Origin: Luteibacter aegosomatissinici
GTDB taxonomy: Bacteria > Pseudomonadota > Gammaproteobacteria > Xanthomonadales > Rhodanobacteraceae
Reading direction: 5' to 3'
NCBI RefSeq assembly: GCF_023078495.1
Contig: NZ_CP095742.1
Location: forward strand, 3,286,001 to 3,350,000
DNA: 64,000 bases
In this document: one piece after another, positions 1 to 64,000 of the stretch
How the letters are laid out: each line of letters starts with the position of its first letter
Numbering within the stretch: the stretch's first letter is position 1
Program-made: the position numbers and the translations under genes
The notes under the pieces: generated by a model
What the model was told of the DNA's origin: nothing
The model's database searches: none
What the model saw: the letters and a program-made list of their open reading frames with translations, nothing else

Positions 1-843
1 GTGAAGCTGGCGTTCGCCTGCATCATCGCGGGCGGCCACCTGCTCCTTGAAGATGTGCCCGGCGTCGGCAAGACCACGCTGGCCCACGCGCTCGCCGCCA
101 CGCTCGACCTGGAGTTCCAGCGCATCCAGTTCACCAGCGACCTGCTTCCCTCGGACATTATCGGGGTGAGCGTGTACGAGCGCGAGACCAGTGAGTTTCG
201 TTTCCACCCGGGTCCCATCTTTACCAGCCTGCTGCTGGCCGACGAAATCAACCGGGCCACCCCGAAAACCCAGAGCGCGTTGCTCGAAGCCATGGCCGAA
301 GGCCAGGCAACGGTCGATGGCACGACCCACGACCTTCCGAAACCGTTCTTCGTCGTTGCGACGCAGAACCCGCTCGACCTGGCCGGCACCTTTCCGCTGC
401 CGGATTCCCAGCTCGATCGTTTTATGTTGCGCCTGTCCCTGGATTACCCCGATCCCGCCGCCGAGCGCGCATTGCTGATTGGTGAAGACCGGCGCGACAT
501 GATGGCGGCACTACGACCGCGCCTGGACGCTGAAGCGATTGCGCACCTGCGCGCCGCCTCGCAAGCCGTAAAGGCCACGGGCGCGCTGCTCGACTATCTG
601 CAGGCGCTGCTGTCGGCCAGCCGCAAACACAACGATGTCCGCGTCGGGCTCTCGCCGCGCGCTGGCCTGGCCATCCTCGCCGCATCGCGGGCGTGGGCGA
701 TGCTCAGCGGCCGGGACCATGTCATTCCCGAAGACGTGCAAACGGTGTTTATTCCGGCCGCTGCGCACCGCCTTGTGCCGGGCCGGGGCAGCCACCGCGA
801 AGCCATTGCGCGAGCCATCCTCGCTGAAACCGCGGTGCCCTGA
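1..843 (+). CDS. MoxR-family AAA+ ATPase (5' end outside window)
   Basis: The MoxR-type AAA+ ATPase probably acts as a chaperone-like partner of the DUF58 and transglutaminase proteins encoded immediately downstream. The visible 280 residues contain a Walker A motif (GVGKTT, 21-26), a Walker B (LLADEIN, about 78-84) and a sensor-1 segment (ATQNP, about 120-124), followed by the helical lid domain. MoxR proteins normally have about 30 more residues before the Walker A, so the GTG at base 1 is probably internal and the true start lies upstream of the window. The stop codon overlaps the next ATG by one base (TGATG), which suggests translational coupling. The family assignment is firm; the cellular substrate is unknown. 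Confidence 0.9.
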   Translation: MKLAFACIIAGGHLLLEDVPGVGKTTLAHALAATLDLEFQRIQFTSDLLPSDIIGVSVYERETSEFRFHPGPIFTSLLLADEINRATPKTQSALLEAMAEGQATVDGTTHDLPKPFFVVATQNPLDLAGTFPLPDSQLDRFMLRLSLDYPDPAAERALLIGEDRRDMMAALRPRLDAEAIAHLRAASQAVKATGALLDYLQALLSASRKHNDVRVGLSPRAGLAILAASRAWAMLSGRDHVIPEDVQTVFIPAAAHRLVPGRGSHREAIARAILAETAVP

Positions 844-1799
844 TGGAGGGCGCCGCGCCGCGCATGCTGGCGTGGGCCGAGCGCCGGCTGCCTGCGCTGA
901 CGCGGTTGAGGCCGCGTGAAGCCCTTCCCATCGTTCTTCACCGTCGCCGGATCTATATCGTCCCCACGGCCTTCGGCCTTGGTTTTGCGCTGCTCCTCGC
1001 CGTCATGCTGGTGGGCGCCCTGAACTACGCCAACAATGCAGCACTCATGCTCACTTGCCTGCTCGGGGCCACCACGGCCGGGAGCATGCTCGTCGCGTTT
1101 CGCGTTCTTAATGGACTGGCGATTGGCACCCTGCGCGCAGGCACGGCACGGGCCAGCGAGCGTATCCCCGTGTCGCTCGACCTTTCCGCCAGCCAGCGCG
1201 AGCGCAGCGCGGTACGAATGGACATCGCGGATCGCGAATTCGCCGTGACGGTGCCCGCTGGCGGCCATGCCACCATCGAATTCGAACTGCACGCCGAACG
1301 CCGCGGCTGGCTTCCGCTACCTCGCATGCGCATCCATACCCGCTGGCCGCTAGGCCTGTTCCGGGCGTGGAGCTGGATCCATCCCGACGCGGCAGTGCTG
1401 GTCTACCCGATGCCCGAAGCGCTGGGCCCATCGCCGTTCGAACCCCAGGGCGATGCCGACCGGGGCAGGCCACGTGCAGGCGATGAACTGGCGTCCCTGC
1501 GTGATTACCGCCCAGGCGATCCGCGCCGGCACATTGCCTGGAAGCTCAGCGCGCGCCATCACGGACTGCTGGTGAAGGACATGGAACAACCGGCACCGAA
1601 AGAGGACTGGCGCCTCGATTGGGATAGCGTGCGCGGCCTGGACGACGAATCGCGCATCGCCCGCCTGGCGCGCTGGATTGACGAAGCACGCGAAAGCGGC
1701 AGGCGCTGGAGCCTGCGCTTGCCCGATGCTTACTTTGATGTCGCGCAGGGCGACGAGCACTACCACCGCTGCATGACTGCCCTGGCGCTCAGGCCGTGA
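843..1799 (+). CDS. DUF58 domain protein
   Basis: This 318-residue membrane protein is of the DUF58 family, which regularly accompanies MoxR ATPases. Two hydrophobic segments (about 41-60 and 66-88) anchor it. The soluble part carries the family signature with GDE, LRDYRPGDPRR and IAWKLSAR around residues 213-238. A von Willebrand A-like fold is usual for the family, but the C-terminal half is short here. It starts one base inside the moxR stop codon and its own stop overlaps the transglutaminase gene by four bases, so the three genes form a tight operon. Molecular function is not established for the family; a role at the cell envelope is inferred from the neighbours. Confidence 0.88.
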   Translation: MEGAAPRMLAWAERRLPALTRLRPREALPIVLHRRRIYIVPTAFGLGFALLLAVMLVGALNYANNAALMLTCLLGATTAGSMLVAFRVLNGLAIGTLRAGTARASERIPVSLDLSASQRERSAVRMDIADREFAVTVPAGGHATIEFELHAERRGWLPLPRMRIHTRWPLGLFRAWSWIHPDAAVLVYPMPEALGPSPFEPQGDADRGRPRAGDELASLRDYRPGDPRRHIAWKLSARHHGLLVKDMEQPAPKEDWRLDWDSVRGLDDESRIARLARWIDEARESGRRWSLRLPDAYFDVAQGDEHYHRCMTALALRP

Positions 1800-3790
1800 C
1801 CCGCTTCCGTCTTTCGCTTGGCACCCCGGTCGCCACGGAGCCCCGGTTGGCGGAGCGGCCGTTCAACCTCCTTTGCCTGAGCATGGCATTCGTCCTCGCC
1901 ATGCACGCCACCCACTTGCCCTGGTGGTTCACGGCGACGCTTGGGGCAACCCTTGCCTGGCGCTGGTGGCACCGCAGCCATGGCGGGCGTCCCGTTTCCA
2001 TGTGGATCAAGCTGCCCATCGTCGGCCTGCTGCTTGCCGCGGTCATCGCCACCTACGGTACGTTGTTCGGACGTGAGCCAGGTAGCGCGTTCGCCGCCGG
2101 ACTGCTGGTGCTGAAAACGCTTGAAACCGAGCACCGCCGCGACGCACGGGTCGGCGTCGCCTTTGGCGGCTTCGCACTCATGAGCGCCCTGCTCTTCAAC
2201 CAGTCCATGATCGTTACCGTGATAGTGGCGTTGGGGCTTGCGCCGGCGCTGGCGACCCTGCGTGCGATCGAGGAGATCACACCGCCGCGCGACGCGTGGC
2301 GCGCCGAACTGGGGCCCGTGCTTATCATGCTGGCCGCCTCCATCCCCCTGGCGGCCTTTGCGTTCTTTTTCATCCCCCGGCTTGAATCCCCGCTGTGGGG
2401 TGCCCCGAATCCGGGCAAGGCCGTGACGGGCCTGTCGAACACCATGTCACCAGGCGAGATGAGCGAGCTATTGGTAGACGACACGCCTGCCTTGCGCGTT
2501 TCCTTCGACGGGCCGGTACCGACCGGTGAGGACCGATACTTCCGGGCGTACACCATGCTCCACTTCGATGGGCGCCAGTGGAGCCAGGGCTTCCGTGGTT
2601 ACCCCCCGTCGGACGGCACCACGAACGGGCGCCAACGCTTTCGCTACCACGTCACCATGGAGCCGACGCAACAACGCATCCTGCCTATGCTGGACATGCC
2701 ATCGGCGGCACCGGTGGATGCGACGCTCCAATACGACCGCACGGCGCTCGCGAACCAGCGCGTGCAGTCGACCAAAACGTACGATGCCTCGGCATCGGTC
2801 GATTACCAGCTCGATACGGGGCTAAACCCGGCACTTCGCCGTGGCGCTCTGCAATTGCCCGCAGCCGTGGGGCCAAGGGCGCGGGCCATGGCCGAAGGGT
2901 GGGCGGTGCAATACGGGCACGATGCGGAGGCCATCGCCCGAGCAGCCCTTGCCATGTTCCGCGATGGCGGCTTCCGGTACACGCTCGCGCCAGCGCCGTT
3001 GGGCGCCGACCGCATCGATGATTTCCTGTTCGGAACCCGTGAGGGATTCTGCGAGTACTACGCCTCCAGCTTCACCTTCCTCATGCGCGCCGCCGGCGTG
3101 CCGGCGCGGGTTGTCACCGGCTACCAGGGCGGGTACTGGAATGCACTTGGGTCTTACCTGCTGGTGCGCCGCGCCGATGCACATGCCTGGGCCGAAGTGT
3201 GGATCAGCGGACGCGGCTGGGTGCGTTTTGACCCCACCGGTGCCGTCCGGCCTGAACGTGTCAGCCTGGGCGCCGCGTCAGCGGCGGCCGCGGATTGGGA
3301 CACGCCATTTTTCAGCGGTCGCTGGATCCGCTCCTTGCAGGACCACTGGGATGTGGTCAACCAATGGTGGAATCAGGCCGTTAACGGTTTCGACGCATTG
3401 CGCCAACGCGGCATGCTGCAACCCTTTGGCATTCGGCGCGTTGATGTTGGCGATCTTGCGGTGATCCTGGCCGTAGGGTGTTCCCTACTCGTCGCGGCAG
3501 CCTTGGGATGGGCCCTTTTCCAGCGGCGTGAAGGTGATGCATTGGATACGTGGATGCACAGGCTACAGCGCAAGCTTGCGAAAGCCGGTGTAACGCGTCG
3601 AACGGGCGAAGGCCCAAGGCATTTCATGGCAAGGGCCGCGCGCTCACTGCCTGCGCATCGAAATGCCTTGGAAAGGTTGAGCGAGCTTTACTTAAGGTCA
3701 CGTTACGCGCACGACGAACCGCCACCTGAACTGGTCAAACAGTTTCAGAAGGGGGTACGGGAATTCCGGGCGCGTGGCATGGTCAAATAG
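1796..3790 (+). CDS. TgpA-type membrane transglutaminase-like protein
   Basis: This 664-residue protein has several N-terminal membrane helices (DUF3488 region, roughly residues 25-190), a large periplasmic region with a transglutaminase-like core, one more membrane helix near 555-580 and a cytoplasmic C-terminal tail (DUF4129-like). The catalytic triad is visible: Cys419 in EGFCEYYAS, His463 in DAHAWAEVW and Asp479 in RFDPT. Family members such as Pseudomonas TgpA are periplasmic transglutaminases tied to cell viability. The GTG start overlaps the DUF58 stop (GTGA). Domain content and the MoxR-DUF58-transglutaminase order support one functional unit; its physiological substrate is unknown. 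Confidence 0.88.
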   Translation: MTRFRLSLGTPVATEPRLAERPFNLLCLSMAFVLAMHATHLPWWFTATLGATLAWRWWHRSHGGRPVSMWIKLPIVGLLLAAVIATYGTLFGREPGSAFAAGLLVLKTLETEHRRDARVGVAFGGFALMSALLFNQSMIVTVIVALGLAPALATLRAIEEITPPRDAWRAELGPVLIMLAASIPLAAFAFFFIPRLESPLWGAPNPGKAVTGLSNTMSPGEMSELLVDDTPALRVSFDGPVPTGEDRYFRAYTMLHFDGRQWSQGFRGYPPSDGTTNGRQRFRYHVTMEPTQQRILPMLDMPSAAPVDATLQYDRTALANQRVQSTKTYDASASVDYQLDTGLNPALRRGALQLPAAVGPRARAMAEGWAVQYGHDAEAIARAALAMFRDGGFRYTLAPAPLGADRIDDFLFGTREGFCEYYASSFTFLMRAAGVPARVVTGYQGGYWNALGSYLLVRRADAHAWAEVWISGRGWVRFDPTGAVRPERVSLGAASAAAADWDTPFFSGRWIRSLQDHWDVVNQWWNQAVNGFDALRQRGMLQPFGIRRVDVGDLAVILAVGCSLLVAAALGWALFQRREGDALDTWMHRLQRKLAKAGVTRRTGEGPRHFMARAARSLPAHRNALERLSELYLRSRYAHDEPPPELVKQFQKGVREFRARGMVK

Positions 3791-3832
3791 GTCCATGGCG
3801 GCGGCCGTGCCCGTCGCCCCGAGGAGAGTGAC

Positions 3833-4438
3833 ATGTCCATGTACAAACCGTTGGCCGTCGCCGCTGCCACCCTGGCGTTGGGCGCGTGCGCCACGGTGCC
3901 ACAGCCGCTGCAGGGTCAGTTCAACGATGTAACCACTGTCAATGCCCAGCAGGGCGGCGCGCCGGGTGCCAAGGTGCGCTGGGGTGGTGAAATCATCAAG
4001 ACCGAACCGGGTCCGCAGCAAACGTGCTTCTTCGTGCTGTCGCAGCCGTTGGATGACGAAGCCCGTCCGTCGGGCAGCAAGAACGAGAGCCAGGGCCGCT
4101 TCGTCGCCTGCCGCGACGGCTTCTACGACCCGGAGGTGTTCACCCGTGGCCGTGAGATCACGGTGACCGGTACGCTGCATGGCGCCGTGTCACAGAAGGT
4201 GGGCGACTTTGATTACGCCTACCCGCGCATCGAGGCCGACGTGGTTTACCTGTGGCCGAAGCGAGTACCGGTCAACCGCTACCCGCCAGGCTTCTACGAT
4301 CCGTTCTGGGGTCCGGGCTGGGGTGGCTGGGGCCCGGGCTTTGGCCCGTACGGCTACGGCCCCTGGGGCGATCCGTACTGGTACCGCCCGCGCACCGTAA
4401 TCGTGCGCCCGCCGCCGCCGCCGCGCCCGGCAAAGTAA
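3833..4438 (+). CDS. slp: Slp-family outer membrane lipoprotein
   Basis: This 201-residue protein starts with a lipoprotein signal peptide whose lipobox LGAC places the lipidated cysteine at residue 19. The middle section has the Slp pattern, with VRWGGEI near 49-55, a segment around SQGRFVACRDGFYDPEVF and a TVTGTL strand. E. coli Slp is a starvation- or stationary-phase-inducible outer membrane lipoprotein; the exact role is not known. The last 60 residues form an unusual Gly-Trp-Tyr-Pro-rich tail ending in a poly-Pro run, longer than in classical Slp. A GAGGAG Shine-Dalgarno sequence lies about 7 bases before ATG 3833; an ATG two codons later is also possible. A terminator follows directly. 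Confidence 0.8.
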   Translation: MSMYKPLAVAAATLALGACATVPQPLQGQFNDVTTVNAQQGGAPGAKVRWGGEIIKTEPGPQQTCFFVLSQPLDDEARPSGSKNESQGRFVACRDGFYDPEVFTRGREITVTGTLHGAVSQKVGDFDYAYPRIEADVVYLWPKRVPVNRYPPGFYDPFWGPGWGGWGPGFGPYGYGPWGDPYWYRPRTVIVRPPPPPRPAK

Positions 4439-4446
4439 GCGTTCAC

Positions 4447-4476
4447 AAAAAAAGCCGACTCACGCCGGCTTTTTTT
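4447..4476. terminator. Bidirectional rho-independent terminator between slp and hinT
   Basis: The sequence AAAAAAAGCCG pairs with CGGCTTTTTTT across an 8-base loop. With A-runs and T-runs on opposite sides it can stop transcription from both convergent genes. Confidence 0.85.
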
Positions 4477-4487
4477 CATTCCTGCAG

Positions 4488-4832
4488 TCAGCCAGGCGGC
4501 CAGTGCATCTGCCGGCCCGCCAGCAGGTGCACATGGATGTGGAAAACGGTCTGACCGCCATGCGTGTTGGTGTTGATCACCGTGCGGTAGCCGTCCTTCG
4601 AGAAACCTTGCGCGCGTGCGTACGCCGCGGCGGCCAACAGCAGTTTGCCAAGCAACTCGGCATCACCCGGGATCGCATCATCGAGCGTGGCAATAGCGCG
4701 CTTGGGAATGAAGAGCACGTGCACCGGGGCCTGCGGATTCAGGTCGCGGAACGCGAGCACGTCGTCATCCTCGTAAACGATGTCGGCGGGGATCTCGCGG
4801 CGGACGATCTTCGAGAAGATGGTATCGGTCAC
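4488..4832 (-). CDS. hinT: Histidine triad nucleotide-binding protein
   Basis: This 114-residue HIT-domain protein resembles E. coli HinT, a purine nucleoside phosphoramidase. The N-terminal segment TIFSKIVRREIPADIVYEDD and the active-site HIHVH (His98, His100, His102) are both typical. The GTG start at 4832 is chosen because a CAGGAG Shine-Dalgarno lies just upstream; a longer reading would run into recR. The gene is the last of the dnaX-ybaB-recR-hinT series, 19 bases beyond the recR stop, and ends at a shared terminator. Confidence 0.92.
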   Translation of the reverse strand: MTDTIFSKIVRREIPADIVYEDDDVLAFRDLNPQAPVHVLFIPKRAIATLDDAIPGDAELLGKLLLAAAAYARAQGFSKDGYRTVINTNTHGGQTVFHIHVHLLAGRQMHWPPG

Positions 4833-4851
4833 TTCAAACTCCTGGGTGTAA

Positions 4852-5454
4852 TCAACCGAGCGATTGCCGGCTTCCGAACGCATGCGCCAGCGTGCCCCGA
4901 TCAACGAATTCGAGCTCACCGCCCAACGGCACGCCGTGGGCCAGGCGCGTGGCACGAATGCCGGCCGCGCGGGCCAGTTGGCCGATGTAATGCGCGGTGG
5001 CTTCGCCCTCGACCGTTGGATTCGTGGCGATGATCATTTCCTCGACACCGCCCTCACCCAGCCGCTCGGCCAGCAATCGCAGGCCCAGCTCTTCCGGGCC
5101 CAGGCCATCGAGCGGAGAGAGCCGCCCCAGCAACACGAAATAATGGCCACGGTACCCCGTAGCCTGTTCGATCGCGGCAAGGTCCGAGGGCGATTCCACG
5201 ATACAAAGGACGTGGCTGTCGCGGCTGGTACTGGCGCACAACGTGCATACCGGGGTTTCGCTGAAATTGCGGCAGCGCGTGCAGTTGCCCACGTCGCGCA
5301 TGGCCGATTCCAGCGCGGACGCGAGGCGCAGGCCGCCCTGCCGCTCGCGCTCGAGCAGATGGAACGCCATGCGCTGCGCACTCTTTGCACCCACGCCCGG
5401 CAGGCAGCGCAGCGCGTCGACCAGTTCGCCAAGCAGGCGGGAACCGTTGCTCAT
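4852..5454 (-). CDS. recR: Recombination protein RecR
   Basis: RecR works with RecF and RecO to load RecA at single-stranded DNA gaps. The 200-residue length matches the family. An N-terminal helix-hairpin-helix region ([17 protein letters not shown], about 18-34) is followed by a four-cysteine zinc finger (Cys58, Cys61, Cys70, Cys73) and a Toprim domain from about residue 81 ([10 protein letters not shown]). It lies 17 bases downstream of ybaB, in the conserved dnaX-ybaB-recR order. Confidence 0.97.
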
Positions 5455-5471
5455 GTAAGTAACAGGCCGCC

Positions 5472-5795
5472 TTAGAACGGCATCTTGAAGCCGGGCGGCA
5501 GGTTCAGGCCCGAGGTGACACCGCCCAGCCGGGAGCGGCTGACTTCGGCGATCTTGTTCACGGCATCGTTGATGGCGGCCGCGACGAGGTCCTCCGCCAT
5601 TTCCGGATCATCGGCAAACGTCTGGCGATCGATGTGCACACTGCGCACTTCATGGCCGCCGCTCATGGTCACGGTGACGAGGCCACCACCGGCGCTACCG
5701 GTAATCTCCGTTTTCGCCAGTTCTTCCTGCGCACGCTTCATTTCATCCTGCATACGCTGGGCCTGCTGCATCAGCTGACCGATTTGACCTTTCAT
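5472..5795 (-). CDS. ybaB: YbaB/EbfC nucleoid-associated protein
   Basis: The 107-residue protein has the YbaB layout: an N-terminal helix rich in Gln, Met and Lys ([19 protein letters not shown]), a central strand region with [11 protein letters not shown] and a C-terminal helix. Family members are small dimeric DNA-binding proteins. The start codon overlaps the dnaX stop by four bases, consistent with coupled translation, and recR follows 17 bases later. Confidence 0.95.
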
Positions 5796-7441
5796 GTTCC
5801 GGGCTCCACGGGTTTGATCGATTGGGGAATGACACGCGCGCCAAAGTCGCGCTTGAGGGCCTGCACGAGGGGATCCGTATCCATGGATGCCTCGGCGTTG
5901 GCCTGGGCGTCGCTCGCGGCCTGCGCACGGCGCTCGGCTGGGGTGCCGAGGTTGCCGCCCTCAGGGACGAAACGGAAGCGCACGCGCCGACCCAGCGCGT
6001 TCGAGACCTTCTCTTCCATCTGGCTCGTCAGCGGCTCGACGGCGAGGTGCATGTGCTGCGGCTGCAGGGCCATCACCAGCGCATCGCCCTCCACGCCACG
6101 CAACGTGCAGTTCTGCGCCAGCTGGCCAATGGGGCCGCGCAGGTGCGCCCGCTCGACGATATCGTGCCAGTCGGGCAGGCCGTTCGCCCCCGTGGCGATG
6201 GGGCGCGGCGGGGCCGCTGGCGCTGGCGCCGGGGCGGGTGCCGATGCAGTCGCGGGCGGCGCGGGGCGCGGCGCGGCAGCTTGCGGCGGTGCCTGGCGCA
6301 CCGGCTGCGGCGCCGGAGCCGAAACGGGGGCCTGGCGCGGCGCGGCAGGAGCGTGGCTGGACTCGCCCGGGCGGAACGCATGCATGCGCAGCAGCACCAT
6401 CTCGAAGCCAATGCGGGCATCCGGCGCCATGGGCAGCTCGCGACGGCCGCTCGTGGCAATCTGGTAGTACAGCTGGACGTCTTCAGGCGCCAGCCGCTCG
6501 GCCAGGCTGGCCAGCCCGGCGTCGGCCTCTTCCGAGCGGTAGCCCGGCACCAGCTGCAACAATTGCACGCGGTGCAGGACCGTCGCCAGGTCGTCAAGCA
6601 CGCCGCCGAAATCCGGGGAGAACGAGGCAATCCGGTCGGCCTCGGCCATCAGCGCTGCGCCATCGCCAGCCGCCAGCGCTTCCAGGACACCCAGCACCTG
6701 GCCACGCTCGACGCTGCCGAGCATGGCGCGGACATCGCCCGCACGCAGGACACCACCGCCATACGCGATAGCCTGGTCCAGCAGCGACAAGCCATCGCGC
6801 AACGAACCATCGGCGCCATGCGCCAGCTCGGCAATGGCCTCGTCGTCGTACTCAATGGCCTCGGCACCGAGGATGTGCTTCATCTGCCCGGAAATCTGCT
6901 CGGGCAGCAGACGCTTCAGGTTGAACTTGAGGCAACGCGAAAGCACCGTCACCGGCAACTTCTGCGGATCGGTGGTGGCAAGCAGGAACTTGACGTGCGG
7001 AGGCGGCTCTTCGAGGGTTTTCAACAGTGCGTTGAAAGCCGGCTTGGAAAGCATGTGCACCTCGTCGACGAGGTAGACCTTGAAGCGACCGCGCGACGGG
7101 GCGTACTGCGCGTTTTCGATCACTTCACGGACATCGTCCACGCCTGTATTGCTGGCCGCATCGATTTCGAGCAGGTCGACGAAGCGCCCCGCATCGACCG
7201 CGGTGCACACCGCGCACTCGCCACACGGATCAGCCGATTCGCCGCGTTCGCAGTTCAGCGATTTGGCGAAGATACGCGCAATGGTGGTCTTGCCCACGCC
7301 GCGCGTACCCGTGAACAGGTATGCATGGTGCATGCGCCCGCTATCGAGCGCATTGGTGAGCGCGCGAACCACGTGTTCCTGGCCCACGAGTTCCGCGAAC
7401 TTCCGTGGGCGCCACTTGCGTGCGAGAACCTGATAGGACAT
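5792..7441 (-). CDS. dnaX: DNA polymerase III subunit tau (gamma/tau)
   Basis: The 549-residue clamp-loader ATPase drives loading of the beta clamp and, as tau, tethers polymerase cores. It shows Walker A GTRGVGKTT (about 45-52), zinc-binding Cys64, Cys73, Cys76 and Cys79, and a DEVH Walker B near 125. A Pro/Ala-rich linker (roughly 375-425) leads to the C-terminal alpha-binding region. The start MSYQVLARKWRP is universal in the family, so ATG 7441 is used; a longer frame upstream would run into the SRP RNA. No A-rich slippery run is seen in the linker region, so a gamma form made by the E. coli type of frameshift is not evident. Confidence 0.95.
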   Translation of the reverse strand: MSYQVLARKWRPRKFAELVGQEHVVRALTNALDSGRMHHAYLFTGTRGVGKTTIARIFAKSLNCERGESADPCGECAVCTAVDAGRFVDLLEIDAASNTGVDDVREVIENAQYAPSRGRFKVYLVDEVHMLSKPAFNALLKTLEEPPPHVKFLLATTDPQKLPVTVLSRCLKFNLKRLLPEQISGQMKHILGAEAIEYDDEAIAELAHGADGSLRDGLSLLDQAIAYGGGVLRAGDVRAMLGSVERGQVLGVLEALAAGDGAALMAEADRIASFSPDFGGVLDDLATVLHRVQLLQLVPGYRSEEADAGLASLAERLAPEDVQLYYQIATSGRRELPMAPDARIGFEMVLLRMHAFRPGESSHAPAAPRQAPVSAPAPQPVRQAPPQAAAPRPAPPATASAPAPAPAPAAPPRPIATGANGLPDWHDIVERAHLRGPIGQLAQNCTLRGVEGDALVMALQPQHMHLAVEPLTSQMEEKVSNALGRRVRFRFVPEGGNLGTPAERRAQAASDAQANAEASMDTDPLVQALKRDFGARVIPQSIKPVEPGT

Positions 7442-7516
7442 GCGATCTACCTTGGGGCGACAGTCGATTGTGCCAAGGAGACGAGGCCGGCGAAAGCGCT
7501 GGCCCAGAAAGGCGAT

Positions 7517-7620
7517 GACCCTGCCAGCCACACCCCGGCACCCGAATCATCCGCTACCGTTGCTTCCTTCCGGACCTGGCGGGGTTTACGGACTATCGTC
7601 GCGGGGGGACCGACAGGGCC
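7517..7620 (-). ncRNA. ffs: Signal recognition particle 4.5S RNA
   Basis: The minus strand carries the diagnostic SRP apical-loop signature CAGGTCCGGAAGGAAGCA, then GTGCCGGGGTGTGGCTGGCA, both close to E. coli 4.5S RNA. The ends pair as GGCCCUG with CAGGGUC, which defines about 104 nucleotides. The RNA binds Ffh and directs nascent membrane proteins to FtsY. It lies between tRNA-Ser(GGA) and dnaX on the same strand. The ends are from base pairing and may be off by a few bases. Confidence 0.95.
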
Positions 7621-7636
7621 ACCATAAAAGACGTAG

Positions 7637-7765
7637 AACTGGCGGAGAGGGCGGGATTGCTCGGGCATTCCTGCCCTCGCCCTCCGCTTCGCTCCAGGTC
7701 AGCCTACGGCTGACCAAATTTGTTCCAGACAAATTTGTCGAACCCGAACGGGTTCAAATCCCGCC
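7637..7765. repeat. Palindrome-rich element starting with a copy of the tRNA-Ser 3' end
   Basis: Bases 7637-7658 are an exact 22-base copy of 7822-7843, the 3' end of the neighbouring tRNA-Ser gene plus three flanking bases. Successive inverted repeats follow: an imperfect hairpin over 7643-7688, GGTCAGCC-TAC-GGCTGACC, GACAAATTTGTC, and GAACCC-GAAC-GGGTTC. No protein is likely here. The arrangement looks like a small structured or mobile element, or an attachment-site remnant; the nature is inferred. Confidence 0.6.
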
Positions 7766-7824
7766 CACACGGTGTCGCTTCGTTTGTCCCCGCGCCAGCA
7801 TTACGGCCGTCGCGATACTAAAAC

Positions 7825-7915
7825 TGGCGGAGAGGGCGGGATTCGAACCCGCGATACGCTATTAACGTATACACACTTTCCAGGCGTGCTCCTTAAACCA
7901 CTCGGACACCTCTCC
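7825..7915 (-). tRNA. tRNA-Ser(GGA)
   Basis: The minus strand folds as a class II tRNA with acceptor GGAGAGG/CCTCTCC, D-loop sequence GAGTGGTTTAAGG, anticodon loop CTGGAAA (GGA), a long variable arm, T-loop GGTTCGAATCC and an encoded CCA. It closely matches E. coli tRNA-Ser(GGA). Confidence 0.97.
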
Positions 7916-8027
7916 GCACGGGTACTTCCTTCTTTCCGGTATCCGTCCCGGCAAAGAAGCGGAAGGATAACGGCATGCGCAGCCCCGCACAAGCGGTGAG
8001 CCCGCCAGGCGCCCTGTTTCGTGGCCC

Positions 8028-8786
8028 TTAGCCGGCCGTAGGCCGCGCCGGTTCGGGCTCGGGGAGTGCCAGGCTTTCGCCCGGCCGCGCTATGCGGTAT
8101 CCCCTGCCCTCCAGCGTCTCGCCATCGGCGACACTGCCGTAGTGATAAAGGGCCATGCGACCCCGCACCTCTCCGGGATACTCACGCTCCAGGTCGTCCA
8201 CGCCGGTATGCGACGGGTTACCCACCACGCCGCAATCGTGGGCCACGACCTCGCCCGACACCGCGTGGATCGCGAGCGCCTCGGGCACGGGCCGGGTATC
8301 GCCGGTGAATACGAAGCTGCCACGCAGTGCCAGGCCGAAAGAGGTCCCCTGCACGTGGTGGCGCGTGGGAAAGATGTCGAACCAAAGCCCTTCGTGCCAG
8401 AAACCGCGGGTGCTAGGCACCAGGTGGAACGCTTCCCAGTAATTCACCCCGCCTTCGGCCAGGGCACCCGGGTAATCGGCCACCCTGCCCTGCAGCCATG
8501 GCAACAGGGCGGCGTGCAGGAACACCTTCGTGCGGCCACGCAACGCCTCGTCGAACCACAGGCGGAAAAACAGGCGCTCCATGCCGGCCACGTGGTCCAT
8601 GTGCGTGTGGGTGATGTAAAGCGCAGACGGCGGCGCTCCGTACATCGCCACGTAACGGTCGAGGGTATCCGGGCCGCAATCGACGAGAAGCAAGGGGGCT
8701 CCGTCGCGCTCGAGCACGACAGCCGACGAGCCCAGTTCCACCGCATGCGCGGCGCCTGTTCCAAGGAAGCGAAGATCGTAACTCAC
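8028..8786 (-). CDS. MBL-fold metallo-hydrolase (RNase Z-like)
   Basis: This 252-residue protein has the metallo-beta-lactamase fold with the metal-binding motif HTHMDH (His60-His65), a TGDTRP strand that supplies the bridging aspartate, and a later HDCG histidine. The layout (LGTG near the N-terminus, DCGPDT strand) resembles RNase Z and phosphodiesterase-type members rather than beta-lactamases. The GTG start overlaps the kdkA stop by four bases, so it is the second gene of a kdkA operon. The substrate is not known; a link to lipopolysaccharide is only suggested by position. Confidence 0.8.
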   Translation of the reverse strand: MSYDLRFLGTGAAHAVELGSSAVVLERDGAPLLLVDCGPDTLDRYVAMYGAPPSALYITHTHMDHVAGMERLFFRLWFDEALRGRTKVFLHAALLPWLQGRVADYPGALAEGGVNYWEAFHLVPSTRGFWHEGLWFDIFPTRHHVQGTSFGLALRGSFVFTGDTRPVPEALAIHAVSGEVVAHDCGVVGNPSHTGVDDLEREYPGEVRGRMALYHYGSVADGETLEGRGYRIARPGESLALPEPEPARPTAG

Positions 8787-9508
8787 GCGCCGAAGCCTTT
8801 TTCGTAAGCCTGGACCAGGGCCGGCCAGAGCACCTCATCGAACATATCACCGCCCTCGCGCGCGCCGACCTTCACGAGCGACCGCTTTAACCGCGCCAGG
8901 TTCGAACGGCGCCAGCCGGACGCCGGCGGACGCAAACGCCCGCGATCGAAATCGATAACGTACAGGCCATCGCCGTTGACCAGGATGTTGTGCGCATTCA
9001 GATCCGCGTGCCAGGCCCCCTCCCGGTGGAACCGGGCCACCAGTTCACCCACCCGGCTTGCCAGCACTTCATTGAAGGCGCCGTCGGCCACGCGCTCGGC
9101 GAGCGTGCGCGCATCTGGGATACGCAGCGTGATCAGATCAGCCCGGTAACCCAGGCCTTGGCGTACATGGCGGGCGGCAAGCGGTGGCGGCACGGGGAGC
9201 CCACGCCGTGCCAGCTCGGCCAGCATGCGGAATTCGCGGCTGCTGCGGGTACGGGCGTTACCGGTGAAAAGGTAGCTATCACCCAGCAGCGCTGCCACCA
9301 TGCCGCCACGGCGGTAGTGGCGCAGCACGGCCTCGCCCGCTGGCGTATCGATGATGGCGACGCCGCCCCGGCCACCCGGCTGGGCGCGCAACGCCCCGCG
9401 GCTCGCCCAGGCATCGGGCGAGAACCAGTCGGCATCGACTTGAGCTGTGCGGGCCGCGTCGAACAGAATCGTTCCGCCCGCGGCCTCCGTTACTCGTTGG
9501 TCTGTCAT
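8783..9508 (-). CDS. kdkA: 3-deoxy-D-manno-octulosonic acid kinase
   Basis: KdkA phosphorylates the single Kdo residue of the lipopolysaccharide inner core. The 241-residue product has a kinase-like fold with catalytic loop HADLNAHN (167-174) and metal-binding DFD (about 187-189). ATG 9508 is used; a GTG nine codons upstream (9535) is an alternative with a comparable ribosome site. The gene is divergent from a glycosyltransferase family 9 gene, which fits core assembly. Kdo kinases are typical of bacteria with a single phosphorylated Kdo, such as Haemophilus and Xanthomonadaceae. Confidence 0.88.
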   Translation of the reverse strand: MTDQRVTEAAGGTILFDAARTAQVDADWFSPDAWASRGALRAQPGGRGGVAIIDTPAGEAVLRHYRRGGMVAALLGDSYLFTGNARTRSSREFRMLAELARRGLPVPPPLAARHVRQGLGYRADLITLRIPDARTLAERVADGAFNEVLASRVGELVARFHREGAWHADLNAHNILVNGDGLYVIDFDRGRLRPPASGWRRSNLARLKRSLVKVGAREGGDMFDEVLWPALVQAYEKGFGA

Positions 9509-9553
9509 CTGAAGGGCCGCCTGCCTGGCGGCCACCTATCCGGTAACCCGATC

Positions 9554-10630
9554 GTGTCCAGTCTAGCAAGCCACCCCCTCCCGCCGGGAGATTCCAGCCT
9601 CTGCCTCCTGCGAACCTCCGCCATCGGTGACGTGACGCACGTCGTGCCGATCATCCGTACGTTGCAGGCGGCGGTCCCGCAAACGCGCCTGACGTGGATT
9701 GTCGGCAAGCTGGAGCAGAAGCTGGTTGGCGACCTTCCGGGCGTCGAGTTCGTTACGTTTGACAAGGGCAAGGGCCGGGAAGGCATGCGCGCCGTGCGCG
9801 AGACCCTGGCAGGCAGGCGTTTCGATGCGTTGCTGCACATGCAGGTGGCCCTGCGCTCCAACCTGTTGAGCCTTGCGGTCAAGGCCGATCGGCGCATCGG
9901 CTACGACCATGCCCGCTCGAAAGACCTGCATGGCCTGTTCGTGAACGAGCGCATCCCGGCCCGCACGGGCGAGCACGTGCTCGATGCCATGGCCAGCTTT
10001 ATCGAACCACTGGGACTGAAGCAGACCGAGGTGCGTTGGGACATACCCGTGGCCGACGAGGCCCATGCATGGGCTGCCGAACAGTTACCCGGCGAGACGC
10101 CCACCCTGCTGGTAAGCCCCATGTCGAGCCACACGGTACGCAACTGGCGGGTGGACCGCTATGCGGCCGTCATCGATCACGCGATGGCACGCGGCATGCG
10201 CGTGGCACTGGTGGGCGGCCCGTCGCCCGCGGAGCGCACGCTGGCCGACCAGATCCTCGGCGCGGTGAAGACCCCGCCCATGGACTTGACCGGCAAGGAC
10301 ACCCTGAAGCGATTCATGGCGTTGCTGGCCCGTACCAGCATGATCCTCACACCGGATTCCGGCCCGATGCACATGGCCAATGCCGCCGGGACCAAGGTGC
10401 TGGGCCTGCATGCCGCCAGCAACCCGCACCGTTCGGGGCCCTACTCCGACCGCCGCTGGTGCGTCGATAAATACGACGCCGCCTCGCGCAAGTTCTTCGG
10501 TAAGCCGGCGTCGGAAATCCCGTGGGGCACCAAGATCGAAAAGGAAGGTGTGATGGATCTGGTGGAAGTGCCCGAGATGATCGACCGCTTCGAGGCCTGC
10601 GCCGCCTTCCTCAGCCTTCCCCTTCGGTGA
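9554..10630 (+). CDS. Glycosyltransferase family 9 (heptosyltransferase-type)
   Basis: The 358-residue protein has the heptosyltransferase pattern: N-terminal LCLLRTSAIGDVTHVVP, a second Rossmann domain with LLVSPMSSHTVRNW, VALVGGPS and the donor-binding segment LTPDSGPMHMANAAGTKVLGLHA. It probably transfers heptose to the Kdo region of lipopolysaccharide in the cytoplasm. The GTG at 9554 is taken as start because the conserved domain begins about 20 residues later; the frame stays open far upstream across kdkA, but that is antisense to a real gene. The stop codon abuts the end of the convergent DUF6165 gene. Confidence 0.85.
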   Translation: MSSLASHPLPPGDSSLCLLRTSAIGDVTHVVPIIRTLQAAVPQTRLTWIVGKLEQKLVGDLPGVEFVTFDKGKGREGMRAVRETLAGRRFDALLHMQVALRSNLLSLAVKADRRIGYDHARSKDLHGLFVNERIPARTGEHVLDAMASFIEPLGLKQTEVRWDIPVADEAHAWAAEQLPGETPTLLVSPMSSHTVRNWRVDRYAAVIDHAMARGMRVALVGGPSPAERTLADQILGAVKTPPMDLTGKDTLKRFMALLARTSMILTPDSGPMHMANAAGTKVLGLHAASNPHRSGPYSDRRWCVDKYDAASRKFFGKPASEIPWGTKIEKEGVMDLVEVPEMIDRFEACAAFLSLPLR

Positions 10631-11038
10631 TCAGAACGTCGGCTTGGCGCCGTAATCCTGGTAGGACTTTTCTTCCACCAGCGTAGAGCCGAGCTTCAGG
10701 TTGATCTCACGCTTCACGGCGGCGCGCTCGTCGTTCTCGAAATAGACCGAACGGGCGAGCTGGATGAAATCGTTGTCGAATTCCTGCGCCTTTTCCTTGA
10801 TGCGGATATCGTCCTCGATCTTCCACAGGCGCTGGTTCACGGCAAGCAGGCGCGCGGTTTCGTCCTTGATATCGGTCTGCGACGCGGCGTGATTGGCCCA
10901 GGTGGTTTCAAGCAGCTCTAGCTCGTTGCGCACGTTGGCGAGCTTCGCTTCATCCTTGATCTCCTGCAGCTTGATCTGCAGGATCGTGATCTTGTCGATC
11001 AGCTCGCCGTAGGATACCGGGGTCTCGATCAGGCTCAT
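10631..11038 (-). CDS. DUF6165 family protein
   Basis: This 135-residue, highly charged, mostly helical protein begins MSLIETPVSYGELIDKITIL and has heptad-like Leu/Ile spacing through residues 15-100. I recognise it as the DUF6165 type, found in proteobacterial polysaccharide and lipopolysaccharide regions; no biochemical function is known to me. No signal peptide or membrane segment is present. It sits tail to tail with the glycosyltransferase, with no base between the two stop codons, so the transcripts must overlap. Confidence 0.65.
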   Translation of the reverse strand: MSLIETPVSYGELIDKITILQIKLQEIKDEAKLANVRNELELLETTWANHAASQTDIKDETARLLAVNQRLWKIEDDIRIKEKAQEFDNDFIQLARSVYFENDERAAVKREINLKLGSTLVEEKSYQDYGAKPTF

Positions 11039-11123
11039 GGAAGGTCTCCGTCAGGTCAGGCGCGGGAGGTTAGCAGCTTTGGGCCGGGGCCGGCTTAGCG
11101 GCGGCCAACGCCCGGCCGCCGCG

Positions 11124-12446
11124 CTATAGCGTGATGACCCCGAACGTATCGAGCAGCAGCACGATATTCAGCGCCAGCACCACGAGCGCCGCGATGACCG
11201 CCGCCACGGTCACCGCCGGGGCGATACGGAAGGGCCCCATCACCTTCTGCCGCGCGGCGAACCAGACCAGGGCCACCATCGGGAACGGCAGTGCGATGCT
11301 GAGCGCGACCTGGCTGAGCACAAGCGCCCTCGTGGCATCGACACCGGCGGCCACCACGGCAAAGCTGGGCACCATGGTCACGAGGCGGCGCAGCCACAGC
11401 GGGATACGAAAATCCACGAAGCCCTGCATGATCATCTGCCCCGCCATGGTGCCGACCACGGAGCTGGAAAAGCCCGAGGCAACCAGCGAGACCAGGAAGA
11501 TTGTCGCCGCGGCGCCACCCAGCAGGGGCACCAGGGTCTGGTAGGCGGTTTCGATCCGTGCAACGTCGGAGTGGCCCCCATGGAACGCGCTGGCCGCCAT
11601 GATGACCATCGCCAGGTTGATCAGGCCCGCGACCGCGAGTGCGAGCACGACCTCCGCGTTCGACAGGCGGATGATCCGCTGGCGCTCGATATCATTGGTG
11701 GGTTTGGCACGCCGCTCGGTCAGCCCGGAATGCAGGAACAGTGCATGCGGCATCACCGTCGCACCGATGATCCCAACTGCCAGCGCCACAGCCATGCCAT
11801 CGGGCAGATTGGGCTTGAACACGTGCATGCCCACGGCCGCCCAATCCACGGGGGCGATGAACACCTCCACCAGGTAACACAGCCCAACGACCCCGACGAG
11901 CGCCCCGATGGTCAGTTCGAGCCGGCGGGCGCCACGCCCCTCGAGCAACAGCAACGCGTAGGTCACGACCCCGGTAACCACCATGCCGGCCAACAGGGGC
12001 ATGTGGAACAGCAGTGCAAGGCCGATGGCCCCACCGAGGAATTCCGCCAGGTCGGTGGCCATGGCCGCCAACTCGCTGACCACCCACATGACCCAAACCA
12101 CGGGTCGCGGCAAGTGCATCCGGCAAAGCTGGGCAAGGTTGTAGCCGGTGACGATGCCAATGCGCGCCGAGAGGCTCTGGAACAGCATGGCAACCAGGTT
12201 GGCCAGCAGCACCACCCACAGCAACGCATAGCCGTAACGCGCACCCGCCTGGATGTTGGTCGCGAAGTTTCCCGGGTCGATATACGCCACCGACACGACG
12301 ATGGCCGGGCCCGCGAATGGCGCCAGCGCGGCCAGCCCACGGCGACGGCCGTGCAGCACCTCCTGCATCACCTGGGCATCGCGTGCCTGCCTGACTTCGT
12401 CTCTCACCCTGCCGCCTGCGTGCGCGCACATCGCGTTCACATTCAT
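11124..12446 (-). CDS. mntH: Nramp-family divalent metal transporter
   Basis: This protein of about 440 residues is a proton-coupled Mn2+/Fe2+ importer of the Nramp family in the inner membrane. It has about 11 hydrophobic segments, the TM1 metal-binding motif DPGNFATN and the TM6 motif with MPHALFLHSGL. The start is uncertain: ATG 12446 is used, while ATG 12368, just before the conserved region, would drop a basic 26-residue extension. The gene is divergent from a small gene at 12558. No obvious MntR or Fur operator was recognised in the 111-base gap. Confidence 0.9.
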   Translation of the reverse strand: MNVNAMCAHAGGRVRDEVRQARDAQVMQEVLHGRRRGLAALAPFAGPAIVVSVAYIDPGNFATNIQAGARYGYALLWVVLLANLVAMLFQSLSARIGIVTGYNLAQLCRMHLPRPVVWVMWVVSELAAMATDLAEFLGGAIGLALLFHMPLLAGMVVTGVVTYALLLLEGRGARRLELTIGALVGVVGLCYLVEVFIAPVDWAAVGMHVFKPNLPDGMAVALAVGIIGATVMPHALFLHSGLTERRAKPTNDIERQRIIRLSNAEVVLALAVAGLINLAMVIMAASAFHGGHSDVARIETAYQTLVPLLGGAAATIFLVSLVASGFSSSVVGTMAGQMIMQGFVDFRIPLWLRRLVTMVPSFAVVAAGVDATRALVLSQVALSIALPFPMVALVWFAARQKVMGPFRIAPAVTVAAVIAALVVLALNIVLLLDTFGVITL

Positions 12447-12557
12447 TAGAGGCCGCACGGCGTGCATGGCGTGTGGAAAGCCAGCTGAATGGCCGCGGCA
12501 GGCTTCGCGGCGCATCGACGCAATCCGGCCTATATGTCGCGAGTGCCAGGAGCCGCC

Positions 12558-12965
12558 ATGACCACCATCACCCGCCATATTCCCCGAGTTTCAGGATTTT
12601 CCGCTGCCCATCAGGATGACATTGGCCTTTGCGTGCTGGCCGAGCTGGACACGGCCCCCGGCGAACGCTGGCTATCGCTATTCGCGACGCGCTGCGAGGA
12701 AGCGTTTTCCCGGCACACCTCGCCGGATATCCGCTGGGTCGAGGGCCGCATCTGGTTTCGCGTGCCCTCGGAGGAGCTGGTGCCGGAATTCGCAAGGCTG
12801 ATCGTCGATGCCGTCAATACGGCGGGGCGCGATGAAGCCGACGAACAGGCCCGCGAGGTCGAACGGGCGCGCCTCCTCGCGCAGAAAGCCCATGACCTCG
12901 ATGCCTTGCTGAATGGCGTGAACGCCGCCCTTCCCGAGTGGATGGCAGGCCAGCACACGGCCTGA
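12558..12965 (+). CDS. Hypothetical protein
   Basis: This 135-residue acidic protein has a clear Shine-Dalgarno (CAGGAG) seven bases before ATG 12558. The N-terminal half looks globular (WLSLFATRCEEAF, RIWFRVP); the C-terminal half is a charged helix (residues 85-120) followed by a Trp-containing tail. No signal peptide, membrane segment or catalytic motif is apparent. It ends one base before the stop codon of the convergent methyltransferase gene. I do not recognise a family. Confidence 0.7.
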   Translation: MTTITRHIPRVSGFSAAHQDDIGLCVLAELDTAPGERWLSLFATRCEEAFSRHTSPDIRWVEGRIWFRVPSEELVPEFARLIVDAVNTAGRDEADEQAREVERARLLAQKAHDLDALLNGVNAALPEWMAGQHTA

Positions 12966-12966
12966 G

Positions 12967-13632
12967 TCAGGGTGACGGCCCCCTGGCGCTGAACAGTGCG
13001 ACGCAACCGATTGTATCCACCCGAACGTCGTTGAATCGGCTGGCCAGGGCCAGGCGCAGGTCGTCAAGCGAATCGCGCGCGTTACCAAAGATGCCCTTCT
13101 TGTTGTAGAAGCCCATGAGCTTCACGGCTGCTGCCGAACGAGGTACCCCCTGGGCCAGGATGGTGGCGCCGAAGAGGGTCCCGCCGGGTGCAAGCAAGGG
13201 AATCAAGTGATCGAACACCGCGGACTTGTGGCGGATGTCACCCGCCAGGCAATGCAGCAGGTAAGTCACGCCTATCGACCCATACGTTTCGCCGTGGCCA
13301 TCGATCGGCCTGAGCACATCCGCTACGTGCGTCGTGGGCGCGTAACGCCCTACGCGGCGCGCCGCCGCTTCCAGCGAGTTCGGGTTGAGATCCATCAGGG
13401 CGAGCCGCGGTGAGGCCGGGAAGCGGCAGTGATCCATGTACCAGCCCGTCCCTACGCCGACATCGAGGTGGGACGCGGTGACATGTTGGTTATAGAGATC
13501 GAGGATCCGGCGCGTGGGGCACCGCCAGACCAGGGGGTTCGACAGGCGGAGCACCAGCGTGTCATAGATCGCGAGCGTGGCGGGAGAATAAACAGACTGG
13601 CTGTCGTAGGTCTTGGATGTCGTGGCTGACAT
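12967..13632 (-). CDS. Class I SAM-dependent methyltransferase
   Basis: The 221-residue product has a Rossmann-type methyltransferase core: motif I LDVGVGTGWYMD (about 56-67), an acidic strand-2 end (LALMDLNP), then VTYLLHCLAG and the post-motif LLAPGGTLFGATIL. ATG 13632 is used; ATG 13677 would add 15 poorly conserved residues. The acceptor substrate cannot be told from sequence. The gene is monocistronic, convergent with the hypothetical gene on its left and divergent from the small gene at 13811. Confidence 0.8.
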   Translation of the reverse strand: MSATTSKTYDSQSVYSPATLAIYDTLVLRLSNPLVWRCPTRRILDLYNQHVTASHLDVGVGTGWYMDHCRFPASPRLALMDLNPNSLEAAARRVGRYAPTTHVADVLRPIDGHGETYGSIGVTYLLHCLAGDIRHKSAVFDHLIPLLAPGGTLFGATILAQGVPRSAAAVKLMGFYNKKGIFGNARDSLDDLRLALASRFNDVRVDTIGCVALFSARGPSP

Positions 13633-13810
13633 GGGCGGTGGGGGGCTTGATGGCGTGGGGATCGCGAAGCGTCGCATGCCCACTCGTTTCCACTCCACCC
13701 CGATTGCCGAAATTGTGCTTTGCGTCCCTTTCCGGGGTGGAAATGACGGGCACCCTCAAGAGCCACCGACCTCAGCCGATGCCTTCTGTATCGCCAAGGA
13801 ACCCACCCCG

Positions 13811-14053
13811 ATGCCGGTCCAGAACGCCCGTCACCAGAATCTTCGCAAGATCCTTGCCCAGCTCGAACGCGAAGGCATCGAAGGCTATGCCGACCAGGCC
13901 GAGCACCTGGGCAACGTCACACCGGGAAAACTGGCCGCCATGGACCAGGGCGCGCCCATCGACGTGCTGTTCTCCGAGCACGTGGAATGGGTGCTGCACA
14001 GGCGGCGCGGGTGGATGGATGAGCTGCATGAGGATGATCCGCTGGAGGCCTAA
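13811..14053 (+). CDS. Small protein with HTH/XRE-like pattern
   Basis: This 80-residue protein starts MPVQNARHQNLRKILAQLE. Residues 24-68 follow the spacing of a Cro/C1-type helix-turn-helix: a Gln-containing helix (YADQAEHLG), a turn with VTPGKLAAMDQG, a helix (LFSEHVEWVL) and a final GWMD like the GWLD of many xanthomonad XRE proteins. The first recognition-helix glycines are poorly conserved, so DNA binding is only a guess. The frame is open for about 65 codons upstream, but ATG 13811 fits the protein pattern best. Confidence 0.6.
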   Translation: MPVQNARHQNLRKILAQLEREGIEGYADQAEHLGNVTPGKLAAMDQGAPIDVLFSEHVEWVLHRRRGWMDELHEDDPLEA

Positions 14054-14096
14054 GCACTCCACGCGATGTTTACCCCGACCGGGCTAGTTTGCCGGG

Positions 14097-14777
14097 ATGA
14101 TCAGTCCACTCGATATCTTCCTGCGTCTCGCGGGCGCGGCCCTGCTCAGCGGCTTTATTGGCATCAACCGCGGTCGACTTGAATGGACGGCTGGCCTGCG
14201 CACGCACATGCTCGTGGGTGTTGGCGCGGCGTTAGCCATCATCGTTTCCGCCTTTGGCTTTGGCGATGTGCTCAATAACGATCACGTCGTATTGGATCCT
14301 TCGCGAATCGCCGCACAAGTCATCAGCGGCATCGGGTTCCTCGGCGCCGGTACCATTCTGTTTGTCGAGCGCGACCAGATTGTTCGGGGGCTCACGACGG
14401 CGGCAAGCTTATGGGCTGTTGCATCGGTCGGCCTCGCGGCGGGCGCGGGGCTGTTCTGGGGTGCCACGATCGCCACCGGCTTGATCTGGATCATCCTGGC
14501 CATGCTGAAGCCGCTCGAGCGCAAGCTGACGGGACGCGCCTCGCGCCGACCTCGTGTCGTGGTCACGCTCAGCGGTGTGAACGCACTTGCTGCGTGCGAG
14601 ACGGTTCTCGCCGAACAGCATCTGCCGTTCACCAAGACCGTATTGCGGCGCCAGCCCGATGGCGATGACCGGGTCACCATCTTGTTCGCGAAACCGGTGC
14701 GCCGCGAGCAGCTGGCAACACTCGCCGATGCCATGCGCGGCGTGGAAGGTATCAAGGCAGTAAGCTACGAGGGGTAA
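14097..14777 (+). CDS. MgtC/SapB-family membrane protein
   Basis: This 226-residue inner-membrane protein has an N-terminal MgtC domain with about four to five hydrophobic helices, including the motifs LRTHMLVGVGAAL, ISGIGFLGAGTI and RGLTTAASLW, and a C-terminal ACT-like cytoplasmic domain from about residue 140. MgtC proteins are linked to growth in low Mg2+ and to intracellular survival, in part through effects on the F-type ATP synthase. This member is a housekeeping-type SapB homologue; no mgtB-like pump gene is beside it. GTG/ATG context: ATG 14097 follows a CCGGG stretch with no strong Shine-Dalgarno. Confidence 0.88.
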   Translation: MISPLDIFLRLAGAALLSGFIGINRGRLEWTAGLRTHMLVGVGAALAIIVSAFGFGDVLNNDHVVLDPSRIAAQVISGIGFLGAGTILFVERDQIVRGLTTAASLWAVASVGLAAGAGLFWGATIATGLIWIILAMLKPLERKLTGRASRRPRVVVTLSGVNALAACETVLAEQHLPFTKTVLRRQPDGDDRVTILFAKPVRREQLATLADAMRGVEGIKAVSYEG

Positions 14778-15113
14778 CCGCACAACGGAACGGCTGCTGC
14801 GGTCGATGCGCGACGTTAGCTGCGAAAATACCGACAGCCTCGTCGCTACCGCGCACGTCGCGCCTGCCCAAAGGATTCGGCCGTGGTGAACGCCTACAAG
14901 AACTGTTGGGCGGCACCTTCATTGCCTCATCTAGCAGCCGTGCCTTCCTCAATTATCATGGATGAAGACGAATGCCAGACAGTCAGCCATTGGCGAAAGC
15001 TCAACCCAGGAAGGAAGCGGATGAATTTTGCGCAGCAAGGCATATGGGAGGCGCAGCGGTGTGCGACCGGGCGCGTGCCTGCGGCCCGTGTCGGGCCACG
15101 CGTTAAGGGAAGC
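14778..15113. other. Stretch without a convincing gene
   Basis: I see no conserved protein, RNA or strong promoter in these 336 bases. The plus frame that ends at 15380 is open from 14883, but its residues before about 15114 are Pro/Arg/Ser-rich and do not resemble the downstream coiled coil. An alternative start at ATG 15021 with an AGGAAGG site upstream lies inside the stretch. Confidence 0.5.
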
Positions 15114-15380
15114 ATGGCAGCCCGTGTCGCCAAGCTTGAAGCAGACATCGATCATATCAAGACCGACGTCGCGGATACGCGTGCCGATGTACGGCATATA
15201 GCCAGCAAGGTGGGCGAACTCGCCACCAAAGTTGACGTGATCGAAGAACGCACCATGCATGTCGCAACGAAGACCTGGGTGCTCAGCGGCGTGATCGTCG
15301 TTCTCATCACTATCCTCAGCGCATGCGGCTGGGCCGTTCAGCAGTACCTCGGGCCGATACTGGCAAAACTGCCAGCCTGA
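15114..15380 (+). CDS. Small coiled-coil membrane protein
   Basis: This 88-residue protein has a heptad-repeat coiled coil (residues 1-50: VAKLEADIDHIKTDV, TRADVRHIASKVGELATKVD) followed by one transmembrane helix (about 57-77, LSGVIVVLITILSACGWAV) and a short tail. The layout resembles XhlA-type and related phage-associated small membrane proteins, but no phage gene is nearby. ATG 15114 has a strong AAGGGA site; ATG 15021 (119 residues) is the other candidate. Function unknown. A strong terminator follows. Confidence 0.65.
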   Translation: MAARVAKLEADIDHIKTDVADTRADVRHIASKVGELATKVDVIEERTMHVATKTWVLSGVIVVLITILSACGWAVQQYLGPILAKLPA

Positions 15381-15434
15381 TGTTGCGCGCGCAGCAGGCA
15401 AGGATTTGAAGCGCTTTGAACGGAAGCCTGAAAA

Positions 15435-15464
15435 ACAAAGCCCCGCATCGCTGCGGGGCTTTGT
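15435..15464. terminator. Rho-independent terminator
   Basis: A perfect 13-base-pair stem (ACAAAGCCCCGCA with TGCGGGGCTTTGT) and a TCGC tetraloop lie between the coiled-coil gene and the 3' end of tRNA-Ser(CGA). Short A- and T-runs on either side make it usable in both directions. Confidence 0.85.
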
Positions 15465-15477
15465 AGATCACTGTATT

Positions 15478-15567
<90 letters not shown>

Positions 15568-15712
15568 GGAAGGGTCGACGACAGGCTGTGCGGCCTGCCG
15601 AGTCGGCAATGATAATGGGTCCTTGGCGCCGTGACAACAGGCTTTTGATGGGGCATGCTCGCCGGGCATATCAGGCGGTTTCCCGCCCTCCCCCAGCAGC
15701 CCAAGAGCCCAC

Positions 15713-16420
15713 ATGATCGAATTCGGACACGGCACGCACACGGGGCTTCGCCGTCTGCGCAATGAGGATACCTACTACGCCGATGCCGGCCTGGGCCTCT
15801 TCCTGGTCGTGGATGGCATGGGCGGCCACAAGCATGGCGAGGTCGCCTCGGCCATGGCCCGCGATGGCGTGGTGGCTCAGGTCACGGCCGGCCAGTCGCT
15901 GGTCGATGCGATCCAGCGGGTGAACGAGGCGCTGCTTGCTCGCTCGGGCGGGCTGAAGGAATCACGGCCGATGGGGACCACCATCGCTGCGATCCGCGTG
16001 TCTGGGCGCTCCTACGAAGCCGCATGGGTGGGTGATAGCCGGATCTACCGGTTCGCTGACGCCAGCCTCGAACGGCTTTCGCATGACCACTCCATTGTCG
16101 AAGCGCTGGTCGAAGCCGGCGAACTCACCGAGATGCAGGCCCGAAATCATCCGCAGCGGAGCGTGCTGACCCAGGCGCTCGGCATTACCGCGCCTGATCA
16201 ATTGCATATCGGTCTCGCCCGGGGAGAGCTGGCACCCGGTGCCCGGCTACTGCTTTGTACGGATGGGCTCACCGACGAGGTGACCGACGAGAAGATTGCC
16301 GGGATCGTAGCCCGTACCGATCTCGCAGCGCAGGAGTGCGTGGATCACCTGGTGTTGGCGGCGCTGGGTGGGACGGGGCGGGATAATGTGACCGCTATCC
16401 TGGTGCGTGCGGCGGGTTGA
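15713..16420 (+). CDS. PP2C-family serine/threonine phosphatase
   Basis: The 235-residue cytosolic phosphatase has the complete set of PP2C metal-binding motifs: RNEDTYY (about 18-24), VVDGMGGHKHGE (about 34-45), TTIAAIR, WVGDSRIYR, LLCTDGLTDEV (about 180-190) and GTGRDNVTAILV near the C-terminus. It is similar to bacterial Stp1/PrpC. No serine/threonine kinase, FHA protein or type VI secretion gene lies beside it, so its partner kinase must be elsewhere. A REP-like repeat begins at the base after its stop codon. Confidence 0.9.
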   Translation: MIEFGHGTHTGLRRLRNEDTYYADAGLGLFLVVDGMGGHKHGEVASAMARDGVVAQVTAGQSLVDAIQRVNEALLARSGGLKESRPMGTTIAAIRVSGRSYEAAWVGDSRIYRFADASLERLSHDHSIVEALVEAGELTEMQARNHPQRSVLTQALGITAPDQLHIGLARGELAPGARLLLCTDGLTDEVTDEKIAGIVARTDLAAQECVDHLVLAALGGTGRDNVTAILVRAAG

Positions 16421-16444
16421 ATCGCGCGCAAGCGCGCTCCTACA
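16421..16444. repeat. REP-like dispersed repeat
   Basis: The sequence atcgcgcgcaagcgcgctcc followed by taca begins right after the phosphatase stop codon. The core GCGCGCAAGCGCGC is a near-perfect dyad. Close copies occur at 20629-20692 (inverted pair), 37136, 41541 and 54779, all outside coding sequence. Confidence 0.8.
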
Positions 16445-16525
16445 CAAGCGCGCCTTCCTGGCGACGTTGGTCATCGAAGGATGTTTTAGGCGCGCGCGAT
16501 CCGCGGTAAGCAACACCCGACAGGT

Positions 16526-17254
16526 TTAATGGATCGTCGTGGTTTCCGCCTCAAGCTTCCGCCAGATGCTCTGCCCGCCTGCCGATTTATCCAATGCATC
16601 CAGGCGCTTCGCGTGCTGCGATAGCTCATCATCCGTCGCACGCAACACGACCGGCCGGCGGTTGATCACGATATCGCCGAGCACGTTGGCAGCGGAGTTA
16701 TCGGCACCGGCATCGAACACGAAATCGAGGCCGACCTGGCCGGATGTCATGGCGATATAGACATCCGCCAGCAGCTGCGCATCGAGCAGGCCGCCATGGA
16801 GATCACGATGGGTGTTATCGACACCCAGGCGCTTGCAGAGTGCATCGAGGCTGTTGCGCTGCCCCGGATACATCGTGCGCGCCATTACCAGCGTATCGAG
16901 CACCGTCGCGTAGTCGGTGACCTTGCCGTATTCCGGGCCCAGCCGCGCGAGCTCGGCATTGATGAAGCCCACGTCGAACGCCGCGTTATGGATGATGAGT
17001 TCGGCGCCCTTTATGTACGCCAGGAACTCGTCGACCTTCTCGCGAAAGAACGGCTTATCGAGCAGGAACTCGTCCTGGATACCCGTGACTTCGCGCGCGC
17101 CTTCATCGATGGCGCGCTCGGGGTTGAGGTAGGTATGGAAGTGGTTGCCACTGGGGCGGCGGCCAACCAGTTCCACCGCACCGATTTCAATCAGGCGGTG
17201 GCCCAGGTGGGCCTCAAGGCCGGTGGTTTCGGTATCGAGGACGATCTGCCTCAT
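16526..17254 (-). CDS. dnaQ: DNA polymerase III epsilon subunit
   Basis: DnaQ is the 3'-5' proofreading exonuclease of the replicative polymerase. The 242-residue protein shows ExoI DTETTG (Asp7, Glu9), ExoII with [11 protein letters not shown] and ExoIII with [14 protein letters not shown], the DEDDh arrangement. The C-terminal tail would bind the alpha subunit. The start overlaps the rnhA stop by four bases; in E. coli the two genes are adjacent but divergent, so here they form a co-directional operon instead. Confidence 0.96.
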
Positions 17255-17706
17255 GCCACCTTCCCCTTTTCCTTGTAGATGATGGCCTGGTCACGCGCAG
17301 CCACATCGACGCGCTCGTTTTCTTCATGGCCGGCATGCCCCTTCACCCATTCCCAGGTGACGGTATGCGGCTGGGTCGCCGCATCCAGCCGCACCCACAG
17401 GTCCTGGTTCTTCACCGGTTTCTTGTCGGCGGTCATCCAGCCGTTGCGGCGCCACTTGGGCACCCACTCCTGCAGGCCTTGCATGACGTACTTTGAATCG
17501 GTCATGAGGTGCACCTTGCACGGGCGCGTGAGCGCCTCGAGCGCGGAGATGGCACCCATAAGCTCCATGCGGTTGTTCGTCGTGTCGGGCTCGCCGCCGG
17601 AGAGCATTTTCTCAATGCCCTTGGCACGCAGCAGTGCGGCCCAGCCACCCGGGCCAGGGTTGCCCAGGCAGGCGCCGTCGGTAAAGGCTTCAACAAGATC
17701 GGTCAT
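17251..17706 (-). CDS. rnhA: Ribonuclease HI
   Basis: RNase HI cleaves the RNA strand of RNA-DNA hybrids. The 151-residue product carries the full active site at the same numbers as the E. coli enzyme: Asp10, Glu48, Asp70, His124 and Asp134, and the basic handle region [13 protein letters not shown] 17706 is used; a TTG four codons earlier is possible. It lies between the methyltransferase gene and dnaQ and overlaps dnaQ by four bases. Confidence 0.96.
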
Positions 17707-17714
17707 GGAACTCT

Positions 17715-18407
17715 TCAACTGATGTGATCACGGGCGTGGCGACGTGCGCCGGAGGCGAACGTGCCGGGCACCGGGGCGGGCACCACGGCCGCGCGGGGCC
17801 GCAAGGGTACAGCGGCGGGACGCTTTTTGCGCGCCACCAGCAGGTAGCCACCGCCGATAAGCGATTCGCCCATGGACGCACCACCAGCACGCGGCCAGGC
17901 GCTGCCCAGGCGGCGCGGCATGGAAAGCTCGAAGTCGTCGCGGACCAGACGCTGGCTCCACCACCACGGCCAGGTGAGCCGTGGCCGTACGCTACCGCTC
18001 TGCCGGGCCACCCAGGGCGACCAGAGGCCAAGCGGATGGATGCCGGTGATGGCGATCATGCCGCCCGGCTCGAGTACACGTATGGCCTCATCCAGGAGGT
18101 TGTCCTGGCGCACCGTGGTTTCGAGTGCGTGGCGGAGCAACACCACGCCGAAGGCTTCGTCGGTGAACGGCAGGGGCTCCAGGCCACTCGCTACGATATC
18201 GCCGCCCAGATGGGGCCCGCTGACCCGCACCGTGGCCCAGTGGCCCAACAGCGGGATTGCAGGTGGCTCTGCGCCGATTGCCGCGGTCAGGTGCAGCCCG
18301 TGGTCACCGGTGCAGCGATTGAGCAACGGTGCCAGCACGCGGTTCTCGTCCGCAAGCAGCTTGCGGAGATGAGGCGTCGCATAGATGTCGGAGACTGGGC
18401 CGGCCAT
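17715..18407 (-). CDS. YafS-like methyltransferase-fold protein
   Basis: This 230-residue protein occupies the place of E. coli yafS between gloB and rnhA. It keeps the methyltransferase-11 features [20 protein letters not shown] and [21 protein letters not shown], but the usual glycine-rich SAM motif I is replaced by [19 protein letters not shown] binding may therefore be altered. The C-terminal 40 residues are Pro/Arg/Ala-rich and probably disordered. It is divergent from gloB and probably leads the rnhA-dnaQ operon (9-base gap to rnhA). Confidence 0.82.
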
Positions 18408-18481
18408 GTGTGATCAGTGTAGTGAGGTTGAACGACCGCCGCACGAGTTAACAACCGGCTAACGAGTGGGAAATACCCGGC

Positions 18482-18490
18482 TGATATAGT
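18482..18490 (+). promoter_or_regulatory. Putative extended -10 promoter for gloB-mltD
   Basis: The sequence TGATATAGT contains an extended -10 (TG-N-TATAGT) about 85 bases before the gloB ATG. No good -35 hexamer is found at 17 bases, which is acceptable for this promoter type. Confidence 0.4.
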
Positions 18491-18575
18491 CCGGCCGCCC
18501 CCACCCGACCAGCCTGGCCGGACGGCGGCCAACCCCTGGGTGTTCGCGCCCTATCGACGTCACGGAGTCCGCCCG

Positions 18576-19343
18576 ATGCATTGGGTTCCCGTCGCGGCTT
18601 TGAGCGACAACTACATCTGGCTGGTCGCCGATGACGAGGGCAACGCTTTCGTCGTGGATCCCGGTGAAGCCGCCCCTGTCGAAGCCGCGCTGAAAGCGCG
18701 CGGCTGGGTGCTGCGTGCCATCCTGCTTACGCACCATCACAACGACCATATCGGCGGCGTGTTCGATCTTGTTCGCGATCACGACGTCGAGGTGATCGCA
18801 CCGCTCGATACGCGCATTCCCTATAAGACGCAGATCGTGGGCGAAGGCGACACCGTCGTGCTCGATTCACCCCGCGCCACGTTTCAGGTACTGGAAGTGC
18901 CGGGGCACACGACGTCGCACATCGCCTATGCAGGCGAGAGCTTCCTGTTCTGCGGCGACACCCTTTTCAGCGTCGGCTGCGGGCGCCTGTTTGAAGGCAC
19001 GCCGGAGCAGATGCTCGCATCGCTCGACAAGTTTGCCCACTTGCCGCCGGAAACCCTGGTTTTCTGCGCGCATGAGTACACCGCGTCCAATATCCGTTTC
19101 GCGCTCAGCGTGGATCCGGATAACGGACCCCTGCGCCGCCGTCGTGACGAGGTGGCGCGCCTGCGCGAGGAAGGGCACCCCAGCGTGCCCAGCCGCCTCG
19201 CTGAAGAGCTCGCCACCAACCCCTTCCTGCGCGTGGACAGCGAGGCTATTGCCCGCTGGGCCGAGGCCCATGGCAAGGAACACGCCACGCGGGCGGAACG
19301 CTTCGCCGCGCTCCGCCAGGCCAAGGACACCTTTACCGCATGA
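18576..19343 (+). CDS. gloB: Hydroxyacylglutathione hydrolase (glyoxalase II)
   Basis: GloB hydrolyses S-D-lactoylglutathione to D-lactate and glutathione, the second step of methylglyoxal detoxification. The 255-residue protein starts MHWVPVAALSDNYIWL, as is usual, and has the binuclear metal site THHHNDH (52-58), then GHTTSHIAY, FCGDTLFSVGCGRLFEG and CAHEYT. ATG 18576 has a GGAG site nearby; the longer frame is not needed. The stop overlaps the mltD start (ATGA), the same gene pair as in E. coli. Confidence 0.96.
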   Translation: MHWVPVAALSDNYIWLVADDEGNAFVVDPGEAAPVEAALKARGWVLRAILLTHHHNDHIGGVFDLVRDHDVEVIAPLDTRIPYKTQIVGEGDTVVLDSPRATFQVLEVPGHTTSHIAYAGESFLFCGDTLFSVGCGRLFEGTPEQMLASLDKFAHLPPETLVFCAHEYTASNIRFALSVDPDNGPLRRRRDEVARLREEGHPSVPSRLAEELATNPFLRVDSEAIARWAEAHGKEHATRAERFAALRQAKDTFTA

Positions 19344-20614
19344 ACGTATTGGTACGCCGGCTTCTGCCGACCCTCATTCCGCTGGCACTCACCGCCTGCG
19401 CAGGCACCACGCCACGCATGGTCGCACCGGTGACGCCACCGCCGGCGCCAACGTCCGTGGACACGGTGCAGGATGTGAACATGTCGCCGAAGCTGGTGCG
19501 CCCTGCCCCGCCAGCGGATTTCTGGGGGGAGATGCGTGACAGCTTTGCCATGCCTGGCTGCGAAGCCGATCCGCAGGTCATGGCGTGGGCGCGCACGTAT
19601 ACGAAGATGCCCAACCGGTTCGAGCAGCAGGTGAACGAAGTTCTGCCGCTTATCGTGTACGCGCACAAATCGGCCATGAAACATAGCGTGGCTGGCGAGT
19701 TCGCCCTGCTTCCATGGGTCGAGAGCCAGTACCGTCATGTACCTGGCGCAAAGAACCGCCCCGCCGGCATGTGGCAGATCATGCCGCAAACGGCGCACAC
19801 GCTCGGCCTGCGCGTCGACAAAAACTACGACGAGCGCCTGGACATCACCAAGTCCACCGAATCCGTGATGTCGATGATGCGTCGCTACTACGACGACCTG
19901 GGCGACTGGCGTCTGGTGGATGTGGCATACAACGCGGGTGAGTTCGGCCTCAAGAAAACCCTCGACAAGCATGGCGGCCCGTCCGATGACGACGGCCTGC
20001 CGGATGTGCCGATGAAGGCGAACACGAAGGAACATCTCGTGAAGCTGATGGCCATCGCATGCATCGTGCGCGACCCCGGCCGGTTCAACGTGCAGCTGCC
20101 CAGGCAGGACCGCGATGACGCGCTGCAGGTAGTAAAGGTCGATAGCCCGCAATCGCTCGCCCAGGCGGCGAAGCAGTCTGGCCTGTCGATGAATGACCTG
20201 CGTGACTTCAACCCGGCATTCCGCACGACCAAGGGCACGGTGACATCGACCCTGCTGCTACCGAAAACCGCTGCTGACCAATACAACCTTGGCCCTGTGG
20301 ATCCGGTGGCCGACGTGCCGTCAGCCAATGATGACGATGGCGATGCGACGCCAGCGAAAACGACTGGCAAGGGCGCCAAGTCATCAAGGACGGCGAAGGG
20401 CTCGAAGACGAGCAAGGCCGTGGCGAAAGCGGCACCCGCGGCTGCGAAGAAGGACGACGCCAAACTCATCGTCTACAAGGTCAACAACGGCGAATCGCTG
20501 TGGACCATCGCACGCCGCCACCAGGTGAGCGTCGAGCAACTCATGAAGTGGAATGACCTGGATACGGCGGCGGTAAAGCCCGGCCAGGTGTTGAAGCTCA
20601 CCGCTTCCCGCTAA
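19340..20614 (+). CDS. mltD: Membrane-bound lytic murein transglycosylase D
   Basis: This 424-residue lipoprotein cleaves the glycan strands of peptidoglycan. The signal peptide ends in the lipobox LTAC (Cys20). The family 1D catalytic domain (about 80-230) shows WVESQYRHVPGAKNRPAGMWQIMPQTA, split here as WVESQYRHVPGAK and AGMWQIMPQTA, with the catalytic Glu in VESQ. A divergent LysM-like segment (about 255-310) is followed by a Lys/Ala/Ser linker and a clear C-terminal LysM (VYKVNNGESLWTIARRHQVS). It is co-transcribed with gloB and ends at a REP pair. Confidence 0.93.
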   Translation: MNVLVRRLLPTLIPLALTACAGTTPRMVAPVTPPPAPTSVDTVQDVNMSPKLVRPAPPADFWGEMRDSFAMPGCEADPQVMAWARTYTKMPNRFEQQVNEVLPLIVYAHKSAMKHSVAGEFALLPWVESQYRHVPGAKNRPAGMWQIMPQTAHTLGLRVDKNYDERLDITKSTESVMSMMRRYYDDLGDWRLVDVAYNAGEFGLKKTLDKHGGPSDDDGLPDVPMKANTKEHLVKLMAIACIVRDPGRFNVQLPRQDRDDALQVVKVDSPQSLAQAAKQSGLSMNDLRDFNPAFRTTKGTVTSTLLLPKTAADQYNLGPVDPVADVPSANDDDGDATPAKTTGKGAKSSRTAKGSKTSKAVAKAAPAAAKKDDAKLIVYKVNNGESLWTIARRHQVSVEQLMKWNDLDTAAVKPGQVLKLTASR

Positions 20615-20628
20615 TCAAAGATCTTATG

Positions 20629-20692
20629 CAGGAGCGCGCTTGGCGCGATGGGTGTTTGCAATGAGCCCCATCGCGCACAAGCGCGCCCCTAC
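20629..20692. repeat. Inverted pair of REP-like repeats
   Basis: Two copies of the dispersed repeat face each other: GGAGCGCGCTTGGCGCGATG and CATCGCGCACAAGCGCGCCC, about 17 bases apart. The pair can form a large hairpin (REPIN-like) between the convergent mltD and fabV genes and may act as their transcription boundary. Confidence 0.75.
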
Positions 20693-20701
20693 GGTCAAGC
20701 G

Positions 20702-21925
20702 TTACAGCTGGACGACGTTCCACTGGACATCGGCGCTGACATCAGCGTCGTAATTCACGCCATCCACTTCAAAGCCGAACAGCTTGATGAACTCGTGCTT
20801 GTAGCCGGCGTAGTCGGTCACATCCCACAGGTTCGCCGTATCCACCTTCGGCCAGAGCGCCTTGCATTCGGCCTGTACGTCGTCGCGAAGCTCCCAATCG
20901 TCCAGGCGCACGCGGCCTTCCGGGTCGGTCTCCGCCGGTTTGCCGTCGGTGCGGTAAAGACGATCGTGGAACAGGCGGTTGATCTGCTCGATGCAACCTT
21001 CGTGAAGGCCCTTGGCCTTCATGATCTTGAAGACCATCGAGACATAGAGCGGAATCACCGGAATGGCTGAGCTCGCCTGGGTCACCACGGATTTCAGCAC
21101 GCCCACGTAGGAACGGAGGTGGCGAGCCGCATGACGCGCGCCGAGTTCGTGCGCGGTGCGCTCGAGGTGCTCCTTCGCCAGGCCCAGGGTACCGCGGCGG
21201 TACATCGGCCACGTGGTCTCCGTGCCGATATAGCTATAGGCCACGGTCGTGGCGTTATCCGCAAGCACGCCGGCTTCCGCCAGCGCATCGATCCATAGCG
21301 CCCAATCCTCGCCACCCATGACGGTAACGGTGTCTTTCTTTTCCTGCTCGGTCGCTGGCTCGACCGTGGCCTCGACGACCTCATTTTTGTTGGTATCGAC
21401 CGACGACGCCTTGAAGACCTCGCCCACCGTCTTCAGCGCCGAGCGCACGACGGTACCCGGCTCGCCCATCGCGGTGCCTTCCGGCAGCTTGCGCACCGGC
21501 GAGGCAAGCGAATAGACGACCAGGTCGACCTTGCCACCCATCTCGTTCCTGATGATCTCGATGGCTTTTGCACGCGTCTCGTTGGCGAAGGCATCGCCAT
21601 TGATGGACTTCGCGAACAGCCCCGCCTCACCGGCAAGCCTGTCGAATGCGGCGGCGTTATACCAGCCGGCGGTGCCTGTCTTGGTCTCGCTCGACGGCTT
21701 CTCGAAGAACACACCCAGGGTGGCGGCGCCCTGGCCAAAGGCCGCGGTGATCCGCGAGGCCAGGCCGTAGCCGGTGGATGAGCCGATCACCAGCACGCTC
21801 TTCGGGCCATCGGCGAACGTGCCACTGGCCCTGGTGATGGCGATCTGCTCTTCGACGTTCTTCGCACAGCCGACCGGGTGGGCGGTGGTGCAGATGAAGC
21901 CACGAACCTTGGGTTGAATAATCAC
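20702..21925 (-). CDS. fabV: Trans-2-enoyl-ACP reductase FabV
   Basis: FabV is an NADH-dependent enoyl-ACP reductase for the last step of fatty acid elongation; it is a non-FabI type that is naturally tolerant of triclosan. The 407 residues match the family size. Visible signs are the N-terminal [17 protein letters not shown], the cofactor segment [16 protein letters not shown] and the catalytic Tyr-(8 residues)-Lys in [11 protein letters not shown]. The GTG start has an AAGGGA site. The gene stands alone, bounded by the REP pair and by the ppiD terminator. Confidence 0.96.
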
Positions 21926-22001
21926 GGGTTGTCCCTTTGACGCGATAAGACCGCCATTCTAATTCGGGATGCGGTCCATGCGCTCCCGCATGTTGCGAGG
22001 C

Positions 22002-22032
22002 AAAAAAAGACCCCGCAAGGGCGGGGTCTTTT
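22002..22032 (-). terminator. Terminator downstream of ppiD
   Basis: AAAAGACCCCGC pairs with GCGGGGTCTTTT across AAGG. The minus-strand reading ends in a run of seven T, so it terminates ppiD just before fabV. Confidence 0.88.
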
Positions 22033-22055
22033 CCAGGGCGCAGCGGCGGCTCCCG

Positions 22056-23966
22056 TTACATGCGATCGCTGGCGACCGTAATCTTGGCCCGTGCGCGCAG
22101 GGACTCGATGTACTCCATGGTAACGGCGCGTGCCATGGCATCCATCATCTGCCCGCGGAGGGCATCGCGGGTGGCCTTCTCGACCTTCGACGGGTCGCCA
22201 TCGGTGACCTTGTCCACGGTAACCACGGCGTAGCTGCCATTGTCGACGCGTACTGCCGACCAGACGGCCTTACCGTCGGCGGGACGTGCCAGCGAGAACA
22301 CCTCGCGCAAGATGCCCGGAGGAACATCCTTCACGTCGCCGAGCTTGTTGCGGGTGAGGCCCGCAGCGGACTGGACCGGCGTCTTGGCGAGCGTAGCGAC
22401 ATCCCCACCCTTGGCGACCTGCGCCACCAGTTCATCGGCCTGCTTCTTCGCCAGGGCATCGACGCGCTCGTCGAGGATCCGCTGGCGGATCACGTCCTTC
22501 ACAGTGGCGAGATCCTTGGGCGCCGCAGCGTTGTGCTTGGCGAGGTGCATGACGATGGCATCGCCCTTGCCGACCTGCACCAGCGACGAGTTGTTGCCCT
22601 GGTTGAGCACGTCATCGGCGAATGCTGCCTGGATGAACTTCGGATCCTGCGGGATACCTTCGCCACCGTTGTGGCCGAAGAGCGGGCTCGTCTTGATGTC
22701 GAGGCCCAGTTCCTTCGCTGCTGGCTCAAGCGAACCCGGGTTGCGCTCGGCAAGGTCAGCCAGCTGGCCAGCCTTTTCGTTGTACAGCCGCTCACCCTCG
22801 GCCTTCGCCCAATCGCTGGCCAGCTGGCCACGCACCTCGGCGAAGGGCTTGGCATCACCCTCACGGGCATCACGCAGCCAGATGATGTGGTAGCCCTCGT
22901 CCGGGGAAAGGACCGGCTCCTTGCTGACTTCGCCCTTTTTCATGGCGAACAGCGCGGCGTCGAACGCCGGGTTGGTCACGCCCTTTTCCAGCCAGCCGAG
23001 ATCGCCGCCACCGCGCTTGGAGCCCAGGTCATCCGAGTTCTCGGCGGCAAGCTTCGCAAAGTTCTCCGGCGTCGCTTCGGCGGCAAGCTTCTTTGCTTTC
23101 TCGAGCGCGGCCTTTTGCTGGTCAGGCGTGGCGTTCTTCGGCACGTTCACCAGGATGTGCGAGGCCATCCGCTGCTCGGGCTGCGCATAGCGCTGCTTGA
23201 ACTTGTCGTAGTACTCGTGCAGCTGCTCGTCGGTGGGCTCGCCCACTTTCAGATCGGCCTGCTTTACTTCCAGGTATTGCACCGACACCTGCTCCGGCGT
23301 CGTGAAATCAGCGGGGTGTGCCTTGTAGTAGGTCTCGATGTCGCTATCGGCCACGTTGGCATCGGCAAGCGACGGGCGAGGCAGCACAACGAAACGCAAG
23401 TCACGCTGCTGTTCGTGCAAACGGAAAAAGTTATCGACGTCGGCATCGCTCACCAGCGTCGTGGCTGAAATGGCTTCCGGCACCATCTGCGTGGCAAGAC
23501 CCGAGCGGATCTTGGCTTCGTACATGGCCGGGGTCATGCCCTGCGACGCAAGCACCGCACGGTACGCGCTGCCATCGAAGCGGCCATCGACCTGGAAGCC
23601 AGGATCGGCACCAATGGTGTCGCGCACGGCTTCGTTGGAGACGGTAAGGCCCAGGTCGGTGTTCGCCTTCTGCAGAAGGACCTGGTTGATCATGCCTTCC
23701 AGGATCTGCTGCTTGAGCTCGGGCTTCTCGAGATCGGCCACCGTGTAGGGCGCATTGGGCGTGGCTGCGATCTGCTGCCGCAGTTCCGTCAGACGGGCCT
23801 GCCAATCCTGCTGCGAAATCTCGTGGTCATCGACCTTGGCCACGAACGTATCGGTATGCGAGACGAAGTACGACTCGATGCCGAAGAAGGCGACCGCAAA
23901 AACGCAGATGCCCAGGACAATGGCAGCGGGCCAACCGTGGATCTTGTTACGCAGGGCTTGCAGCAT
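22056..23966 (-). CDS. ppiD: Periplasmic folding chaperone / PPIase PpiD
   Basis: This 636-residue protein is anchored by one N-terminal transmembrane helix (about 12-34, WPAAIVLGICVFAVAFFGIE) and faces the periplasm. A SurA_N-like chaperone region (about 35-220) surrounds a parvulin domain (about 235-350, with RMASHILVNVP, GSKRGGGDLGWLEKG and GYHIIWLRD). It helps newly secreted proteins at the Sec translocon. The start MLQALRNKIHG at 23966 is typical. Its place after hupB and lon is conserved; tRNA-Val and tRNA-Asp lie between hupB and ppiD here. Confidence 0.94.
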   Translation of the reverse strand: MLQALRNKIHGWPAAIVLGICVFAVAFFGIESYFVSHTDTFVAKVDDHEISQQDWQARLTELRQQIAATPNAPYTVADLEKPELKQQILEGMINQVLLQKANTDLGLTVSNEAVRDTIGADPGFQVDGRFDGSAYRAVLASQGMTPAMYEAKIRSGLATQMVPEAISATTLVSDADVDNFFRLHEQQRDLRFVVLPRPSLADANVADSDIETYYKAHPADFTTPEQVSVQYLEVKQADLKVGEPTDEQLHEYYDKFKQRYAQPEQRMASHILVNVPKNATPDQQKAALEKAKKLAAEATPENFAKLAAENSDDLGSKRGGGDLGWLEKGVTNPAFDAALFAMKKGEVSKEPVLSPDEGYHIIWLRDAREGDAKPFAEVRGQLASDWAKAEGERLYNEKAGQLADLAERNPGSLEPAAKELGLDIKTSPLFGHNGGEGIPQDPKFIQAAFADDVLNQGNNSSLVQVGKGDAIVMHLAKHNAAAPKDLATVKDVIRQRILDERVDALAKKQADELVAQVAKGGDVATLAKTPVQSAAGLTRNKLGDVKDVPPGILREVFSLARPADGKAVWSAVRVDNGSYAVVTVDKVTDGDPSKVEKATRDALRGQMMDAMARAVTMEYIESLRARAKITVASDRM

Positions 23967-24020
23967 GATGCAACTCGCACAGGTGGCACCGGCAAACCAT
24001 TGCCGGCGGTAGATAAAGCA

Positions 24021-24041
24021 AAGGCGCCACGCGGGCGCCTT
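24021..24041 (-). terminator. Probable terminator after tRNA-Asp
   Basis: AAGGCGCC pairs with GGCGCCTT across ACGCG; the minus-strand tail TGCTTTATC is only moderately T-rich. Confidence 0.55.
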
Positions 24042-24052
24042 CACAGGACGAA

Positions 24053-24129
24053 TGGCGGAGTGGACGGGACTCGAACCCGCGACCTCCGGCGTGACAGGCC
24101 AGCATTCTAACCGACTGAACTACCACTCC
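24053..24129 (-). tRNA. tRNA-Asp(GTC)
   Basis: Minus-strand cloverleaf with acceptor GGAGTGG/CCACTCC, anticodon loop CTGTCAC (GTC), T-arm GCGGGTTCGAGTCCCGT and encoded CCA. It lies nine bases after tRNA-Val. Confidence 0.97.
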
Positions 24130-24138
24130 ACTTCCGTT

Positions 24139-24213
24139 TGGTGGGTGCTGAGGGGATCGAACCCCCGACCAGCGCCGTGTAAAGGCGACGCTCTACCGCT
24201 GAGCTAAGCACCC
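24139..24213 (-). tRNA. tRNA-Val(TAC)
   Basis: Minus-strand cloverleaf with acceptor GGGTGCT/AGCACCC, anticodon loop TTTACAC (TAC), T-arm GGGGGTTCGATCCCCT and encoded CCA. It begins only 17 bases after the hupB stop codon. Confidence 0.97.
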
Positions 24214-24230
24214 GCTAACGGTAAGACCAA

Positions 24231-24503
24231 TTAGTTTACGTGATCCTTGAGCGCCTTGCCAGCGGTGAAGGCCGGAACCTTCGACGCCGGGATCTTGATC
24301 TCTTCGTTGGTGCGCGGATTGCGGCCGGTACGCGCAGCGCGGCTACGCAGCTTGAACGTGCCGAAGCCGACCAGGGCAACGTCTTCGCCCTTCTTCAGCG
24401 TGTCCTTCACCGCCTCGATAAGACCCTCGAGCGCCTTGCCCGCGTCAGCCTTCGACAGCTCGGCCTTCTCAGCGATGGCGGCGATGAGATCGGTTTTGTT
24501 CAT
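24231..24503 (-). CDS. hupB: DNA-binding protein HU
   Basis: The 90-residue histone-like protein bends and compacts DNA as a dimer. It begins [21 protein letters not shown] and has the HU signature [20 protein letters not shown] followed by the DNA-contacting arm [16 protein letters not shown]. An AGGGAG Shine-Dalgarno lies before the ATG. It sits downstream of lon, as in E. coli hupB, and upstream of two tRNA genes on the same strand with no terminator between. Confidence 0.97.
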
Positions 24504-24645
24504 TACGTGACTCCCTAAAGGTAATTCGGAACGCCGGACGGCGATCCCGGACGAAAATACGTCAGGTCAACGGACCTGCCATAGGCATGATCGGCGACCC
24601 CGCGATGCATGGCGCCCTTGCGGCGCGGGCGATGGCGGTGTGGCC

Positions 24646-24674
24646 TTTATACCAGCGCCCTCCCCCCGCCGCAA
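24646..24674 (-). promoter_or_regulatory. Predicted sigma-70 promoter of hupB
   Basis: On the minus strand TTGCGG, a 17-base spacer and TATAAA form a near-consensus promoter about 140 bases before the hupB ATG, implying a long untranslated leader of roughly 130 bases. Confidence 0.6.
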
Positions 24675-24779
24675 CACGAGCAATACCAACGTTTTCAGCG
24701 CATATGCATCATTCGCGGAGGCTTGCGCCGGGACCAGAAAACGATTATCGCGGGCGATTAATGACAGGACAACGAAAAT

Positions 24780-24810
24780 AAAAAGGGCGCACTTACGTGC
24801 ACCCTTTTTT
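24780..24810 (-). terminator. Terminator downstream of lon
   Basis: AAAAAGGG-C-GCAC pairs with GTGC-A-CCCTTTTT around the loop TTAC. The A-run on the plus strand is a T-run for lon transcription. Confidence 0.8.
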
Positions 24811-24836
24811 CCACAACGACGGAAGGTTACGTCAAA

Positions 24837-27359
24837 TCAATGCGTGAGTGACGGGGAGTTTTTCCCCTTACCACCCTTACCTGATTTGCGCGTTACCTCA
24901 ACCACCTTGCCTTCCTCGGCCGCCTTGACGGCGCCCAGGGGGCGCTCGAGCGCGAGGTCGAGCACTTCATCAATCCACTTCACCGGATGGATCTGCAGCG
25001 AACTGGTGATGTTCTCCGGCAGGTCGACGAGATCCTTGCGGTTCTCCTCCGGGATGATCACGGTCGTGATACCACCGCGATGCGCCGCCAGCAGCTTTTC
25101 CTTCAGGCCACCGATCGGCAGCACACGGCCGCGCAGGGTGATCTCACCCGTCATCGCGACCTCGGAGCGCACAGGCACCTTGGTCAACGCAGAGACGAGC
25201 GCCGTGCACATCGCGATACCCGCACTGGGGCCATCCTTGGGTGTAGCACCCTCGGGCACGTGGATGTGGATATCGAGCTTCTCGTGGAAGTCCGGCTCGA
25301 TGCCCAGGCCAGCGGCACGTGCGCGAACCACGCTGAGCGCCGCCTGGATCGATTCCTTCATGACATCGCCGAGCTGGCCGGTGTGCACAAGGCGACCCTT
25401 GCCGGGCACCACGGACGCCTCGATGCTGAGCAGATCGCCGCCCACCTGGGTCCAGGCGAGGCCGGTAACCAGGCCCACTTCGTTCTGCTGTTCGGCGCGG
25501 CCGAAGTCGAACCGACGCACGCCGAGGTAATGGTCGAGATTTCCCGCATCGACGCCCACGCGGCCCGGGGCCGATGCCACCGTCTTCGCCTTGGCTTTCG
25601 CGCCCTTCGCAGGTGCTTTGGCCACAGGAGCCTTCGCACTCTCCGGCACCGTACCCAGCGCCAGCTCCTTCACGACCTTGCGGCAGATCTTAGAGATTTC
25701 ACGCTCGAGGTTACGCACGCCGGATTCACGCGTGTAGTAGCGAACGATATCGCGCACGGCCTCTTCGGCAATCGTCAGCTCCTCAGGCTTCAGGCCGTTC
25801 GCCTTCAGCTGCTTCGGCAACAGATACTTCTGCGCGATATTGAGCTTTTCGTCCTCGGTATAACCGGGGATGCGGATGACTTCCATGCGATCGAGCAGCG
25901 GCCCCGGGATATTCAGGGAGTTCGCCGTTGCGACCCACATCACCTCGGAAAGATCGAGATCGACTTCGAGGTAGTGATCATTGAACGCGTGGTTCTGTTC
26001 CGGATCGAGCACTTCGAGCAGCGCCGATGACGGATCGCCACGGAAATCCATCGACATCTTGTCGATTTCATCCAGGACGAACAAAGGATTCTTCGTACCG
26101 ACCTTGTTGAGGTTCTGCACGATGCGGCCCGGCATCGAGCCGATGTACGTGCGGCGATGTCCGCGAATCTCGGCCTCGTCACGCACACCACCCAGGCTCA
26201 TGCGAACGAACTTGCGGTTCGTTGCCTTCGCGATGGACTGGCCGAGCGATGTCTTGCCCACGCCGGGCGGGCCGACGAGGCAGAGGATCGGGCCTTTCAT
26301 GGTGTTCACGCGCTGCTGCACCGCCAGGTACTCAAGGATGCGCTCCTTGACCTTCTCAAGCCCGAAGTGATCGGCGTCGAGGGTTTCCTGGGCGAGTGCC
26401 AGATCCTTGCGCACCTTGCTGCGCTTCTTCCACGGCACGCCAACGACCCAATCCAAGTAGTTGCGCACCACCGTGGCCTCGGCCGACATGGGGGACATCT
26501 GCTTGAGCTTGTTGAACTCCTGGCGCGCCTTCGTGAGCACCGCCTTCGGCATGCCCGCGTTGTCGATCTTCTTCTGGAGTTCTTCGATCTCGTTCGCACC
26601 CTCCTCACCTTCACCCAGCTCCTTCTGGATGGCCTTCATCTGCTCGTTGAGGTAGTACTCGCGCTGGCTCTTTTCCATCTGCGACTTGACGCGGCCGCGG
26701 ATGCGCTTCTCGACCTGCTGCAGGTCCATCTCGCCATCGACAAGCCCGATGAGTAACTCAAGGCGCTGGCCGACGTCGGAGGTCTCAAGGACCTTCTGCT
26801 TATCCGCCATGCGCACCGAGAGATGCGCGGCAATGGAGTCCGCCAGGCGCGACGGGTCATCGATGCCCGACAGCGTCGCCAGGATTTCCGGCGGTAGCTT
26901 GCGGCTCTGCTTCACGAGTTGCTCGAATAGCGAAACGAGCGAGCGCGACACCACGTCGAGTTCGCGATCACTACCGCTGTAGATCGGCTCGATGACACGG
27001 GCACGGCCGCGCATCATGCCGCCTTCATCTTCGAACGAATCGATCTGCACGCGCGACTGGCCCTCGACCAGCACCTTCACGGTGCCATCGGGGAGCTTGA
27101 GCAACTGCAATACGCCCGCAAGCGTGCCGACCTGATGCAGGTCTTCCACGGCGGGATCGTCAATATCGGGGCTCTTCTGGGCGACGAGCAGGATCTGTCG
27201 TTCGCCTTCCATCGCCTGTTCCAGCGCGCGCATGGATTTGTCGCGCCCAACGAAGAGCGGGATGACCATGTGCGGGTAGACGACGACATCGCGCAGGGGG
27301 AGGACCGGCAACAGGTCCAGCGCGGCTCCGCTCGTGGTTTGGCTGCGATTCTTCGCCAT
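24837..27359 (-). CDS. lon: ATP-dependent Lon protease
   Basis: Lon degrades damaged and regulatory proteins in the cytosol. The 840-residue protein has the N-terminal substrate domain ([14 protein letters not shown]), a coiled-coil linker, AAA+ motifs with Walker [10 protein letters not shown] (near 360) and Walker [10 protein letters not shown], and the protease domain with catalytic Ser712 in DGPSAGIAM and the Lys in [10 protein letters not shown]. It is longer than E. coli Lon mainly through a Lys/Ala/Pro-rich insert at about 570-598, between the AAA lid and the protease domain, and a Gly/Lys-rich tail. It follows clpX in the conserved clpP-clpX-lon-hupB order. Confidence 0.97.
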
Positions 27360-27473
27360 GTGTGTGGGTTTTCCCTCAAAGAATGTGGGGTTCGCCCCGA
27401 CACTGCGCCGGAGCCACCATGGTAGTCAAGTGGAGGTTCGCGAAGGGACCATCAAGGCCCACGCCTACATACA

Positions 27474-27507
27474 AAAACGGCCCCGGCGCACTAACGCGCC
27501 GGGGCCG
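27474..27507 (-). terminator. Terminator downstream of clpX
   Basis: CGGCCCCGGCGC pairs perfectly with GCGCCGGGGCCG across ACTAAC; the minus strand continues with TTTTTG. Confidence 0.85.
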
Positions 27508-27531
27508 CTCCGTTTACCTTGCGGCCTCGCT

Positions 27532-28821
27532 TCAGGCGGCGTCGCCACCCTCGCCGGCGATCCGCTGCTGCAGGTTGCCGCGATAGATCAGGTACGGCTC
27601 AGCCTGGCCATCGATGACAGCATCATCGACCACGACCTTGCTCACATGCTCAAGCGACGGAAGCTCGAACATGGTATCGAGCAGCACTTGCTCCAGGATG
27701 GTGCGAAGGCCACGCGCGCCCGTCTTGCGCTTGAGCGCACGCTTGGCGATGGCGGACAGCGCCTCCGGACGGAACTCGAGCTCGGCGCCTTCCATGTCGA
27801 ACAGCTTGCGGAACTGCTTGGTGACCGCGTTTTTCGGCTCGGTGAGGATCTGTACCAGCGCGGCTTCGTCGAGCTCATCCAGCGTGGCGACCACCGGCAG
27901 GCGGCCGACAAACTCGGGGATGAGGCCAAAGCGAACCAGATCTGCCGGCTCCACTTCCGAAAGCATCTTGCCGACGTTTTCCGTCCGCTCTTTCGAGCGA
28001 ACTTCCGCGCCAAAGCCAATGCCCGTGGTCTCGGAACGCTGCTGGATCACCTTCTCCAGGCCGGCAAACGCGCCGCCGCAGATGAAGAGGATGTTGCGCG
28101 TATCGACCTGCAGGAATTCCTGCTGCGGATGCTTGCGACCACCCTGCGGCGGCACCGAGGCGAGCGTGCCTTCGATGAGCTTCAGCAGGGCTTGCTGAAC
28201 GCCTTCGCCGGACACATCGCGGGTGATCGACGGGTTTTCGCTCTTGCGCGAAATCTTGTCGATTTCATCGATGTAGACGATGCCGCTCTGAGCCTTTTCA
28301 ACGTCGTAGTCGCACTTCTGCAGAAGCTTCTGAATGATGTTCTCGACATCTTCACCGACGTAACCGGCTTCGGTCAGCGTCGTGGCATCCGCGATGGTGA
28401 ACGGCACGTTGAGCAGGCGCGCCAGCGTTTCCGCCAGCAGCGTCTTGCCCGAACCGGTCGGACCGATCAGGAGGATGTTCGACTTGCCGAGTTCGACGTC
28501 GTCGTTCTTCTGGCGCGATTCCATGCGCTTGTAATGGTTATAGACGGCAACGGACAGCGCCTTTTTGGCGCGCGTCTGGCCAACCACGTACTGGTCAAGC
28601 GCTTCCATGATTTCGCGCGGCTTCGGAAGCTGGGTACGGCCGGAGGCCGCCTTTTCTTCCAGTTCCTCGCGAATGATGTCGTTGCACAGCTCAACGCATT
28701 CGTCGCAGATGAACACGCTGGGGCCGGCGATCAGCTTGCGCACTTCATGCTGGCTCTTGCCGCAGAAGGAGCAGTACAGAATCTTGCCGTCGTTGGAACG
28801 GCCTTGCCGCTCGTCGCTCAT
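27532..28821 (-). CDS. clpX: ATP-dependent Clp protease ATP-binding subunit ClpX
   Basis: ClpX unfolds substrates and feeds them to ClpP. The 429-residue protein has the N-terminal C4 zinc finger (Cys17, Cys20, Cys39, Cys42), Walker A GPTGSGKT (near 119), Walker [12 protein letters not shown], the substrate-gripping pore region GYVGED and the ClpP-binding IGF-type loop (in TGIGFGAEV). It is 103 bases downstream of clpP. Confidence 0.97.
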
Positions 28822-28924
28822 GCTTTGGGCCCTACTGAGGATCTAGATGCGCTTTGAGAATAGCACAGCACCCCGCCCCGGGAACCCGGGGCGAAGTGCT
28901 GGATTTCACAAGCGAAAAAGCCAA

Positions 28925-29557
28925 TCAAGCCGACTTGACGGTGTCAACGGTGCGCTTGTCGAGAACCGAGTCGATCAGGCCGTAAGCCTGGGCTTCCGCG
29001 CCGCTCATGAAGCGGTCGCGCTCGGTATCGCGGGCGATTTCCTCGACCGTCTTGCCGCTGTGGTTCGCCAGGATGGCGTTGAGACGCTCACGCATCGTGA
29101 GAATTTCACGGGCGTGGATCTCAATATCGGTAGCCTGGCCGGAAATGCCGCCAGCCCAGGGCTGGTGGATCATGATCCGGGAGTGCGGCAGCGAGTAACG
29201 CTTGCCGGCCGCACCTGCCGCCAGCAGCAGGGCGCCCATGGAAGCCGCCTGGCCGATGCACATGGTGCTGACATCCGGCTTCACGAACTGCATGGTGTCG
29301 TAGATCGCCATGCCGGCCGTGACCGAGCCACCCGGGCTGTTGATGTACAGGTTGATGTCCTTGTCCGGGTTTTCCGATTCAAGGAACAGGAGCTGCGCGA
29401 CGATCACGTTGGCCATGTAGTCGTCGACCGGGCCAACCGCGAAGATCACGCGCTCCTTGAGGAGGCGCGAGTAAATGTCGTACGAACGCTCGCCGCGCGA
29501 GGTCTGTTCGACGACGATGGGCACCAGGTTGAGGTTCTGGATCGGAGCCATGGACAT
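28925..29557 (-). CDS. clpP: ATP-dependent Clp protease proteolytic subunit ClpP
   Basis: ClpP forms the tetradecameric serine protease chamber. The 210 residues contain the catalytic Ser106 (IGQAASMGA), His131 (IMIHQP) and the Asp in the RDTERD segment near 177. The loop after His131 reads [16 protein letters not shown], whereas most proteobacterial ClpP have LGGFQGQASDIEIHA, a mild divergence. A short N-terminal propeptide precedes the mature start. GGAGAG lies seven bases before the ATG. It lies between tig and clpX. Confidence 0.97.
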
Positions 29558-29606
29558 GCGGTCTCTCCTTCGTGTGGGGCCCGGTTGTTGCCAGTGAATC
29601 GGCGCC

Positions 29607-30899
29607 TTAGGCGCCGATCGGCCGCATTACCTCGTCGAAGCTCAGTTCCTGGTCGGTGGACTTGGCGTTATCCGCCACCCATTCCGCCACCTGGTCTTCC
29701 ATCACGCGGTTCTGCAGTCCCTGCATCAGTTGGGGGTCACTGTTATACAGTTCAATGACCTTTTCCGGCTCTTCATAGGTGGAGGCAATCGCCGTGAGCA
29801 TCTCGCCCATGCGCTTGCGGTCAAGGCGCAGCTCGTTCTTGCGGGCAATCTCACCCATGAGCAGGGCGGCGGTCACACGCTTCTTCGCGAACGGCAGGGC
29901 CTGGGCCACCATCTCCGGCGACGGCTGCTGGCCGCGCGGCAGGTTGCCGGCCGCCAGGCTCTGGGCCTCGGCATTGGCCATCAGGTCGGGCACATCCAGC
30001 TCCGGATAGGCGCCAGCCAGCTTTTCAGCCACTTCGGACTTCAGGCGGGCCATCAGCGTGGCCTTGAGTTCACGCTCAAGGTTGGCGCGCACTTCCTTGC
30101 GGAAGGTGTCGACATCGCCGTCGGCCACGCCGAACAGCTGGATGAACTCGGCATCCACGGCCGGAAGGTTCGGCTCCTGGACCTTGATGATCTTGAAGGT
30201 GACCTTGGCGGTCTTGCCGGCGAGCTCCGGGTTACGGAAATCTTCGGGGAAGGCCACGTCCTGAACCAGGTCATCGCCGGCGCTACGACCGGTCAGGGCT
30301 TCGTCGAGTGCCTTGAACAGCGTGCCCGAGCCGATCACGCTACCCGCGCGCTCCAGGCCTTCGGCCGGGAAGCGGTAATCGCCGGCTTCCGCGGAGTATT
30401 CGAACATGACGAAGTCGCCTTCCTTGGAAGCACGCGACACGTCATCGAAGCTGCGACGCTGGGTGCGCAGGGTCTCGATCATCTTGTCGATGTCGGTGTC
30501 CTTCACCTCGGCCTTGGGGCGGGCGATTTCCAGCGCGGCCACGTCGATAGCCGGGAACTCCGGCATGATCTCGAAGGTGGCGGTGTAAGCAATCTCGCCA
30601 TCGACGGCGTTGCCCGTGGTATCGACCGACGGGTTGGCGATCGGCTGGAGCTTTTCCTGAGTCACGGCTTCACGCAGGGTGGTGCCGATGAGGTCCGAGA
30701 GCGCCTCGCCACGGACCTGCGCGCCGAAGCGCTGCTTGATCACTGTGGTGGGCACCTTGCCGGGACGGAAGCCCTTGAGGCGGACCGTGCGGCCCATTTC
30801 CGCAATGCGCTCGGAGACCTGGGTCTCCAGACGCTCAGCCGGGAACTTCACCGTGAGCTTGCGCCCGAGCTTGCCGACATTCTCAACCGAAACCTGCAT
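29607..30899 (-). CDS. tig: Trigger factor
   Basis: This ribosome-associated chaperone meets nascent chains at the exit tunnel. The 430 residues include the N-terminal ribosome-binding signature (GFRPGKVP, about 44-51), an FKBP-like PPIase domain (about 160-245) and the helical C-terminal arms. The PPIase domain is divergent: several aromatic and hydrophobic pocket residues of E. coli trigger factor are not kept ([15 protein letters not shown] in place of the usual DFxGxxDGxxFxGG). CAGGAGAGG precedes the ATG. It leads the tig-clpP-clpX series. Confidence 0.95.
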
Positions 30900-31073
30900 G
30901 ACCTCTCCTGAAACCGCCGCCGACGCGGCGCGATGGCGGCATCCGCCGCCTTGACCGAATACTTAGGGATTCACCGCGAACGCCTGGCCCCACCCCGGAC
31001 CAACCGGCGCTGGCGAAAACCCCGCAAATGACTGCCCATTCTACGTTTTGCCGTCATACCGCCGCAACAGGCC

Positions 31074-31508
31074 TCAAGGGCCGGCCCAGCGGCGCGGACC
31101 GCCCCCTTCCGAAGCCAGCGCATCCCCCGGGTTGGCAAGCGCGCAGGCCGATATCGAGAGGCAGCCGCAACCAATACAGTCGCCCAGGCGATCTCGCAGG
31201 CTAGTGAGATGAGCGATGCGCTCATCCAGGTCCTGGCGCCATCGTTCAGACAGACCAGCCCAATCCTCGCGGCTGGGCGTGCGGCCCTCTGGCAGGCTCG
31301 CCAGAGCCTGCCGCACAGCCTCGAGAGGAATGCCGACGCGCTGGGCCACCCGGATGACGGCAATGCGGCGCAGCACATCGCTCCCATAGCGCCGCTGGTT
31401 GCCCGCCGTGCGGAGACTGTGGATCAGCCCCTTTCGTTCGTAGAAATGCAGCGCCGATACGGCAACTCCGGCGCGCCGGGATACCTCGCCCACGCTCAGC
31501 TCACGCAT
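31074..31508 (-). CDS. soxR: Redox-sensitive MerR-family regulator SoxR
   Basis: SoxR is a dimeric transcription factor whose [2Fe-2S] cluster is oxidised by redox-cycling compounds, which switches on its target promoter. The 144-residue protein has the MerR helix-turn-helix (LSVGEVSRRAGVAVSALHFYE, shortened: LSVGEVSRRAGV and ALHFYERKGL) and the SoxR cluster motif C-x2-C-x-C-x5-C at Cys111, Cys114, Cys116 and Cys122. It is divergent from an MFS transporter, with a SoxR-box-like palindrome between the genes. No soxS is present in the window, as expected outside the enterics. Confidence 0.93.
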   Translation of the reverse strand: MRELSVGEVSRRAGVAVSALHFYERKGLIHSLRTAGNQRRYGSDVLRRIAVIRVAQRVGIPLEAVRQALASLPEGRTPSREDWAGLSERWRQDLDERIAHLTSLRDRLGDCIGCGCLSISACALANPGDALASEGGGPRRWAGP

Positions 31509-31511
31509 CGC

Positions 31512-31542
31512 TTGACCTCAACCATGGTTCAGGTCCGATCCT
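31512..31542 (+). promoter_or_regulatory. SoxR-box promoter with 19-base spacer
   Basis: TTGACC (31512-31517) and GATCCT (31537-31542) are separated by 19 bases, the elongated spacing used by MerR-family activators. The spacer holds the near-perfect dyad ACCTCAACCATGGTTCAGGT, close to the known SoxR site CCTCAAGTTAACTTGAGG. It would drive the MFS gene and lies just in front of the soxR ATG, so it may also autoregulate soxR. Confidence 0.7.
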
Positions 31543-31599
31543 CTCGCTTCCGGGCCCCGCGCGCAACCATGCGACACTCCCGCTCCCCCAAGGATTGAA

Positions 31600-32991
31600 A
31601 TGAACGTGGGCACGTCTGACCCCAAGCTCCTCGACGCCTCGGCCTCCCCCGCCGCCGAAGGCATCCTCGCCCCCCGCTACCGTGCCGCGACCCTCGGGAT
31701 GGTGGCTCTGATTTCCCTGATCGCCTTCGAGGCACTGGCGGTCACGACGGCCATGCCGACCGTGGCCCGTGAACTCGATGGCCTGCGGATCTACGCCCTC
31801 GCCTTCGGCGGCGTCCTCGCTACCAGCGTGATTGGCATGGTGATCTCCGGCCGCTGGAGCGATCGGCGCGGGCCGGCGCCGGCGATGTGGACCGGCCTGG
31901 CCGGCTTCGTCGCCGGCCTGCTGGTCGCCGGCTTCGCGCACGCCATGCCCATGCTGCTTGTGGGCCGGTTGATCCAGGGCCTGGGTGCTGGCCTGCTCTC
32001 CCCGGCGCTTTATGTGATCGTGGGCCGGCTCTATCCCGATCACCTGCGGCCAAAGGTCTTCGCCTCGTTTTCGGCCGGCTGGGTCGTGCCAGCCCTCATT
32101 GGGCCGGCGGTGAGCGGCCTGATCGTCGAGCACATCGGCTGGCGCTGGGTTTTCCTCGGCGTACCACTGCTGGCCCTGCCGGCTGCCCTGGGTCTCCGCG
32201 GGGCACTTCGCAGCCTCGACGCGCCGGTCGCGCACACGGATGATCGGCCGGGCCAGATGCTGAACGCGATCGGCGCGTCCATAGGCGCATGCACCCTCTT
32301 CCTCGCCGGGCAGGAACACGGCTGGCGCGCTGCTGTTCTTCTTTTACCAGCGATCGGTGCGCTCATCAGCTGCGGCCGCCGCCTTCTACCGCCGGGCACG
32401 CTTCGGGCCGCGCGCGGCCTCCCGTCCGTGGTTGGCCTCCGCGGACTCGTTGCATCAGCGTTTTTCGGTGCCGAAGCCTTCCTTCCGCTCGCCTTCTCCC
32501 GCCAGCATGGCCTGTCGCCCACCTGGTCGGGGCTCGCCATCAGCGTCGGCGCCGTCGGCTGGTTCTCGGGTTCGTGGTACCAGGGCCACCTGGCGAAGAT
32601 CTCGCGCCAGGCGCTGCTCAATCGCGGGACGGGCCTGATGGCGATCGGCACGATCGTCGCCGGCCTGGCTACGTTCGCTGCGACGCCCGTGGCGGTCGCG
32701 GTGCTCGGCTGGCTTACGACAGGCCTCGGTATCGGCATGGTGTACGGCACGGTATCCACGCTCGCGCTTTCTATGTCGGCAGCGCACGAACAGGGTACGA
32801 ATGCCTCCGCTCTTCAGCTCTGCGAATCGCTCGCGGTCGCCGCGACACTCGCCATCGGCGGTTCGCTCTTTGCGGCATTGCTCAACGTTTCGCAGACCAT
32901 GGCGTTCGGCGCGAACTTTGCGATCACGGTGGCGCTGGCGTGGCTGGCGAACGTCGTGGCGCGCAGGACGAATGCGCCGGCCCACGTGTAG
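31600..32991 (+). CDS. MFS drug-efflux-type transporter
   Basis: This 463-residue inner-membrane protein has about 14 hydrophobic segments, motif A as GRWSDRRGP after the second segment, and GRLIQGLGAGLLSP in the fourth, the pattern of drug/proton antiporters (DHA2-like). An AAGGATTG ribosome site precedes ATG 31600. It is divergent from soxR and its promoter contains a SoxR-like site, so induction by redox-active compounds such as phenazines or quinones is likely. The substrate is inferred from context only. Confidence 0.87.
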   Translation: MNVGTSDPKLLDASASPAAEGILAPRYRAATLGMVALISLIAFEALAVTTAMPTVARELDGLRIYALAFGGVLATSVIGMVISGRWSDRRGPAPAMWTGLAGFVAGLLVAGFAHAMPMLLVGRLIQGLGAGLLSPALYVIVGRLYPDHLRPKVFASFSAGWVVPALIGPAVSGLIVEHIGWRWVFLGVPLLALPAALGLRGALRSLDAPVAHTDDRPGQMLNAIGASIGACTLFLAGQEHGWRAAVLLLPAIGALISCGRRLLPPGTLRAARGLPSVVGLRGLVASAFFGAEAFLPLAFSRQHGLSPTWSGLAISVGAVGWFSGSWYQGHLAKISRQALLNRGTGLMAIGTIVAGLATFAATPVAVAVLGWLTTGLGIGMVYGTVSTLALSMSAAHEQGTNASALQLCESLAVAATLAIGGSLFAALLNVSQTMAFGANFAITVALAWLANVVARRTNAPAHV

Positions 32992-33061
32992 CAAGGGAAA
33001 CCCTCACACCAACTCGCGAGCAAGGGCGCCTTTCCGCGCTAACGTAAGTCACCTACTTTGC

Positions 33062-33083
33062 AGCAAGGCAGATTCTGCCTGCT
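33062..33083. promoter_or_regulatory. Operator-like palindrome before the small membrane protein genes
   Basis: The sequence AGCAAGGCAGATTCTGCCTG then CT is a dyad (GGCAGA-T-TCTGCC in the centre, extended to AGC/GCT with one bulged base), 24 bases before the first ATG of the islet. It could be an operator or a short attenuator hairpin. Confidence 0.4.
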
Positions 33084-33106
33084 ACGCTGCGAGGTGAGAG
33101 AACGTC

Positions 33107-33325
33107 ATGGACAGGGCCATTACATTGGACGAAGAACGAAAGCGCTGGTTCGAGGAATACAAGCGCACGTCGCTCGAGATGCGCAAGATGTACGCCGAGC
33201 TGGACAAACTCGAGTACGAGAAAAACTGGTATCCGTTCTGGATCGGCGTCGGCCTCGTGACGTCGATCCTCACGTCACTCGCAACCTTTGCGACGCTGCT
33301 ATTCACGATCGCCAGGAAGATCTGA
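33107..33325 (+). CDS. Small YP-motif membrane protein 1
   Basis: The 72-residue protein has a charged N-terminal helix (residues 5-40, with regular Glu/Lys/Arg), the motif NWYP at 40-43 and one transmembrane helix (about 45-68) ending in IARKI. No signal peptide or enzymatic motif is present. It shares its layout with the proteins at 33326 and 33888: helix, aromatic-Tyr-Pro, membrane span. GAGGTGAG lies about eight bases before the ATG. The next gene starts directly after its stop codon. Function unknown; a homo- or hetero-oligomeric membrane complex is a guess. Confidence 0.75.
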   Translation: MDRAITLDEERKRWFEEYKRTSLEMRKMYAELDKLEYEKNWYPFWIGVGLVTSILTSLATFATLLFTIARKI

Positions 33326-33724
33326 ATGGAAACCCTACGCTTCGCGTCGGGCAACGGCGACTGGAAAGGGCCGGCGAGCGTGTCTACCTTAAACGAAGGC
33401 AACTCGCGCCTGCAGGCATCAAGGCAAGCATCGATGGACGGCAACCGAGCGATGGACAAGCACTTCGGCGACGATGACCGACAGAGGGCACGGCTGGAAC
33501 GTAAAAAGCTTCGCGCCGAACTCAAAAAGATCAGGTTCGAGGTCGAAAGAAAGATGACCGAAGATCTGGTCCAAACACAGACCATGACCTCCAGGCTCAT
33601 TGCGGAGACACGAAAGTTCAACGAGGAAGCGCGGCACTATCCATGGATCACTTTTGGCGCACTGATTCTTAGTGGTATCGCTGCGCTCACCGGGTTGGTC
33701 TCCGCTTTATTCAGGGCTGCGTGA
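33326..33724 (+). CDS. Small YP-motif membrane protein 2
   Basis: This frame encodes 132 residues. The first 40 are low in pattern and may be untranslated if ATG 33434 is the real start, but ATG 33326 has a good AGGAAG site and directly abuts the stop of the previous gene. Residues 50-103 form a long, very charged helix (RARLERKKLRAELKKIRFEV), followed by RHYP and a transmembrane helix (about 108-129). The same helix-YP-membrane plan as its neighbours suggests tandem duplication and divergence. Function unknown. Confidence 0.68.
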   Translation: METLRFASGNGDWKGPASVSTLNEGNSRLQASRQASMDGNRAMDKHFGDDDRQRARLERKKLRAELKKIRFEVERKMTEDLVQTQTMTSRLIAETRKFNEEARHYPWITFGALILSGIAALTGLVSALFRAA

Positions 33725-33887
33725 GCTTCAGACGACATACATTGACGCTGCTCTATGCGCGGCTACCCGAACCATACGGAGGCCTATGTACGGGAGCTTG
33801 CCGCACTGGCGACGCAGCACCGACCCGAGCACGTGTGATAAGTGCGCTGGGAACCCACTAATTCACCTGATACGCTAGGGGCATCCA

Positions 33888-34103
33888 ATGGCTGAGGCCA
33901 AGACCGTGAACGCCGCCGACCTCGAACTGATCCACGCGAACATCTCGAAGACCATGGCCGAGACCATGAAGCTCGGCGCAGAGACCGCGAAGATTCAGGC
34001 GGAGCAGCGCTATTACCCGATGGTTGCGCTCGGGGCCATCGTTGTCGGCGCCCTCGGCGCTGGCGCGTCCATCATCGCCGGCGTAATCAAGCTGGCGTAC
34101 TAG
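33888..34103 (+). CDS. Small YP-motif membrane protein 3
   Basis: The 71-residue protein has an amphipathic charged helix (LELIHANISKTMAETMKLGA, then ETAKIQAEQ), the motif RYYP at 41-44, and a Gly/Ala-rich transmembrane helix (about 46-68). TAGGGG lies seven bases before ATG 33888. It follows a 163-base gap after protein 2, which holds no convincing gene, and is followed by a strong terminator, which closes the islet's transcription unit. Function unknown. Confidence 0.75.
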   Translation: MAEAKTVNAADLELIHANISKTMAETMKLGAETAKIQAEQRYYPMVALGAIVVGALGAGASIIAGVIKLAY

Positions 34104-34133
34104 CGCCCCTTCGATTCCAAGCGTTACGCAACG

Positions 34134-34160
34134 AACCCGCCCTTACCGGCGGGTTTTTTG
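34134..34160 (+). terminator. Terminator after the YP-protein genes
   Basis: AACCCGCC pairs with GGCGGGTT across CTTACC, followed by a run of six T. Confidence 0.88.
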
Positions 34161-34182
34161 TCGTCTGCGGTCAGGGGGTCAC

Positions 34183-34290
34183 ATGCGCGCTTATCGCGTC
34201 GATGAAGTGAACGACCGGGTGAAGCTCAGCATGATTGACGGCGCTGCGGCACTCACTGCGCTCCGTGGCACCTCGCGTGCGAGGGCTTAA
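34183..34290 (+). CDS. Possible 35-residue ORF
   Basis: A short frame MRAYRVDEVNDRVKLSMIDG and 15 more residues has a CAGGGGG site four bases before its ATG. It lies between the islet terminator and tRNA-Leu. It may be a real small protein, or the remnant of a larger gene lost from the tRNA-adjacent end of the islet. No family is recognised. Confidence 0.3.
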   Translation: MRAYRVDEVNDRVKLSMIDGAAALTALRGTSRARA

Positions 34291-34374
34291 TCGTTACGGG
34301 ACAGAGATTGTTACGTCAGATGTAACTCTTACGGTGTCGTAACGCCTAAGTGCCTGATTCAAGTCACTTGGCGC

Positions 34375-34459
34375 TGGTGCGAAAGGGGGGACTCGAACCC
34401 CCACGGATTACTCCGCCAGAACCTAAATCTGGTGCGTCTACCAATTCCGCCACTCTCGC
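34375..34459 (-). tRNA. tRNA-Leu(TAG)
   Basis: Class II tRNA on the minus strand: acceptor GCGAGAG/CTTTCGC, anticodon arm CAGATTTAGGTTCTG with TAG, variable arm, T-arm GGGGGTTCGAGTCCCCC and encoded CCA. Its 3' end faces the islet at 33062-34290. Confidence 0.97.
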
Positions 34460-34569
34460 GTGCCGCGCCATTCTAGGGGGAGGCAGGCTGCGGGTCCATA
34501 ACCGGCCGCCCCCACTGATATTGGCCGTTCCGGATAATCCCGCCTGCCCTGCCCGGCTCTCGGGGCTAA

Positions 34570-36219
34570 TTAGCCCTTACAGCCCGCCAGGAGATCCAGC
34601 TCCGGCTTGTAAACGTCGGTGTGCGTATCGAAGAAGCCCAGCAGGGTATGGAACAGGTTGTCCTGGCTGGCCGGCTGCGTGCGGCGCTGGGCCATGCAAT
34701 CCAGGCGAACGCCACTATCGCGCACCCAGCCGGGCGAGAGCCACATCAGCATGGGGATGTGTTTTTGCTGGCTCGGGCCCGTCGCCCAGTCCGCACCGTG
34801 CAGGTAGATGTCGTTCTCCCCCAGCGATTCGCCGTGGTCGGAGAGGTACATCATGGCGCTATCCACCTCGGGCTCGGCCTTCAGCGTATCGACCACTCTT
34901 CCCAGGATGTGATCCGTGTAGAGGATCGTGTTGTCATAGCTGGCCACGGTCTGCGCATAGGTGCAGGTCTGCACCTCGGCGGTATCGCAGCCCGGCTTGA
35001 ACACGTTGAACTCCGCCGGGTAGCGCTGGAAGTACGCCGGGCCGTGGCTACCCTTGATGTGCAGCACAACCAGAGCCGGCGATCGCATCTTTGCAATGCG
35101 ATCAGCAAGGTCGCCCAGCAGCACTTCGTCGAGGCATCCGCTGGCGTCACAAAGCCTGGCGATTTTCGCATCGGTCAGGTCGTCGTTCGGCACGCGTGCA
35201 CAGACGTCCTTGCAGCCCTCGTCATTGTCGCGCCAGTAAACGTCCACGCCCGCGTGCTGGAGCACGTCCAGCGCGTTCCAGTGGGCCTTGGCAACGGGTT
35301 TGTCGAACTTCTCGCGGGTCATGTTCGAGAACATGCAAGGCACAGAGACCGTGGTCGCCGTGCCGCACGACCAGGCGTCGCTGAAATAGATCGCGTCGGC
35401 GCGCTTCATCTCGGGATTGGTATCGCGACCGTACCCCTGAAGCGACTGATTCTCCGCACGCGCCGTCTCGCCGACCACGAGCACCACCACGCGCTTGCGC
35501 CCAGCCATGGCGGCGTTAGGTGCCAGCGTGGCGTCCATGCCGATCGGCGTGACCGCTTTCTTCTTCCGGAACACATCCTTCTGCAGGTAATGGAAGGTTC
35601 CGCTCAGCGCCGCGTACGGGTTGTACACGTCGTACATGCCGCGGTGGTTACGTTCGAAGTAGATGTAGTTTCGTCCCGTGAGCAGAGGCGGAACAACCAG
35701 GAGTGCCACGGCCGCAAGAATCACGGCGCCACGCCCGCCCAGGCCCCGCCAACCCGGCGTGAAGCGGACAGGAACCCACAGCACAAGCACCGCCGGCAGC
35801 ACGCCAAGCGCAAGGAACCAGCCAACGAACGCCCACGTGATCAACGCGGCCGCCTCGGCGCGCGTCGTCTCGAAAATGCTCTGGATGATCTCTTCGTTGA
35901 GATGCACACCGAAGGTTTCGGTGTAATACGCGCTCGCCGCGGAAACGAGGATCAGAAGTGCAAGTAGCGCCTTGCCGATACGCGGCCAGATCACGAGCGC
36001 GAGCGTCAGCACCAGGTTGCCGATCAGGCGACAACAAACGGCAACACTCAGGCCCCAGAATCCGGGCGTGCCGCGCGATGCCTCGAGCGCGTGAGCCAGC
36101 TCCGACCAGAGGCCACGATTCAGTACCGCCAGGATGTATACGGCGACGATGGCGCCCAGCAACCAGGCTGGGAGTGCCCACTTGGCGCGCCGCGCCCGTA
36201 CGTTGTCTTGAATGATCAT
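34570..36219 (-). CDS. eptA: Lipid A phosphoethanolamine transferase (EptA-type)
   Basis: The enzyme transfers phosphoethanolamine from phosphatidylethanolamine to lipid A in the periplasm, which lowers negative charge and polymyxin binding. The product of about 549 residues has five N-terminal membrane helices (to about residue 195) and a periplasmic sulfatase-fold domain with VVVLVVGETARAEN (metal-binding Glu), the nucleophile region SCGTATTVSVPCMFS, and the DHGESLGE metal site; paired cysteines such as CKDVC are also kept. ATG 36219 is used; ATG 36243 is an alternative. It is chromosomal and in ordinary context, with no regulator beside it. Confidence 0.93.
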   Translation of the reverse strand: MIIQDNVRARRAKWALPAWLLGAIVAVYILAVLNRGLWSELAHALEASRGTPGFWGLSVAVCCRLIGNLVLTLALVIWPRIGKALLALLILVSAASAYYTETFGVHLNEEIIQSIFETTRAEAAALITWAFVGWFLALGVLPAVLVLWVPVRFTPGWRGLGGRGAVILAAVALLVVPPLLTGRNYIYFERNHRGMYDVYNPYAALSGTFHYLQKDVFRKKKAVTPIGMDATLAPNAAMAGRKRVVVLVVGETARAENQSLQGYGRDTNPEMKRADAIYFSDAWSCGTATTVSVPCMFSNMTREKFDKPVAKAHWNALDVLQHAGVDVYWRDNDEGCKDVCARVPNDDLTDAKIARLCDASGCLDEVLLGDLADRIAKMRSPALVVLHIKGSHGPAYFQRYPAEFNVFKPGCDTAEVQTCTYAQTVASYDNTILYTDHILGRVVDTLKAEPEVDSAMMYLSDHGESLGENDIYLHGADWATGPSQQKHIPMLMWLSPGWVRDSGVRLDCMAQRRTQPASQDNLFHTLLGFFDTHTDVYKPELDLLAGCKG

Positions 36220-36274
36220 AGGTATCGCGGGCCCCGGGGCCATCGCGGCGCCATGGACGAATTCGAAACAAAAG

Positions 36275-36305
36275 AAAAAGGCACTTAGATTTCTCTAAGT
36301 GCCTT
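36275..36305 (-). terminator. Terminator of the tRNA array
   Basis: AAGGCACTTAG pairs perfectly with CTAAGTGCCTT across six bases. On the minus strand the hairpin is followed by TTTCTTTTG, so it ends transcription of the tRNA array upstream of eptA. Confidence 0.85.
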
Positions 36306-36313
36306 ATTCCAAT

Positions 36314-36389
<76 letters not shown>

Positions 36390-36419
36390 GTGAAACTTGA
36401 ATTGTATGTCACTAAAAAG

Positions 36420-36496
36420 TGGGGTGGACGATGGGATTCGAACCCACGACATCCGGAATCACAATCCGGTACTCTAACCAACTGAGCTACGCCCAC
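36420..36496 (-). tRNA. tRNA-His(GTG)
   Basis: Minus-strand cloverleaf with the extra 5' G pairing to C73, anticodon loop TTGTGAT (GTG), T-arm GTGGGTTCGAATCCCAT and encoded CCA. Confidence 0.97.
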
Positions 36497-36509
36497 CATA
36501 AACCTTAAC

Positions 36510-36586
36510 TGGCGCGCCCGACAGGAATCGAACCTGCAACCGTCGGCTTAGAAGGCCGATGCTCTATCCGGTTGAGCTACAGGCGC
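36510..36586 (-). tRNA. tRNA-Arg(TCT)
   Basis: Minus-strand cloverleaf with acceptor GCGCCTG/CGGGCGC, anticodon loop CTTCTAA (TCT), T-arm GCAGGTTCGATTCCTGT and encoded CCA. Confidence 0.97.
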
Positions 36587-36610
36587 AGGCACTGTACGTA
36601 GAGCACCAGT

Positions 36611-36687
36611 TGGTCGGGGCAGAGGGATTCGAACCCCCGACATCCAGCTCCCAAAGCTGGCGCTCTACCAGACTGAGCTATACCCCG
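36611..36687 (-). tRNA. tRNA-Pro(TGG)
   Basis: Minus-strand cloverleaf with acceptor CGGGGTA/TGCCCCG, anticodon loop TTTGGGA (TGG), T-arm GGGGGTTCGAATCCCTC and encoded CCA. Confidence 0.97.
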
Positions 36688-36823
36688 AAACCTAAAACTA
36701 CACCGATACCCTGGCGAAGCTTTCAGATGCTACGGGTCAAAGCCTAGCCCGTCAATCCGTATGAACACACCACACTTTCAACTACCGCCACCGAACCGCT
36801 TATGCTTCGATGGATTCAAAAAA

Positions 36824-36900
36824 TGGTGCGCCCGGAGAGATTCGAACTCCCGACCACCAAGTTCGTAGCCTGGTACTCTATCCAACTGAGCTACGGGCGC
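36824..36900 (-). tRNA. tRNA-Arg(ACG)
   Basis: Minus-strand cloverleaf with acceptor GCGCCCG/CGGGCGC, anticodon loop CTACGAA (ACG, read as ICG after editing by TadA), T-arm GGGAGTTCGAATCTCTC and encoded CCA. It is the first gene of the array. Confidence 0.97.
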
Positions 36901-36909
36901 ACACTTAAA

Positions 36910-36938
36910 ACCTTAGACCCGGTGGAGACCGCTGTGAA
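36910..36938 (-). promoter_or_regulatory. Predicted promoter of the tRNA array
   Basis: On the minus strand TTCACA, a 17-base spacer and TAAGGT end nine bases before the tRNA-Arg(ACG) 5' end, so the leader would be only a few bases. The rest of 36901-37239 holds AT-rich sequence, one REP-like repeat and no gene. Confidence 0.5.
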
Positions 36939-37135
36939 GCGTTACCGCCGTGTCGAGAAGCGGAATTATTCAGATATCCGGGGTGGGCGTCAACACTTTT
37001 TTGAAACTTTTTTTCTCGCAACCGTAACAGTCGGGTTAATTGGACGGCTAAATAGTTGTCGCATGGGGGTTTGAGCCGCTAGATGGGCAAGATGTCGCGG
37101 CTCTGGGAGCGACAGCTCAGAGGCGGCGTCAGAGG

Positions 37136-37160
37136 CATCGCGCGCAAGCGCGCTCCTACA
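37136..37160. repeat. REP-like dispersed repeat
   Basis: Copy of the dispersed repeat (catcgcgcgcaagcgcgctc, then ctaca) in the gap between the tRNA array and ftsH. Confidence 0.8.
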
Positions 37161-37210
37161 TGAGCGTGAGCCAGTCAACGCGTAGGCGTCTTATGAGTGG
37201 GCAGAACGAA

Positions 37211-37235
37211 GAAGGGCGGCCACTGGCCGCCCTTC
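37211..37235 (-). terminator. Probable terminator downstream of ftsH
   Basis: GAAGGGCGGCC pairs with GGCCGCCCTTC across ACT, five bases beyond the ftsH stop codon. The minus-strand tail (TTCGTTCTG) is only partly T-rich. Confidence 0.65.
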
Positions 37236-37239
37236 CCTC

Positions 37240-39170
<1,931 letters not shown>

Positions 39171-39174
<4 letters not shown>

Positions 39175-39821
39175 GCGCGGTTCTCGCCAGGTTGCCGGGA
39201 CGCGGATTTGAGGCCGGTCGCCAGCGCATAGACCTCTCGCGAACGCGCGCGGGAGGCCTTCGGTTTACGCATCGTCACGCGACTGAAGTCAGCGCGCAAG
39301 TTCTTTAGGTACTCGTCGAAACCGGCCCCCTGGAACAGTTTCACCAGGAACGACCCGCCGGGTGTCAGCCAATCGAGGGCAAACTGCCGGGCAAGGTCGC
39401 AAAGATCCATGGCGCGGATCTGGTCCGCGAGGGCCACACCCGACATATTGGGGGCCATGTCGGACAGGACAAGATCGACCTTTTGCCCGCCCAGCATGCT
39501 TTCCAGCTCACGCAGCACGCTTTCTTCACGGAAATCGCCCTGCATGAAATCCACGCCGGACAAGCCGACCATCGGCAGGATGTCCAGGGCGATGACCTTG
39601 CCGGATTCCCCAAGGCGCTGGCGGGCCAGCTGCGACCAACCGCCCGGGGCGGCGCCCAGGTCGACGATGGTCATGCCGGGCTTGATCAGGCGATCTTTCT
39701 CAAGAACCTCTTCCAGCTTGAACACGGCGCGCGAACGCATCCCCTCGGCCTGGGCCCGCTTGACGTAGGGGTCGTCGAAATGCTCCTTGAGCCAGCGGGA
39801 GCTGCTTTTACTGCGTGCCAT
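39171..39821 (-). CDS. rlmE: 23S rRNA (uridine-2'-O)-methyltransferase RlmE
   Basis: RlmE (FtsJ/RrmJ) methylates U2552 of 23S rRNA late in 50S assembly. The 216-residue protein shows the SAM motif [12 protein letters not shown], the acidic DILPM strand, the catalytic Lys-Asp-Lys-Glu pattern (Lys in [10 protein letters not shown], Asp in [12 protein letters not shown], Lys in SFLVKLFQG) and an N-terminal basic segment. It is divergent from yhbY across an 88-base gap. Confidence 0.96.
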
Positions 39822-39909
39822 TGGCCGGGTAATCCGCCAGATAAAGAAGAGAGGGGGGCACGCATGATACCCTTTGGGGCATCTCCCCCGCGAATCGAAC
39901 CTGAACGCA

Positions 39910-40206
39910 ATGTCGCTCTCCCCTACGCAGCGCCGCTACCTCCGCAGCCTGGCGCACGACCTTTCCCCGGTCATCCTGCTTGGCAACAAGGGCGCCACCG
40001 ACGCCGTGGCCAAGGAACTGGGCAACGCCCTCGACCAGCACGAACTGGTAAAGGTGAAGCTGTCGGGGGGTGACAAGGAAGAGCGCCAGGCCCAGATCGC
40101 GTTCCTCACCGGCGAGACCCGTGCCGAGACCGTCCAGGAAATCGGCCACGTGGTGGTCCTGTTCCGCCGCAACGAACAGGATCCGAAGCTCGCCCTGCCC
40201 CGGTAA
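39910..40206 (+). CDS. yhbY: Ribosome assembly RNA-binding protein YhbY
   Basis: The 98-residue CRM-domain protein associates with pre-50S subunits. It begins [18 protein letters not shown] and shows the CRM features [11 protein letters not shown] and [19 protein letters not shown] 39910 is the usual start; the frame continues 12 codons upstream. It is divergent from rlmE-ftsH, the same neighbourhood as in E. coli. Confidence 0.94.
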
Positions 40207-40212
40207 GCCTCC

Positions 40213-40593
40213 ATGGATCTCACGCTCGACCGCCCCGGCGAATACCTTTTCGTACGCCGGGTCAGCGCGGACACCATCACCGTGGTGGATCGCGACTTTC
40301 ATAGCAGCCTGCTGCTCATGCCCGAGCAGGTCGTCGAAGACTGGGGCATCACCGATGCGAAGCAGATGAGCCTGGCCGATGTGGAAACCATCGCCGCCCT
40401 GAAGCCCGAGATCGTGATCGTCGGCACCGGCGAACGGCAAGTGTTCCCGCCGGCCGAAGTGATGGCGGGCTTCCTGCGCCGCGGTATCGGCGTCGAAGCC
40501 ATGACCAGCGGCTCGGCCGCTCGCACCTACAGCCTCCTATCCGGCGAGGGTCGCCGGGTCCTGGTTGCTTTCATCCTGCCCAAGCAAGGCTAA
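40213..40593 (+). CDS. Mth938-like domain protein
   Basis: The 126-residue protein matches the Mth938/DUF498 family, related to the mitochondrial complex I assembly factor NDUFAF3. Typical features are a central PEIVIVGTGERQVFPP and GIGVEAMTSGSAARTYSLL. It is cytosolic, with no metal site evident. It lies six bases after yhbY and five bases before the reductase gene, so the three are probably one transcript. A biochemical role in bacteria is not established. Confidence 0.85.
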   Translation: MDLTLDRPGEYLFVRRVSADTITVVDRDFHSSLLLMPEQVVEDWGITDAKQMSLADVETIAALKPEIVIVGTGERQVFPPAEVMAGFLRRGIGVEAMTSGSAARTYSLLSGEGRRVLVAFILPKQG

Positions 40594-40598
40594 AACCG

Positions 40599-41534
40599 AT
40601 GCGTATCCTGGTCCTTGGCGCCGGCGGGACCGGCGGTTACTTCGGCGGGCGCCTCGCCCAGGCCGGCGTCGACGTCACCTTCCTGGTACGCCCGCCGCGC
40701 GCGCAGGTCCTGGATGAGCAAGGCCTCGTCATTCGCAGCCCGTTCGGGGACGCGTCACTTAAGGTGAAGCACGTCACGGCGGAAACCGTCGCCGACGCCG
40801 GCGCCTTCGATCTCGTACTGCTTTCGTGCAAAGCCTACGACCTGCACTCCGCCATCGAATCGATCGACCCGGCAGTGGGCGAGCACACGGCCGTCTTGCC
40901 CATCCTCAACGGCCTCGCCCACTACGCCACGCTCGATGCCCGCTTCGGTCCGGACAAGGTGATCGGTGGCATGTGTGTCATCAGCGCCGGGAAGGGTCCC
41001 AACGGCGAAATCATCCACTACGGCAACGGTGCATCGGTCACCTTCGGCGAGCGTGATGGCGAGGCCCACGGGGATCGCTGCCAGGCCCTGGCGCAGGCGT
41101 TCGCCCAGGCCAGGGTCGATCACGTCCATTCCACGGACATCACCCGCGACCTGTGGGCGAAATTCACCTTCCTCACGGCGCTGGCCGGGGGCACCTGCCT
41201 GTTTCGCGCCAGCATCGGCGATATCGTCGGTACGGACGATGGCCGGCGCCTGGTCGAGCAGCTCTACGATGAATGCCTTGCCGTAGCGCGAGCATCCGGC
41301 CAGCCCGTACCGGATCAGGCGCGGGCCATGGCATGGAAGGTGTTGACCCAGGAGGGCTCGCCACTGACGGCCTCGATGCTGCGCGACCTGGAGTCGGGGC
41401 AGAAGATCGAGGGCGACCATATCGTGGGTGACATGCTGCGTCGGGCGCATGCACAAGGGATCAAGGCGCCCATGCTGGAGACGGCGTGGGCGCATTTGCA
41501 GGCGTTCGAAGCGCGGAAGGCGCGCTCGAGCTGA
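40599..41534 (+). CDS. panE: Ketopantoate reductase family protein
   Basis: The 311-residue NADPH-dependent reductase would convert 2-dehydropantoate to pantoate in pantothenate synthesis, which would complete the panB-panC-panD set at the other end of the window. It shows the dinucleotide motif LGAGGTGGYFGG, SCKAYDL, PILNGL and C-terminal SPLTASMLRDLESGQKIEGD. The catalytic-lysine region reads LWAKFTFLTALAGGT rather than the classical K-x3-N pattern, a variant common among PanE/ApbA paralogues, so a different 2-keto acid substrate is possible. Confidence 0.82.
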   Translation: MRILVLGAGGTGGYFGGRLAQAGVDVTFLVRPPRAQVLDEQGLVIRSPFGDASLKVKHVTAETVADAGAFDLVLLSCKAYDLHSAIESIDPAVGEHTAVLPILNGLAHYATLDARFGPDKVIGGMCVISAGKGPNGEIIHYGNGASVTFGERDGEAHGDRCQALAQAFAQARVDHVHSTDITRDLWAKFTFLTALAGGTCLFRASIGDIVGTDDGRRLVEQLYDECLAVARASGQPVPDQARAMAWKVLTQEGSPLTASMLRDLESGQKIEGDHIVGDMLRRAHAQGIKAPMLETAWAHLQAFEARKARSS

Positions 41535-41540
41535 GGCGCT

Positions 41541-41565
41541 GATCGCGCACAAGCGCGCTCCTACA
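41541..41565. repeat. REP-like dispersed repeat
   Basis: Copy of the dispersed repeat (gatcgcgcacaagcgcgctc, then ctaca) between the convergent panE-like gene and nlpD. Confidence 0.8.
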
Positions 41566-41609
41566 AAACCACCACCGCGAGCCCGCCGCCCGCGACGCCC
41601 GCGGCCCTC

Positions 41610-42629
41610 TTACTTCGCCGGCAGGAACTGCAGTGGGTCTACCGGGTTGCCATCGCGGCGAATCTGGAACTGAAGTTCGTCGCGCGTGGCGCCCGATGAA
41701 CCCATCTCCGCCACGGTCTGGCCGGCCTTCACCTTCTCGCCCTCCTTTACCAGGCGCTTTCGGTTATGGCCGTAGGCGGAAAGGAAGCTGTCGCTATGCT
41801 TGATGATGACCAGCTCGCCGTAGCCGACCAGCCCGTTGCCGCTGTACACGACGACGCCATCCGCGGCCGCACGGACCGGATCGCCTGATTTGCCACCAAT
41901 CTCGATACCAGGAATGGCATCGCCCGAGGCGAACCGCTTGATCAGGGTGCCGTCGGCCGGCCAGCGCCATGTGATGCCGCCGGCATTGCGGGTAGCACCG
42001 CTGGCGATGATAGGCGTCGACGCAGGCGGGTTCTCCACCGGGGGCGGCGGTGCAGACGGCGTCGCTGCAGCGGCCGCGGCCGCCGTAGGCGACGGGACCA
42101 CCGATTCAGCGGGCTTGCCCGCAACCACCACCGGCGTGTTCGTGGTTGTCGCCGGGGCGGGCGCCGATTCAGCCTCGGTCACGCTCTGGAACCCCGGCTG
42201 CGGCGAAGGTGCCGTCGCCGAAGGCGTACTTGCGGGGTGCGCAGGCGGCGGCACAGCGGCAACCACAGGTGCCGCGTGCGAGGGGGCAGGCGCCGACGAC
42301 GCCACCCGACCCTGGTCCGGCGGCGACAGGCGCAGATCCTGGCCCGGCCAGATCGTGTAGGACGAATCGACGTTGTTCCAGCTGGCCAGGTCGCGGAAAT
42401 CGACCTTGTTTCGGAACGCGATGCTGTAGAGCGTATCGCCCTTCACCACGCGGTACGTGCCACCCGGCGGCGGTGGCGTCGGGGTAGCCGCGTGCGGTGA
42501 CGGTGAGGCGTACCCGGCGGGACGGGTCACCACCACGGTATGGCGAGTGGGATCCAGATCGCTGCAACCGGCGGCAAGGAGAACCATGCCAGCGGCCGCG
42601 GCCAGTGCCAGCGGGCGAAGCGTACGCAT
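41610..42629 (-). CDS. nlpD: NlpD-type lipoprotein with LysM and degenerate LytM domain
   Basis: NlpD activates a cell-wall amidase during daughter cell separation. The 339-residue product has a lipoprotein signal peptide (lipobox LAAGC), a LysM domain (about 57-102, TYRVVKGDTLYSIAFRNK), a long Ala/Pro/Thr linker and a C-terminal M23/LytM fold (about 235-335). The LytM metal ligands are lost (GIEIGGKSGD and LQFQIR replace the GxHxGxD and LHFEIR ligand motifs), as in other regulatory LytM factors. ATG 42629 has an AAAGGAAA site. An ATG at 42656 overlapping the previous stop would extend the signal peptide. No rpoS follows. Confidence 0.92.
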   Translation of the reverse strand: MRTLRPLALAAAAGMVLLAAGCSDLDPTRHTVVVTRPAGYASPSPHAATPTPPPPGGTYRVVKGDTLYSIAFRNKVDFRDLASWNNVDSSYTIWPGQDLRLSPPDQGRVASSAPAPSHAAPVVAAVPPPAHPASTPSATAPSPQPGFQSVTEAESAPAPATTTNTPVVVAGKPAESVVPSPTAAAAAAATPSAPPPPVENPPASTPIIASGATRNAGGITWRWPADGTLIKRFASGDAIPGIEIGGKSGDPVRAAADGVVVYSGNGLVGYGELVIIKHSDSFLSAYGHNRKRLVKEGEKVKAGQTVAEMGSSGATRDELQFQIRRDGNPVDPLQFLPAK

Positions 42630-42652
42630 CGCGGGTTTCCTTTCTCGGTCGC

Positions 42653-43261
42653 TCATCGCAGCAGGAACCACCAGGCAGCCAGGAGGATGATGGCTACGAT
42701 AACAGCCCAGCCGATCCACTCGATGTGTTTGCGCAGCATCTGCTCCGCCCGTTCACCAAATATCCGGACAAGCAGCGCCAGCAGCCACACGCGCTTGCCG
42801 CGGCCAATAAGCATGCAGAGCAGAAACGGCAGGATGGGCACGCCAACGATGCCGGAAGCCCAGGTAACAAACTTCATGGGCACGACCGGCTGCAACGCCG
42901 CCATGGCCAGCACGATGTACAGGCCCAGGGCGTGGGCCTGCATATCCTTGCGGAGGTTGGCCACGCCCTCTTCGATATGCGCCAGGAGGTGCAGGGACTC
43001 CAGCAGCGGCTTCAGCGCTTCGTAGGCAAAGTGACCCAGCGCGTACCCCACCAACGAGCCAAGCAATGAAAACAGCAGGCTCCAGTTGGCGTAACGGAAC
43101 GCCTTGCGGGGCTCCGCCAGCATCATGGGCGCCAGCATCACCTCGGGCATGATGGGGAAAATAAAGGCTTCGGCGAACGACAGGCCAGCCAGGTAGCGCA
43201 CGGCGTGGCGGTGGCGCGCCCAGGCAATGGCGCGCTCGTAGAGTGATCCGAACAACCGCAT
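42653..43261 (-). CDS. YqaA/VTT-family membrane protein
   Basis: This 202-residue inner-membrane protein has four to five hydrophobic segments and the DedA/VTT-type pattern with a re-entrant region (AGLSFAEAFIFPIMPE at about 25-40, LGSLVGYALGHFAYEA near 70-85, PMKFVTWASGIVG near 130). Family members are related to YqaA of E. coli and may handle lipids, but the function is not known. It sits between pcm and nlpD, a xanthomonad arrangement. Confidence 0.85.
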   Translation of the reverse strand: MRLFGSLYERAIAWARHRHAVRYLAGLSFAEAFIFPIMPEVMLAPMMLAEPRKAFRYANWSLLFSLLGSLVGYALGHFAYEALKPLLESLHLLAHIEEGVANLRKDMQAHALGLYIVLAMAALQPVVPMKFVTWASGIVGVPILPFLLCMLIGRGKRVWLLALLVRIFGERAEQMLRKHIEWIGWAVIVAIILLAAWWFLLR

Positions 43262-43290
43262 TCAGCGGGCTCCCTTGAGAGTAAGGCGCA

Positions 43291-43974
43291 TCAGCCGATG
43301 CCACCCAGAAGCGGGACGAAACTCACCGCACCAAGCTCTTCGCGGATCACTTCGCCATGGTCGTCCTTGCGCAGCCGCACGAGCACCTGCTGGCTCGGGC
43401 TGCCTACCGGCGCCACCAGCACGCCACCCGGTGCCAACTGGTCAAGGAGCTGCAGCGGAACGCGATCGCCGGCAGCGGTAAGGATGATGCCGTCGAACGG
43501 CGCGTCCGACGGCCAGCCGAGCTTTCCGTCGTCGTGGCGGGAACGCAGGTTCTCGATACCCAACTGGCGAAAGCGGCGGCGTGCCTGGCGTAGCAGCTCT
43601 TCAATCCGCTCGACGGTGTAAACGGTCGGTACGATGCCGGCGAGCACGGCCGCCTGGTAGCCCGAGCCCGTGCCGATTTCGAGCACGCGCTCGGGCACGC
43701 CGTGTTCAATCAGGGCTTCGGTCATGCGGGCCACGATCCATGGCTGCGAGATGGTCTGGCCATGGCCGATGGGCAACGCCGTGTTTTCGTACGCCCGCGA
43801 GTGCAGCGCCTGATCGATGAAATGGTGGCGCGGCAGTTGGCGGATAACCTCCAGCACGCGCTCGTCACGAATGCCTTCGTCGGCCAGCTTCGCAGCCAGG
43901 CGATCGCGGGCGCGTTGCGAGGTCATGCCTTCGCCACGCAAGGCCGACGGCGGCAAGGCGTGCAGGTTCACCAT
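43291..43974 (-). CDS. pcm: Protein-L-isoaspartate O-methyltransferase
   Basis: Pcm repairs isoaspartyl damage in aged proteins. The 227 residues show the family signature GHGQTISQPWIVARMTE, the SAM motif VLEIGTGSGYQAAVLA, and the C-terminal LAPGGVLVAPVG. The N-terminal 17 residues exceed the E. coli protein; an ATG at residue 17 (MTSQRARDRL) is an alternative start. It starts one base after the end of surE. Confidence 0.95.
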   Translation of the reverse strand: MVNLHALPPSALRGEGMTSQRARDRLAAKLADEGIRDERVLEVIRQLPRHHFIDQALHSRAYENTALPIGHGQTISQPWIVARMTEALIEHGVPERVLEIGTGSGYQAAVLAGIVPTVYTVERIEELLRQARRRFRQLGIENLRSRHDDGKLGWPSDAPFDGIILTAAGDRVPLQLLDQLAPGGVLVAPVGSPSQQVLVRLRKDDHGEVIREELGAVSFVPLLGGIG

Positions 43975-43975
43975 G

Positions 43976-44758
43976 TCACGCCGCCTCCTCGTTATCCATG
44001 GCGGCCGAGAGCGGGAGCATCCAGCTGCTCACCTTCTCCAGCGCCTGGAAACGCGTGAGGTCGGTATGAATGGGCGTTACCGAAACAAAGCCCCTGCTCA
44101 CCGCGTTGAAATCGGTGCCCGGACCTTCGTCGTCGATCTTGCCGGGCGGCCCGATCCACCACATGTCACGACCGCGCGGATCCTCGGTGCGAATGGCCGG
44201 CGCCGAGCGGTGCCGCTTGCCGAGGCGAGTCACCTCAAAGCCACGGATCTCATCCCACGGCAGATCCGGGACATTCACGTTCAGGATCGTATCGGCAGGC
44301 AGCGGATCGATCACCAGGCGGCGGACCAGCATGAGCACGGCGCTGGCGGCCGACTCAAAATGGTGCCCTGAGCCTTCCTTCGTCACCAGGGATACGGCGA
44401 TGGCCGGCAGACCGAGGAAGCGCCCTTCCATGGCCGCGGAAACGGTACCCGAATAAATGACATCGTCGCCCAGGTTCGCCACGTTGTTGATGCCGGAGAC
44501 CACGATGTCGGTCTCGTGCTCAAGCAACCCCGATAGCGCCAGGTGAACGCAATCGGTTGGCGTACCCGCCACGCGGTAGCGGCCATCGTCCATGCGGTGC
44601 ACCCGGATGGGCGCATCGAGGGTGAGCGAGTTGCTCGCACCGGAGCGGTCGCGGTCCGGGGCGACCACCGTGACGGTACCGAACCCGGCAAGACGCTCGG
44701 CCAGGATCCGGATGCCCGGAGCCTCCACGCCGTCGTCGTTGCTAACCAGAACTTGCAT
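43976..44758 (-). CDS. surE: 5'/3'-nucleotidase SurE
   Basis: SurE is a metal-dependent nucleoside monophosphate phosphatase linked to stationary-phase survival. The 260-residue protein starts [16 protein letters not shown] with metal-binding Asp8 and Asp9, and shows [12 protein letters not shown] and [22 protein letters not shown] 44758 is the conserved start; the frame extends further upstream without similarity. It leads the surE-pcm-yqaA-nlpD operon. Confidence 0.96.
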
Positions 44759-44874
44759 GCTGATCCAGATCGAAAAACGGGGCTGGCGGCCCCATGTGAA
44801 ACCCAGGCCGCGCGACTGCCCAAGTCTACCGGAGCGGGGCGCGGGATTCACCGGAACCGGCTAGGATGGAGTTC

Positions 44875-45417
44875 ATGAAACGACGCAGTCCTTCGGTACA
44901 CGACGACGATAGCCGCCTGTTCCGCGAGGCGATCGGCGACGTTCGGCCCGTCGTGGCCACCGAAAGCGCGCCCGAGCGGCCCCGCCCCGATCCCGTGCCG
45001 TTCATGCGCGACGCGGACGAAGCCGCCGTGCCGGCCGATTCCTTACTGTTCGATTACGATCCGGCCGATCTCGAAGTCGGCGAAGAATTGTCGTACCTAC
45101 GCGACGGCTATCCGCCCAAGTTGCTGAAACAACTCAAGCGCGGCCAGTTCAGCATCCAGGCCGATGTGGACCTTCACCAGATGAACGCCGCGGCGGCGCA
45201 ACTCACCATTACGGAGTTTCTCGCCGAATGCCACCGCGATGGCATCCGCTGCGTGCGCATCATTCACGGCAAGGGCCTGCGTTCGAAAGCGGCAGGGCCC
45301 GTGCTGAAAGGGCTCACCGACAAGCTGCTACGCCGGCGTGACGATGTGGTGGCGTTCGCCTCGGCGCGACCCATGCAAGGCGGCACCGGGGCGGTGGTCG
45401 TCCTGCTCAAGCCCTGA
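44875..45417 (+). CDS. Smr-domain protein (SmrA/SmrB type)
   Basis: The 180-residue protein has an Arg/Asp-rich N-terminal region and a C-terminal Smr domain with VDLHQMN, IIHGKGLRSKAAGPVLK and GGTGAVVVLL (about 100-178). Smr domains act as nucleases: E. coli SmrB cleaves mRNA between collided ribosomes. ATG 44875 has an AGGATGG site; an ATG three codons upstream is less favoured. It is divergent from surE and convergent with truD. Whether it is SmrA-like or SmrB-like is not settled by sequence alone. Confidence 0.87.
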   Translation: MKRRSPSVHDDDSRLFREAIGDVRPVVATESAPERPRPDPVPFMRDADEAAVPADSLLFDYDPADLEVGEELSYLRDGYPPKLLKQLKRGQFSIQADVDLHQMNAAAAQLTITEFLAECHRDGIRCVRIIHGKGLRSKAAGPVLKGLTDKLLRRRDDVVAFASARPMQGGTGAVVVLLKP

Positions 45418-45437
45418 GCGGCCGGTGTAGGAGCTGA

Positions 45438-46454
45438 TCACACGGTGGTGGCGATCTCACGGATCACGGTCGTGGCGTACGCACCCGCCGGGAGAGCGAA
45501 GCTTACTTCCAGGGCGCCATCATCCAGCCAGCGCCAGGCGAAGTCGGCGGGCTTGAGACGCAGCGCGCGACGTTCCTGATCCATGCGTGCACCGGCCAGG
45601 CCTTCGGCCAGGTCCGCATCACGGCCAGCGATTTCCGTTTCCAGCGCGGCAACGTCGGCACCCGCAGGTGTCTCTCCCCTGCCCCATAGCGGCCCGGTCG
45701 GATGAATATCGAAGCGCGCGAGACGCTCCGCCAGCGCGTCATTGAAAGGTTCCGGCCCAAACCACGAACGCGAGCCGTCCAGGCCCCATATCTCGCCGTC
45801 CATCCCGACATCCCACGTGCCGGCCGCGACACGCTCGGCAAGCACGCCGTTGAAGATGTGCGAACGCGCGGCCGACAGCAGGATGGAGCGCTTGTCTCGA
45901 TCGACCCTGCGCCCCTTGAACATGCCACGGGCCTGCTCGACGTTGTTGCCACCGAGGCCGAAGCGCTGCTCACCGAAGTAATTTGGCACGCCACGTTCGG
46001 CGATGGCCGAAAGCCGCACTTCAGCGGCCGCGCGGTCGCCTTCGACCTCGCGCAATACCAGGACGAAACGATTGCCGCGCAGCGCGCCACGCTTGATCTT
46101 GCGCGAGTGACGGCCGAGTGCCGTCAGTTTCACATCGGCGTGCGGGAACGCGCTCCAGTCCGGATCGGCCTTGCCGGGCAATTGCACGGTAAACACCTGA
46201 CGGGTCACGGCATGCCGGTCCTTCATGCCAGCGTAGCCGACATTCATGGGCGATGTACCGGCGAACTTCGCCACTTCGCGTGCCACCCAATCGGTGTTGG
46301 CGCCACGCTTTTCCACGAGCACGAACGCGTGCTCGCCCGCCCCATCCGGCTCGTAGCCCAGGATCTCCTCGACGAAGAAATCCTCAGGCTGGGTGCGCAG
46401 GCGTGCACGCAACGGCGGCGCGCCAAACGCGAAAGGCAGTTCGTTCTCGGTCAT
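45438..46454 (-). CDS. truD: tRNA pseudouridine(13) synthase
   Basis: TruD makes pseudouridine at position 13 of tRNA-Glu. The 338-residue protein has the catalytic Asp79 in NVGYAGMKDRHAVTRQ, the N-terminal PEDFFVEEIL motif and a later RGNRFVLVLR. The TRUD insertion domain lies about 150-300. It sits 12 bases downstream of mgtE, part of the ispD-ispF-mgtE-truD run; in E. coli truD follows ispF directly. Confidence 0.95.
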   Translation of the reverse strand: MTENELPFAFGAPPLRARLRTQPEDFFVEEILGYEPDGAGEHAFVLVEKRGANTDWVAREVAKFAGTSPMNVGYAGMKDRHAVTRQVFTVQLPGKADPDWSAFPHADVKLTALGRHSRKIKRGALRGNRFVLVLREVEGDRAAAEVRLSAIAERGVPNYFGEQRFGLGGNNVEQARGMFKGRRVDRDKRSILLSAARSHIFNGVLAERVAAGTWDVGMDGEIWGLDGSRSWFGPEPFNDALAERLARFDIHPTGPLWGRGETPAGADVAALETEIAGRDADLAEGLAGARMDQERRALRLKPADFAWRWLDDGALEVSFALPAGAYATTVIREIATTV

Positions 46455-46466
46455 CGGGTAACGCCT

Positions 46467-47894
46467 TTACATCAGGAACAGGGTGGCCAGGCCAAGGAAG
46501 ATGAAGAAGCCACCGCTGTCGGTCATGGCCGTGATCAGGACACTGGAACCCAGTGCAGGATCCCGGCCCAGCTTGACCATCAACATGGGGATGCCCACGC
46601 CCATGAAGGCAGCGAGCAGGAGATTGAGCGTCATGGCGGCGGTCATCACCAGGCCCAGCGACGCGCTGTCGTACAACAGCCACGCAACGATACCGATGAC
46701 GCCGCCCCAGACCAGGCCATTGATCAGCGCCACGCCCAGTTCCTTGCGCCAGAGGCGGCCGGCCTGGTTCACACCCACCTGCTCGAGCGCCATGGCGCGC
46801 ACGATCATCGTGATGGTCTGGTTGCCGGAGTTGCCGCCGATGCCGGCCACGATAGGCATCAACGCGGCGAGCGCCACCAGCTTCTCGATCGAGTGCTCGA
46901 ACAAGCCGATCACACGCGACGCGATGAAGGCCGTCACCAGGTTGGTCGCCAGCCATGCCCAGCGGTTACGTACGGATTTCCACACGGAGGCGAAGATGTC
47001 TTCCTCTTCGCGCAAGCCGCCACGCGACAGCGCCTCGGCCTCGCCTTCCTCGCGGATGAAATCAATCATGGCATCGACCGCGATACGGCCAATAAGGCGC
47101 ATGTGCGAATCGACGACCGGCGCCGTGACCAGGTCGTATCGCTCGAAGGCCTGGGCAACATCGTAAGCGTCGTCTTCCGGCCCAAACGTGTTCACGTCCG
47201 GCGCCATGATCTCGCGCACCATTTTGTCGGGCGAATTGACCAGCAACCAATGCAACGGCAGGACGCCTGTCAGCACGTGATCGGCATTGACGACGAACAG
47301 CTTGTCGGTCTGCGCCGGCAGCTCCTCGAAACGGCGCAGGTAACGCAACACCACCTCGAGGCTGATGTCCTCGCGGATGGTAACCATGTCGAAATCCATC
47401 AGCGCGCCGACCTGGTCGTCCTCGTAGGACATGGCCGCCTGCACGCGCTCGCGCTCCTGCGCATCGAGGCTGGCCATGAGTTCCGGCAGCACTTCGGTGG
47501 GCAGGTCATCGACCAGATCTGCCAGCTCGTCGGCATCCAACGGTTCGACAGCGGCGAGAATCTCGCGATCGTCCATATCCGCGATCAGCGATTCGCGAAC
47601 CGAATCCGATACCTCGAGGAGGATCTCACCGTCACGGTCGCTGCGCACGCGCTGCCACACCGCGAGGCGGTCCTCGAGCGGGAGCGATTCGAGCACGTCG
47701 GCCAGGTCGGCCGGGTGCAGTGCATCCAGGGTGGCCTGGAGCCCGGCATCGACGGCCGCGAGCGCCTCTGCGTCACCCGTCGGCGTGGTCGCCTCCAGGG
47801 CCACCAGCGCTTCACGCCGGCGCAGCAGGTCGTTGATCGCCTCAAGGCGATCCTGCAGGCGTGGCGTTGACGCGCGGGTGTCGAGTTCGGTCAT
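46467..47894 (-). CDS. mgtE: Magnesium transporter MgtE
   Basis: MgtE is a dimeric Mg2+ channel gated by cytosolic Mg2+. The 475 residues include an acidic N-domain ([13 protein letters not shown], repeated [10 protein letters not shown] pattern), two CBS domains (about 150-275) and a C-terminal membrane domain with five helices (about 305-475), including [12 protein letters not shown] and [16 protein letters not shown]. The gene overlaps the ispF stop by four bases, an insertion into the usual ispF-truD junction. Confidence 0.95.
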
Positions 47895-48367
47895 GCGGGC
47901 TGTACCAGCACGCTCGCCAGCGCGGCGATGCCTTCGCGGCGGCCGGTGAACCCGAGTGTTTCAGTGGTCGTCGCCTTGATGCTGATGCGATCGATATCCA
48001 CGCCCATGTCCGCGGCGATATTCACCCGCATGGCCTCCGCGTGCGGCAGCACTTTCGGCGCCTCGCAGATGACAGTGACATCCGCGTTGCCGAGCACGTA
48101 GCCGCGTGCGAGCAGCAGATCACGTACCGCGCGGACAAACGTGCGGCTATCCGCGCCCTTCCACTGGTCGTCCGACGGAGGAAAATGCTTGCCGATGTCG
48201 CCCAGCGCCAACGCGCCCAACAGGGCATCGCACAAGGCGTGCAATACGACATCGCCATCCGAATGCGCCAGCACGCCCTGTTTGTGCGGCACGCGCACGC
48301 CACCCAGCATGACGTGGTCACCGTCGCCAAACGCGTGTACGTCGAAACCCTGTCCGATACGAATCAT
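47891..48367 (-). CDS. ispF: 2-C-methyl-D-erythritol 2,4-cyclodiphosphate synthase
   Basis: IspF catalyses the cyclisation step of the MEP isoprenoid pathway. The 158-residue enzyme shows GQGFDVHAF (zinc ligands Asp8 and His10), [25 protein letters not shown], shown here as [14 protein letters not shown], the third zinc ligand His42, and [11 protein letters not shown]. Its start overlaps the ispD stop and its stop overlaps mgtE. Confidence 0.96.
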
Positions 48368-49053
48368 TTCATCCTCCCGAGCAGGAATTCCGCCAGGGCG
48401 AAATCGGCCGGCGTCGTGACCTTGATGTTGTCTTCCGAGCCCTCGACCAGCAGCGGCCTGCCACCGGCACGCTCGATTGCCATGGCTTCGTCGCTAACGA
48501 CAATACCGGCCTCTGCGGCAAGACGAAGTGCACGCGCCAGTTCCGCACGGCGGAACATCTGCGGGGTAAACGCACGCCAGCGCCCGTCGCGCGGCTCGGT
48601 CTCCGCGCTGTGGCCGCCGGCATCGGCGCGCTTCAGCGTGTCGCGTAATGGGGCGCCGAGCAAACCGCCATCGCGGCGTCCCGCTTCCGTGACGAGCCGG
48701 GTGATGTCCTCCGCACGCACGCACGGCCGCGCCGCATCGTGTACGAGCACGAAGGCGTCATCGGTCACGGCTGCGGGCAGCGCCTCGATCCCGGCCAGCA
48801 CCGAATAGCTGCGTTCGCTACCACCCACCGTGGTGAGCAACGGTTTGCCGCGCACCTGGTCAGTTGCGGAAAAATGCATATCGTCAGCCGCGATAACGAC
48901 CATCAGCCCGGCAACAAGCGGATGTGCCGCCAGGCGTTCCAGCGTGTGGTCCAGCAGCGGCCGCCCGGCCACCGGCTGGTACTGTTTCGGCCGGTCGCCG
49001 CCCGCCCGGACACCCTTGCCGGCGGCCGGAATCACGCACCAGAGCGCGTCCAT
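48364..49053 (-). CDS. ispD: 2-C-methyl-D-erythritol 4-phosphate cytidylyltransferase
   Basis: IspD transfers CMP to MEP in isoprenoid synthesis. The 229 residues show the nucleotide-binding [28 protein letters not shown] and the C-terminal [19 protein letters not shown]. The gene overlaps ftsB by one base and ispF by four, the conserved ftsB-ispD-ispF series. Confidence 0.96.
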
Positions 49054-49397
49054 TACTGGTCGCCGGCAGTAGCGGGCGGTGGGGGCGGCGGCGCGCTGGT
49101 CGCAGCCCCCGGCTCCACCACCTGGTAGAACGTCTCACCCGGCTTGATCAGGCCCAGTTCCTGGCGAGCACGCGCTTCCGTCGCCTGCTCACCGTGCTTG
49201 AGGTCTTCCACATCGGCGGCGAGCGCTTCGTTGCGTTTTTGCAACGCGGCGTTGTCCTCGGTCTGCTTCTTGACCGATACGCGCAGCGAATCGACCTCGG
49301 CCATCCCCCCACCGCCGACCCACAGCTTGAGCTGCAGCGCGATGAGGATGACGACAAGGATCAGGCCGACCCAGCGCAGGAGTGCCGCGTTGCTCAC
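49053..49397 (-). CDS. ftsB: Cell division protein FtsB
   Basis: FtsB forms a complex with FtsL and FtsQ in the divisome. The 114-residue protein has one transmembrane helix (about 5-24, LLRWVGLILVVILIALQLKL), a periplasmic coiled coil (about 33-70) and a proline-rich C-terminal tail. ARARQELGLIKPGETFYQVV is the FtsB/DivIC signature. It is located nine bases after eno and overlaps ispD by one base, as in most Gammaproteobacteria. Confidence 0.94.
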   Translation of the reverse strand: MSNAALLRWVGLILVVILIALQLKLWVGGGGMAEVDSLRVSVKKQTEDNAALQKRNEALAADVEDLKHGEQATEARARQELGLIKPGETFYQVVEPGAATSAPPPPPPATAGDQ

Positions 49398-49406
49398 AGG
49401 CCCTCG

Positions 49407-51099
<1,693 letters not shown>

Positions 51100-51186
51100 C
51101 GGCGCCCGTCTCCTGGGGAGGCCCCTGGCCCCCGTGCTGTGTGTACCCGGCGCGCTTGATCGCGCCAGGCAATGCCCATCATAACG

Positions 51187-54750
<3,564 letters not shown>

Positions 54751-54778
54751 GGGGGCCGGCGTCACCGCTTCGTTGGCT

Positions 54779-54803
54779 TATCGCGCGCAAGCGCGCTCCT
54801 ACA
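54779..54803. repeat. REP-like dispersed repeat
   Basis: Copy of the dispersed repeat (tatcgcgcgcaagcgcgctc, then ctaca) between the aminopeptidase gene and parE. Confidence 0.8.
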
Positions 54804-54843
54804 ACGGGCCGGTCTCTTTGGGTGATACGCGAATCGGGCAGAC

Positions 54844-54872
54844 TTGACCGCTCCGATACGCTCACCCATCCT
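54844..54872 (+). promoter_or_regulatory. Possible sigma-70 promoter of parE
   Basis: TTGACC, a 17-base spacer and CATCCT lie about 30 bases before the parE ATG. The -35 is good; the -10 is weak. Confidence 0.35.
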
Positions 54873-54901
54873 GCCCGGCTTACGAGAAACCGACCCGCCT
54901 G

Positions 54902-56791
54902 ATGAATACCCGTTACAACGCCTCAGACATCGAAGTCCTCAGCGGCCTTGACCCGGTCAAGCGCCGCCCCGGCATGTACACCGACACCTCGCGCCCGAAC
55001 CACCTGGCGCAGGAAGTCATCGACAACTCCGTCGACGAGGCGCTGGCCGGCCACGCGAAAACCATCGACGTCACCGTCTTCAACGACGGCTCAGTCGAAG
55101 TAACCGACGATGGCCGCGGCATGCCCGTGGATATCCACCCGGAAGAGAAAGTGCCGGGTATCGAGCTGATCCTCACGCGCCTGCACGCGGGCGGCAAGTT
55201 CTCGAACAAGAATTACGCGTTCTCAGGCGGCCTGCACGGCGTGGGTGTCTCGGTGGTGAATGCGCTCTCCACCCGCGTGGATGTCACCATCCGCCGTGAG
55301 GGCCAGGAATACCGCATGAGCTTCGCGAACGGCGATCGCGCCAGCGAGCTCGAAGTGATTGGCACCGTGCCGAAGAAGAAGACCGGCACGACGCTACGCT
55401 TCTGGCCGGATCCGAAATACTTCGACTCGCCGCGCATCCTCGTCTCCAAGCTCAAGCACCTCCTGCGGGCCAAGGCCGTGCTCTGCGCCGGCCTCACCGT
55501 GCGCCTGCACGACGAAGCCGCCGGCGAGACCACCGAGTGGTATTTCGAAGATGGCCTGCAGGATTACCTGAAGGCCGAACTGCAGGGCGCCGAAGCGCTC
55601 CCGGCCGATCTGTTCGTGAAGCACTTCGCGCGCGAGACGGACACGGTGGATGTCGCACTCTGCTGGTTGCCGGAAGGCGAGCTGGTCCAGGAAAGCTACG
55701 TAAACCTGATCCCGACGGCGCAGGGCGGCACGCATGTGAACGGCCTGCGCTCGGGCCTCACCAACGCCATCCGCGAGTTCTGCGACCTGCGCAACCTGCT
55801 GCCGCGCGGCGTCAAGCTCGCGCCGGAAGATGTATGGGAGCGGCTCGCCTTCGTCCTCAGCATCAAGCTGCAGGATGCCCAGTTCGCTGGCCAGACCAAG
55901 GAGCGCCTGTCGTCGCGTAACGCAGCGGGCGTAGTGGAAGGCGTCGTGCACGATGCTTTCAGCCTGTGGCTGAACCAGCACGTGGATCTCGGCGAAAAGA
56001 TCGCGCAACTCGCGATCGAACGTGCGAGCGCGCGCCTCAAGGCCGCCAAGCAGGTCGTCCGCAAGAAGATCACCTCGGGCCCGGCACTGCCCGGCAAGCT
56101 TGCCGATTGCGCGTCCACGGACCTGACCCGCACCGAAATTTTCCTCGTCGAGGGCGATTCGGCAGGTGGCTCTGCCAAACAGGCCCGCGACAAGGATTTC
56201 CAGGCGATCATGCCGCTGCGCGGCAAGATCCTGAACACCTGGGAAGTCGAATCCACCGCGGTACTCGCTTCGCAGGAAGTGCACGACCTGGCCGTCGCCA
56301 TCGGCTGCGACCCGGGCAAGGATGACCTGACAGGCCTGCGCTATGGCAAGGTCGTGATCCTCGCTGACGCGGACTCCGACGGCCTGCACATCGCAACGCT
56401 GCTCTCGGCACTGTTCCTTCGCCACTTCCCCGCGCTGGTGCGCGAAGGCCACGTGTTCGTGGCCATGCCGCCGCTGTTCCGCGTGGACGTGGGCAAACAG
56501 GTGTTCTATTGCCTGGATGAGGAAGAGAAGCGCCTGATGCTGGAGAAGGTCGAGCGCGAGAAGATGAAGGGCGCCGTCTCGGTCACCCGCTTCAAGGGCC
56601 TGGGTGAGATGAACCCGGCACAGCTGCGCGAATCCACGGTGCACCCGGATACCCGCCGCCTGGTGCAGCTCACGGTGGATACCGATGACGGCACCACGAA
56701 GCTGATGGACATGCTGCTCGCCAAGAAGCGCGCCAGCGACCGCAAGCAATGGCTCGAGGACAAGGGCGACCTGGCCACCCTCGAGGTCTGA
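54902..56791 (+). CDS. parE: DNA topoisomerase IV subunit B
   Basis: ParE is the ATPase subunit of topoisomerase IV, which decatenates daughter chromosomes. The 629-residue protein has the GHKL ATP-binding motifs (VIDNSVDEALAGHA, VTDDGRGMPVDIHPEEK, GGLHGVGVSVVNALS) and the Toprim domain with LVEGDSAGGSAKQARD and the metal-binding DADSDG. The length and the short C-terminal domain fit ParE rather than GyrB. parC is not adjacent. A strong terminator follows. Confidence 0.95.
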   Translation: MNTRYNASDIEVLSGLDPVKRRPGMYTDTSRPNHLAQEVIDNSVDEALAGHAKTIDVTVFNDGSVEVTDDGRGMPVDIHPEEKVPGIELILTRLHAGGKFSNKNYAFSGGLHGVGVSVVNALSTRVDVTIRREGQEYRMSFANGDRASELEVIGTVPKKKTGTTLRFWPDPKYFDSPRILVSKLKHLLRAKAVLCAGLTVRLHDEAAGETTEWYFEDGLQDYLKAELQGAEALPADLFVKHFARETDTVDVALCWLPEGELVQESYVNLIPTAQGGTHVNGLRSGLTNAIREFCDLRNLLPRGVKLAPEDVWERLAFVLSIKLQDAQFAGQTKERLSSRNAAGVVEGVVHDAFSLWLNQHVDLGEKIAQLAIERASARLKAAKQVVRKKITSGPALPGKLADCASTDLTRTEIFLVEGDSAGGSAKQARDKDFQAIMPLRGKILNTWEVESTAVLASQEVHDLAVAIGCDPGKDDLTGLRYGKVVILADADSDGLHIATLLSALFLRHFPALVREGHVFVAMPPLFRVDVGKQVFYCLDEEEKRLMLEKVEREKMKGAVSVTRFKGLGEMNPAQLRESTVHPDTRRLVQLTVDTDDGTTKLMDMLLAKKRASDRKQWLEDKGDLATLEV

Positions 56792-56794
56792 ACC

Positions 56795-56826
56795 AAAAAA
56801 AGCCCGGCAACGCCGGGCTTTTTTTT
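56795..56826. terminator. Bidirectional terminator between parE and pgi
   Basis: GCCCGGC pairs with GCCGGGC across AAC, flanked by seven A on the left and eight T on the right, suitable for both convergent genes. Confidence 0.92.
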
Positions 56827-56842
56827 GCGCGACACGGGCCGT

Positions 56843-58477
56843 TTAGCGGCGCTCGCGAATCGCTTCGATCAGCCCGCGCGTTGCCGCGTCGAACTGCGCG
56901 ATATCGCCGGCATCCTTGTCGTTCGCCAGCGACGGGTAGATCTGCTTGGCAATGACCTTGCCCAGCTCCACGCCCCACTGGTCGAACGCGTTGATGCCCC
57001 ACAGGTGTCCGAGCATGAACACCTTGTGCTCGTACAGCGCGATGAGCGCACCCAGCGAGTGCGGGGTAAGCGAATCAAGCATGAAGACGCTGCTCGGGCG
57101 ATTGCCCTCGAACGTACGCTGCGCTGCCAGCGCGCGGCGCTCCTCCTCCGTACCCGTCTTCGCTTCGGCAAGCGCTTCCTCGAACGTCTTGCCGAGCGAC
57201 AGCGCGGCAGCCTGGGCAAGCAGGTTGGAGGTGAGCACATCCTGGTTTTCGCGCAGCGGGTGTGCCGGCTTCACCAGGCCGATGAACTCCAGCGGCACGA
57301 TATCGGTGCCCTGGTGCAGCGCCTGGAAGTACGCGTGCTGCGCATTCGTGCCGATGCTGCCCCACACCACTGGCACGGTCGAACCGGTGACGTGCTTACC
57401 CGTGGTCGGGTGCACGTGCTTGCCCAGCGATTCCATCTCGAGCTGCTGCAGGTACGACGGCAGGTCCGCCAGGTAATCCACGTACGGGATCACCGCGCGG
57501 CTGGTGGTCCCAAGGATGTTGCGGTTCCACAGTTCGGCGGCGGCCAGCAGGACCGGCAGGTTGTCCTTCCACTCCGCCGTACGGAAATGGTCGTCCGCCT
57601 CGGCCGCGCCAGCCAGCAGGTCGCGGAAACCGTTCATGCCGATGGCGAAGGCGATGGATGCACCCACGGCCGACCACAACGAGAAACGGCCGCCCACGTA
57701 ATCCCACATGGGCAGCACCTGTGCGGCGCCCCACTTGTTCACGGCCTCGACATTCGAACTGACGGCGATGAAGTGCTTCGCGGTCTTCGTGGTGTCGCCC
57801 TTGTTGGCCTTGAGGATCCAGTCACGGAAGACGCCGCCGTTGAGCAGCGTTTCCTGGGTGTTGAAGCTCTTGGATACGAGGATCACCAGCGTATGCGCGG
57901 GATCCAGCGTGTTCATCAGGTCGTAGGCAGCCTGGCCATCCACGTTGGTAAGGAAATGGCTCCTGATGCCATCGACGTGGAAACGCTCGAGGGCGTGCAC
58001 CGCCAGGCGCGGACCCAGGTCCGAGCCGCCGATGCCGATGTTGACCACGTCGGTGACGCGGCCGATCAGGCCAACCGATTCACCCTCGCCCTTGTGCACG
58101 GCGTTGACGAGCTTTTCCATCTGGTCCAGCGCATCGGCCACGTCCTTGCGCACATCGGCGGGCGCGGCCGGATGACGCGACGCACCCCCGCGCAGCGCGG
58201 TGTGCAGCACCGCGCGGTCTTCGGAGGTGTTGATGTGCTTGCCTTCGAACATGGCATCGCGCGCGGCCTGCCAGCCGGTGCTCTCGATGTAGTTACCCAC
58301 GGCATCGAGCGCCGCCGTGTCGAGCTTCTGGCGGGTGATATCGAGCAGGATGGGACCCATGCGCTTGCGGAAGCGATCGCCACGGGAGGCATCGTTGACG
58401 AGCGTGCGGAGGGAGGTGCCGGCAAGGCGGCTCTTGTGCTCATCGAACGACGGCACGGGGACGTGGTTTGAATCCAT
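56843..58477 (-). CDS. pgi: Glucose-6-phosphate isomerase
   Basis: Pgi interconverts glucose 6-phosphate and fructose 6-phosphate. The 544 residues fit the family. Visible motifs are IGIGGSDLGPR, VSKSFNTQETL, VGGRFSLWSAVGAS (PGI signature 1), the catalytic Glu and His in the GTNAQHAYFQALHQGT region, and the C-terminal FDQWGVELGKVIAKQI (signature 2). ATG 58477 has GTGGAAG upstream; a GTG three codons earlier is less likely. Confidence 0.97.
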   Translation of the reverse strand: MDSNHVPVPSFDEHKSRLAGTSLRTLVNDASRGDRFRKRMGPILLDITRQKLDTAALDAVGNYIESTGWQAARDAMFEGKHINTSEDRAVLHTALRGGASRHPAAPADVRKDVADALDQMEKLVNAVHKGEGESVGLIGRVTDVVNIGIGGSDLGPRLAVHALERFHVDGIRSHFLTNVDGQAAYDLMNTLDPAHTLVILVSKSFNTQETLLNGGVFRDWILKANKGDTTKTAKHFIAVSSNVEAVNKWGAAQVLPMWDYVGGRFSLWSAVGASIAFAIGMNGFRDLLAGAAEADDHFRTAEWKDNLPVLLAAAELWNRNILGTTSRAVIPYVDYLADLPSYLQQLEMESLGKHVHPTTGKHVTGSTVPVVWGSIGTNAQHAYFQALHQGTDIVPLEFIGLVKPAHPLRENQDVLTSNLLAQAAALSLGKTFEEALAEAKTGTEEERRALAAQRTFEGNRPSSVFMLDSLTPHSLGALIALYEHKVFMLGHLWGINAFDQWGVELGKVIAKQIYPSLANDKDAGDIAQFDAATRGLIEAIRERR

Positions 58478-58581
58478 GGCTTCCACTTGGCTGCGACGGA
58501 GGGAAGCGCCGATATTACCGCACTGCAGCGTAAGTGGATTGTATGTTAGAGCGTTAGTCGGCGACGAGCCGCCTGGTAGTC

Positions 58582-58687
58582 GGCCACAAGGGCCTGTGGG
58601 CCGTCAGCAAGACCGATGGGGACCCCACGATCCTGCTGACGATTCACAGTGAGCGCAGCGAACGGCTCACAGCCGGTGCAAGCCGGC
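58582..58687. repeat. Cluster of four inverted repeats
   Basis: Between pgi and panD four hairpins stand in a row: GGCCACA/TGTGGGCC (58582-58602), GTCAGCA/TGCTGAC (58603-58640) around TGGGG-A-CCCCA, GTGAGC/GCTCAC (58649-58670) and GCCGG/CCGGC (58672-58687). No gene is evident. It may be a mobile repeat or a structured 3' region of panD. Confidence 0.5.
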
Positions 58688-58696
58688 GACTTACCT

Positions 58697-59077
58697 TCAC
58701 GCCGCCTGCTTCGGAATCGAATGATTCGTGTGCGTGATGCGGTTGTCGGCATCCACGTACACCAGGTCGGGCTGGTACTTGGCCATCTCGGCTTCGGACA
58801 GGCCGACGAACGCGGCAATGATGACCAGGTCGCCCGTGGACACGCGACGCGCGGCGCTACCGTTCACGGAAATGATGCCCGAGCCCTCTTCCGCACGCAG
58901 TGCGTACGTGACGAAGCGTTCGCCGTTGTTGATGTTCCAGGCGTGGATCTGCTCGTATTCACGGATGCCGGCGGCATCGAGCAGGTTGCCATCAATGGCG
59001 ATCGAACCTTCGTAGTTCAGCTCGGCGTGAGTCACCGTGGCGCGGTGGATCTTGCACTTGAGCATGTTGAGGTGCAT
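58697..59077 (-). CDS. panD: Aspartate 1-decarboxylase
   Basis: PanD makes beta-alanine for pantothenate. It is a pyruvoyl enzyme made by self-cleavage at Gly24-Ser25, seen here in NYEGSIAI. The 126 residues start [20 protein letters not shown] and contain [10 protein letters not shown] and the [15 protein letters not shown] strand. ATG 59077 is the conserved start. It is the last gene of the panB-panC-panD group, 144 bases from panC. No panM/panZ maturation factor is seen nearby, in line with self-cleaving PanD outside the enterics. Confidence 0.95.
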
Positions 59078-59220
59078 GGCAGTCTCTGGGGTCTTGGCGG
59101 TTACAAAAACGCCCATTCTAACGGAAGCAAGCCCGTACCGTCGTGAATGGGCTTCCTCGGTGTCGAGGCGCTTTATGGGGGAGCGGGGTCGGAAACGCAA
59201 GTGCCCGTTCGTGAAGGGAT

Positions 59221-60066
59221 TCAGTCGAACGGCAGGTTATCGATCAGGCGGGTGGCGCCAAGGCGGGCGGCGACCAGGGCGACCAGGCCCTCGCGCTCGT
59301 CCGCCGCGGGCTCGGCCAGGTCATCGGCCCGGCGGATGGCCACGTAATCGGGAACGAAACCGGCGCGCTCCAGGCGCGCCCGGGCGGCGGTTTCCAGGGC
59401 CTGCCAGTTGTGCCCCTGGCGGAACAGGTCACGCATCTGGGTCAGCGTGGCGTAGATCTGCGGCGCCCGCTGGCGCTCGGCGGGCGTCAGGTACTGGTTG
59501 CGCGAGCTTTTGGCCAGCCCATCGTCGTCACGCAAGGTGGGGCCGGACATGATTTTCACCGGCAACGACAGGTCGCGGACCATCCGCTCGATGACCTTCA
59601 GTTGCTGGAAATCCTTCTGGCCGAAGACGGCAAAGTCGGGCTGGACCAGATGGAACAGCTTGGAAACCACCGTAGCCACGCCATCGAAATGGCCGGGGCG
59701 GTGGGCCCCCTCGAGGGTCTCGGTCACGCCGGGCACATGGATGCTGACGCTCCCTTCGGCACCGAACGGGTAGAGCGTGGCCACTTCCGGCGCGAACAGC
59801 ACATCACAGCCCGCCTCGGCCAGGCCCACCTGATCCTGGGCCAGGGTGCGCGGGTAGCGCTCGAAATCCTCGCCCGGACCAAACTGGGTGGGATTCACGA
59901 AGACAGAGGCGACAACCCGGTCGGCGCGGGCACGGGCCAGCTTCAACAGGGAATGGTGGCCCTCGTGAAGGTTGCCCATGGTGGGCACGAAGCCCACGGT
60001 CTGGCCAGAGGTGCGCCAGCCGCGGATCGTGGCACGGAGGGCGGCGGCGTCGGTTACGGTCTGCAT
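59221..60066 (-). CDS. panC: Pantothenate synthetase
   Basis: PanC joins pantoate and beta-alanine with ATP. The 281 residues show [14 protein letters not shown] with the HxGH nucleotide motif, [24 protein letters not shown] and the KSSRNQYL segment (KMSKS-like). It lies ten bases after panB. Confidence 0.96.
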
Positions 60067-60076
60067 GGCTGGCTCG

Positions 60077-60904
60077 TTAGCTGAAGCTGTGTTCGGGGCC
60101 GGGGAACGCCCCCGCCCTTACGTCATCCGCGTACGCGCGGATCGCTGCCGGAATGGAATCACGTCCGGCGAGGAAATCCTTGGAGAACTTCGGCCGCTTA
60201 CCGGGGGTAAGGCCGAGCATGTCGTACACGACCAGCACCTGCCCGTCGCAATCCACGCCCGCCCCGATACCGATCACGGGGATCGAAAGCGCCTTCGTGA
60301 TGCGTTCGGTCAGCGCAGAGGGCACGCATTCGAGGACAAGCAAATCGGCACCCGCCGCCTCAACGGCCTTCGCATCGGCGAAAAGCTTGTCGGCCGCGTC
60401 TTCCGTCTTGCCCTGCACCTTGTAGCCGCCGAACTTGTTCACGGACTGCGGGGTGAGACCCAGGTGGCTGCACACGGGAATATCCCGCTCAGCCAGCGCC
60501 GAAATCACCTCACAGATGCGGCCAGCGCCCTCGATCTTGACCATGGCGGCGCCGCCCTGCGCGACGAGCCGCGTGGCGGCCTCCATCGCGGCAGGCACAT
60601 CGCGATCGCTCATGAACGGCAGGTCGGCCACCAGCAACGTGGCGGAAAGACCGCGCGCCACGGCAGCGGTGTGGTAGACCATTTCATCGACCGTGACCGG
60701 TAGCGTGCTCGACCTGCCCTGCACCACCATGCCGAGGGAGTCACCCACCAGGGCGACATCGACCCCGGCGGATTCCAGTTGCGCGGCAAAACTCGCATCG
60801 TAGGCGGTGAGCATCACGATCTTCCGGCCTTCGGCTTTCATTGCCTTCAGGCCCGGCACGGTCACCGGCTTACGCGCCGGCGCACTCGTTTTTTCGACGT
60901 ACAC
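60077..60904 (-). CDS. panB: 3-methyl-2-oxobutanoate hydroxymethyltransferase
   Basis: PanB adds a hydroxymethyl group to 2-oxoisovalerate to give ketopantoate. The 275-residue TIM-barrel enzyme shows [24 protein letters not shown] (metal-binding Asp), [20 protein letters not shown] and the C-terminal [20 protein letters not shown]. It is the first pan gene, 69 bases after folK. Confidence 0.96.
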
Positions 60905-60973
60905 GCTCTTGTCGCCTCGTTGGGTGAAACGGGAATTGTCCGCCTGATTGGCCCGGGGCTCAAGGAACCCGGA

Positions 60974-61459
60974 TCAGGCGAGGGGGATGCATTCAGCCGA
61001 ATCCACGCCGGCCAGCAGATCGGCGACCTTGCCTTGCCCCGCCAGCATGGCTCCAGGAGCGATGTCCGCCAGGGGCAGCAGGACGAAAGCCCGCTCGGGG
61101 ATCCGCGGGTGAGGCACCACGAGGCGTTCGTCGTGGATCACGGTGTCGCCATAGGCCAGCAGGTCCAGGTCGAGCGTGCGAGGGCCCCAGCGCTCGCCAT
61201 CACGCACGCGGCCGAACGAACGCTCGGTCGCCAGCAAGGCATCGAGCAGGCCGTGGGCGTCCAGGGAGGTCTCCACGGCGATGGCCGCATTGATGAAATC
61301 CGGCTGGTCCAGGTTGCCCCAGGGGGGCGTGCGGTAGAACCGCGACCTCGCGACGACACGAATGCCCGGCGTTCCGTCCAGGGCGTCGATCGCGGCACCG
61401 AGCCGCGACCGCACGTCACCCAGGTTCCCGCCCAGGCCGATCAGGGCAACGACGCTCAC
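60974..61459 (-). CDS. folK: Hydroxymethyldihydropterin pyrophosphokinase
   Basis: FolK transfers pyrophosphate from ATP to 6-hydroxymethyl-7,8-dihydropterin in folate synthesis. The 161 residues start VVALIGLGGNLGD and show FYRTPPWGN, RWGPRTLDLDLLAYGD (HPPK signature) and PHPRIPERAFVLLPL. The GTG start at 61459 overlaps the pcnB stop by four bases, the same pair as in E. coli. Confidence 0.95.
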   Translation of the reverse strand: MSVVALIGLGGNLGDVRSRLGAAIDALDGTPGIRVVARSRFYRTPPWGNLDQPDFINAAIAVETSLDAHGLLDALLATERSFGRVRDGERWGPRTLDLDLLAYGDTVIHDERLVVPHPRIPERAFVLLPLADIAPGAMLAGQGKVADLLAGVDSAECIPLA

Positions 61460-62790
61460 GCCCCGCCCGCGTCGCCCTTGCCACCCCGCGTGGGCTTGCG
61501 CCGGCGGCGGCGTTTTCGCGCCGGTGCCGTGGCGGCCACGGTGCTGCCGTCGTTCGTCGGCACACCGCCCCCGCCCAGGGCGGCCGCCAGCATCTCCGGC
61601 GGCAACTGCTGAGCGTGCGCCCACCACTCACCCAGCTCGCGCATGCGCGGGGATTCGTGGGCGCGCAGCAGCAGGAAATCGAATGCGGCACGGAAGCGCG
61701 GGTGCGACATCAGGCGGAACACGCGCTTACGGTGGATCTGCTCGAAGCGCGGCTGCAGCGCCCAGATCTCTTCCATGGTGAACGTAAAACGGCGCGGGAT
61801 GGCGACGCGCTGGCACTGTTCACCCACCACGTGCACGGCAGCGCGCTGCCATGCCTCATTCATTTCAAAACCTTGCGCCATCCAGCCGTGGGCCTGATCG
61901 CGCACCTCGCCCCATAGCAATACCGCATAGAGGAACGCCGGGGTAACCGACTTGCCTTCAGCGATCCGGGCATCCGTGTTGGCCAGGCCCTGCTCCACCA
62001 GCGCACGCAACGCGTTGTCACCGCGCTCCAGCGCGCGGGCGGTCGCTGGAAACAGGAACTCAAGCAAACCGCAGGCTTCGAGCATCTTGAAGCTCTTCAG
62101 CCCATGGCCCGCGAGAAACAGTTTCAACGACTCGTCGAACAGGCGGGCGGGCGAGGCTTCTGTCAGCAGGTGCCCCAGCTTCTTGAACGGTGCGGACGCC
62201 GACGGCGCGATGGTGAAGCCCAGCTTGGCCGCGAGACGCGCTGCACGCAGCATGCGCACGGGATCTTCGCGATAGCGCTGCTCAGGATCACCGATAAGCC
62301 GCATGGTGCGGTCTTCCAGGTCCTGCATGCCGCCCACGTAATCGCGAACGCTGAAATCGGCGATGTCGTAATAAAGGGCGTTGACCCGGAAGTCGCGGCG
62401 TACCGCATCTTCCTCGATCGTCCCCCAGATGTTGTCGCGGACGATTCGGCCATCGACGATGTGCCGGTCACCCTCACCCTCGGCCCCCTCCTCACCCGTA
62501 CCACGGAAGGTGGCAACCTCGATGATCTCGGGGCCGAACACGACGTGGGCGAGCCGGAAGCGACGGCCAATCAACCGGCAGTTGCGGAACAGCCCTTTCA
62601 CCTCTTCCGGCGTGGCGTTGGTCGCCACGTCGAAATCCTTGGGGTGGCCGCCCAGCAGTAGGTCGCGCACGGCACCGCCCACCAGGTACGCGGCGAACCC
62701 GGCGTCATGCAGTCGGTAAAGCACGCGCAACGCGGCTTTGCTGATGTTCTTGCGGGAAATGGAGTGCTGTTCGCGCGGGATGATTCGCAT
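61456..62790 (-). CDS. pcnB: Poly(A) polymerase I
   Basis: PcnB adds poly(A) tails that mark RNAs for decay. The 444 residues include the nucleotidyltransferase motif LVGGAVRDLLLGGHPKDFDVAT, FRNCRLIGRRFRLAHVVF, EEDAVRRDFRVNALYYD and the RNA-binding helical region. The C-terminus is very basic (RKRRRRRKPTRGGKG). The family resembles CCA-adding enzymes, but the ISRKNISKAALRVLYRLHDAG start and the folK neighbour favour PcnB. ATG 62790 is used. Confidence 0.95.
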   Translation of the reverse strand: MRIIPREQHSISRKNISKAALRVLYRLHDAGFAAYLVGGAVRDLLLGGHPKDFDVATNATPEEVKGLFRNCRLIGRRFRLAHVVFGPEIIEVATFRGTGEEGAEGEGDRHIVDGRIVRDNIWGTIEEDAVRRDFRVNALYYDIADFSVRDYVGGMQDLEDRTMRLIGDPEQRYREDPVRMLRAARLAAKLGFTIAPSASAPFKKLGHLLTEASPARLFDESLKLFLAGHGLKSFKMLEACGLLEFLFPATARALERGDNALRALVEQGLANTDARIAEGKSVTPAFLYAVLLWGEVRDQAHGWMAQGFEMNEAWQRAAVHVVGEQCQRVAIPRRFTFTMEEIWALQPRFEQIHRKRVFRLMSHPRFRAAFDFLLLRAHESPRMRELGEWWAHAQQLPPEMLAAALGGGGVPTNDGSTVAATAPARKRRRRRKPTRGGKGDAGGA

Positions 62791-62952
62791 ACCGTGCGGA
62801 ACCTCGCCCCTTGATTCGGAATTCAAGCGGTTGGTGTCCTGGCGGGCGCCTTGGCGCCCGGGCAAGTGGCTGCCCCCACCGGCGGCCGGTGTCGGGATGA
62901 ACGGGCCAAATGTAACGAATTCGACCCAATCCGACGAGCGGCTGCAAAGACG

Positions 62953-62980
62953 TTGCCAGGCGGCGGAATTCGGATATACT
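62953..62980 (+). promoter_or_regulatory. Promoter of tRNA-Glu(CTC)
   Basis: TTGCCA, a 16-base spacer and TATACT form a strong promoter about 29 bases before the tRNA. A GC-rich AGCGCGC discriminator after the -10 is typical of stringently controlled stable-RNA promoters. Confidence 0.7.
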
Positions 62981-63008
62981 AGCGCGCTTCGTACGTCTCG
63001 TACGACCC

Positions 63009-63084
63009 GCTCCCTTCGTCTAGTGGTCTAGGACACGGCCCTCTCAAGGCTGGAACACGAGTTCGAACCTCGTAGGGAGCGCCA
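63009..63084 (+). tRNA. tRNA-Glu(CTC)
   Basis: Cloverleaf with acceptor GCTCCCT/AGGGAGC, anticodon loop CTCTCAA (CTC), T-arm ACGAGTTCGAACCTCGT and encoded CCA. Confidence 0.96.
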
Positions 63085-63112
63085 CTTTCCTCTTCGGCGC
63101 CGAACCGTTCGC

Positions 63113-63436
63113 ATGACCTTTGTCGTTACCGACAACTGCATCAAGTGCAAGTACACGGACTGCGTCGAGGTTTGCCCCGTGGATGCCTTCCACGAAGGCC
63201 CGAACTTCCTGGTCATCAATCCGGACGAGTGCATCGACTGCACCCTCTGTGAGCCGGAATGCCCCATCAACGCGATCTACCCCGAGGACGATGTCCCCGC
63301 CGGGCAGGAGCCGTTCGTGGCGCTGAATGCCGAGCTGTCGAAGGATTGGCCGGTGATCACCGAGCGCAAGGATGGCATGCCGGACGCGAAGGACTGGGAA
63401 AACAAACCCAACAAGATCGAGCTGCTGCAGAAGTAG
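63113..63436 (+). CDS. fdxA: Seven-iron ferredoxin
   Basis: This 107-residue ferredoxin would hold one [3Fe-4S] and one [4Fe-4S] cluster. The cysteine pattern is C9-x2-C-x4-C-x3-CP ([14 protein letters not shown]) followed by [12 protein letters not shown], with a C-terminal extension, as in Azotobacter ferredoxin I and FdxA. It begins 28 bases after tRNA-Glu with no terminator between and no strong ribosome site, so it may be read from the tRNA promoter. A strong terminator follows. The electron partner is not shown by context. Confidence 0.93.
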
Positions 63437-63444
63437 GCTCCGAC

Positions 63445-63471
63445 AAAAAAAGGCCCCGCGGGGCCTTTTTT
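63445..63471 (+). terminator. Terminator of fdxA
   Basis: GGCCCC-GC-GGGGCC flanked by seven A and six T, nine bases after the fdxA stop. Confidence 0.88.
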
Positions 63472-63518
63472 GTTCTCCACGCCCGGCTTCTCCTGTGCGC
63501 CCCGCTCCTACAGAGGAT

Positions 63519-63546
63519 AAAAAAAGGCGCCCGATTGGGCGCCTTT
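63519..63546 (-). terminator. Terminator of bamC
   Basis: AAAGGCGCCC pairs with GGGCGCCTTT across GATT; the plus-strand A-run gives the T-run for the bamC transcript. Confidence 0.88.
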
Positions 63547-63567
63547 CGTTTGCAGCGAAACCAGGGC

Positions 63568-64000
63568 TTACTTGACGCCGAGGCGCGCCTTCAGCGAATC
63601 GATGACGCGACGCACGCCGCCTGCATCGCCCTGCGCACGCACCTCGGAGCCAGCGCCGCTGGCGTTGACCGTGAGCACCACCGGGTGCTTGTTGCCACCC
63701 TGCTGCGCGGCCTGCGGGCCGCCTTCGATCGCTGCATCGGGGTTCTTGTCGCTGCCGCCGAACATGCGCTTGAAGAAGCCACGCTTCTGTTCCGGCGCAC
63801 CCGAGGTCGCTGCGATCTGGAACGTGTGGGTATCGTCGTCATGCGCCGTCACGGTACCGACATCGCCAACCGCCAGCACTTCGCCGATGCGCTTGTAGGC
63901 CGCATCGGGGGCATCGGACAGGATGAAGCCATCCGAAACCGGGGCGGCGGCGGGAGCACCCGTGCCGGCGGCGTTACCCGACGCAGAGCCGGCATCCGGA
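63568..64000 (-). CDS. bamC: Outer membrane assembly factor BamC (5' end outside window)
   Basis: The visible C-terminal 143 residues keep an open frame to the window edge. They match the second helix-grip domain of BamC: GFILSDAPDAAYKRIGEVLA, an FQIA strand, then FFKRMFGG, and VVLTVNASGAGSEVRA leading to a final helix VRRVIDSLKARL. BamC is a lipoprotein of the BAM complex that inserts outer membrane proteins. A Pro/Gly/Ala linker starts the visible part. The lipobox lies outside the window. The usual partner dapA cannot be seen. Confidence 0.75.
   Translation of the reverse strand, partial: PDAGSASGNAAGTGAPAAAPVSDGFILSDAPDAAYKRIGEVLAVGDVGTVTAHDDDTHTFQIAATSGAPEQKRGFFKRMFGGSDKNPDAAIEGGPQAAQQGGNKHPVVLTVNASGAGSEVRAQGDAGGVRRVIDSLKARLGVK

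What the first reader, a model, noticed from the sequence alone, without database searches (positions are those of the whole stretch)
33107..34103. Tandem set of three small helix-YP-membrane proteins in a tRNA-adjacent islet
Three consecutive small genes (33107, 33326, 33888) encode proteins with one shared plan: a charged amphipathic helix, an aromatic-Tyr-Pro junction (NWYP, RHYP, RYYP) at the same place, then a single transmembrane helix. Overall identity is low, so they look like diverged paralogues that act together, perhaps as a hetero-oligomer. They lie between an MFS gene and the 3' end of tRNA-Leu, a usual insertion target, have their own terminator, and no known function. A role in a membrane-linked stress or defence response is only a hypothesis.
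Basis: partly seen in the sequence, partly recalled or inferred. Interest (0 to 1): 0.7.

Follow-up and report, generated by a model that had tools for sequence, protein, structure and literature searches.

The report
Prophage leftover with small membrane proteins
Three small bacterial genes beside a tRNA belong to one little-studied family of single-pass membrane proteins that temperate phages carry; at least one is left over from a decayed phage, and the family may protect the cell against further phages, which is untested.

Summary
P1 (33107-33325), P2 (33326-33724) and P3 (33888-34103) share a charged helix, an aromatic-Tyr-Pro hinge and one C-terminal membrane helix. All three match phrog_6330, and a profile built without Luteibacter members scores each above all of its 2000 shuffles.

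They are not simply a local tandem duplication. P3 lies in a relic of a T7-like temperate prophage: its gene, terminator, the start of the next phage gene, the last ~20 integrase codons and the attachment region in tRNA-Leu(UAG) align to phage contig L009, with about 4.7 kb missing. P1 is a separate resident, with an orthologue after the same MFS gene in one other species, dN/dS about 0.07. P2 abuts P1; its origin is unclear.

The family is phage cargo: of 54 viral contigs, 10 have the order terminase-member-integrase and 33 an XRE-type gene just downstream. Many members carry TGNTANNCT just before the start codon.

The role of the Serratia phage homologue is stated as unknown in print. Best guess: lysogenic conversion, probably superinfection exclusion at the inner membrane. 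Inferred, not shown.

The parts
33080..33088 (+). TGCTACGCT, extended -10-like element 18 bases before P1's start
   Evidence: the same kind of element in 14 of 25 Luteibacter members against 0 of 178 long ORFs. The consensus sigma-70 scan of the region found no promoter, so promoter activity is inferred.
33107..33325 (+). P1, 72 aa, helix-NWYP-membrane helix; chromosomal resident with an orthologue in G010 (L047 2684-2902)
33314..33319 (+). AGGAAG, likely ribosome site of P2 inside the end of P1
   Evidence: read from the sequence
33326..33724 (+). P2, 132 aa, long N-terminal helix, RHYP hinge, membrane helix; origin unclear
33755..33838 (+). 27-codon ORF, weakly similar (46% over 24 aa, E 0.004) to a place upstream of the family member in T7-like contig L103; possible phage debris
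33853..34230 (+). stretch 80% identical to phage contig L009 4982-5351
33868..33876 (+). TGATACGCT, extended -10-like element 11 bases before P3's start, identical in L009
33888..34103 (+). P3, 71 aa, helix-RYYP-membrane helix; 78% identical to the L009 phage protein
34133..34156 (+). terminator hairpin followed by T run, conserved in four T7-like phage contigs
34183..34290 (+). 35-aa chimeric ORF: start of the next phage gene fused to the end of the integrase
34227..34428 (+). stretch 86% identical to L009 10042-10243: last ~20 integrase codons, following intergenic DNA and attachment core
34375..34459 (-). tRNA-Leu(tag), the attachment gene

Best explanation
Shown: P1, P2 and P3 belong to one family (phrog_6330) of small membrane proteins found in temperate phages. 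P3 sits in the integrase-side relic of a T7-like temperate prophage that had entered tRNA-Leu(UAG) and lost nearly everything but P3, its terminator and the attachment end. P1 is a separate, conserved resident of the same spot, and P2 follows it. Inferred: each protein sits in the inner membrane by its C-terminal helix, with a helical rod of heptad pattern (AExxKLx) on the cytoplasmic side and a Trp/Tyr-Tyr-Pro hinge at the membrane surface, probably as oligomers. They are expressed from their own signals in the lysogen or host and act as lysogenic-conversion factors, most likely by hindering genome entry of other phages (superinfection exclusion). A host that keeps such a gene after the prophage decays keeps the protection, which would explain the several copies in Luteibacter.
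For: Family. Relic. Cargo place: terminase-member-integrase order in 10 of 54 viral contigs. Exchange at a fixed slot: three T7-like contigs have members 96.6-98.4% identical in protein while the 230 bases that follow are 77-88% identical; L009 has a 42-46% identical member while those bases are 78-83% identical. Own signals: upstream element in 14 of 25 Luteibacter and 4 of 10 T7-like members against 0 of 178 long ORFs, conserved terminator. Constraint: P1 pair dN 0.099, dS 1.39; 28 P3-type pairs have dN/dS 0.08-0.53. G004 keeps an intact P3-type gene beside a polymerase fragment and an integrase fragment with a stop. In Serratia the homologue lies beside O-antigen acetyltransferase genes in prophages (PMC7556043, passages). 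Precedents seen as passages or abstract only: prophage inner-membrane exclusion proteins (PMC10883804) and the cryptic-prophage small protein DicB (PMC6832061).
Against: No functional data. No member of alignment A1 reached a defence-family match worth using in PADLOC (best E 0.013, one member). In 33 of 54 viral contigs the gene is paired with an XRE-type gene, which plain exclusion does not require. P1 is a stable resident with no phage sequence around it, which also fits a host role. No consensus sigma-70 promoter was found. Altered P3-type copies exist in G004 (tRNA site) and G006, so the gene is not always kept. The dN/dS values mix phage and host history.
Confidence: 0.45

Rival explanations
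1. Host membrane or stress proteins: Luteibacter has taken the family over for a cellular role (for instance stationary-phase membrane scaffolding), and phages merely spread it.
For: P1 strongly constrained between two species at one site; a second locus beside miaA-like and S46-peptidase-like genes in the own genome and similar places in other Luteibacter loci; family in 16 of 23 genus genomes but 5 of 369 class-wide genomes, own included.
Against: Patchy presence even at the best-studied site (10 of 23); most relatives found outside the genus are in phage or plasmid sequence, though the searches aimed at these.
Confidence: 0.2
2. Membrane-active toxin or growth modulator controlled by the XRE-type protein encoded downstream in many phages (a toxin-antitoxin-like pair); Luteibacter copies are orphan, tamed versions.
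For: XRE-type gene directly downstream in 33 of 54 viral contigs and 6 of 24 genome contigs, 29-44 bases away; one XRE protein has a weak, below-cut-off match to an antitoxin-like HTH model (E 4.3e-4).
Against: No such gene downstream of the Luteibacter members in the fetched loci; for the window I only read the ORF list. None of the 10 T7-like contigs has it.
Confidence: 0.2
3. Phage lysis or entry helper (holin- or antiholin-like) that is only useful in the phage cycle; the window copies are leftovers.
For: 3 of 27 members have a weak match to a holin PHROG (best E 0.0075); in several phages the gene is not far from lysis genes.
Against: In IFTN8, BZS1 and Pkon1 it is on the strand opposite to the late genes; one predicted membrane helix; P1 is constrained outside any prophage.
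Confidence: 0.08
4. Neutral debris: the genes persist by chance after prophage decay.
For: P3 lies at the attachment end, which deletions often spare; altered P3-type copies in G004 (tRNA site) and G006.
Against: Low dN/dS of the P1 pair; intact frames of P1, P2 and P3; upstream element and terminator kept.
Confidence: 0.07

Closest known systems
phrog_6330 and phrog_9071 (phage protein families of unknown function)
   Same: All three window proteins match phrog_6330 (E 1.7e-4, 1.6e-10, 2.7e-8) and phrog_9071 (E 0.043, 6.9e-4, 2.3e-4).
   Different: Chromosomal residents such as P1 lie outside any prophage; the profiles carry no function.
PhiBZS1_p26 of Serratia phage vB_SspM_BZS1
   Same: Family member with one C-terminal membrane helix in a temperate phage (PMC7556043, passages).
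   Different: Paired with an HTH gene (p25) and next to an acetyltransferase gene; the window copies are not.
T7-like temperate phages (LUZ100, pelagiphages with tRNA-Leu remnants)
   Same: Polymerase and integrase close together, tRNA-Leu involved (PMC10134795, passages); L009 has the T7-type polymerase and terminase domains.
   Different: The window keeps only the integrase end as a relic. I did not compare L009 with LUZ100 directly; LUZ100 was not among the phage records found with a family member.
Prophage superinfection-exclusion membrane proteins (P22 SieA, HK97 gp15)
   Same: Inner-membrane proteins made by prophages, carried as extra genes (PMC10883804, passages; the gp15 paper itself was not read).
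   Different: SieA has three predicted membrane helices; no sequence relation was tested directly and none appeared in the library searches.

Membership tests
phrog_6330 | profile match | tested here: met
   P1 1.7e-4, P2 1.6e-10, P3 2.7e-8; independent profile and shuffles
phrog_6330 | carried by phages | tested here: met
   P3 and its flanks match phage contig L009; for P1 and P2 no flanking phage sequence was found
T7-like temperate prophage | integrase and attachment site at a tRNA | tested here: met
   last ~20 integrase codons and attachment core, 86% identical to L009; the far attachment end was not found in 32901-34374
T7-like temperate prophage | phage RNA polymerase present | tested here: not met
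   no relative in the own genome at E <= 1e-10; hence a relic, not a prophage
Superinfection-exclusion proteins of the SieA / HK97 gp15 kind | blocks superinfection | not testable with these tools
   needs phage plating on expressing strains
Superinfection-exclusion proteins of the SieA / HK97 gp15 kind | expressed from the prophage by its own signals | tested here: inconclusive
   conserved upstream element and terminator, but no consensus sigma-70 promoter and no transcript data
Superinfection-exclusion proteins of the SieA / HK97 gp15 kind | inner-membrane location | tested here: inconclusive
   one predicted C-terminal membrane helix; location not measurable here
Toxin-antitoxin pair with XRE-type antitoxin | antitoxin gene next to the toxin gene | tested here: not met
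   none downstream of Luteibacter members in fetched loci; window by reading the ORF list; met in 33 of 54 viral contigs
Toxin-antitoxin pair with XRE-type antitoxin | toxicity relieved by the partner | not testable with these tools
   needs expression tests

The most novel reading that the evidence does not exclude
A family of exchangeable, phage-borne, tail-anchored proteins, spread over Alpha-, Beta- and Gammaproteobacteria, that exclude other phages; in Luteibacter and its T7-like phages they travel with their own near-leaderless promoter, and the genus has taken them over as a multi-copy chromosomal set (P1-P2-P3 here, a second pair beside an S46-peptidase-like gene).
Probability: 0.3. 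Interest if true: 0.65.

Novelty: new member of a known kind. Interest (0 to 1): 0.42.

Why it matters
It gives a phage protein family of unknown function a concrete, testable setting: small cargo genes that outlive their prophage and gather in one bacterial genus. If they exclude phages, the slot between terminase and integrase of temperate T7-like phages is a place to look for more exclusion genes. It also documents relics of temperate T7-like phages at tRNA-Leu in Luteibacter.

Tried and rejected
Local tandem duplication as the origin of all three: rejected for P3. Known families: no Pfam, NCBIfam or PADLOC match that I could use; at E <= 5 the 27 members of A1 gave only stray matches, the lowest being NCBIfam NF058653 LipP1 (1.5e-4, 2 members) and Pfam HOASN (0.0042, 2 members). 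Solved relatives by sequence: 4 matches, best E 0.023, VAP-A, taken as chance. Fold search of P3 among viral models: 20 matches, none with E <= 0.001. tblastn of P2 and of P3 against phage records: no match; a shorter relative found 15 phage records at E <= 1 and 28 plasmid records at E <= 0.1. E. coli genomes with an XRE-linked stretch: no match. Paper search for the PHROG number: 0 papers; searches for small membrane exclusion proteins showed none that named this family in what I saw. A MarR-like regulator beside the L009 integrase was suspected by position only; no family hit. The peptide first translated from 33757 was out of frame; the right ORF starts at 33755.

Limits: of 30 distinct Luteibacter members I used 25 and dropped five (L046 twice, L052, the second of L067, the 131-aa ORF of L047) for lack of a clear start or because they are altered. 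The 178 background ORFs have mechanical starts and include non-genes. Starts of several members were chosen by eye. NG86 values are near saturation for some pairs. The 127 entries are redundant; one search uses 54 distinct viral contigs. The contig searches rest on short peptide patterns, so counts are lower bounds and biased.

Full report
What was checked. P2 begins directly after P1's stop codon, and AGGAAG in P1's end suggests coupled translation. P3 stands 163 bases further on. A terminator-like hairpin follows P3, then tRNA-Leu(tag) on the minus strand, its 3' end towards the islet.

One family. Pfam gives nothing usable, but all three proteins match phrog_6330. An iterated search over ORFs of the fetched loci gathered 32 ORFs, one of them a duplicate from an overlapping locus. 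All 27 members put into alignment A1 match phrog_6330 and phrog_9071 at the E <= 5 limit used there (best 1.4e-11 and 1.2e-7). To exclude a composition artefact I built a profile from 61 distinct members outside Luteibacter and without the L009 phage: P1, P2 and P3 score 33.4, 45.4 and 51.8 bits, and none of 2000 shuffles of each, made separately before and after the hinge, reaches that. In the 50-row alignment A4, E32, K35, E39 and P44 of P3 are invariant. Predicted structures of P3 and P2 show a long helix, a two-residue break at the hinge and a second helix; pTM is low, so the angle between the helices is unknown. The topology (N-terminus inside) and oligomers are inferred.

P3 is phage cargo. 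Viral contig IMGVR_UViG_3300048854_000042 (locus L009) encodes a protein 78% identical to P3, and also T7-type RNA polymerase and terminase, a phage lysozyme and a tyrosine integrase (Pfam). Window 33853-34230 matches L009 4982-5351 at 80% and window 34227-34428 matches L009 10042-10243 at 86%. So the window holds P3 with its upstream element, its terminator and the first codons of the next phage gene, then jumps about 4.7 kb in phage terms to the last ~20 integrase codons, the following intergenic DNA and the attachment core, which is the 3' part of tRNA-Leu. The jump makes the chimeric ORF 34183-34290. The far attachment end was not found between 32901 and 34374, and the own genome has no relative of the L009 integrase at E <= 1e-30 or of its polymerase at E <= 1e-10. 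It is a relic, not a prophage. A 27-codon ORF before P3 has a weak match (E 0.004) upstream of the member in T7-like contig L103.

P1 and P2. P1's best relative is an orthologue in G010, after the same MFS gene; dS is 1.39 and dN 0.099. Similarity to G010 ends with P1. P2's relatives are spread over alphaproteobacterial, Luteibacter and phage sequences with similar scores, so its origin is open.

The site. All 23 genus genomes have tig and tRNA-Leu(tag). Between MFS and tRNA-Leu a family member is present in 10 (in G003 the tRNA is on another contig); the gap is only 57-169 bases in 5; 765-4725 bases without a member above threshold lie there in 6 (G001 has a sub-threshold ORF, E 0.0083); and in 2 no MFS gene was found and tig lies 72-73 bases from the tRNA. 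G006 is only 80% complete. The genus is Luteibacter: contigs of several same-genus genomes have the lengths of named Luteibacter records, e.g. 447267 and 801383 bases.

Elsewhere. In the own genome a second pair lies at 3383717-3384295, beside miaA-like and S46-peptidase-like genes named by reading the sequence. The family was found in 16 of 23 genus genomes and in 5 of 369 class-wide genomes, own included; 14 control genomes had none. In G004 an intact P3-type gene lies 3.4 kb from a polymerase fragment and 11.9 kb from an integrase fragment with one stop codon. Altered P3-type copies lie at the tRNA site in G004 and G006.

Phage contexts. Among 54 distinct viral contigs with a member, 10 have the order terminase, member, integrase on one strand, 33 have an XRE-type gene directly downstream, none has both, and 11 have neither; 2 of these 11 carry a T7-like polymerase. 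Of 24 genome contigs 6 have the XRE gene. Named phages with members are Bordetella IFTN8, Serratia BZS1, Paracoccus Pkon1 and 12 Moraxella records; the first three have an XRE neighbour, the two Moraxella records that I opened do not. The Serratia authors noted the HTH/membrane pair, its copies in prophages beside acetyltransferase genes, and wrote that they had no clue about its role (PMC7556043, passages).

Own signals and exchange. TGNTANNCT ending 8-18 bases before the start occurs in 14 of 25 Luteibacter members used (of 30; five dropped) and in 4 of 10 T7-like phage members, against 0 of 178 long ORFs of the same Luteibacter loci; the looser TANNCT gives 15, 8 and 1. If it is an extended -10 element, many transcripts would begin only a few bases before the start codon. 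Against this, the consensus sigma-70 scan found no promoter in 32950-34380. Among four T7-like contigs, three have members 96.6-98.4% identical while the 230 bases that follow are 77-88% identical; L009 differs (42-46% protein identity) although those bases are 78-83% identical. Alleles thus seem to be exchanged at a fixed slot, as immunity or exclusion genes often are (general knowledge), which is no proof.

Function. I hold the family and relic parts at about 0.95 and the whole statement, with superinfection exclusion, at 0.45. The XRE pairing keeps a toxin-like or regulated role open, and the resident copies keep a host role open. No functional data exist here.

Verdict. A real family, well spotted by eye; a row of three that is partly a coincidence of insertion; an uncharacterised phage cargo with a plausible but untested defence role.

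Noticed in passing
upstream of XRE-linked members, e.g. L118 5294-5348, L082, L143, L161: These members share a 5' stretch like GAGGTAGCG...CGCAGCCC...CGAAAGG before the start codon, which may fold as a hairpin or bind a regulator.
   Followed up: no
own genome G000:C1:3383717-3384295 (L038 7679-8314): A second pair of family members between miaA-like and S46-peptidase-like genes, with similar neighbours in several other Luteibacter loci.
   Followed up: partly
L047 3039-3434 (G010): After the P1 orthologue lies a 131-aa coil-repeat ORF; the family match there crosses a stop codon, and a transglycosylase-like ORF follows at 4707-5483.
   Followed up: no
L040 and G004:C1:4179027-4191260: Decayed T7-like prophage with intact P3-type gene, polymerase fragment, integrase fragment with a stop, and an IS3-like transposase gene (transposase named by reading).
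   Followed up: partly
L039 (G005:C4, around 262885): P3-type gene with an L009-like integrase (44% identical) and an ATPase-like ORF (named by reading), a few kb from a tRNA-Leu(taa), tRNA-Cys, tRNA-Gly cluster.
   Followed up: no
L055 (G022): tRNA-Leu(tag) lies on the strand opposite to tig and to the neighbouring tRNA cluster, unlike the other genomes in which both were seen on one contig.
   Followed up: no
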